DNA from: Cellulomonas sp. ACRRI
GTDB taxonomy: Bacteria; Actinomycetota; Actinomycetes; Actinomycetales; Cellulomonadaceae
NCBI RefSeq assembly: GCF_022346185.1
Contig: NZ_JAKRMS010000035.1
Span: forward strand, 1-32,649
Length of the DNA: 32,649 bases
Direction of reading: 5' to 3'
Below, piece by piece: positions 1 to 32,649 of this stretch (its first letter is position 1; each line of letters opens with the position of its first letter). The notes beneath the pieces are model-generated. The model made no database searches, was not told the DNA's origin, and worked only from the letters and a program-made list of their open reading frames with translations. Position numbers and translations under genes: made by a program.

Positions 1-14
1 GGGGAAGTGGGGAG
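1..14 (+). promoter_or_regulatory. Possible end of a GTGGGG repeat (MraZ-box-like) at window edge
   Basis: The first 14 bases contain two GGGG blocks separated by AAGT (GGGGAAGTGGGGAG). Repeated GTGGG-type boxes are the operator of MraZ in front of the division/cell-wall cluster, and from memory that cluster often lies near moxR/DUF58/DUF3040/dinB genes in actinobacteria. Only the edge is visible and the orientation fits a gene to the right better than one to the left, so this is a weak call. Confidence 0.2.
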
Positions 15-56
15 AGCGGGTGCGCGTTCACCTCCCGCGCCGGGGTCGGCGCCGCT

Positions 57-83
57 TAGGCTTCCCCCAGTCGACCGAGGGGG
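57..83 (+). promoter_or_regulatory. Putative -10 and ribosome binding site of the moxR operon
   Basis: A TAGGCT hexamer at 57-62 fits an actinobacterial -10 (TANNNT). It is followed by GAGGGGG at 77-83, five bases before the ATG at 89. No convincing -35 was found at normal spacing. The ribosome binding site decides the start at 89 over the in-frame ATG at 20. Confidence 0.4.
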
Positions 84-88
84 TCCCC

Positions 89-1092
<1,004 letters not shown>

Positions 1093-1093
<1 letters not shown>

Positions 1094-2313
1094 TGCGCCT
1101 GCGCCCGACCCGCCGCGGCGTGGGCCTCGTGGTCCTCGGCCTGGCCGTGGGCGCGACCGGCACCGCGTTCGGGTCCACCGACCTGCTGACCATCGGGACG
1201 CTCCCCGTCCTGCTGGTCGTGCTCGGCATGCTGGCCGTCGGCGTCGTCGACCCCGGACGCGGCCAGGGCCTGCGCACCCGCCGCACGGTGCAGCCCGACC
1301 CGGTGCACGTCGGCCGGACCGCCGACGTGCAGGTCGAGGTCGGGCTCGCCCGCGGCGCGTCGCGGGCCCGGCTGACCGACCTCCAGCTCCGCGAGCAGGC
1401 CGCCGTCGAGCTGTCCGGCGGCCGGCCGCTGCGCGCCACCGTCGCCCGCGAGCCGCGCGCCGTCCGCCTGCGCTACCCCGTGCACGCGACCCGGCGCGGC
1501 CGCTGGGCGCTCGGGCCCCTGGTGGTCACCCGCACCGACCCGTTCGGCGTCGCCCGGGTCCGTGCCACCCTCGGCGCCCGGGAGACGGTCACCGTGTGGC
1601 CGGCCGTCGTGGACCTGCCGGTGCCGCGCGAGCTGCTGGTCGCCGAGCCCGAGCGGTCCGTCGTCGGCGCCCGGTCCGCCGCCCCCGACGACGCCGCGCT
1701 GCGCGACTACCGCGTCGGCGACGACCTGCGCCGCGTGCACTGGCCCAGCAGCGCCCGCCGCGGCGAGCTCGTCGTCCGGTCCGACGAGCGCGCCGGGATG
1801 CGCCCGGTCACCGTGCTGCTCGACCAGCCGGCCCCCGGGGACGCGCTCGAGTGGTGCATTTCGCTGGCCGCGTCGATCGCCCTCGCGACCCACGGCGCCG
1901 GCCACCCGACCCACCTGCTGACCGGGACCGCCGCCGACGACCCGCGCGCCGTCCGGCTCGAGGCGCCCGGCCGCCAGCAGCTGCTCGAGGCGACCGTCGA
2001 CCTGTCCGGGCAGCCCGACGCGGCGACGGCCGAGGCCGCCCTGCTCGCGGAGATCCGCGGTCTGGACGAGGCCGACGGCGGGTCCGGGCTGGTCATCGCC
2101 GTGCTCGGCCCGCAGGGCCCCGCGGGGCGTGCCGCGCTCGCCGGGGTCAGCCAGACCCGCCCGGGGTGGGCGCTCGTGCGCGGCGCGGACGACGACGAGC
2201 GGGCCACCGCCACGGCGCGGCAGCTGCGCCGCGCCGGATGGCGCGTCGCCCAGGCCGAGCCGGGCGCCGACCTCGCGGCGACCTGGTGGCGGCTGACGGG
2301 CGGCGCGGCGTGA
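1093..2313 (+). CDS. DUF58-domain membrane-anchored protein
   Basis: This 406-residue protein has two hydrophobic segments at roughly residues 10-27 and 36-52, then a long soluble part. Near residues 200-225 it has the DUF58 hallmark: ALRDYRVGDDLRRVHW followed by SSARRGELVVR. The remainder resembles the von Willebrand A-like fold proposed for this family. It overlaps the moxR stop by one base and the downstream GTG by four bases (GTGA at 2310-2313), so the three genes form one translational unit. Family knowledge: DUF58 proteins travel with MoxR ATPases and transglutaminases and are thought to be the MoxR partner at the membrane. The biochemical role is not known. Confidence 0.9.
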
Positions 2314-4556
2314 GCGGCGGGGCGACCCTGCGCCGCGGCTGGCGCTCCCCCGCGGCCACCGCGCTGACCGCCGTCGCCACCTGCACGGCCCTCGGCGCGA
2401 TGTCGGGCCTGCTCGCCGGCGGCACCTGGGTGCTCCGCGCGGTCCTCGCCGTCGCCGGCGCGGCGCTGGTGGTGGGCGGCACCCGCAGCCTGACCCGGTC
2501 CACCTGGCTGCCGTCGCTCGTCGGTCTGCTGGTCGGCGCGTACGCGCTGCTCGCCTTCTACGCCACGCCGCCAGGGGGCAACCCCCTGCTGGTCGGGCCC
2601 GGCACGGTCCGGCACGCGGACCAGCTCGTGCAGCAGGCGGCGCAGCTCATCGAGACGTCGGTCGTGCCGATGGCCGTCTGGCCGCCGGTCGAGCTCATCC
2701 TCGTGGCCGCGGCGGTCCTGGTCTTCCTGGCCGCCGATCTGCTCGCGGTGGGCTGCGGCATGCCGGCGCTGACCGGCATCGCGTACGTCGCCGTGTGGAC
2801 GCCCGCCGTGGTGCTCGGCTTCCCGGGCAGCACCTGGGCGCTCGCCGCGACGGGCTTCTGCTACCTGCTCCTGCTCGCGCTCGCCCAGCCCCCGGTGTCC
2901 CGCGACGGCGCCGGGCGGCGCGCCGGCGTCGTGCTGGCCGGGGCCGCGGGTCTGGTCGCGGTGACCCTCGCGGCGGGCCCGGCCGTCTCGGCAGTGCCGG
3001 TGTGGTCGTGGGTCGACCTGCCCGACGTGGGCACCGGCGCGGTGGGGCCGGTCCGGCTCGCGGACGACCTGGACCTCCGGGAGAGCCTGCGCGACCAGTC
3101 CTCCCAGGTCGTGCTCACGTACACCGTCGAGCGCGTGGACGACGACGCCGACGGCCCCGCCGCCACCGCGTCGCTCGTCGGCCCGCTGCGCTCGTTCACG
3201 CTCCGCGACTTCGACGGCCGGTCCTGGCAGCGCGAGCCCGGCGCCGACCTGACCGAGTGGGACCCCGAGGGCCTGCTCGCGTCGGACCGGTCCCTGATCG
3301 GGGCCGCCCCCGAGGCCTCCCGCGGCACCCTCACCGACGTCGACGTCAGCATCGGCGCCCTCCGCGAGCAGCGGCTGCCCGTCACCACCTTCCCGCGGAC
3401 CGTGCAGATCGACGGCCCGTGGACGTACGACGCCGCCCGGGACGAGGTGGTCAGCCGCGACCGCACCGAGGCGGGCGGGCGCTACCACATGGTCGTGGAG
3501 GTCCCGGACCTCAGCCCCGACGTGCTGCGCACCTCCTCCGGCGACGTGCCGGAGGAGGTGCAGGGCTACCTCGACGTGCCCGACACCGAGCACGCCGACG
3601 ACCTGCGCGCCCTCGCCGCCGAGCTCACCGCCGACGCCACGACGCCCTACGACCAGGCGCTCGCCCTGCAGACCTACTTCCGCGACGGCACCCAGTTCCG
3701 CTACGACACCTCGATCGACCCCGGGGAGAGCGACGACGCCGTCTGGGACTTCCTGCAGAGCCGCCGCGGGTACTGCGTCCAGTTCGCCACCTCGATGACC
3801 GTGCTCGCCCGCACGCTCGGCATCCCCGCCCGGCTCGGCGTCGGCTTCCTGCCCGGCGAGCTCGGCACCGACCGCTCGTACCGGGTCACCGGCGCCGACG
3901 CGCACGCCTGGCCCGAGCTGTACTTCCCCGGCACCGGCTGGGTCCGGTTCGAGCCGACCCCGGCCGTGCAGACCGGACCGCCGCCGTCGTGGAGCAACCC
4001 GTTCAGCGCGTCCGCCCCGACCACCGCGCCGTCCGCCGCCACCCCGCGCGTCACGACCAGCCCGAGCGCCGCCGCCACCACCGCGGCGCCGCAGGACCAG
4101 GGCGGCCTGCCCGGCGTCGTCGCGAACCCGCGCACCCGCGGCCCGCTGATCGCGGTCGTCGCGCTGCTCGTCGTCGCCGCGGGCGTCGCCGCCGCGCTGG
4201 CGGTGCACCGGCGCAGGCGGCCCGCTCCCGGACTCGCGCCCGAGGTCGCGTGGCGCCGGCTGCGCGACCGGCTCCGGCGTGCCGGCATCACCTGGGCCGA
4301 CTCCCGGACGCCGCGGCAGGCCGTCGCGGCGGTGCGCGCGCAGGTCGAGGCGCGGCGCGGGCGTCCGCTCGGCCCGGAGGCCGACCGCGCGCTGCTGGCG
4401 CTGGCGGGCGCGCTGGAGCGGGAGCGGTACGCGCCGGACCCCGAGGCGTACGACCCCACCGAGCTGCAGAGCTGGGTGGCCGCGGTGCTGACCGACGTCA
4501 GCACCCGCGCCCCCGGCGACGGCCCGGCGGCCAGCCCGCTGCCCGCCGAGGCCTGA
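2310..4556 (+). CDS. Membrane transglutaminase-like protein (TgpA type)
   Basis: This is a 748-residue protein. The N-terminal ~220 residues are hydrophobic (several membrane helices, DUF3488/TgpA-N-like). An extracytoplasmic transglutaminase-core domain follows, then a Thr/Pro/Ala-rich linker at about residues 565-600, one more membrane helix near 612-632, and a C-terminal cytoplasmic DUF4129-like tail. The catalytic region reads RRGYCVQFATSM with Cys489 and DAHAWPELYF with His532. The position of the usual third residue (Asp in TgpA) is Glu548 in WVRFEPTP; I recall this variant in actinobacterial homologues, so it need not mean inactivity. The start is the GTG inside the DUF58 stop (GTGA); there is no gap. 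The likely role is cell-surface protein processing or cross-linking together with MoxR and DUF58. The substrate is unknown. Confidence 0.9.
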   Translation: MSGGATLRRGWRSPAATALTAVATCTALGAMSGLLAGGTWVLRAVLAVAGAALVVGGTRSLTRSTWLPSLVGLLVGAYALLAFYATPPGGNPLLVGPGTVRHADQLVQQAAQLIETSVVPMAVWPPVELILVAAAVLVFLAADLLAVGCGMPALTGIAYVAVWTPAVVLGFPGSTWALAATGFCYLLLLALAQPPVSRDGAGRRAGVVLAGAAGLVAVTLAAGPAVSAVPVWSWVDLPDVGTGAVGPVRLADDLDLRESLRDQSSQVVLTYTVERVDDDADGPAATASLVGPLRSFTLRDFDGRSWQREPGADLTEWDPEGLLASDRSLIGAAPEASRGTLTDVDVSIGALREQRLPVTTFPRTVQIDGPWTYDAARDEVVSRDRTEAGGRYHMVVEVPDLSPDVLRTSSGDVPEEVQGYLDVPDTEHADDLRALAAELTADATTPYDQALALQTYFRDGTQFRYDTSIDPGESDDAVWDFLQSRRGYCVQFATSMTVLARTLGIPARLGVGFLPGELGTDRSYRVTGADAHAWPELYFPGTGWVRFEPTPAVQTGPPPSWSNPFSASAPTTAPSAATPRVTTSPSAAATTAAPQDQGGLPGVVANPRTRGPLIAVVALLVVAAGVAAALAVHRRRRPAPGLAPEVAWRRLRDRLRRAGITWADSRTPRQAVAAVRAQVEARRGRPLGPEADRALLALAGALERERYAPDPEAYDPTELQSWVAAVLTDVSTRAPGDGPAASPLPAEA

Positions 4557-4565
4557 GCGCCGCGA

Positions 4566-4597
4566 CGCCGAGCCCCGCGGACCCTTCGGGCTCGGCG
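4566..4597 (+). terminator. Hairpin after the transglutaminase gene
   Basis: A 10-bp perfect stem (4566-4575 with 4588-4597, containing GCCGAGCCC/GGGCTCGGC) with a 12-base loop starts nine bases after the stop. There is no clear T run, as usual in high-GC actinobacteria. It is likely the terminator of the moxR operon. Confidence 0.55.
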
Positions 4598-4605
4598 CTT
4601 CGGCC

Positions 4606-4692
4606 CGAGATCGGTGCATCGGCCCGGGATCAGTGCATCGACCCGAGATCGGTGGTCGCAAGCACCGATCTCGACAGGAACCACCGATGTCG
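4606..4692. repeat. Five-copy 11-bp motif array with 19-bp period, three direct then two inverted
   Basis: The core CGAGATCGGTG occurs at 4606-4616 and 4644-4654, with a two-mismatch copy CGGGATCAGTG at 4625-4635. The reverse complement CACCGATCTCG lies at 4663-4673, with a one-mismatch copy at 4682-4692. All five start positions differ by exactly 19. The first two full 19-mers (4601-4619 and 4620-4638) differ at only two bases. Copies three and four form an 11-bp perfect stem with an 8-base loop. The array lies between the convergent transglutaminase and DUF3040 genes. Beyond it, 4693-4839 holds nothing I can recognise. Confidence 0.85.
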
Positions 4693-4839
4693 CGGCCGCC
4701 GCGGGAGCCGAGCACCCTCGCCGCGGCGCGGGGCGAGCCGCCGGACCGCGTCGCGGCGCGCGACGGTGTGCCGGGCGCGCCGCGCCCGCGCGGGTCCCTG
4801 GCGGGCCGGCCCCGGGCGACGGCGCCCCGCAGGCGCGCG

Positions 4840-4866
4840 CGGGCCCGCCTCGGTGAGGCGGGCCCG
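4840..4866 (-). terminator. Terminator of the DUF3040 gene
   Basis: A perfect 12-bp stem (4840-4851 with 4855-4866, arms CGGGCCCGCCTC and GAGGCGGGCCCG) and a 3-base loop lie 44 bases past the DUF3040 stop. The symmetry would let it act on transcription from either side. Confidence 0.65.
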
Positions 4867-4910
4867 GGTGCGGTGGTGCCGCCGGGGTCAGGCGGGCGTG
4901 AGCGGGGTCG

Positions 4911-5300
4911 TCAACGACCCTGGTCGCGCCGCTTGTCCCAGCGGTCCTCCATGCGTGACATGAAACCCTTCTTGGCCTTGGGAGCCGCAGGGCGCGGTGC
5001 GGTGCTGCCGTCGGGCCGCACGACGCCGACCGGCCCGCCACCGTGGCGCGGGCGCGTGAACGCGATCGCGACGGAGGCGAACATGACGACGAAGCCCAGC
5101 ACACCCAGCCACACCTGCGACTGCGCGGCACCCACCACCAGCAGCAGCAGCCCCAGGACGGCACCGATGCCGCCCAGGACGTACCGCAGGACCGGCTTGC
5201 GTCCACGCGATGTCAGCGTGTTCGCGAGCCGGGGATCATCAGACGTGAGCTGACGCTCCATCTGCTCCAGTACACGTTGTTCGTACTCGGAGAGAGGCAT
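4911..5300 (-). CDS. DUF3040 small membrane protein
   Basis: This 129-residue protein begins MPLSEYEQRVLEQMERQL, the signature of the actinobacterial DUF3040 family. Two adjacent membrane helices follow at about residues 40-58 and 63-81 (VLGGIGAVLGLLLLVVGAA and WLGVLGFVVMFASVAIAF). The tail is basic and Pro/Ala-rich with a cluster of Lys, Arg and Asp at the end, probably cytoplasmic. The ATG at 5300 gives the conserved start, although the upstream sequence has only a G-rich stretch and no strong ribosome binding site. It is read in the same direction as dinB upstream, with a 37-base gap, so it may be cotranscribed. No function is established for the family. Confidence 0.9.
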   Translation of the reverse strand: MPLSEYEQRVLEQMERQLTSDDPRLANTLTSRGRKPVLRYVLGGIGAVLGLLLLVVGAAQSQVWLGVLGFVVMFASVAIAFTRPRHGGGPVGVVRPDGSTAPRPAAPKAKKGFMSRMEDRWDKRRDQGR

Positions 5301-5337
5301 TCCAACCCCCGTGCTCCGCCGTCGGGACTACTTCACC

Positions 5338-6645
5338 TCAGGATAGATGGCCGTCGGCCAACTCGGTAGTCGAGCGCTCCCCCGCAGCGGGTGACCCTGC
5401 CGACACCTCGCGCGCGGACCGCCCCACCGCGGGGGTCCCGGCGCCGATCGCCGCACGCCCGAACCGCGCGCGCACCAGGTCCATGGCGCGCTCGGCGTCC
5501 CGCCGCGCGTCGGGGTTCGACGCGGCGGCCTCGTCGAGGGTCGGCTGGCGGACGACCTCCGCGGCCGGCACCAGACCCTCCGCCCGGACCCCGACGAGCC
5601 GCACCGGGAGTCCGCCCAGGTCCGCCGCGGCGAGCAGGTCGCGGGCCACCAGGTACAGCTCGCGGCCCACGTCGGTCGGCTGCGGCAGCGTCCGGGACCG
5701 GGTGAGCGTCCGGAAGTCCGAGGTGCGCACCTTCACCGCGACGGTGCGGGCGACCAGCCGCTGCGCGCGGAGCCGGCCGGCGCACCGGTCCGCCAGCTCG
5801 AGCGCCTTGCTCTCGACCACCCGCATGTCCCGGACGTCGACGGCGAACGTCTCCTCCGCGCCGACGCTCTTCTCCTCGCGGCCCGGCGTGACCGGCCGCG
5901 GGTCCCGCCCCCAGGCGAGGTCGTGCAGGTGCGCGCCCGCGACCTTGCCGACGGCGCGCTGCACGACGGACACGTCGCTGTCGGCGAGCTCGGCGACGGT
6001 GCGGATGCCCCAGCGCTCGAGCGCGGCGGCGGTCCGCTCCCCGACCCCCCACAGCGCGCCGACCGGCAGCACCCGGAGGAAGTCGAGGGTGGCGGCCCGC
6101 GGCACCAGCAGCACCCCGTCGGGCTTGGCGTGCCCGGAGGCGAGCTTGGCGACGAACTTCGTGGCACCGATGCCGACGGAGCAGGTGATGCCGTGCCGGG
6201 CCTGGACCCGCTCGCGGATGAGCGCCGCGATCCGGGTGGGGCTGCCGAGCCGGCGCCGGGCGCCGCTGACGTCGAGGAAGGCCTCGTCCACGCTCACCTG
6301 CTCGACGAGGGAGGTGACGTCGTGCAGCACCTCCATGACGCTGCGCGACACCTCCGTGTAGGCGGCGTGGTCCGGCGGGACGACGATCGCCTGCGGGCAC
6401 ATCCGCAGCGCCACGGCCATCGGCATCGCCGAGTGCACGCCGAACGCGCGCGCCTCGTACGTCGCGGCGAGCACCACGGAGCGCTCGGAGCCGCCGACGA
6501 TCACGGGCTTCCCGCGCAGGTGCGGCCGCCGTGCCAGCTCCACGGAGGCGAAGAACGCGTCCATGTCGACGTGCAGGATCGAGCAGCCGTCCTCCTCGGC
6601 GCCCCAGTCGCGCTTCGCGTCCTGCGACCGCGGGCCGCGGCTCAT
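5338..6645 (-). CDS. dinB: DNA polymerase IV (Y-family translesion polymerase)
   Basis: This 435-residue error-prone polymerase bypasses damaged template bases. The palm carries HVDMDAFFASVE with catalytic Asp27 and a likely steric-gate Phe32, the YEARAFGV motif near residues 63-70, and SVDEAFLD with Asp120-Glu121. The helix-hairpin-helix thumb (VGIGATKFVAKLAS) and a little-finger domain follow, so the protein looks complete and active. The N terminus has about 20 extra residues before the conserved core. The start ATG at 6645 overlaps the stop of the upstream HEPN gene (ATGA), so the two are translationally coupled. Both sit behind a LexA box at 7114-7129, so DNA damage should induce the polymerase. 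No obvious beta-clamp peptide was recognised at the C terminus. Confidence 0.95.
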   Translation of the reverse strand: MSRGPRSQDAKRDWGAEEDGCSILHVDMDAFFASVELARRPHLRGKPVIVGGSERSVVLAATYEARAFGVHSAMPMAVALRMCPQAIVVPPDHAAYTEVSRSVMEVLHDVTSLVEQVSVDEAFLDVSGARRRLGSPTRIAALIRERVQARHGITCSVGIGATKFVAKLASGHAKPDGVLLVPRAATLDFLRVLPVGALWGVGERTAAALERWGIRTVAELADSDVSVVQRAVGKVAGAHLHDLAWGRDPRPVTPGREEKSVGAEETFAVDVRDMRVVESKALELADRCAGRLRAQRLVARTVAVKVRTSDFRTLTRSRTLPQPTDVGRELYLVARDLLAAADLGGLPVRLVGVRAEGLVPAAEVVRQPTLDEAAASNPDARRDAERAMDLVRARFGRAAIGAGTPAVGRSAREVSAGSPAAGERSTTELADGHLS

Positions 6646-7082
6646 CCGGCCCGCGCCGCCTCGACCTCGGCCGCCGCGCTCTCCAGCTCGGCGCGGACCA
6701 GGTCCAGGAAGTCCTCGGCGTGGCACAGCACCTGCTCGGCGCGCTCGGCGGAGACCGCGTCGAACCGCCCCGCGTCGACGGCCGCGCGCAGCCCGGCGCC
6801 GGCGGCGAAGTACCCGGACCACCGGCTCATCTCCGGGGCGACCCGGTCGAGCAGCTCCCACACCGTGCGCGGGCCGCGGCGCGCGGACAGCGGCTGCCGC
6901 TCGGCGAGCACGGCCGCGCCGGCCCGGAGCGCGGCGAGGTGCGCGTGGGTGAACTGCTCCCAGGGCTCGGAGGAGAACTGGGCCGCGACCAGCTCGGCGT
7001 CGGCACGCTGCAGCAGCTCGGCCGTGCGGCCCGACAGCCCGGGCGCCGCACTCCGCAGGGCACGAAGGGTCTTGACCGGCAT
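6642..7082 (-). CDS. SAV_6107-type HEPN-domain protein, SOS-controlled partner of dinB
   Basis: This 146-residue, mostly helical protein resembles the actinobacterial SAV_6107 HEPN family: WEQFTHAHLAALRAGAAVLAER, then a central RRGPRTVWELLDRVAPEMSRWSGYF-like helix, then ERAEQVLCHAEDFLD. The last segment contains R114-x6-H121, matching the R-x4-6-H motif of ribonuclease-type HEPN domains, although the polar residue usually after Arg is Ala here. The start ATG at 7082 has GGGAGG eight bases upstream. The stop overlaps the dinB start by four bases. The gene is first in an operon behind a -35/-10 promoter with a LexA box between the elements. Its role is unknown: it could be a damage-induced ribonuclease, a polymerase accessory factor, or a non-catalytic scaffold. 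Confidence 0.75.
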   Translation of the reverse strand: MPVKTLRALRSAAPGLSGRTAELLQRADAELVAAQFSSEPWEQFTHAHLAALRAGAAVLAERQPLSARRGPRTVWELLDRVAPEMSRWSGYFAAGAGLRAAVDAGRFDAVSAERAEQVLCHAEDFLDLVRAELESAAAEVEAARAG

Positions 7083-7109
7083 CGCGCACCTCCCTCTCTC
7101 GACTGCTCC

Positions 7110-7138
7110 AGTATCGAACACCTGTTCGAACGCGTCAA
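7110..7138 (-). promoter_or_regulatory. SOS promoter of the HEPN-dinB operon
   Basis: On the minus strand, -35 TTGACG (7133-7138) and -10 GATACT (7110-7115) are separated by 17 bases. The expected transcript start is near 7103, about 20 bases before the HEPN ATG. The LexA box at 7114-7129 fills the spacer and touches the -10, a direct steric-block arrangement. Confidence 0.7.
7114..7129. promoter_or_regulatory. LexA-binding SOS box
   Basis: TCGAACACCTGTTCGA is a textbook actinobacterial SOS box (TCGAAC-N4-GTTCGA) with perfect arms. It sits inside the HEPN-dinB promoter. It also overlaps the region where a -35 for the divergent methyltransferase gene would lie, so both directions could be repressed. 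Confidence 0.9.
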
Positions 7139-7142
7139 CCCG

Positions 7143-7148
7143 TACGGT
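7143..7148 (+). promoter_or_regulatory. -10 element of the divergent methyltransferase gene, leaderless
   Basis: TACGGT lies six bases before the ATG at 7155, so transcription should begin at or next to the start codon. The LexA box ends 14 bases upstream. Confidence 0.45.
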
Positions 7149-7154
7149 GGCCGG

Positions 7155-8138
7155 ATGGCGTCCCGTGGCCGGTCCGGCCGAACCAGCAGGTCGGACAGGA
7201 CCGTCGGGGGCCGGCGACCTGCTCCAGAGTCCCACCGGCCACCGACACGCGGCCGCGGGACGGGGTCGGGCGGCCCGCAGGCCTGGCCGGACGGACCCGT
7301 CCCGATCGCCACCGGGACCGCCGAGGTCCTGCGCTCCCCCGACGACCCGGACGCCGTGACCCTGCTGGTGAACGGGGTGCCGAGCTCGCACCTCGACCTC
7401 GGCGACCCCGAGCGCCTCGACTTCGAGTACATGCAGCAGATCGCGGCGGTGCTGGACCACCTGCCGACCGCGGACGGCCCGTTCCGCGCGGTCCACCTGG
7501 GCGCCGCGGGCTGCGCGCTGGCGCGGTGGGGGCACGCGCGGTTCCCGGGCGCCCGGCAGATCGCCGTCGACCTCGACCCGGTGCTGGTGGCCCTCGTGCG
7601 CGACTGGTTCGACCTCCCCCGGTCCCCGGCGCTGCGCCTGCGGGCGGGCGAGGCGCGCGCGGAGCTCGGCACGCTCCCGGACGCCAGCGCGGACGCGGTC
7701 GTGCGCGACGTGTTCGCCGGCGACCGCACGCCCCCGCACGTGACCACCGAGGAGTTCGTCCGGGACGTCGCCCGCGTGCTGCGGCCCGGCGGCGTGTACC
7801 TCGCGAACTGCGCCGACCGCCCGCCGCTCGCCCTCGCGCGCGCCGAGGCCGCGACGCTCGGTGCCGTGTTCCGGCACGTGGGCGTCGTCGCCGAGCCCGC
7901 CGTGCTGCGCGGGCGGCGGTACGGGAACCTCGTGCTCGCCGGCACGGACGACCCGGCGCTGCTGGCGGACGCCGGGCTGGCGCGCGACCTGCGGTCCCTG
8001 CCCGTGCCGGCGCGGCTCCTCGTCGACGAGGACCTCACGGCGTTCGTCGGCCGCGCCGCGCCGTTGCGCGACGCCGCGCCGGAGCTGGTGCCGGAGGCCG
8101 GTGCCGACCGCGAGCCGGAGCCCCTCCCGCCGGCCTGA
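7155..8138 (+). CDS. Spermidine-synthase-like class I SAM methyltransferase
   Basis: This 327-residue protein has a Rossmann-type nucleotide-binding core: VHLGAAGCALARW at residues 113-125, IAVDLDPVLVALVRDWF in the acidic-loop position, then SADAVVRDVFAGDRTPPHVTTEEF and VLRPGGVYLANCAD. This pattern is that of spermidine-synthase-like proteins common in actinobacteria. I do not see the aspartate motif (DSSDP-like) needed for true aminopropyl transfer, so polyamine synthesis is doubtful. The first ~50 residues are Arg/Pro/Gly-rich and probably disordered. The ATG at 7155 follows a TACGGT -10 by six bases, indicating a leaderless message. It shares a 72-bp gap and one LexA box with the HEPN-dinB operon. 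The substrate is unknown. Confidence 0.75.
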   Translation: MASRGRSGRTSRSDRTVGGRRPAPESHRPPTRGRGTGSGGPQAWPDGPVPIATGTAEVLRSPDDPDAVTLLVNGVPSSHLDLGDPERLDFEYMQQIAAVLDHLPTADGPFRAVHLGAAGCALARWGHARFPGARQIAVDLDPVLVALVRDWFDLPRSPALRLRAGEARAELGTLPDASADAVVRDVFAGDRTPPHVTTEEFVRDVARVLRPGGVYLANCADRPPLALARAEAATLGAVFRHVGVVAEPAVLRGRRYGNLVLAGTDDPALLADAGLARDLRSLPVPARLLVDEDLTAFVGRAAPLRDAAPELVPEAGADREPEPLPPA

Positions 8139-8160
8139 CCCGCACCCGGCCCCGGACGCG

Positions 8161-8197
8161 GACGAGGCCGCACCCCGGGAGGGGGTGCGGCCTCGTC
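8161..8197. terminator. Bidirectional terminator between the methyltransferase and csp genes
   Basis: A perfect 16-bp stem (8161-8176 with 8182-8197, arms GACGAGGCCGCACCCC and its complement) with a 5-base loop stands between two converging genes. It is one of the strongest hairpins in the window. Confidence 0.8.
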
Positions 8198-8228
8198 GTG
8201 CGATCGGCCCGCGGGGGCGACCGTCAGA

Positions 8229-8432
8229 TCAGAGCGGGCGGACCTTCTCCGCCTGCGGGCCCTTGGGGCCCTGGGTGATCTCGAACTCGACGCGCTGGCC
8301 CTCGTCGAGCGAGCGGTAGCCCTGGGAGTCGATGGCCGAGTAGTGCACGAAGACGTCGGCGCCGCCGCCGTCCTGGGCGATGAAGCCGTAGCCCTTCTCA
8401 GCGTTGAACCACTTGACAGCACCCTGTGCCAT
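8229..8432 (-). CDS. cspA: Cold-shock family RNA/ssDNA-binding protein
   Basis: This 67-residue cold-shock-domain protein is an RNA chaperone that keeps messages unstructured. RNP1 is KGYGFI (residues 13-18) and RNP2 VFVHY (27-31); WFN at 8-10 is also typical. Full length ends EKVRPL. The ribosome binding site AGAAGGA lies seven bases before the ATG. The upstream 300 bases are non-coding and the promoter is not obvious, so the message may have a long 5' leader, as cold-shock genes often do. Which paralogue it is cannot be told from one locus. Confidence 0.95.
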
Positions 8433-8735
8433 GTTCTTGTCCTTCTGTCCATCCGGTGACGGTGCCGGGAACTCCCCGGACCGTGCCGCAATGCCTATCC
8501 CGCGTCCTGCACCGGGTGGACCAGCCGGATGGCTGGAAGGTGCCGCGCGGGTGTCCCCGGAAGGGGGCCCGACCGGCGCCGGTCAAGCGTCAGTACGTCA
8601 CTGCAACACGGCGATCCTCTCACGCAGGTCATCGCGACGCCACGGTTCTCCCGGGCCCGATGTCGCGTCGATCACAACGATCCGGTCACGGTGCGATCAC
8701 AGCACGACCACACCGACCGACCGGTCGGCAGGGGT
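8433..8735 (-). other. Non-coding leader region between csp and the MFS gene
   Basis: This stretch of 303 bases has no convincing gene. It must hold the csp promoter and leader, but no clear -35/-10 pair was found. A 12-bp palindrome CCGACCGGTCGG lies at 8717-8728, immediately after the MFS stop, and could be its terminator or an operator. Two CGATCACA copies occur between 8668 and 8702. Confidence 0.4.
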
Positions 8736-10133
8736 TCAGACCGCGAGCCCCGGATGCGCCCGGCGGGCCCCCCGGCGGCCGAGCAGCATCGCCCCGACGC
8801 CGAGCGCCCAGGGCACCGCGACCCACGCGAACGCGGCCCGGAAGGCCGCGAGGTCCCGCGCGCCGCTCCCGGCACCGCCGCCGGAGGCCGCGTCCAGCAC
8901 GATCCCGACGACGAGCATCGTCGCCAGCGCACCGACGAACCCGCCGGTGTTGACGAAGCCGGTCGCCGTGCCGAGCCGCCGCGGCGGCGTGCAGGACCGC
9001 GCGACGTCGAACGCCACCAGCGACGTCGGGCCACCGACCGCCACGACCACCACGAACCCGCACAGCACCGCGTACGGCACGGGCTCCGACGGCAGGGTGA
9101 CCGACAGCCAGGCCAGCCCGATCGCCGCCGACGTCCCCAGGGCCAGCGGCATCCGCGCGCGCGGGTGCCGGCCCACGACGACCCCGATGACGGGGCCGGC
9201 GACGACCGCGGCCACGACGTTGAGCGTGAGCAGCGCGCTCGCCTCGCCCGCGGTCCGCCCCTGGCCCTCGACGAAGAACGCGTACCCCCACAGCAGCACG
9301 ACGACGTGGTTGCTGAACTGACCGGAGAAGTGCATCCAGAACGCCAGGCGCGCCCCGGGGTCGCCGAGGACCGCGCGCAGCGCCCCGGGCTCGCGGGGCG
9401 CTCGCGCGCGCGCCGGGCGCCACCGCCGGCGCAGGAGACCCGCGCGCCACCACGGTGCTGGTGCGGCGCCGGCGGCCAGGCCCGCCGCGACCCCCGCCTC
9501 GGCCTGCTCCCCCGCCGACGCGCCCGGCTCCCCGGGCGACCCGGGCCCGCCGGGGACGTCCGGCTCGACCGGCGCGTCCCGCACCACCGCGACCACGGCG
9601 ACGGTCGCGACGACCCCCACGGCGGCGACCGACAGGAACGTGGTCCGCCAGCCCTCGGCGTGCAGCAGGGCGACGACGGGGACGGCCGACAGCACCTGCC
9701 CGAGCTGCCCGAGGCTGCCGGTGAGCTGGGTCATGACCGGGACCCGCCGCGCCGCGAACCACGCCGGCACGAGCCGCACCACCGAGACGAACGTCAGCGC
9801 GTCGCCCGCGCCGACCAGCACCCGGCCGGCGAGCACCCAGCCCGCGGACGGGGCGAGCGCCAGCACCGTCTGCCCGAGCGCCATCACGGCCGCGCCGGAC
9901 GCGACGAGGACCCGGGGGCCGTACCGGTCGAGCAGCACGCCGACGGGCACCTGGAGCAGCGCGTAGACGACCAGCTGCGCGACCGCCATCGTCGCCAGCA
10001 GCGCCGAGGAGACCCCGAACAGCTCGGTGACCTCGAGCGTGGCGACGCCGAGGGACGACCGGTTCATGATCGCGACGACGTACGCGCCGACCGCGACGGA
10101 CCAGACGAGCAGGGCGCGGCGGTCGGTGGTCAC
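8736..10133 (-). CDS. Major facilitator superfamily transporter
   Basis: This 465-residue integral membrane protein has about 12 hydrophobic segments and the MFS loop motif LLDRYGPRVLVASGA between helices 2 and 3 (near residue 67). A long, Gly/Pro/Ala-rich cytoplasmic loop (about residues 195-240) divides the two halves. The N-terminal half resembles nitrate/sugar-phosphate or oxalate-type MFS members (MNRSSLGVA, GRVLVGAGDALTFVSVVRLV). The substrate cannot be assigned. The start is GTG at 10133; a CAGAAT hexamer eight bases upstream could be the -10 of a leaderless message, since no ribosome binding site is seen. The PAC2 gene lies 59 bases upstream in the same direction and the two may be cotranscribed. 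Confidence 0.88.
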   Translation of the reverse strand: MTTDRRALLVWSVAVGAYVVAIMNRSSLGVATLEVTELFGVSSALLATMAVAQLVVYALLQVPVGVLLDRYGPRVLVASGAAVMALGQTVLALAPSAGWVLAGRVLVGAGDALTFVSVVRLVPAWFAARRVPVMTQLTGSLGQLGQVLSAVPVVALLHAEGWRTTFLSVAAVGVVATVAVVAVVRDAPVEPDVPGGPGSPGEPGASAGEQAEAGVAAGLAAGAAPAPWWRAGLLRRRWRPARARAPREPGALRAVLGDPGARLAFWMHFSGQFSNHVVVLLWGYAFFVEGQGRTAGEASALLTLNVVAAVVAGPVIGVVVGRHPRARMPLALGTSAAIGLAWLSVTLPSEPVPYAVLCGFVVVVAVGGPTSLVAFDVARSCTPPRRLGTATGFVNTGGFVGALATMLVVGIVLDAASGGGAGSGARDLAAFRAAFAWVAVPWALGVGAMLLGRRGARRAHPGLAV

Positions 10134-10192
10134 GTGCAGCCATTCTGCCCGCCCGGGCGCGGGGCCCGGACGAGTCGGCGGTCACACCGCGG

Positions 10193-11137
10193 TCAGAACC
10201 CCGTGCCCGGCCCCTTCTCGTCGCCCTGCTGGGCGAGGAACCGCTCGAACTCCGCGCCGAGCTCGTCGGCGGTCGGCAGCTCCGCGGTCTCGGCGAGCAG
10301 GCTCGGCCGCCCGATGTTCCGGGCGAACGCGTCGTACTGCTGCTCGAGCGCGTGCACCACCGTCTGCACCTCGGGCTGCTCCTCGACCTGGCGCTCGACC
10401 TCCAGCATCGTCTCGGACGCGGCCTCGGTCAGCGCCCCGAGGTCGAGCTCCAGCCCGGCGGCGCGCTGGACGTGCTCCAGGCCGGTGATGGACGCCTGCG
10501 GGAACGGCGACTGCGCGAGGTAGTGCGGGACGTGCACCGCGAAGCCCATGGCGTCGTGACCGGACTGGCCGAGCCGGATCTCCAGCAGGGTGCCCGCGGA
10601 GGCGGGTACCTGCACGGTGCCGAACCAGGACGTGTAGTCCGCGACCAGCTCCGGCCGGTTGGCGTGGGCGGTGACCGACAGCGGGCGGGTGTGCGGGATC
10701 CCCATCGGGATGCCGTGCAGCCCGACCGTGAGCGGGACGTCGAACCGCTCGACGATCTGCCGCACGGCGGCGGCGAACCGCTCCCACTGGACGTCCGGCT
10801 CGACGCCGTGCAGCAGCAGGAACGGCACCCCGGAGGTGTCGCGCACCAGGTCGACGGCGAGCTCGGGCTCGTCGTACTCGCCCCAGTGGTCGCCCTCGAA
10901 GGTGGCGGTGGGGCGGCGGGAGCGGTAGTCGAGCAGCTGGTCGACGTCGAACGTCGCCAGCCGCTCGGTCGGGAGCTGCTCGGTCAGGTGCTCGGCCGAC
11001 AGCCGCCCGGCGCCGCCGGCGTCCACGAAGCCGCGCACGGCGTGCACGAGCACCGGCCCGCTGCCGCCCGCGGTCCGCGCCTCGACCTCGGCGGCGACCG
11101 CCGGGTCGACGGCGTAGATCTCGCTCGGGTCCAGCAT
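10193..11137 (-). CDS. PAC2-family (proteasome assembly chaperone-like) protein
   Basis: This 314-residue soluble protein matches the bacterial PAC2 family. It has VLVHAVRGFVDAGGAGRLSAEHL at about residues 29-51, LATFDVDQLLDYRSRRP with FEGDHWGEYDEPEL, then VPFLLLHGVEPDVQWERF and the Pro-rich HGIPMGIPHTRP loop near residue 147. The C-terminal ~100 residues are helical and Glu-rich with coiled-coil character. Archaeal/eukaryotic relatives help proteasome assembly; the actinobacterial role is not established and no proteasome gene is nearby. The ATG at 11137 has AGGGAGGA upstream, a strong ribosome binding site. The gene is divergent from the HelR-like helicase, with a 297-base shared gap. Confidence 0.85.
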   Translation of the reverse strand: MLDPSEIYAVDPAVAAEVEARTAGGSGPVLVHAVRGFVDAGGAGRLSAEHLTEQLPTERLATFDVDQLLDYRSRRPTATFEGDHWGEYDEPELAVDLVRDTSGVPFLLLHGVEPDVQWERFAAAVRQIVERFDVPLTVGLHGIPMGIPHTRPLSVTAHANRPELVADYTSWFGTVQVPASAGTLLEIRLGQSGHDAMGFAVHVPHYLAQSPFPQASITGLEHVQRAAGLELDLGALTEAASETMLEVERQVEEQPEVQTVVHALEQQYDAFARNIGRPSLLAETAELPTADELGAEFERFLAQQGDEKGPGTGF

Positions 11138-11434
11138 GGGGTCCTCCCTGGGGGTCAGTCCGCGCGCCGCCCGGGGGGCGGCGTCCTGAGGGTGACAACA
11201 CCGCGGGCGCCCCGGCTCTTCCCGACGCCGTGGCGGATCTTCCAGCAGGCCGCCCGCCCGTGCCGGGGCGGGCCGACCGCCACCCGGTCGGTCGTCGCAC
11301 ACCCCGCCCGGCATGGTGGAGAATGGACGGCCGCTCCGGCGCCCGTCGACCCCGTCGACCCGCGCGGGCGCGGCGCAGGACGGTGGTGCCACCCGGGGGT
11401 CCGGGCGCCACGGGGACGACCGACGGGAGCACGC
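11138..11434. promoter_or_regulatory. Divergent control region between the PAC2 gene and the HelR-like helicase
   Basis: These 297 bases hold a short hairpin at 11165-11183 (7-bp stem CGCCGCC/GGCGGCG) near the PAC2 start. A weak -10-like GAGAAT lies about 105 bases before the helicase start. I looked for a rifamycin-associated palindrome of the kind reported for helR genes and saw none. Confidence 0.3.
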
Positions 11435-13669
11435 GTGACCGGGATCGAGGCGCAGCTGGCGGCCGAGCAGGAGGTCGTCGACGGCCTGTACGCGCGGCTG
11501 GACGAGCTGCGGGCGGGCACCCGCGACCGGCTGGCGGAGGTCCGCCGGGTGGGCCCGTCGGGCTCGCCCCAGAACCGCTCGGAGCGGGACGCGTTCGCCA
11601 CGCTCTACGAGGACCGCCTCGCTCGCCTGGAGGCCGTGGAGGACCGCCTGGCGTTCGGCCGGCTGGACCTGGCCGACGGCGGGCGCCGGTACATCGGCAG
11701 GATCGGGCTGAACGACGACGAGCACGCCTCGATCCTGACGGACTGGCGCGCGCCGGCGGCGCAGTCGTTCTACCGCGCGACCTCCGCGAACCCGGACGGC
11801 GTCGTGCAGCGCCGGCACCTCGTCACCCGCGGGCGCCGCGTGACCGGACTCGAGGACGAGGTCATCGACCTCGACGTGCTCGCCGACGAGGAGGCCGCCG
11901 CCCGGCTCGGCGCCCTGTCCGGCGAGGGCGCGCTCCTGGCGGCGCTGGCCGCCCGGCGCACCGGCCGGATGGGCGACATCGTCGCGACCATCCAGGCGGA
12001 GCAGGACGCGATCATCCGCGCGGACCTCGCCGGCGCCCTCGTCGTCCAGGGCGGCCCCGGCACCGGCAAGACCGCCGTGGCCCTGCACCGCGCCGCCTAC
12101 CTGCTGTACGCGCACCGTCGCGTCCTGGAGCGCTCCGGCGTGCTGCTGCTCGGCCCCAGCCGCACCTTCCTGCGGTACATCGACCAGGTGCTCCCGTCCC
12201 TGGGCGAGACCGGTGTCGTGTCGACCACGGTCGGCGAGCTGTTCCCCGGCGTCGTCGCGACCGGGTCCGAGGACGACGCCGTCGCCGAGATCAAGGGCCG
12301 CCCGGTCTGGCGGAAGATCATCGAGCGCGCCGTGCGGCAGCGGCAGCGCGCGCCGCAGCAGCCGACGGTCGTGACCGTCGACGGCCACCGCATCGTCGTG
12401 AAGCCGTCCGACGTGCGCGGCGCGATCAACCACGCCCGCCGCGGCCACCGGCCGCACAACCAGGCGCGCGTGACCTTCGTGCGCGACATGCTGGGCCGGC
12501 TCGCGGAGCAGTACGTCAGCCAGCTCGGCTGGTCGGTCGCGCCGGACGAGCGCGGCGAGATCCTCGAGGAGCTGCGCACCACCCGGGAGATCCGGATCGC
12601 GCTCAACCTCGCGTGGATGCCCCTGACCCCGCAGGGCCTGGTGTCCGCCCTGCTGTCGAAGCCGGCCCGCCTCGACGCCGCCGCGCCGGAGCTGTCCGCG
12701 CACGAGCGCGCCGCCCTGCTCCGCGACGCCGACGCCCCGTGGACCGAGGCCGACGTCCCGCTGCTCGACGAGGCCGCGGAGCTGCTCGGCGAGGACGACC
12801 AGGCCGCCCGCGCCCAGGCGAAGCACGACGCCGCGCAGCGCGCCCAGGAGCTCGACTACGCCCGGCAGGTGCTGGAGCAGTCCGGCACCGGGCTGGTGTC
12901 GGCCGAGCTGCTGGCCGACCGGTTCGCCGCGACCGGCCCGGCGCTCACCACCGCCGAGCGCGCCGCCGCCGACCGCACCTGGACCTACGGCCACGTGGTG
13001 GTCGACGAGGCGCAGGAGCTGTCCCCGATGGCGTGGCGGATGGTGCTGCGCCGGGTGCCGACCCGGTCGCTGACCGTCGTCGGCGACGTGGCGCAGACCT
13101 CGACCGCCGCCGGTACCCGGGACTGGGCCGCGACGTTCGACCGGATCCTGGCGGGCGGCTGGCGGCTGGCGGAGCTGACCGTGAACTACCGGACGCCCGC
13201 CTCGGTGGCCCGCGCGGCCGAGCGCGTGGGCCGCGCGGCCGGGCTGCCGCTGACGCCGACGACCTCGGCGCGGGACGTCGAGGACGCGCTGCGCACCGAG
13301 CAGGTCGACGCGGCGGCGGTGCCCGCGGCGGTCGCCCGGCACGCGGAGGCCGCGCTCGCCGCGGTCCGCGACGCGAGCGGCGCGGGGCGGGTGGCCGTCA
13401 TCGCGGCGCCGGAGGCGCTGCCCGCGCTCGCCCGGGCGCTGCCGCAGGCCGGCGCCACCCGCGCCGGCGCGCCCGACCTGGACGCGCCCCTGACGCTGAT
13501 GTCGCCGACCCAGAGCAAGGGCCTGGAGTTCGACGCCGTGGTCCTGGTCGAGCCCGCGGACGTGCTCAAGAGCGGGGCGGGCGACCTCTACGTGGCGATG
13601 ACCCGGCCGACGCAGTCGCTCCGGGTGGTGCACAGCCGGCCGCTCCCCGCGGGCTGGGAGGCGGGCTGA
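11435..13669 (+). CDS. helR: HelR/HelD-like UvrD-superfamily ATPase acting on RNA polymerase
   Basis: This 744-residue SF1 ATPase has an N-terminal antiparallel coiled-coil (about residues 1-70) of the HelD type, expected to probe the RNA polymerase secondary channel. Walker A is GGPGTGKT at 206-213 (Lys212). A long insertion follows, with Walker B VVVDEAQEL at about 521-529 (Asp524, Glu525). C-terminal SF1 motifs VNYRTP, SPTQSKGLEFD and YVAMTR are present. The order matches actinobacterial HelR, which removes stalled or rifamycin-bound polymerase; this function is inferred from the family. The start GTG at 11435 has GGGAG upstream. The alternative is a generic AAA-type helicase of the same family. 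Codon use matches its neighbours, so I see no sign of recent transfer. Confidence 0.85.
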   Translation: MTGIEAQLAAEQEVVDGLYARLDELRAGTRDRLAEVRRVGPSGSPQNRSERDAFATLYEDRLARLEAVEDRLAFGRLDLADGGRRYIGRIGLNDDEHASILTDWRAPAAQSFYRATSANPDGVVQRRHLVTRGRRVTGLEDEVIDLDVLADEEAAARLGALSGEGALLAALAARRTGRMGDIVATIQAEQDAIIRADLAGALVVQGGPGTGKTAVALHRAAYLLYAHRRVLERSGVLLLGPSRTFLRYIDQVLPSLGETGVVSTTVGELFPGVVATGSEDDAVAEIKGRPVWRKIIERAVRQRQRAPQQPTVVTVDGHRIVVKPSDVRGAINHARRGHRPHNQARVTFVRDMLGRLAEQYVSQLGWSVAPDERGEILEELRTTREIRIALNLAWMPLTPQGLVSALLSKPARLDAAAPELSAHERAALLRDADAPWTEADVPLLDEAAELLGEDDQAARAQAKHDAAQRAQELDYARQVLEQSGTGLVSAELLADRFAATGPALTTAERAAADRTWTYGHVVVDEAQELSPMAWRMVLRRVPTRSLTVVGDVAQTSTAAGTRDWAATFDRILAGGWRLAELTVNYRTPASVARAAERVGRAAGLPLTPTTSARDVEDALRTEQVDAAAVPAAVARHAEAALAAVRDASGAGRVAVIAAPEALPALARALPQAGATRAGAPDLDAPLTLMSPTQSKGLEFDAVVLVEPADVLKSGAGDLYVAMTRPTQSLRVVHSRPLPAGWEAG

Positions 13670-13703
13670 CGCGGGGCACCGGTGTCCGAGGACCGGGACC
13701 GGC

Positions 13704-13732
13704 TTGGAACCGTGCGCCCGGAGGCGCACCAT
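13704..13732 (+). promoter_or_regulatory. Putative serA promoter, leaderless
   Basis: TTGGAA (13704-13709) and CACCAT (13727-13732) are 17 bases apart, and the latter ends six bases before the GTG at 13739. The spacing matches the other leaderless starts in the window, although the first base of the -10 is C rather than T. Confidence 0.4.
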
Positions 13733-13738
13733 AGGCGC

Positions 13739-14935
13739 GTGCTACGCGCCCTGCTCCTCGAGAACCTGCATCCTCAGGCCCGCACCATCATGGAGGCGGC
13801 CGGCTACGAGGTCGTCACGCGCTCCGGCGCGCTCGACGAGTCCGAGCTGATCGAGGCCCTGCAGGGCGTGCACCTGCTCGGCATCCGGTCCAAGACCCAG
13901 GTGACCGAGGCGGTGCTCGACGCCGCGCCGGACCTGGTCGCGATCGGCGCCTACTGCATCGGCACGAACCAGATCGACCTGCACGCGGCCGCGTCCCGCG
14001 GCGTGGCGGTGTTCAACGCCCCGTTCTCGAACACCCGCTCGGTCGTCGAGATCGCGCTGGCCGACATCATCGCGCTGACCCGGCGGCTCACGGTGCTCGA
14101 CCGGTCGATGCACGACGGCGTCTGGAACAAGTCGGCGGACGGCGCGCACGAGGTGCGCGGCCGCACGCTCGGCATCGTCGGCTACGGCAACATCGGCACC
14201 CAGCTGTCCGTGCTCGCCGAGAACCTCGGCATGTCGGTCGTGTTCTACGACACCGCCGAGAAGCTCGCGCTGGGCAACGCCCGTCGGGCCGAGACGCTGG
14301 ACGAGCTGCTCGACGTCGCCGACATCGTGACCCTGCACGTCGACGGCCGCAGCGGCAACGCCGGCCTGTTCGGCGCCAAGCAGTTCGCCCGGATGCGAGA
14401 GGGCGCGATCTTCCTCAACCTGTCCCGCGGCTTCGTCGTCGACTACGCGGCGCTGCGCGACGCGGTGCTCGCCGGGCACGTGGCCGGCGCGGCCGTGGAC
14501 GTGTTCCCGGTCGAGCCGAAGCGCAAGGGCGACCCGTTCACCTCCGAGCTGCGCGGCCTGCCGAACGTCATCCTCACCCCGCACACCGGCGGGTCGACGG
14601 AGGAGGCGCAGGAGGCGATCGGGCAGTTCGTGTCGAACAAGCTGCGCGACTTCATGAACACCGGCACCACGATGCTCAGCGTCAACCTGCCGAACCTCAC
14701 GCTCGAGGCCCGCCCCGGCGTGCACCGGCTCACGTACCTGCACCGCAACGTCCCCGGCGTCCTGGCGGCGGTCAACAACACGTTGGCCGAGCACGGCGCG
14801 AACATCGAGGGCCAGCTCCTCGCGACCCGCGGCGAGGTCGGCTACGTGGTGACCGACGCCGTGGCGGTGGAGCCCGAGGTCGTCGCGGCCCTGCGCGCAC
14901 GCCCGGAGACGATCCGCCTGCGCGTCGTCGACTGA
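13739..14935 (+). CDS. serA: D-3-phosphoglycerate dehydrogenase
   Basis: This enzyme of 398 residues oxidises 3-phosphoglycerate with NAD, the first step of serine synthesis. The NAD-binding motif is GIVGYGNIGTQ at 145-155. The catalytic triad residues of the D-2-hydroxyacid dehydrogenases are Arg230 (NLSRGF), Glu259 (PVEPKRKGD) and His282 (TPHTGGSTEEAQ). The last ~75 residues form an ACT regulatory domain (VPGVLAAVNNTLAEHGANIEGQ), expected to bind serine for feedback inhibition. It is of the E. coli-like short form, without the extra intervening domain of mycobacterial SerA. The start is set at GTG 13739 (LRALLLENLHP) because promoter-like elements end six bases upstream; an in-frame GTG at 13682 would add an unconserved extension. 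Confidence 0.93.
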   Translation: MLRALLLENLHPQARTIMEAAGYEVVTRSGALDESELIEALQGVHLLGIRSKTQVTEAVLDAAPDLVAIGAYCIGTNQIDLHAAASRGVAVFNAPFSNTRSVVEIALADIIALTRRLTVLDRSMHDGVWNKSADGAHEVRGRTLGIVGYGNIGTQLSVLAENLGMSVVFYDTAEKLALGNARRAETLDELLDVADIVTLHVDGRSGNAGLFGAKQFARMREGAIFLNLSRGFVVDYAALRDAVLAGHVAGAAVDVFPVEPKRKGDPFTSELRGLPNVILTPHTGGSTEEAQEAIGQFVSNKLRDFMNTGTTMLSVNLPNLTLEARPGVHRLTYLHRNVPGVLAAVNNTLAEHGANIEGQLLATRGEVGYVVTDAVAVEPEVVAALRARPETIRLRVVD

Positions 14936-14973
14936 CGACCCGCGCCGTCCGGCGGGGCGCCCGGCCCACGCGC

Positions 14974-14979
14974 TAGCGT
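14974..14979 (+). promoter_or_regulatory. -10 element of the aldo/keto reductase gene, leaderless
   Basis: TAGCGT ends seven bases before the GTG at 14987, and there is no ribosome binding site. Confidence 0.5.
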
Positions 14980-14986
14980 CGGGCAC

Positions 14987-16036
14987 GTGCACCTCGCCGA
15001 CGACGCCCGCCACGACCGACTCCCCCTGCGCCGCGCCGGCCGTTCCGGCCTGGACCTGCCCGCGGTGACCCTGGGTCTCTGGCAGAACTTCGGGGACGCC
15101 ACGCCGTTCGCCGACCAGCGCGCCCTCGTGCTCGCGGCGTTCGACGCCGGCGTCGTGCACCTCGACCTGGCGAACAACTACGGCCCGCCGCCGGGCGCGG
15201 CGGAGGAGAGCGTCGGCCGGCTGCTCGCGACCGACCTCGCGCCGTACCGGGACGAGCTCCTCGTCGCGACGAAGGCCGGCTACCGGCAGTGGCCGGGACC
15301 GTACGGCGAGTTCGGCTCGCGGAAGTACCTGCTCGCGTCCCTCGACCAGTCGCTGCGCCGGCTCGGCACCGACCGGGTCGACGTGTTCTACAGCCACCGG
15401 TACGACCCGAGCACGCCGCTGGAGGAGACCATCGGCGCGCTCAAGACCGCCGTCGACTCCGGCCGCGCGCTGTACGCCGGGATCTCGTCCTACTCCGCCC
15501 GCCGCACGGCCGAGGCGCTGGCGGTCGCCGACGACCTGGGCCTGCGGCTGACCCTGCACCAGCCGTCGTACTCGATGCTGAACCGCTGGGTCGAGCAGCC
15601 CGACGGCGAGGCCGGCGACCGCAGCCTGCTCGACGTCGCCGGGGAGGCCGGGCTCGGGGTCGTCGCGTTCTCCCCCCTCGCCCAGGGCATGCTCACCCGC
15701 AAGTACCTGGGCGGCGTCCCCGAGGACTCCCGGGCCGCGCGGGGCGGGCCGCTGCGCGCCGAGTACCTGAGCGACGAGAACCTGGACCGGGTGCGCGCGC
15801 TGAACGCGGTGGCGGAGGCCCGGGGCCAGTCCCTCGCGCAGCTCGCGATCGCCTGGGTGCTGCGCGACCCGCGGGTGACGTCGGTCGCGCTCGGTGCCCG
15901 CACCCCGGAGCAGCTCCGGGAGAACCTCGCCGCGGTCGACGGCCCTCCGCTGACCGACGACGAGCTGGCCGAGATCGACCGGCACGCCGTCGACGCGGGG
16001 ATCAACCTGTGGGGCTCGCGGTCCTCCGACCTGTGA
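14987..16036 (+). CDS. Aldo/keto reductase, YghZ/GpR type
   Basis: This 349-residue NADPH-dependent TIM-barrel oxidoreductase keeps the AKR catalytic tetrad: Asp60 and Tyr65 (HLDLANNYG), Lys96 (VATKAGY) and His137 (FYSHRYDP). LRRLGTDRVDVFYSHRYDP and LAQLAIAWVLRDPRVTSVALGA are family signatures. The GPYGEFGSRKYLLASLDQSL segment is the hallmark of the L-glyceraldehyde-3-phosphate reductase (YghZ) branch, which detoxifies reactive aldehydes. The precise substrate is inferred from that resemblance. The start GTG at 14987 directly follows a -10 element, so the message is probably leaderless. It lies 51 bases after serA in the same direction but has its own promoter. Confidence 0.9.
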   Translation: MHLADDARHDRLPLRRAGRSGLDLPAVTLGLWQNFGDATPFADQRALVLAAFDAGVVHLDLANNYGPPPGAAEESVGRLLATDLAPYRDELLVATKAGYRQWPGPYGEFGSRKYLLASLDQSLRRLGTDRVDVFYSHRYDPSTPLEETIGALKTAVDSGRALYAGISSYSARRTAEALAVADDLGLRLTLHQPSYSMLNRWVEQPDGEAGDRSLLDVAGEAGLGVVAFSPLAQGMLTRKYLGGVPEDSRAARGGPLRAEYLSDENLDRVRALNAVAEARGQSLAQLAIAWVLRDPRVTSVALGARTPEQLRENLAAVDGPPLTDDELAEIDRHAVDAGINLWGSRSSDL

Positions 16037-16079
16037 CACGCACAGCCAACCCGGTGCCGTCGCGTCGGCCTACGCACAC

Positions 16080-16103
16080 GTAACCTACGCATCCGTAGGT
16101 TAC
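16080..16103. promoter_or_regulatory. Perfect palindromic operator overlapping the fadD promoter
   Basis: Ten-base arms GTAACCTACG (16080-16089) and CGTAGGTTAC (16094-16103) flank a 4-base centre. An extra CCTACG half-site sits at 16069-16074. The right arm overlaps the probable -10 TACGGT (16101-16106), six bases before the GTG of the acyl-CoA ligase. The palindrome is AT-rich against its surroundings and looks like a site for a dimeric repressor, perhaps a TetR-family lipid regulator. The regulator gene is not in the window. Confidence 0.75.
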
Positions 16104-16112
16104 GGTGGGCCC

Positions 16113-17807
16113 GTGACCGACTTCACGCGACCGTGGCACTCCTCCTACGCGCCGGGCGTCCCGCCCGTCGTCGACGTGCCGGAGGAGCCGCTGACCGCCG
16201 CTCTCGACCGTGCCGCCGCGGCCTGGCCCGATCGGGTGGCCGTCGACTTCCTGGGCGCGGCCACCACCTACGCCGAGCTCGCGGGCGCGGTGGCCCGCGG
16301 CGCGTCGGTGCTCCGCGGCCTGGGCGTGCGCGCGGGCGACCGCGTCGCGATCGTGCTGCCCAACTGCACCTCGCACGTCGTCGCGTTCTACGCCGCGCTG
16401 CGGCTCGGCGCCGTCGTCGTCGAGACCAACCCGACCTACACCGCCGACGAGCTCGCGCACCAGCTCGGCGACTCCGGCGCCACCGTCGCCCTCGTGTGGG
16501 AGAAGGCCGTGGCACCGGCGCTCGCCGCGCAGAGCCGCACCGCGGTCCGCACCGTCGTCGCCGTGGACGTCTCGGCGGACCTGCCCGCGGCCAAGCGGCT
16601 CGCGCTGCGCCTGCCGCTCCCCGCCGCCCGCCGGACCCGCGCCGCCCTGCGCGCCGGGCTCCCCGCGGGCACCCCGGTCTGGCACCGCCTGGTCGCCGGG
16701 GCCACGGCCCTGCCGGCCGGGACGCCGCGTCCGACGGCGGACGACGTCGCCCTGCTGCAGTACACCGGCGGGACCACCGGCACGCCGAAGGCCGCCGTGC
16801 TCACGCACCGGAACCTGGTGGCGAACGCGGTGCAGGGCCAGGCGTGGACCCAGGCGCAGCCGGGCACCGAGACCATCTACGGCGTGCTGCCGTTCTTCCA
16901 CGCGTTCGGCCTCACGCTCTGCCTCACCTACGCGACCCGGGTCGGCGCCACGCTCGTCGCGTTCCCGAAGTTCGACCCGGCGGCCGTGCTCGCCGCCCAG
17001 CGCCGCCGCCCCGGGACGTTCCTGCCGGCCGTGCCGCCGATGCTCGACCGCCTGGCGGCCACCGCCGAGGCGACGAAGGCGGACCTGACCTCGTTCCGGT
17101 ACGCCATCTCGGGCGCGATGTCGCTGTCGGCCGAGACGGCCGCGCGCTGGGAGCGGGTGACCGGCGGCCTGGTGGTCGAGGGCTACGGCATGACCGAGAC
17201 CTCGCCCGTCGCCCTCGGCAGCCCCCTGTCCCCCGCCCGCCGGCCCGGCGCGCTCGGCCTGCCGTTCCCCAGCACCGACATCCGGGTGGTGGACCAGGAG
17301 GACCCGACCCGCGACGTCGAGCCCGGCACCCGCGGCGAGCTGCTCATCCGCGGCCCGCAGGTGTTCTCCGGCTACTGGAACCGGCCGGAGGAGACGGCAG
17401 GTCAGCTGCTCCCCGGCGGGTGGCTGCGCACCGGCGACGTCGTCCGGCTGGACGACGACGGCTTCGTGGTCCTGGTCGACCGGATCAAGGAGATGATCGT
17501 CACCGGCGGGTTCAAGGTGTACCCGTCCCAGGTGGAGGACAAGCTCCGCGGCATGCCGGGCGTGCGCGACGTCGCCGTGGTCGGCCTGCCCGGCGGCGAC
17601 CTCGGGGAGAAGGTGGTCGCCGCGATCGTCACCGAGCTCGGGGCGCACGTCGACCTCGCCGCCGTGCGGGAGTGGTGCGGCGAGCGCCTGGCCCGGTACG
17701 CGGTGCCGCGCGACCTGGTGATCCTCCCCGAGCTGCCGCGGTCGCAGATCGGGAAGGTGCTGCGCCGGGTGGTCCGCGACGACCTGCTGGCCGCCTCGAC
17801 GGCCTGA
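16113..17807 (+). CDS. fadD: Long-chain fatty-acid-CoA ligase (AMP-binding)
   Basis: This 564-residue adenylate-forming enzyme activates fatty acids with ATP and CoA. The P-loop is YTGGTTGTPK at 217-226, followed by the adenylation motif GYGMTETSP near residue 358. The hinge and C-domain segment reads TGDVVRLDDDGFVVLVDRIKEMIVTGGFKVYPSQVE, and the catalytic Lys548 lies in QIGKVLRR. Length and motifs are complete. The likely role is fatty-acid degradation or lipid remodelling; chain-length preference cannot be read. The GTG start follows TACGGT by six bases, so the message is probably leaderless and controlled by the palindrome over the promoter. It is monocistronic: a strong terminator follows. 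Confidence 0.92.
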   Translation: MTDFTRPWHSSYAPGVPPVVDVPEEPLTAALDRAAAAWPDRVAVDFLGAATTYAELAGAVARGASVLRGLGVRAGDRVAIVLPNCTSHVVAFYAALRLGAVVVETNPTYTADELAHQLGDSGATVALVWEKAVAPALAAQSRTAVRTVVAVDVSADLPAAKRLALRLPLPAARRTRAALRAGLPAGTPVWHRLVAGATALPAGTPRPTADDVALLQYTGGTTGTPKAAVLTHRNLVANAVQGQAWTQAQPGTETIYGVLPFFHAFGLTLCLTYATRVGATLVAFPKFDPAAVLAAQRRRPGTFLPAVPPMLDRLAATAEATKADLTSFRYAISGAMSLSAETAARWERVTGGLVVEGYGMTETSPVALGSPLSPARRPGALGLPFPSTDIRVVDQEDPTRDVEPGTRGELLIRGPQVFSGYWNRPEETAGQLLPGGWLRTGDVVRLDDDGFVVLVDRIKEMIVTGGFKVYPSQVEDKLRGMPGVRDVAVVGLPGGDLGEKVVAAIVTELGAHVDLAAVREWCGERLARYAVPRDLVILPELPRSQIGKVLRRVVRDDLLAASTA

Positions 17808-17823
17808 GCCGCTCCGCACGACG

Positions 17824-17864
17824 CGCGAGGGGCCCCGCACCGGATCGGTGCGGGGCCCCTCGCG
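17824..17864. terminator. Bidirectional terminator between fadD and the S9 peptidase gene
   Basis: A perfect 19-bp stem (17824-17842 with 17846-17864) and a 3-base GAT loop lie between converging genes. It is the longest uninterrupted hairpin I found in the window. Confidence 0.85.
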
Positions 17865-17880
17865 TGCGTGCCCGGGCGGA

Positions 17881-19914
17881 TCAGCCCTGGGCGACCGGCA
17901 GCGTGCGCCGCCACCAGTCCAGGACGTGCTCGAACCGGACCAGCCGGTGCTGCGGGCGGCCGGACCTGGTGAGCTCGTGGCCCTCACCGGGGAACAGCAG
18001 CAGCTCGGCCGGCACGCCCCGGCGCTTGAGCTCGACGAACCAGCGCTGGCCCTGCTCGACCGGGCACCGCCAGTCCTGCTCGGAGTGGATCACCAGCGTC
18101 GGGGTGGTCACCTCCGCCACGTGCGCCATCGGGGACTGGGCGGCCACCTTCGCGCGGGACTCCTCGTCGTCGCCGTCGCCCAGGTACTCCAGGCCGAAGA
18201 ACCAGCCGATGTCGCTCGACCCGACGAAGCTCACCGGGTCGAGGAACCCGCGCTCGACGATCGCGCCGACGAACCGGTCGGTGCGGGTGGTCAGCCACGC
18301 GGTGAGGTAGCCGCCGTACGAGCCGCCCATGACGCCGACCCGCTCGCCGTCGAGGGCCGGGTCCTCCAGCGCCGCGTCGAGCAGCGCGAGCACGTCGTCG
18401 GTGTCGACCGTGCCGAAGCCGTGCTGGATCGCCCTGCCGTGCGCCGAGCCGTAGCCGGCCGCGCCGCGCGGGTTGCCGTACACGACCGCGTAGCCGGCCT
18501 CGGCCAGCGTCTGCACCTCGTCGAACAGGCCCACCGTGTACTGCGCGTACGGGCCGCCGTGGATCATGAGGATCGTCGGGTGCGGGCCGGCGAACCGCTC
18601 CGGGTCCGGGGTGACGAGCCAGCCGTGCACGGGGTAGCCGTCGGGCGCGGTCGCGGTGACCTCGCGCGGCTCGCGGACGCGGCCGGTCGCGCGCAGCGGC
18701 GCCGACCAGTCGGTGAGCGCCCGGGTCTCCCTCGACGCCAGGTCGACGGCGTGCAGGTCGCCCGACGTCACCGGCCCGGCCGCGGTGACGACGGCCACCG
18801 GGGCCGCGCTCGCCGCGGCGACGCCGTGCGCGACCAGGCCGCTGAGCAGGTCGCGGGTCGACCCGTCGGCACGGTGCTCGCGCAGCACCACGGTGCCGCG
18901 GTGCAGCACGCCCGCGAGCACGCCGTCCGCGGTCACGGCGAACGTGCCGGGGTCGAGGTCGACCGCCTCGGCGTCCGTCAGCCGCTCCGGGGCGCCGGAC
19001 GCGGTCGGGGCGCTGCCGCCCCCGGCCGGGGTCAGCGGGAGACGGTGGAGGCCGGTCTGGGCGGCGACGAAGCCCCGGCCCGACGGGCCCATGTCCTGCG
19101 CGAGCAGCCACAGCGCGGCGCCGTCGGCCGCGGGCAGCACCGCCGCGACGGCCAGCGTGCTGCCGGCGTCGGCGTCCGTGAGCGGCACGAGCGCGCCGTC
19201 GGCGTCCGCGGCCGTGTCGACGACGACCGCGTCCGAGCGCAGGTCCTGGTCCTTGCCGGCGTGCCGGGCGGCCACCGCCGCGACGTACCGGCCGCTGGGG
19301 AACCAGGCGATCTGCTCGACGTCGCTGTCGCCGCTGGTGACCTGCCGCGCGGCCGTCGCGTCGTCCTCGCCCGCCGGGGCGGCGGCGCGCGCGGCCGGGT
19401 CGGCGGGCACGTCCACGACGAACAGCTGCCGCCGCTTGTCGCGGGTGAACCCGACGCCGTCGTTGCGGTAGGGCAGCTCCGTGATGTGCCGGGGCCGCTC
19501 GGCGCCGGGGTCGCCGTCGCCGTACCGCCCCTCCTCGGGCACCCGGGCGACGAACGCGAGCGTGGCGCCGTCCGGCGAGAACCGGGCGGTCTGCACGCCG
19601 AGGGGGGCGTCGGTCAGCCGGACGGGCTCGCCGCCGGCAGCCTCGACCAGGTGCAGCTGCGGGCGCCCCTTCGGCTCGGCGCGGAGGAACGCCACCCAGC
19701 GTCCGTCCGGGGACACCTGCGGGTCGGTGTCGCGGTGGCCGCGGGTGAGGCGCTGCGGCGGCGTGGCGCCGTCCGTGGCGACCCGCCAGAGCTGGCCGGT
19801 GTACTCGTCCGACTCGAGGTCGGGGGCGGTGCGGGCGACCACGACGAACGAGCCGTCGGGCGCGACCGCGGGGGTTCCGAGGGCGTGCAGGAGCGCGAGG
19901 TCAGCAGGGATCAC
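17881..19914 (-). CDS. S9-family prolyl-oligopeptidase-like serine peptidase
   Basis: This is a 677-residue two-domain peptidase. The first ~400 residues form a beta-propeller with TolB/WD-like repeats (SPDGRWVAFLR, SPDGATLAFVAR, FPSGRYVAAVA). An alpha/beta-hydrolase domain follows. The catalytic triad is Ser532 in GGSYGGY, Asp614 in EQDWRCPVEQG and His646 in GEGHELTRSG; the oxyanion region is LMIHGGPYAQY. It resembles acylaminoacyl-peptidase/DPP-type members of S9C and is probably cytoplasmic because no signal peptide is seen. It would cleave short or N-blocked peptides. The start is GTG at 19914, seven bases after a -10 TACGGT (19922-19927 on the complement), indicating a leaderless message. 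Confidence 0.92.
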   Translation of the reverse strand: MIPADLALLHALGTPAVAPDGSFVVVARTAPDLESDEYTGQLWRVATDGATPPQRLTRGHRDTDPQVSPDGRWVAFLRAEPKGRPQLHLVEAAGGEPVRLTDAPLGVQTARFSPDGATLAFVARVPEEGRYGDGDPGAERPRHITELPYRNDGVGFTRDKRRQLFVVDVPADPAARAAAPAGEDDATAARQVTSGDSDVEQIAWFPSGRYVAAVAARHAGKDQDLRSDAVVVDTAADADGALVPLTDADAGSTLAVAAVLPAADGAALWLLAQDMGPSGRGFVAAQTGLHRLPLTPAGGGSAPTASGAPERLTDAEAVDLDPGTFAVTADGVLAGVLHRGTVVLREHRADGSTRDLLSGLVAHGVAAASAAPVAVVTAAGPVTSGDLHAVDLASRETRALTDWSAPLRATGRVREPREVTATAPDGYPVHGWLVTPDPERFAGPHPTILMIHGGPYAQYTVGLFDEVQTLAEAGYAVVYGNPRGAAGYGSAHGRAIQHGFGTVDTDDVLALLDAALEDPALDGERVGVMGGSYGGYLTAWLTTRTDRFVGAIVERGFLDPVSFVGSSDIGWFFGLEYLGDGDDEESRAKVAAQSPMAHVAEVTTPTLVIHSEQDWRCPVEQGQRWFVELKRRGVPAELLLFPGEGHELTRSGRPQHRLVRFEHVLDWWRRTLPVAQG

Positions 19915-19998
19915 GACTCCGACCGTAGTACGCGCCGGCCACGCACGGGCAGCACGACGCCCGACGCGGCGCCCGGGCCGCGACCACCGCCGTGCGCC

Positions 19999-20508
19999 TC
20001 AGACGGTGGGCGCGTCCTGCCCGGAGGTGCCGGGCGCCGCGGCGCGGGCGGCGTCCGCCGCCTCGTTCTCCGCGCGCAGCACCGTGATCGCGGCCTCGAA
20101 GTCCTCGAGGCTGCTGAACGCCTGGTACACGCTCGCGAACCGCAGGTACGCGACCTCGTCCAGGTCCCGGAGCGGACCGAGGATCGCGAGCCCGATCTCG
20201 TAGGCGTCCAGCTCCGCGGAACCGCTCGCGCGCAGGTTCTCCTCGACGCGCTGGGCGAGCACGGCGAGGTCGTCGTCGCTGACGGGGCGGCCCTGGCACG
20301 CCTTGCGGACACCGTTGACGATCTTCTCCCGGCTGAACGGCTCGGTGGCGCCCGACCGCTTCACGACCGACAGGCTGGCCGTCTCGATCGTGGTGAACCG
20401 CCGGTTGCACTGGGGGCACTGCCGGCGACGCCGGATCGAGAGGCCGTCGTCCGACGTGCGGGAGTCGACGACCCGGGAGTCGGCGTGACGGCAGAACGGG
20501 CAGTGCAT
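19999..20508 (-). CDS. nrdR: Transcriptional repressor of ribonucleotide reductase genes
   Basis: This 169-residue regulator combines a zinc ribbon with Cys3, Cys6, Cys31 and Cys34 (MHCPFC and RQCPQC) and an ATP-cone domain ([30 protein letters not shown]). It senses ATP/dATP and represses the nrd genes. The C-terminal ~25 residues are Ala-rich and extend beyond the conserved core. The ATG at 20508 has GGAGG eight bases upstream. A promoter-like pair, TTGCAC (20611-20616) and TACCGT (20587-20592) on the complement with 18-base spacing, predicts a ~70-base leader. The neighbours LysM and lexA reproduce the Mycobacterium Rv2718c-Rv2719c-Rv2720 order. No ribonucleotide reductase gene or NrdR box is in the window. 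Confidence 0.95.
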
Positions 20509-20586
20509 GGACGCCTCCTCCGGGATGTGCTGCACGCGCCGGGGCAGGCCACCGCGACGACGCGCGCCCGCCCGGACGACCGGGAC

Positions 20587-20616
20587 ACGGTAGGGCCGCG
20601 GGTGCGGGCGGTGCAA
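20587..20616 (-). promoter_or_regulatory. Putative nrdR promoter
   Basis: On the minus strand, -35 TTGCAC (20611-20616), an 18-base spacer and -10 TACCGT (20587-20592) lie about 80 bases before the nrdR ATG. Confidence 0.5.
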
Positions 20617-20700
20617 GGCGCTTCCGCGGCGGGGTGAACCCGCTGGTCACGTCGCCGGCCGACGGAGCGGGCAGGCGAGGAGGGCGGCCCGGGCAGACGA

Positions 20701-20730
20701 CGAGGGTGGCCGCTCGTGCGGCCACCCTCG
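20701..20730 (-). terminator. Terminator of the candidate small RNA
   Basis: A perfect 12-bp stem (20701-20712 with 20719-20730, arms CGAGGGTGGCCG and CGGCCACCCTCG) with a 6-base loop is followed on the minus strand by TCGTCGTCTG. No protein gene ends just before it. The upstream LysM gene ends about 250 bases away. Confidence 0.65.
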
Positions 20731-20866
20731 TTGGGGACGCCCCCGTCCCGTCTCGTCCGGACGACTCGCCTCGTCCGGACGGTTGCTGCACGCCCCTGCG
20801 TCAGGCCCGAGGGCCGTGACGACGACGCGTCCCTCGCGGCGAGCCCCCCAGCCAGCCGTTCGAGGT
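20701..20866 (-). ncRNA. Candidate small RNA between nrdR and the LysM gene
   Basis: The 468-base gap between nrdR and the LysM gene has no convincing reading frame but has a complete transcription unit on the minus strand. A promoter sits at 20873-20902, with a predicted start near 20866. The transcript would contain an 11-bp hairpin built on two GTCCGGAC palindromes (20754-20781), a GGGACG/CGTCCC hairpin (20734-20749), and a 12-bp terminator at 20701-20730. The predicted length is about 165-175 bases. I do not recognise an Rfam family. It could instead be an untranslated leader or an attenuator reading toward nrdR. Confidence 0.45.
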
Positions 20867-20872
20867 GGCACC

Positions 20873-20902
20873 ACCCTAGAGGCGGGCCGGCTAATTACGC
20901 AA
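20873..20902 (-). promoter_or_regulatory. Promoter of the candidate small RNA
   Basis: On the minus strand, -35 TTGCGT (20897-20902) and -10 TAGGGT (20873-20878) are 18 bases apart, close to the actinobacterial housekeeping consensus. The surrounding AATTA is markedly AT-rich for this genome. No gene starts immediately downstream. Confidence 0.6.
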
Positions 20903-20976
20903 GCACCGAGTGCCCTAATCCGGTGGAGCGGCGGCGGGCGCCTGACCAGCGAGTCCCCGCCCTCGGCAGCGCCGCC

Positions 20977-21372
20977 TCAGGAGCCGGCCGGGAGCAGCAG
21001 GACCTGACCGGCCTGGAGCGACGCGTCCGCGAGGCCGTTGAGCTGCTGCAGGCTCAGGACCACGTCGCGCACGTCCTCACCCGGGCCGGCCACGCTGGCG
21101 GCGATCTGCCAGAGCGTCTCCCCCGACTGCACCGCGTGCGTGGTGACCTCGGTGGCCTGCTGCGGGCCGTCGGCGACCGCGCGTCCGCCGACGAGACCGC
21201 CCAGCACGACCGCCAGGCCCAGGAGGGCGACGACGACGCGACCGCGCCGGGTCAGGTGGAGCCGGCCCTCGCCGCCCGCGGCGCCCGGCCGGCGCGCATC
21301 CCCGTCGCGCCGGGCGGGCACCTCGCGGCGCGCCGGACGAGCGATCCCCGGGTGTGCTGCGATCACGCTCAT
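20977..21372 (-). CDS. LysM-domain membrane protein, probable SOS cell-division inhibitor
   Basis: This 131-residue protein has a basic, disordered N terminus (about residues 1-42), one membrane helix at 46-63 ([18 protein letters not shown]) and an extracytoplasmic LysM domain at about 79-128 ([34 protein letters not shown]) that should bind peptidoglycan. The ATG at 21372 has AGGAGGG upstream. It is divergent from lexA and next to three LexA boxes. By position and architecture it corresponds to mycobacterial Rv2719c, corynebacterial DivS and Bacillus YneA, which delay division after DNA damage. The function here is inferred from that synteny; sequence identity to those proteins was not measured. 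Confidence 0.88.
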
Positions 21373-21410
21373 CCCCACCACTTCCCTCCTGGGCCGCCGG
21401 GCGACCCGAG

Positions 21411-21426
21411 TCGAACACCTGTTCGT
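21411..21426. promoter_or_regulatory. LexA box A of the LysM/lexA region
   Basis: TCGAACACCTGTTCGT differs from the perfect dinB-operon box (7114-7129) only at the last base. It lies 38 bases upstream of the LysM start. Confidence 0.8.
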
Positions 21427-21442
21427 TCGAACGCTTGTACGA
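21427..21442. promoter_or_regulatory. LexA box B, directly abutting box A
   Basis: TCGAACGCTTGTACGA has a perfect left arm and one change in the right arm. It begins the base after box A ends, so two LexA dimers would sit side by side. Confidence 0.65.
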
Positions 21443-21477
21443 TGGAACCACACCCCACCGGCGATGTCGAGACACGA

Positions 21478-21493
21478 TCGAACAGGTGTTTGA
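21478..21493. promoter_or_regulatory. LexA box C overlapping the lexA -35
   Basis: TCGAACAGGTGTTTGA has one change in the right arm. Its last four bases are the first four bases of the lexA -35 (21490-21495), so binding would give autorepression. Confidence 0.75.
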
Positions 21494-21518
21494 TCCCGCC
21501 CGTCCGTCCCCCTACGCT
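21490..21518 (+). promoter_or_regulatory. lexA promoter
   Basis: -35 TTGATC (21490-21495), a 17-base spacer and -10 TACGCT (21513-21518) predict a start near 21525 and a leader of about 100 bases. LexA box C overlaps the -35. Confidence 0.6.
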
Positions 21519-21627
21519 CGGTGACGTCGGGTACAGCGCACCACGAGGCACTGACACGCCCGCCCGACGGACCGCCCCGGACCCACCGGCGGGCGGCCTG
21601 ACCAGGGCGGACGGGACGGGAGCGGAC

Positions 21628-22371
21628 ATGGCGAGCGACGGGACGGGCACCGCGGCGGGCCTCGGCGAGGCGGCCGTGGCCGAGCTCGGGGACGGCGACG
21701 GCCTCACGCCGCGGCAGCGGCTGGTCCTCGAGACGGTGCGCGCGTCGGTCGAGTCCCGCGGCTACCCGCCGAGCATGCGCGAGATCGGCGACGCCGTGGG
21801 CCTCACCAGCCCGTCGAGCGTCAAGCACCAGCTCACGGCGCTCGAGCGCAAGGGCTACCTGCGCCGCGACCCGAACCGCCCGCGCGCGATCGAGGTGGTG
21901 CAGCCCGACGACTCGCGCGGCGTGGCGCCGCTCGCGGGCGTCGCGGGGATCACCGGCATCGGCGACGCGGACTCCGCCCCCCGCGAGGGCGCCCCGGAGG
22001 CGGCCTACGTGCCCGTGGTCGGCCGGATCGCCGCCGGCGGTCCGATCCTCGCCGAGCAGCTCGTCGAGGACGTGTTCCCGCTCCCCCGCCAGCTGGTGGG
22101 TGCCGGCGAGCTGTTCCTGCTCAAGGTCGTGGGCGACTCGATGATCGACGCCGCGATCTGCGACGGCGACTGGGTCGTGGTCCGCCGGCAGCCGGTGGCC
22201 GAGAACGGCGAGATCGTCGCCGCGATGCTCGACGGCGAGGCGACGGTGAAGACGCTCAAGCGCGCGGACGGGCACGTGTGGCTGCTGCCGCAGAACCCGG
22301 CGTACTCCCCGATCGACGGCGACCACGCGCAGGTGCTGGGCCGCGTCGTCTCGGTGCTGCGCTCGCTCTGA
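21628..22371 (+). CDS. lexA: LexA repressor, SOS regulator
   Basis: This 247-residue self-cleaving repressor has a winged-helix DNA-binding domain at about residues 26-92 ([34 protein letters not shown], with the [16 protein letters not shown] recognition region). The autocleavage bond is Ala136-Gly137 (RIAAGGP) and the catalytic dyad is Ser171 (VVGDSMID) with Lys208 (ATVKTLKR). All key residues are present. The N terminus has a ~25-residue acidic/Gly-rich extension typical of actinobacterial LexA. The ATG at 21628 follows GGGAG by five bases. It is divergent from the LysM gene, with three LexA boxes in between, and should also control the HEPN-dinB operon at 7114. Confidence 0.96.
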
Positions 22372-22404
22372 CCCCCGCCGGGCGGCCGCACCGGCGCGGC
22401 CGGC

Positions 22405-22437
22405 CGGCCGGCGGGGCCGGACGGCCGGCGGGGCCGG
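22405..22437. repeat. GC-only 16-bp direct repeat between lexA and the aminotransferase
   Basis: CGGCCGGCGGGGCCGG occurs twice (22405-22420, 22422-22437) with one A between. The repeats can fold into several alternative GC hairpins and may serve as a terminator for the two converging genes. No other hairpin terminator is visible there. Confidence 0.5.
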
Positions 22438-22440
22438 CGC

Positions 22441-23490
22441 TCAGGCCGCCGCGCGCAGGGCGACGAGCGCGCGTTCCACGTCCGCCTCGTCGTTCCAGAC
22501 GTGGAACGCCAGGCGCACCCGCCCGGCGCGGCCGGCGACCCGGCACCCCGCCGCCGTCAGGGCGCCCCGGCGCCGCCCCTCCGGGTCGGGCAGCGTCACG
22601 ATCGCGCTGCCGCCGGGGCCCAGCCCCAGGCCCGAGCGGAACGCGTCCGCGAGCCCGACGGCGTGCGCCTGGACCGCGTCGCGGTCGGCGCCGGCGAAGG
22701 CGTCGAGCGACTCGGCGGCGCCGAGCCACGCCTGCCAGGCCGGGGACACGTCGAAGCGCCGCGCGTCCGCGGCCAGGCGCATCCGCGGGCCGTAGCAGGA
22801 CGCCCACGGGTCCTCGCCCGCGTACCAGCCGGCCTGCAGCGGGCGCAGGGCGTCCTGCGTCGGCGCTCGCACCGTGAGGAAGCCGGTCCCGCGCGGCGCG
22901 CAGAGCCACTTGTACGCCGCGGTGACGCTGACGTCGTAGCGGGACGCGTCGACCCGGCGCCATCCGGCGGCCTGGGTGAGGTCGCACAGCGTCCGGCTGC
23001 CCGCCGCCCGCGCCGCCGCGAGCACCGCGTCGTCGTCGAGCACCGCGCCGGTCGCCGACTGCACCAGCGAGTAGGCGACCAGGTCGACGCCCGGCACCAC
23101 GGCCTCGGGCAGCCGCCCGGCCGGCACGTGCTCCACGCGGAGCCGCGGCCCCTGCGCGAGGAACGGGAAGACCACCGAGCTGAAGTCGCCGTCGACGCAC
23201 ACCACGCGCGCCCCGTCGGGCAGCGACGCGGCCACCACCGCGGCCATGGCGGAGACCTGCGACCCGATCGCCACGCGGTCGGCGGGCACGTCGACCAGCG
23301 CCGCGAACCGCTCGCGGGCGGTCGCCACCGCCCGCTCGTACCGCGCCACGTCCAAGCCTCCGGACGACCACCGGTCCACGTCCTCGCGCAGCGCGCGGGC
23401 GGTGCGGCGGGGGGCGACGCCCGCCGTGGCCGCGTCGAGGTGCCCCGGCACGGGGTCGAAGTCGGACCGGAGATCGGCGAGCGTGCGCAT
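22441..23490 (-). CDS. Class-V PLP-dependent aminotransferase
   Basis: This 349-residue fold-type I PLP enzyme has LDAATAGVAPR near the N terminus, GSQVSAMAAVVAASLPDG at about 75-92, CDLTQAAGWRRVDASRYDVSVTAAYKWLCAPRGTGFL containing the PLP-binding Lys194, and a small C-terminal domain ending VERALVALRAAA. It resembles cysteine-desulfurase/kynureninase-like class-V members, but the mobile cysteine loop of desulfurases is not evident, so sulfur transfer is unlikely. The substrate is unknown. The ATG at 23490 has GGAG three to six bases upstream. A LysR regulator is encoded divergently 81 bases away and is the obvious candidate to control it. Confidence 0.85.
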   Translation of the reverse strand: MRTLADLRSDFDPVPGHLDAATAGVAPRRTARALREDVDRWSSGGLDVARYERAVATARERFAALVDVPADRVAIGSQVSAMAAVVAASLPDGARVVCVDGDFSSVVFPFLAQGPRLRVEHVPAGRLPEAVVPGVDLVAYSLVQSATGAVLDDDAVLAAARAAGSRTLCDLTQAAGWRRVDASRYDVSVTAAYKWLCAPRGTGFLTVRAPTQDALRPLQAGWYAGEDPWASCYGPRMRLAADARRFDVSPAWQAWLGAAESLDAFAGADRDAVQAHAVGLADAFRSGLGLGPGGSAIVTLPDPEGRRRGALTAAGCRVAGRAGRVRLAFHVWNDEADVERALVALRAAA

Positions 23491-23559
23491 GGCTCCAGGC
23501 TCGCGGACCGCCACCCATGCCGACAACCGCCAGTTCCTCACCCATCCATGCAGTCCGCT

Positions 23560-23565
23560 TATGCT
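23560..23565 (+). promoter_or_regulatory. -10 element of the lysR gene, leaderless
   Basis: TATGCT ends six bases before the ATG at 23572. This favours 23572 over the in-frame ATG at 23548, which would lie upstream of the -10. Confidence 0.5.
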
Positions 23566-23571
23566 TCGCCC

Positions 23572-24519
23572 ATGGTCTCCCGGAGCCTCGACGCCGCCGC
23601 GCTGCGCCTCGTGCGCGCCGTCCACGACACCGGCAGCGTCACGGCCGCCGCCCGCGAGCTCGGGCTGACCCAGCCGGCGGCGAGCCAGCAGCTGCGCGCC
23701 GTCGAGCGGCTGGTCGGGACGCCGGTCGTGGTGCGCGCCGGCCGCGGGGTGCGGCTGACCGAGGCCGGTCAGGTGCTCGCCCGCAACGCCTCGGCCGTGC
23801 AGTCCGCCCTCGACGCGACCCTGGAGGAGGTCGCCGCGGTCGCCAGCCTGCGCGCGGGCCGCGTCCGGGTCGCCGCGTTCCCGTCGGCCGCGGCCACGCT
23901 GCTCCCGAGCGCGCTCGCCGCGCTGCGCGCCGCGCACCCGGGCGTCGGCGTCACGCTCGTGGAGGCGGAGCCGCCCGAGGCGCTGGCCGAGCTCGCCGCC
24001 GGCCGGGTGGACGTCGCCGTGACGTTCCGCGACGCGGGTCCGGACCCCGCCCCGCCGGGCGACGACCGGTTGCGGCGCGTCCCCCTGCTGCGGGACGACG
24101 TGGTGGTCGTGCTCCCGGAGTCCGACGGGTGCACCGCCGGCGAGCCGGTCGACCTCGCGCGGCTCGCCGACCGGCCCTGGATCGCCGGCTGCCCGCAGTG
24201 CCGCGCGCAGCTCGTCGGCACCTGCGCCCGCGCCGGGTTCGCGCCGCGGGTCGACTTCGCGACGGACGACTACCTCGCGGTGCTCGGCCTGGTGCGGGCC
24301 GGCCTCGGCGTCACGACCCTGCCGGGCCTGGCGCTGGCCGCGCTGCCGCACCCGGGCGTGACCGTGCACCCCGCCCGGCCGGGGGCCGCGCGGCTCGTCG
24401 AGGCGGTCGGCGAGGCCGGCACGGCACGGGTCCCCGCCGTGGTCGCGGCGGTGGCGGCGCTGCGCGGGGCCGCCGCGGCGGTGCGGCACCCGCACGTGCG
24501 GGTGCCGCGCGCCGCCTAG
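23572..24519 (+). CDS. LysR-family transcriptional regulator
   Basis: This 315-residue regulator has an N-terminal winged helix-turn-helix (LRLVRAVHDTGSVTAAARELGLTQPAASQQLRAVERLVGTPVVVR, about residues 8-52). A LysR effector domain follows (RVRVAAFPSAAATLLPSALAAL, ELAAGRVDVAVTF, VRAGLGVTTLPGLALAAL). The effector domain has three cysteines in GCPQCRAQLVGTCARAGF (about residues 205-222); I recall a similar arrangement in other actinobacterial LysR proteins. It is divergent from the class-V aminotransferase, suggesting local control of that gene; the inducer is unknown. Its 3' end carries a 26-bp palindrome and its TAG stop shares CTAG with the converging ldh stop. Confidence 0.9.
   Translation: MVSRSLDAAALRLVRAVHDTGSVTAAARELGLTQPAASQQLRAVERLVGTPVVVRAGRGVRLTEAGQVLARNASAVQSALDATLEEVAAVASLRAGRVRVAAFPSAAATLLPSALAALRAAHPGVGVTLVEAEPPEALAELAAGRVDVAVTFRDAGPDPAPPGDDRLRRVPLLRDDVVVVLPESDGCTAGEPVDLARLADRPWIAGCPQCRAQLVGTCARAGFAPRVDFATDDYLAVLGLVRAGLGVTTLPGLALAALPHPGVTVHPARPGAARLVEAVGEAGTARVPAVVAAVAALRGAAAAVRHPHVRVPRAA
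24483..24508. terminator. Palindrome inside the lysR 3' end, likely shared terminator
   Basis: Thirteen-base arms GCGGCACCCGCAC (24483-24495) and GTGCGGGTGCCGC (24496-24508) abut perfectly. As RNA this gives an 11-bp stem with a 4-base loop. It lies in the last lysR codons, eight bases before the ldh stop, so it can act on transcripts from both sides of this gapless convergent pair. Confidence 0.6.
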
Positions 24520-25529
24520 AGCCCGAACCGGCGGGCCACCGCCCGCAGCTGCTCGCCCGAGCGACGCAGGCCCGCGAGCTCGTCGGTCGACATCGGCACC
24601 TGCAGGCGCTCGCCCACGCCGGAGCGCCCGACGATCGACGGGACCGACAGGCAGACATCGCTGATCCCGTGGTACCCGTCGAGCAGCGACGACACCGGGA
24701 GGATCCGGTGCTCGTCCTTGACGATCGCCTCGATGATCCGCGAGCCCGCGAGCGCCACCGCGTAGTTGGTCGCGCCCTTGCCGGCGATGATCCGGTACGC
24801 CGAGTCGACGACCTCCCGGGCGATCGACTCGCGCACCTCGTGGGTCAGCGGCACGTGCCCCTCGATGGCGTTCCAGTCGAGGATCGGCACGCCGCCGATG
24901 GTGGCCGAGGACCACAGGGGCAGCTCGGTGTCGCCGTGCTCGCCCGCGATGTAGGCGTGCACGTTCTGCACGGCCACGCCGGTGTACTGGGCGATGAGGT
25001 ACCGCAGCCGCGAGGAGTCGAGCACGGTGCCCGAGCCGAACAGCTGGGTCGGCGGCAGGCCGGAGAACTTCAGCGCCGCGTAGGTGACGATGTCGACGGG
25101 GTTGGTCACCATGACGTACACGGCGTTCGGGGCGACCTCGACCAGCGAGGGCAGGATCTTCTTCACCAGCGAGATCGTCGCCTCGGCCAGGTCGATGCGG
25201 GTCTGCCCCGGCTTCTGCTTCGCGCCGGCCGTGACCATGACCACGTCGGCGTCCGCGCAGGCGGCGATGTCGTCGGAGCCGATCACCTCGGCCATCGGCA
25301 TGAACTGGATGCCGTGGCCCAGGTCCAGCGCCTCGGCCTCGACCTTCGCCTTGTTGATGTCGTAGAGCACGACGCTGCGGGCGGCGCCGCGCATCAGCGC
25401 CGCGTACGCCATGGTCGACCCGACCGCGCCCGCGCCGACGACCGCCAGCTTGGTGGTGCGCCGGGGCGGCAGCGGGGCGTTCGCCAGACCCAGCTCGTCG
25501 CCCTCGACGTCGTCGATCTGCTCGCTCAC
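24516..25529 (-). CDS. ldh: L-lactate dehydrogenase
   Basis: This 337-residue NAD-dependent enzyme interconverts pyruvate and L-lactate. The dinucleotide motif is GAGAVGS at 32-38. The substrate-loop segment is AGAKQKPGQTRIDL, TNPVDIVTYAA follows, and the catalytic His198 lies in AGEHGDTELPLWSSA. This pattern is that of lactate rather than malate dehydrogenases. The N terminus carries about 25 acidic residues before the core. The start is GTG at 25529 with GGGAGG seven bases upstream; an in-frame ATG at 25586 is rejected as lacking such a site. The stop overlaps the stop of lysR (both inside CTAG at 24516-24519). It likely serves fermentative NADH reoxidation. Confidence 0.95.
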   Translation of the reverse strand: MSEQIDDVEGDELGLANAPLPPRRTTKLAVVGAGAVGSTMAYAALMRGAARSVVLYDINKAKVEAEALDLGHGIQFMPMAEVIGSDDIAACADADVVMVTAGAKQKPGQTRIDLAEATISLVKKILPSLVEVAPNAVYVMVTNPVDIVTYAALKFSGLPPTQLFGSGTVLDSSRLRYLIAQYTGVAVQNVHAYIAGEHGDTELPLWSSATIGGVPILDWNAIEGHVPLTHEVRESIAREVVDSAYRIIAGKGATNYAVALAGSRIIEAIVKDEHRILPVSSLLDGYHGISDVCLSVPSIVGRSGVGERLQVPMSTDELAGLRRSGEQLRAVARRFGL

Positions 25530-25632
25530 GGCGATCCTCCCGTACCTGCTGCTCCGTGCACGCGCGCCGGCCGGCGCGCTGGTCACGAGGCTAGCGGGCG
25601 GACCCGTGCGGGCGCGCGACGGACCGGCCCCC

Positions 25633-25658
25633 CGGGCGCGTCGCGGGCGACGCGCCCG
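25633..25658 (-). terminator. Hairpin after the DinG-like helicase gene
   Basis: A nearly unbroken stem (CGGGCGCGTCGC at 25633-25644 with its complement at 25647-25658, a 2-base centre) begins five bases past the helicase stop on the minus strand and upstream of ldh. It is a good candidate terminator. Confidence 0.55.
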
Positions 25659-25662
25659 CTGG

Positions 25663-27816
25663 TCAGGCCTCCGGCGGGACCGGTGCCGCGGCGAGCCGGC
25701 GCAGGGCGCCCAGCGCCACCTCGCGGTCCGTGGTCCGCCAGAAGGCCGGCAGCGACCGGGTGAGGAACTCCCCGTACCGGGCCGTCGACAGCCGGGGGTC
25801 GAGGACGGCCACCACCCCGCGGTCGGCGGTGGACCGGATGAGCCGGCCGGCGCCCTGAGCCAGGAGCAGCGCCGCGTGGGTCGCGGACACCGACATGAAG
25901 CCGTTGCCGCCCGACGCCGCGACCGCCTCCGACCGGGCAGACCGCACCGGGTCGTCGGGGCGCGGGAACGGGATCCGGTCGATGATGACCAGCTGGCTCG
26001 ACCGGCCCGGCACGTCGACGCCCTGCCACAGCGACAGGGTGCCGAACAGGCAGGTGGGCTCGTCGGCCGCGAACTGCTGCACCAGCGTCGGGAGCTGGTC
26101 CTCCCCCTGGACCAGCACCGGCAGGTCGAGCCGCTCCCGCATCGCCTCGCCGACCGCGACCGCGGCCCGACGCGACGAGAACAGGCCGAGCGTGCGGCCG
26201 CCCGCCGCGGTGATGAGCGCCTCGATCTCGTCCAGCTGCGCGTCCGTCGCCGGCTCCCGCCCCGGCGGCGGCAGGCGGCGCGCGATGTAGAGGATGCCCT
26301 GCTTCGGGTAGTCGAACGGGCTGCCGACGTCGACCCCGTGCCACGGGAGCGAGGCCGGCGCCTGGCCCGCGGCGCCGGCGCGCGTCGCCGGCACGTCCAG
26401 GGTGGTGCCCTCGCTCCCGCCCGGCGCGGACACCGCCACGGTCGCGGCCGTCGCGGTGGCCGCCGCGGCCTCCCCCGCGCCCTCCAGCCCGATGCTGCGG
26501 GCCATGGACCGGAACTCGCCGCCGAGGCTGAGCGTCGCCGAGGTGAGCACCGACGCCCGGCCCGCGAGCAGGTGCGTGCGGATGAGCCCGTTGACGGCGA
26601 GCGGCGCGGCGTACAGCCGGGTCGCGCCGTCCCGCTCCGCCCGGGAGCACCACAGCACGGTGTACCGCTGGTCGTCCGCGTCGGCGGCCATGCGCTCGGC
26701 GACCTCGAACAGCGCGAGCACCGCGGACGACGCGATCTTCAGGCCGCTGTCCGCGGGGGCCGCCGCCTCGCCCGCGGCGGGCTTCTCCGGGCGCAGGGCG
26801 CTGAGCAGGCCGCGGGCGGCGTCCCGGACCATCGCCACCGCCTGCCGGGTGCCCTCGGGCAGCCCCTGGGTGAACCGGCCCTCGGGCAGGTGGATGAGCG
26901 CGGCCCCGAGCGCCGTGGCGGCCGAGTCGAGCTCGGTGGTCGCGACACCGCCGTGCCGGCGGGCCATCCGGCCGGCGTGCTCGACGCTGCCGACCGACAG
27001 CTCGGCCGTCGACTGGGCGGTGACCCGGTCGGCGAGCTCGTGCGCCTCGTCGACCACCAGCACCTGGTGCTCGGGCAGCACGTGCGGCGAGCCGGACGCG
27101 GCGACACCGAGCATCGCGTGGTTCGTCACGACCACGTCCGCCGCCCGCGCGGCCGCGCGGGCGCGCTCGGGGAAGCACTCCTCCAGCAGCGGGCAGCGCT
27201 GGCCCAGGCACTCCAGCGACGTGACGGACACCTGGCGCCACGCGCGGTCGGTCACACCGGGCACCAGGTCGTCGCGGTCGCCGGACTCCGTCTCCTCGGC
27301 CCACGCGCGCAGCCGGACCACCTGGGCACCGAGCGACTCCTTGCCGCCGTCCTCGCCGTCGGCCGGGTCCGTGGTGGAGGGGTGCTCCGCCGCGCCGCGG
27401 TCCCCGAGGTCGAACAGCATGCCCTGGTCGTCGGGCGGGTAGCCGCCTGCGGTCTTGTGCACGCACACGTAGTTGTGCCAGCCCTTGAGCAGTGCGATGC
27501 GGGGCGGGCGGGGCAGCTCGGGCGCGAGCGCGTCGGCGACCAGCGGCAGGTCGCGGGTCATCACCTGGCGCTGCAGCGCGAGCGTCGCGGTCGACACCAC
27601 GACGCGCTCGTCGGCGAGCACCGCGTGCCGGACGGAGGGCACGAGGTAGCCGAGCGACTTGCCGGTGCCGGTGCCGGCCTGGACGAGCAGGTGCTCGCCC
27701 TTCTCGACCGCGTCCGCCACCTCGCGGGCCATCCGGCGCTGCCCCTCGCGGGGCGAGCCGCCGAGCGCCGCGACCGCCACGTCGAGCAGGTGGTCGACGT
27801 CTACGGGATCAGGCAC
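25663..27816 (-). CDS. DinG/XPD-family ATP-dependent DNA helicase
   Basis: This 717-residue superfamily-2 helicase has Walker A AGTGTGKS at 47-54 (Lys53) and DEAH at 256-259. Four cysteines suited to a 4Fe-4S cluster are present (Cys118 in NYVCVH; Cys203, Cys208 and Cys214 in LECLGQRCPLLEECF), with the XPD-like TNHAML segment following. C-terminal motifs SLWQGVDVPG and QGAGRLIRS are present. The family unwinds 5'-3' and handles D-loops, R-loops or forked DNA. The start GTG at 27816 lies six bases after a -10 TACCCT (complement of 27823-27828), implying a leaderless message. No LexA box was found upstream, unlike dinG of E. coli. A 63-base gap with a hairpin separates it from hflX. Confidence 0.93.
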   Translation of the reverse strand: MPDPVDVDHLLDVAVAALGGSPREGQRRMAREVADAVEKGEHLLVQAGTGTGKSLGYLVPSVRHAVLADERVVVSTATLALQRQVMTRDLPLVADALAPELPRPPRIALLKGWHNYVCVHKTAGGYPPDDQGMLFDLGDRGAAEHPSTTDPADGEDGGKESLGAQVVRLRAWAEETESGDRDDLVPGVTDRAWRQVSVTSLECLGQRCPLLEECFPERARAAARAADVVVTNHAMLGVAASGSPHVLPEHQVLVVDEAHELADRVTAQSTAELSVGSVEHAGRMARRHGGVATTELDSAATALGAALIHLPEGRFTQGLPEGTRQAVAMVRDAARGLLSALRPEKPAAGEAAAPADSGLKIASSAVLALFEVAERMAADADDQRYTVLWCSRAERDGATRLYAAPLAVNGLIRTHLLAGRASVLTSATLSLGGEFRSMARSIGLEGAGEAAAATATAATVAVSAPGGSEGTTLDVPATRAGAAGQAPASLPWHGVDVGSPFDYPKQGILYIARRLPPPGREPATDAQLDEIEALITAAGGRTLGLFSSRRAAVAVGEAMRERLDLPVLVQGEDQLPTLVQQFAADEPTCLFGTLSLWQGVDVPGRSSQLVIIDRIPFPRPDDPVRSARSEAVAASGGNGFMSVSATHAALLLAQGAGRLIRSTADRGVVAVLDPRLSTARYGEFLTRSLPAFWRTTDREVALGALRRLAAAPVPPEA

Positions 27817-27842
27817 CCGGACAGGGTAGTCGGGCGCGGGGA

Positions 27843-27863
27843 CACCTCCGGCAACCGGAGGTG
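27843..27863 (-). terminator. Hairpin between hflX and the helicase gene
   Basis: A 9-bp perfect stem (CACCTCCGG at 27843-27851, CCGGAGGTG at 27855-27863) with a 3-base loop lies 17 bases past the hflX stop. The helicase -10 follows directly, so the two genes appear to be separate transcription units. Confidence 0.6.
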
Positions 27864-27879
27864 CCCCGGCCCGTGCGCG

Positions 27880-29433
27880 TCAGCCGCGCTCGACCGCCGC
27901 CGCGGCGAGCTCGGTCGCCAGCGCCTGGTCGACCCGGCCGCGGAGCGCGGTGCCCTGCGGCGTGTGCTCCTCGGCGTCGATCTCGCCGGTCTCGTGCACG
28001 CGGTGCACGAGGTCGCCCCGGTCGTACGGGATCACCAGGTCGACCGTCACGCCGGGTCGCGGCAGCTGGTCGGCGACGACCGCCTGGAGCGCGTCGATGC
28101 CCTCGCCCGTGTGGGCGGACACGACCACGGCGCCGTGCTCGCGCGACCGCAGCCGCGCCAGCGCCTCGGGCTCGGCCAGGTCGGCCTTGTTCAGCACGAT
28201 GATCTCGGGGACGTCCATCGCGCCCGGGATGTCCGCGAACACGTGCCGCACCGCCGCGATCTGGCCCTCCGGGTCCGGGTGCGAGGCGTCGACGACGTGC
28301 AGCACCAGGTCGGCGTCGGCGACCTCCTCGAGCGTGGACCGGAACGCCTCGACCAGCTGGTGCGGCAGGTTCCGCACGAAGCCGACGGTGTCCGCCAGCG
28401 TGTACACCCGGCCGTCGGCGGCCTGCGCGCGCCGGACCGTCGGGTCCAGCGTGGCGAACAGGGCGTTCTCCACCAGGACGCCGGCGTCGGTGAGCCGGTT
28501 CAGCAGCGACGACTTGCCCGCGTTCGTGTACCCGGCGATCGCGACCGACGGGATCGCGTTCTTCTTCCGGGACGCCCGCTTGGTCTGCCGGGCCGGCTCC
28601 ATCGCGGCGATCTCCCGGCGCAGCTTGGCCATCCGGTTGCGGATGCGGCGGCGGTCGAGCTCGATCTTCGTCTCACCGGGGCCGCGGGAGCCCATGCCCG
28701 CGCCGGCGCCGCCGACCTGGCCACCGGCCTGCCGGGACATCGACTCGCCCCAGCCGCGCAGGCGCGGGAGCAGGTACTCGAGCTGCGCGAGCTCGACCTG
28801 CGCCTTGCCCTCCCGGGACTTGGCGTGCTGGGCGAAGATGTCGAGGATCAGCGCCGTCCGGTCGACGACCTTGACCTTCACCACGTCCTCCAGCGCGCGG
28901 CGCTGGGACGGGGCGAGCTCGCCGTCGACGACCACGGTGTCCGCGCCCGCCGCGAGCACCACGCCCGCGAGCTCCGCGGCCTTGCCGGAGCCGAGGTACG
29001 TGCCGGGGTCCGGGTTCTGCCGGCGCTGCAGCAGCCCGTCGAGCACCGTGGAGCCCGCGGTCTCGGCCAGCGCGGCGAGCTCGCGCAGGGAGATCTCGGC
29101 CTGCTCCTGGGTGGTGCCCGCGGCGCCCCAGATGCCGACCAGCACGACGCGCTCGAGGCGCAGCTGCCGGTACTCGACCTCGGTGACGTCCTGGAGCTCG
29201 GTGGACAGCCCGGCGACCCGGCGCAGCGACGTGCGCTCCTCCAGGTCCAGCTGCTCGCCGTCGTGGGTGGTGTGGACGGTCGCGCCGTCGTGGACCGCCG
29301 TGCCCGCCCGCGCGAGCACGCGTGCCACGACGTCGTCAGCGACCCGCTGGGCGTCGCGCGCGGCCTGCTGCGCGTCGACCCCGGTCTCCGGGACGTCCTG
29401 CTCGCGAGTCGTGGGGTTCTGGGGGTCGTTCAC
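27880..29433 (-). CDS. hflX: Ribosome-associated GTPase HflX
   Basis: This 517-residue GTPase splits stalled or hibernating ribosomes. The N-terminal HflX domain contains NPDPGTYLGSGKAAEL and ADTVVVDGELAPSQRRALED. A glycine-rich linker follows (SRQAGGQVGGAGAGMGSRGPGETKIELDRRRI), then a coiled-coil. The G domain has G1 GYTNAGKS at 301-308 (Lys307), TLDPT for G2, DTVGFVRNLPHQLV for G3 and NKAD for G4. It is longer than E. coli HflX by about 90 residues, mainly at the N terminus, as usual in actinobacteria. The GTG at 29433 has AAGGA upstream. It sits in the conserved miaA-dapF-hflX neighbourhood. Confidence 0.95.
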   Translation of the reverse strand: MNDPQNPTTREQDVPETGVDAQQAARDAQRVADDVVARVLARAGTAVHDGATVHTTHDGEQLDLEERTSLRRVAGLSTELQDVTEVEYRQLRLERVVLVGIWGAAGTTQEQAEISLRELAALAETAGSTVLDGLLQRRQNPDPGTYLGSGKAAELAGVVLAAGADTVVVDGELAPSQRRALEDVVKVKVVDRTALILDIFAQHAKSREGKAQVELAQLEYLLPRLRGWGESMSRQAGGQVGGAGAGMGSRGPGETKIELDRRRIRNRMAKLRREIAAMEPARQTKRASRKKNAIPSVAIAGYTNAGKSSLLNRLTDAGVLVENALFATLDPTVRRAQAADGRVYTLADTVGFVRNLPHQLVEAFRSTLEEVADADLVLHVVDASHPDPEGQIAAVRHVFADIPGAMDVPEIIVLNKADLAEPEALARLRSREHGAVVVSAHTGEGIDALQAVVADQLPRPGVTVDLVIPYDRGDLVHRVHETGEIDAEEHTPQGTALRGRVDQALATELAAAAVERG

Positions 29434-29575
29434 GCGGTTCCTTCGCTGTCGGCGGCGGGCGGCCGTCGTCGGCGGCCCGGGTACCAGTGTCGCGCGCCGC
29501 GAGGGCGGGCGCGAGGCTATTCGCCACCGGCGGACGGGCGCGCCGGACGGGCGGGGCGGGCCGCGGCGCGACCGG

Positions 29576-29581
29576 TAGGGT
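29576..29581 (+). promoter_or_regulatory. -10 element of the RsmC-like gene, leaderless
   Basis: TAGGGT ends six bases before the GTG at 29588, and no ribosome binding site is present. Confidence 0.55.
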
Positions 29582-29587
29582 CACGGC

Positions 29588-30202
29588 GTGACCGGCACCG
29601 AGCACTACTTCACCGCCGAGCCCGCCTCCCCCGACGAGCGCCGGACCCGCACCGTGCACCTCGCCGGCCAGGACGTCGAGGTCGAGACCGCCGGCGGCGT
29701 GTTCTCCCCCGACCACCTGGACGGCGGCACCGAGGTGCTGCTCCAGCACGTGCCCGACCCGCCCCGCGACGGCGACCTGCTGGACCTCGGCTGCGGCTGG
29801 GGACCGGTCGCGCTGAGCCTCGGGCTGCTCGCCCCGCACGCGCGGGTGTGGGCGGTCGACGTCAACGAGCGGGCGCTCGACCTGACCCGGCGGAACGCGT
29901 CGCGGCTCGGGGTGGACGGGCTGCGGGCCGCGCGGCCCGAGGACGTGCCGGACGACGTGCGGTTCGCGGCGATCTGGTCGAACCCGCCGATCCGCGTCGG
30001 CAAGGAGACGCTGCACGCGATGCTGCGGCAGTGGCTGCGCCGGCTGGTGCCGGGCGGCGAGGCCTACCTGGTCGTGGCGAAGAACCTCGGCTCGGACTCG
30101 CTGCTGCGCTGGCTGGCGACGGAGCTCGACGGGGTCGCCGCGGTCGACCGGGTCGCGACGGCGCGGGGGTTCCGGGTGCTGCGCGTGGTCGCCGCGGGCT
30201 GA
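29588..30202 (+). CDS. RsmC-like class I methyltransferase (probable rRNA guanine-N2)
   Basis: This 204-residue SAM methyltransferase has motif I LLDLGCGWGPVALSL at 64-78, the acidic loop VWAVDVNERALDLTRRN, and the catalytic NPP motif in WSNPPIRVGKETLHAML. The NPPIRVGK form is typical of RsmC/MTS-domain enzymes that methylate rRNA guanine at N2; this single-domain version lacks the N-terminal half of E. coli RsmC. The N terminus EHYFTAEPASPDERRTRTVHLAGQ also fits. The GTG at 29588 directly follows a -10 element, so the message is leaderless. It is the only plus-strand gene between hflX and miaA. The assignment to 16S G1207 is inferred from the family. Confidence 0.85.
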   Translation: MTGTEHYFTAEPASPDERRTRTVHLAGQDVEVETAGGVFSPDHLDGGTEVLLQHVPDPPRDGDLLDLGCGWGPVALSLGLLAPHARVWAVDVNERALDLTRRNASRLGVDGLRAARPEDVPDDVRFAAIWSNPPIRVGKETLHAMLRQWLRRLVPGGEAYLVVAKNLGSDSLLRWLATELDGVAAVDRVATARGFRVLRVVAAG

Positions 30203-30212
30203 CGGCGGCACG

Positions 30213-30228
30213 CGGGCCGCACGGCCCG
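30213..30228. terminator. Small hairpin between the RsmC-like and thioredoxin genes
   Basis: CGGGCCG (30213-30219) and CGGCCCG (30222-30228) pair around two bases. In RNA this would be a 6-bp stem with a 4-base loop. It lies between converging genes and may end one or both transcripts. Confidence 0.4.
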
Positions 30229-30251
30229 GGCACCGTCGCGGCGCCGTGCGG

Positions 30252-30587
30252 TCAGCCCTCGGCGCGGACGGCCGCCACGGCGGCGCGTGCCCGGGCGAGG
30301 GACGGCACGCCCGTGACCCGCAGGGCGGGGACCCCGGCGGCGTCGAGGAGCACGACCGTCGGGGTCTCGGTGACGCCGAACCGCTCGGCGAGGTCGGCCC
30401 GGTGCGCCACGTCGACCTCGACGTGCGCGACGCCGTCCTGGGTCGCGACGACCCGCTCCAGCACCCGGCGGGTGGCCCGGCACGGTGCGCAGAAGCCCGA
30501 CGACAGCTGGAGGAACGTCGCGTCGCGGCCCAGCGGGCGGCGCAGGTCCTCGGCCGTCAGGGCGGGCGGGGTGGTCGGGTCGCTCAC
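30252..30587 (-). CDS. Small thioredoxin-family protein
   Basis: This 111-residue thioredoxin-fold protein has the redox pair Cys33-Cys36 in FCAPCRA and the cis-proline in ETPTVVLLD near residue 82. No signal peptide or membrane segment is present, so it should act in the cytoplasm. The middle residues AP differ from the GP of classical thioredoxin, which would tune redox potential. The start is GTG at 30587, chosen because conserved similarity begins soon after; no good ribosome binding site precedes it. The 110-base gap to dapF contains only a weak 6-bp hairpin at 30646-30662. The partner reductase is unknown. Confidence 0.85.
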   Translation of the reverse strand: MSDPTTPPALTAEDLRRPLGRDATFLQLSSGFCAPCRATRRVLERVVATQDGVAHVEVDVAHRADLAERFGVTETPTVVLLDAAGVPALRVTGVPSLARARAAVAAVRAEG

Positions 30588-30697
30588 GCCGGGTGCAACC
30601 CCGACGCGGGGCGGGGTGTTCCGGGCGCCGCCCGCGACGTGCCGGGCGCGGTGCTCCCGCGCGGGGCGCAGGGGCGAGGCGGCGCGGGGCCGCGGGG

Positions 30698-31669
30698 TCA
30701 GCGGCGCAGGGCCGCGGGGTCGACGTCCAGGTCGGCGACCAGCACGGCCGGCCCGGCGAGCTCGACGTGCCCGTCCGGCAGCGTCGCCACGCGCACGGTG
30801 CCCCCGGGGACGTCCACCAGCCACACGTCCGGCGCCTGCGGTCCCGCCCACGCCCGGACCGCGAGCGCCGCCGCGCACGCGCCGGTGCCGCAGGACCGGG
30901 TCTCCCCGACACCGCGCTCGTGCACCCGCATCCGCACCCGGCCCACGACCGTGCCGTCGTCGAGCCGCTGCTCGCCGAGCGGGACGACGAGCTCGACGTT
31001 CGTGCCGTGCGGCGGGACCGGGTCGACGACCGGCGCGCGGGTCAGGTCGGCCGCGGCCAGCTCGGCGTCGTCGGCGAGCGCCAGCACCGTGTGCGGGTTG
31101 CCCAGGTCGACGCTCAGCGCCGGGCGCGGCACCGCGAGCCCCGCGACCTCGACCTGCGCGTCCGACCCGGCCGCCGCGGCCTCCGGCCCGCCGGGCAGGC
31201 GCCACTCCCCCATGTCGACCGCGTACCAGGTCTCGCCCGCGGGGCCGGCGGCCTCCCGGACGCGGCGGACACCGGCGCGGGTGCCGAGCACGAGCTCGCC
31301 CGCGGCGGGGTCCCACAGGCCCAGGGCGCGGGCGTACTCGGCCACGACGCGCACGCCGTTGCCGCACATCTCCGCGATCGAGCCGTCCGCGTTGCGGTAG
31401 TCCATGAACCAGGTCGCGGCCGGGTCCTCCGCGAGCACCGCGGCGCCCTCGGGCAGCTCGGCGCTGGCGACCAGCCGGATGACGCCGTCCCCGCCGATGC
31501 CCGCGCGCCGGTCGGCGAGCGCGCGCACCAGGTCCGCGTCGAGCGCGACGCCCGTCCGGCCGTCGAGCAGCACGAAGTCGTTCTGGGTGCCGTGCCCCTT
31601 GGTCACGCGCAGGGCCGCGACGGAGCCGGGCAGGGCGCGGGCGGCCGGGGAGGCGGCGGGGGCGGTCAT
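30698..31669 (-). CDS. dapF: Diaminopimelate epimerase
   Basis: This 323-residue PLP-independent racemase converts LL- to meso-diaminopimelate for lysine and peptidoglycan. The two catalytic cysteines are Cys102 in EMCGNGVR and Cys260 in SCGTGACA. GHGTQNDFVLLD at the N terminus and GNPHTV in the middle are family motifs. Length is slightly above the usual 275-300 because of Ala/Pro-rich inserts. The ATG at 31669 overlaps the miaA stop (ATGA at 31666-31669), so translation is coupled to miaA. This pairing of a tRNA-modification gene with a cell-wall gene is conserved in actinobacteria. Confidence 0.95.
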   Translation of the reverse strand: MTAPAASPAARALPGSVAALRVTKGHGTQNDFVLLDGRTGVALDADLVRALADRRAGIGGDGVIRLVASAELPEGAAVLAEDPAATWFMDYRNADGSIAEMCGNGVRVVAEYARALGLWDPAAGELVLGTRAGVRRVREAAGPAGETWYAVDMGEWRLPGGPEAAAAGSDAQVEVAGLAVPRPALSVDLGNPHTVLALADDAELAAADLTRAPVVDPVPPHGTNVELVVPLGEQRLDDGTVVGRVRMRVHERGVGETRSCGTGACAAALAVRAWAGPQAPDVWLVDVPGGTVRVATLPDGHVELAGPAVLVADLDVDPAALRR

Positions 31670-32622
31670 GAGCCCAGACTACGGCGCGGGGCCGGGTCGT
31701 CCGTGGCCGGCCCGAGGGTCCCGGCGTCCGCCGCCCGGACCAGCGCCAGGGCCCGGTCGACCAGGTCCGGGTCGCGGGCGTCGAGCCAGTGCACGCGCGG
31801 GTCCCGGCCGAACCAGCCCATCTGCTTGCGGGCGAGCCGGCGGGTCCCGGCGACCACCTGGGCGCGCGCCTCGTCCTCGGTGATCTCGCCGCGCAGGGCG
31901 GCCAGCACCTCGGCGTAGCCGACGGCGCGGGAGGCCGTGCGGCCGATGCCGCGCCCGACCAGGCTGCGCACCTCGTCGACCAGCCCGGCGGCCCACATCC
32001 GGTCGACCCGCGCCTGCACGCGCTCGTCCAGCACCGCACGGTCGCAGTCCAGGCCGATCTGGACGGCGGGGACCTCGTAGTCGTGCCCGGGCAGGTTGGC
32101 GGAGTACGGCTTCCCGGTGAGGGCGATGACCTCGAGCGCCCGCACGATCCGGCGGGCGTTGCGGGGACCGATGTTCTCGGCGGCGACCGGGTCGGCCGCG
32201 GCGAGCTCCGCGTGCAGGGCACGGGCGCCCTCGGCCTCCACCCGCGCCTCCAGCGCCGCCCGGACGTCGGGGTCGGTGCCGGGGAACTCGATCCGGTCCA
32301 GCAGCGACCGCACGTACAGCCCCGACCCCCCGACGACGACGGGCCGGCGACCGCGCGCGGCGATGTCCGCCAGAGCCGCGCGCGCGTCCCGCTGGTAGGC
32401 GGCGACGGTGGCGTCCTCGTCGGGGTCGAGCACGTCGAGCAGGTGGTGCGGCACGCCCCGGCGCTCCGCGAGGGTGAGCTTGGCGGTGCCGATGTCCAGG
32501 CCGCGGTAGAGCTGCAGGGCGTCGGCGTTGACCACCTCGCCGTCCAGGTGCTCCGCGAGGGCGACGCCCAGGTCGGACTTGCCGGTCGCGGTCGGACCGA
32601 CCACGGCGACGACGACGGTCAA
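31666..32622 (-). CDS. miaA: tRNA dimethylallyltransferase
   Basis: This 318-residue enzyme adds a dimethylallyl group to A37 of tRNAs reading UNN codons. The P-loop is GPTATGKS at 9-16. Further family motifs are NADALQLYRGLDIGTAK (where many relatives have NADSMQ), PHHLLDVLDP, VVVGGSGLYVRSLLD and the C-terminal RRLARKQMGWFGRDPRVHW. The start is TTG at 32622: GAGGAG lies five bases upstream and the reading begins MTVVVAVVGPTATGKS as in relatives. It is the first gene of a coupled pair with dapF, overlapping by four bases. Upstream, 27 bases to the window edge contain only the ribosome binding site. Confidence 0.95.
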   Translation of the reverse strand: MTVVVAVVGPTATGKSDLGVALAEHLDGEVVNADALQLYRGLDIGTAKLTLAERRGVPHHLLDVLDPDEDATVAAYQRDARAALADIAARGRRPVVVGGSGLYVRSLLDRIEFPGTDPDVRAALEARVEAEGARALHAELAAADPVAAENIGPRNARRIVRALEVIALTGKPYSANLPGHDYEVPAVQIGLDCDRAVLDERVQARVDRMWAAGLVDEVRSLVGRGIGRTASRAVGYAEVLAALRGEITEDEARAQVVAGTRRLARKQMGWFGRDPRVHWLDARDPDLVDRALALVRAADAGTLGPATDDPAPRRSLGS

Positions 32623-32649
32623 CGGGGCTCCTCGGGGTGGTGCGGGGCG

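Follow-up and report, generated by a model that had tools for sequence, protein, structure and literature searches.

The window, the whole 32,649-nucleotide stretch of Cellulomonas sp. ACRRI DNA that was analyzed, contains two overlapping genes on the reverse strand. The upstream gene (6642..7082) encodes a SAV_6107-type HEPN protein of 146 amino acids, identified by a match to the PF18726 profile HEPN_SAV_6107 (E=6.4e-30, 104 bits against a curated cut-off of 27.2), an AlphaFold2 model, and structural comparison. The downstream gene, dinB (5338..6645), encodes a DNA polymerase IV of 435 amino acids with IMS and IMS_C domains, an ordinary Pol IV that among solved structures is best matched by chains of DNA polymerase IV. 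The HEPN stop codon TGA and the dinB start codon ATG share an ATGA at 6642..6645 on the same strand. An earlier sequence-only reading had described a 146-residue SAV_6107-like HEPN protein joined to dinB by ATGA, and the open reading frames, the PF18726 match, and the shared nucleotides bear this out. Adjoining dinB downstream is a DUF3040-like gene (4911..5300, reverse strand), which in a 96-column alignment is 36% identical to an open reading frame that scores with PF11239; DUF3040 is a repeated neighbor downstream of HEPN among relatives, in most contexts. On the other flank, a divergent gene on the forward strand (7155..8138) resembles spermidine synthase (match to 3gjy, 1.2e-52). The lexA gene of the genome also lies in the window (21628..22371, forward strand). 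The HEPN protein is 99% identical to proteins of Cellulomonas hominis CS1 and Cellulomonas sp. IC4_254.

The pair is preceded by a promoter on the reverse strand (7110..7138) that matches consensus, composed of TTGACG (7138..7133), a 17-nt spacer, and GATACT (7115..7110). It is the sole sigma-70-like consensus match in 5200-7400 (shuffles: 0.0). An exact LexA (SOS) box, TCGAAC-N4-GTTCGA, conserved in relatives, is found at 7114..7129, as had been read from the sequence alone: with 0 mismatches it occupies the spacer between the −35 and −10 elements of the shared promoter and reaches the first two bases of the −10, a placement suited to promoter block and of the kind expected for a LexA-regulon member. 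Three boxes with one mismatch each were found by motif scan 5′ of lexA (21411, 21427, and 21478; 21411..21493) and serve as an internal control that TCGAAC-N4-GTTCGA is the motif in use here. Over the window, a scan allowing up to two mismatches returned nine sites against a shuffle mean of 0.9. The spermidine-synthase-like gene starts 26 nt from the HEPN box, and the two divergent genes may have the operator in common. Among 29 listed loci of the window's family (f1), all but one have TTGAC on the 5′ side of the exact box (28 of 29, read by eye).

The gene context of HEPN was compared in 142 oriented loci from 42 families (labels as in the database), one per genome, a sample that is not random because the best-scoring loci plus one or a few per family were chosen. 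It draws on 31 of the 116 HEPN-bearing genomes of f1 and leaves out nine weak loci in f13, f14, f23, and f38, the profile-negative G320 (f47), and the extra HEPN copy of G631. “Streptomyces-type” and similar labels were assigned by resemblance to loci of named genera. Boxes were sought in the 500 bp upstream of the first gene of each operon, which is DUF6504 where there is one and HEPN otherwise. An exact box heads 98 of the 142 operons, and 114 have one with at most one mismatch. In 2187 control windows taken from these loci the corresponding counts are 2 and 13, and 200 rounds of dinucleotide shuffling applied to the 142 head regions produced no exact box. When f6 (Streptomyces-type) is set aside, the counts become 98 and 114 of 121. 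Of the 31 loci from the window's family, 29 carry an exact box and 30 carry one with up to one mismatch.

The box also accompanies the polymerases. Among the 103 loci that bear an error-prone polymerase gene downstream of HEPN, 88 have an exact box and 100 have one within a single mismatch; the sequence-only reading had called for such a count ahead of HEPN-dinB. Where dnaE2 is next to HEPN, the corresponding numbers are 46 and 52 of 53. The position of the box tracks the first gene, standing before DUF6504 if it is there and before HEPN if it is not; a separate promoter type for dnaE2 loci was set aside once their box was found upstream of DUF6504. The apparent lack of a box in Micromonospora- and Actinoplanes-type loci in the comparison of named loci is an artefact of a 500-bp limit there and of partial matches, with boxes of at most one mismatch found further upstream in all six (L275, L276, L278, L280, L282, and L292).

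The 103 polymerase-bearing loci of the 142 differ in what follows HEPN. Most often dnaE2 is next, at less than 700 nt (53 loci), or dinB is, at less than 400 nt (38 loci); in seven, dnaE2 lies up to 5 kb downstream without being next, and in five, a methyltransferase gene and then dinB follow. The division between dnaE2 next and dnaE2 within 5 kb depends on BLAST pieces, and a distance given for dinB may be that of ImuB. The other loci have a methyltransferase gene without dinB (21, all f6), DUF3040 next (nine), or an other or undefined neighbor (nine). The full order in dnaE2-next loci is DUF6504-HEPN-dnaE2-(methyltransferase)-dinB-DUF3040, with DUF6504 immediately upstream of HEPN in 52 of 53 (called as PF20114 by Pfam in three tested loci and by our own profile in the remainder). 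Among named genera, Kineosporia, Quadrisphaera, Terrabacter, Ornithinimicrobium, and Enemella have the order DUF6504-HEPN-dnaE2; most Cellulomonas, Isoptericola, and Actinotalea have HEPN-dinB; and Streptomyces and Kitasatospora have HEPN-methyltransferase-DUF3040. Micromonospora- and Actinoplanes-type loci carry dnaE2 2.5-4.2 kb downstream of HEPN. A start codon for the next gene that shares 1 or 4 nt with the HEPN stop is available in 14 of the 38 dinB-next and 10 of the 53 dnaE2-next loci; tight overlap is thus frequent without being the rule everywhere. DUF6504 also occurs without HEPN, with many f113 genomes in the DUF6504 list and none among class-level HEPN carriers. A PF20114 match was seen in Caulobacter as well.

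The DnaE2 proteins of these operons are related to one another. In a FastTree of 61 DnaE sequences, 33 of the 53 dnaE2-next proteins were sampled and all fall in one clade (topology only, with branch support unweighed), sister to two other DnaE2s, one of them Streptomyces-type, and apart from both DnaE1 and the DnaE2 of the window genome. The remaining 20 share 43-74% identity with the DnaE of L064. Of the loci with dnaE2 within 5 kb, L151, L177, and L186 have a DnaE of the same clade. In G204, G932, G810, and G869 (f8 and f106) the DnaE2 belongs to a second clade, and an ImuB-like gene separates HEPN from dnaE2. Neither DnaE2 nor ImuB is encoded at the HEPN-dinB locus of the window; the DnaE2 of that genome is encoded on a different contig, where it follows an ImuB-like gene (IMS E 9.9e-14) and has an exact LexA box upstream. 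DUF6504 was not found in the genome. Together, these observations indicate that the window genome has HEPN with dinB and is without the DUF6504-dnaE2 module, either lost or never gained.

The HEPN gene could be an old passenger that shares a LexA promoter, but no function, with the mutasome genes placed behind it. The Streptomyces-type order HEPN-methyltransferase-DUF3040 would fit such a history: none of the 21 f6 loci has a box within one mismatch or a polymerase gene (flank of about 1.4 kb in 17 and 7.6-7.9 kb in four), and the same holds over about 6 kb for 14 named Streptomyces/Kitasatospora-type loci. Against mere cohabitation, three kinds of polymerase module recur behind HEPN, and an exact LexA box stands at the head of the transcript in 34 of the 42 families sampled, which makes a passenger quite improbable.

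The family is widespread. At E <= 0.001, PF18726 matches 116 of 121 genomes in the window's family, 125 of 297 in its order, 247 of 394 in its class, and 36 of 396 in its phylum (26 above the curated cut-off), Corynebacterium glutamicum being among the matching species. These surveys rule out a restriction to close strains; the sequence-only reading had named such a restriction of the HEPN-dinB pairing as one of the outcomes that would refute it, and the pairing is no local oddity, with 38 dinB-next loci among the 142. A mobile origin of the HEPN gene was rejected, as plasmid and phage searches gave no match.

Published data on damage induction concern a probable orthologue in C. glutamicum. 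In the available part of PMC5055667, cg2381 is a conserved hypothetical protein named as a LexA-regulon gene, with a log2 change of 3.86 at 1 h after ciprofloxacin, equal to recA. A Corynebacterium-like genome has the order HEPN-DUF3040-mraZ-rsmH with a polyprenyl synthetase gene on the other flank, and cg2378 is given as mraZ of C. glutamicum in the same partial source; from this gene order, cg2381 is probably the orthologue of the window HEPN. The genes cg2384 and idsA turn up in the same literature as cg2381. For Streptomyces venezuelae, the accessible text of the LexA table in PMC9380542 does not contain the word HEPN.

This gene order also raises the prospect that HEPN acts by itself as an SOS effector, such as a division or envelope checkpoint near the dcw cluster, and is merely co-transcribed with polymerases. 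The Cellulomonas genomes L222, L227, L228, and L232 lack an adjacent dinB and keep HEPN with an exact box. The other non-ImuB Y-family polymerases found in them are only 40-45% identical to the window DinB, the adjacent dinB products of three other named loci being 68-98% identical. These four genomes are the strongest counter-result to a strict HEPN-DinB partnership and leave room for a free-standing SOS role. Boxes are likewise kept where HEPN is alone: three f105 genomes have HEPN with 1-mismatch boxes, and the 12.9 kb that follow contain neither dinB nor dnaE2; over 6 kb, the picture is similar at two Acrocarpospora loci. Sediminihabitans luteus has neither a dinB beside HEPN nor a box. 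The HEPN-DUF3040-mraZ-rsmH order, though no box better than two mismatches precedes HEPN there, and the recurrence of DUF3040 downstream in most contexts point in the same direction as the lone boxes. A free-standing effector sits less well with the placement of HEPN ahead of an error-prone polymerase of three kinds in 103 of 142 loci, and in the ciprofloxacin data, as far as the source is available, mraZ falls as cg2381 rises. Overall, we regard a free-standing effector as unlikely, yet the likeliest of the alternatives.

The HEPN protein itself is modeled as an all-helical, four-helix HEPN fold (AlphaFold2, mean pLDDT 89.1). HEPN proteins fill the top rows of its structural comparison, solved HEPN toxins are among the neighbors, and the best match is AF0298 (2hsb); by sequence there is no clear solved relative (best E 0.16). 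PADLOC gave no match to the window protein, and its weak candidate-defence model PDC-M05B (best 2e-6) matched four of eight HEPN members scanned. The sequence-only reading had suggested R114-x6-H121 as a possible catalytic pair, to be checked by aligning SAV_6107 homologues. In an alignment of 142 sequences, R114 is arginine in 30 and H121 is histidine in six, the two occur jointly in only four (the window and three same-genus relatives), and any Rx4-6H near this helix is found in 21. The R-x6-H is therefore not conserved, and its catalytic reading is rejected on the alignment, in agreement with Table 1 of PMC3710099, where SAV_6107 is entered as “No” under “Conservation of Rx4-6H”. The residues that are conserved are R53 (142/142), W75 (100%), P83 (99%), F125 (98%), W88 (97%), R99 (96%), F92 (96%), and H48 (129/142), a set that, judged from the alignment, looks more like a structural or binding set than a nuclease site.

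RNA may nevertheless be the target of HEPN, as the RNase or RNA-binding arm of a damage response that uses residues outside the classical motif. Besides the fold and its toxin neighbors, H48 and R53 are close together on helix 2 of the model, and the accessible part of PMC3710099 allows that some HEPN families may rely on an alternative histidine. In that source AF0298, the best structural match, belongs to a group for which another active site is proposed, lacking the motif histidine and having an alternative conserved one; unfused motif-less HEPN domains, the source notes, can be RNA-binding or toxic. The scarcity of the Rx4-6H motif argues the other way, as do the replacement of H48 by tyrosine in three Mycobacteriales-type rows and the lack of an MNT partner gene at the window locus, where the neighbors are dinB, the DUF3040-like gene, and the spermidine-synthase-like gene. 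With no conserved Rx4-6H, RNase activity is unlikely, the use of alternative histidines in some HEPN families being the one route to it, and we judge an RNA-directed arm very improbable. The SAV_6107-type HEPN is probably a helper of error-prone DNA copying rather than an RNA-cutting enzyme.

A possible docking site for such a helper is suggested by the DinB tail. It contains RQPTLDE, which we take to be a possible clamp motif, and also AERAMDLVRARFGRAAI, which on visual comparison is similar to the RecA N-terminus of the same genome, EKALEAALSQIDRQFGKGSI. Tails like the RecA N-terminus were also recognized by eye on the DinB proteins of HEPN operons. A motif of this type is described for RecA-binding Y-family polymerases in the available text of PMC6511836, making a DinB-RecA complex a plausible docking partner for HEPN.

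We slightly favor an interpretation in which the window pair represents a reduced version, of Cellulomonas type, of an operon for translesion synthesis that LexA controls in Actinomycetia, and HEPN serves error-prone synthesis as a helical accessory without catalytic activity. The full form of the operon, common in Actinomycetia, would be LexA box-DUF6504-HEPN(SAV_6107)-dnaE2-(methyltransferase)-dinB. LexA is expected to sit on the promoter until damage activates RecA and LexA is cleaved, upon which HEPN and DinB would be produced together, with dinB translation presumably coupled to that of HEPN through the ATGA overlap. HEPN would then most likely use its conserved residues, rich in arginine and tryptophan, to contact the polymerase, RecA, or the clamp, by analogy with the UmuD′ and YolD partners of other Y-family polymerases. 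At the level of sequence, the box, the promoter, the overlap, the operon linkage, and the absence of the classical RNase motif are established. Of the original HEPN-dinB reading, LexA control, the co-transcription layout, and the link to error-prone polymerases stand, the last now reaching DnaE2; the R114-x6-H121 catalytic pair does not.

A broader version, to which we give somewhat less than even weight, makes HEPN an accessory subunit of actinobacterial SOS mutagenesis machines with three modules (DUF6504-DnaE2-DinB, a second-type ImuB-DnaE2, and DinB alone), its motif-less fold serving as a polymerase or RecA adaptor. An accessory role is weakened by the dinB-less Cellulomonas with a box, lone HEPN genes with a box, f6 without box or polymerase, DUF6504 without HEPN, and the fact that motif-less HEPN proteins can be RNA-binding or toxic. 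Stressed actinobacteria acquire mutations through SOS mutagenesis, for which the list of subunits is incomplete. A conserved, LexA-controlled HEPN within mutasome operons is a candidate for a missing subunit that lends itself to direct testing.

The literature places the pieces separately. By profile and fold, the window protein is a clear member of HEPN_SAV_6107 (PF18726; “HEPN-M (SAV_6107)” in PMC3710099). A search for SAV_6107 found only that paper, whose available text mentions the family a single time, in a Table 1 row that has “-” under architecture and operons; the present analysis adds LexA control and the linkage to mutasome genes. A search for DUF6504 found no mention, searches for HEPN with translesion or DinB and for HEPN domain with LexA gave nothing on the SAV_6107 family among the matches listed, and the word HEPN does not occur in the accessible main texts of the polymerase surveys PMC6511836 and PMC12926913. 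MNT-HEPN toxin-antitoxin systems share the fold; here, in contrast, the classical motif is not conserved, the gene is carried by nearly all genomes of the window's family, and plasmids and phages gave no match.

Several SOS systems also resemble the locus. YolD/YqjX-YqjW and UmuD′-UmuC, as covered in the available part of PMC6511836, likewise encode a small SOS-induced protein with a Y-family polymerase, but the YolD and UmuD′ partners are beta-barrels, whereas the window HEPN is predicted to be all-helical and is a putative partner. The ImuA-ImuB-DnaE2 mutasome is similarly a LexA-headed error-prone module, represented elsewhere in the window genome by the ImuB-like and DnaE2 locus, with no ImuA identified in any of the searches; the window locus differs in lacking both proteins, and in f8 and f106 the HEPN gene is just upstream of an ImuB-like-DnaE2 cassette. 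There is a likeness, too, to the putative DnaE2B-ImuB-C(-PolY-RecA) mutasomes of PMC12926913, which also combine a small standalone protein, DnaE2, and DinB in one operon. The accessible text of that work describes DnaE2 with standalone ImuB-C in Actinobacteria, with Tessaracoccus lapidicaptus and Arthrobacter alpinus as example taxa. DUF6504 may correspond to ImuB-C, for which hhalign of the two profiles gave no clear match (E 0.073), and the HEPN-linked DnaE2, a clade sister to a Streptomyces-type DnaE2, may correspond to DnaE2B. The loci described here differ by an extra HEPN gene between DUF6504 and dnaE2, and what is described is a known type of mutasome operon with a previously unrecognized HEPN component.

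The gene divergent to the HEPN gene (7155-8138, forward strand) resembles spermidine synthases, and its start lies 26 nt from the LexA box of the HEPN-dinB promoter. Locus comparison found this divergent arrangement again in the window's own family, f1, and in families f84, f85, and f86. Given the short spacing and the recurrence of the pair, the LexA box could also govern the spermidine-synthase-like gene. Three further LexA boxes fall within 83 bp (21411-21493) between lexA and a divergent gene, LysM-like as judged by eye, which is where divS lies in corynebacteria. The window's genome holds another LexA-headed locus, with ImuB-like and DnaE2 genes (L195:12192; L195:5628-12240).

In loci classed as Streptomyces-type from their likeness to named loci, the site CCGAAC-N4-GATCGA recurs 5' of the HEPN gene (for example L007, L008, L061, L062, L119, and L121). 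It differs from the LexA box at two positions and could be a diverged operator or some other site. Genome G631 carries a second HEPN copy (L169), whose DUF6504-like ORF lies downstream of it rather than upstream; a good LexA box is absent from its vicinity.

More distant members of the phylum contribute nine loci with weak PF18726 matches (L022-L030; families f13, f14, f23, and f38), three of which contain an in-frame stop. Neither dinB nor dnaE2 matches occur near these loci, which probably represent a separate HEPN branch.

Half of the eight family members scanned (4/8, best 2e-6; alignment A2) match the PADLOC candidate-defence model PDC-M05B; the window's HEPN protein gave no match in that scan. 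A search of the plasmid collection with the window's HEPN protein found no match. According to a table in PMC9380542, the Streptomyces venezuelae plasmid pSVJI1 encodes, as a pair under LexA control, a hypothetical protein that might be a HEPN relative and a Pol IV.
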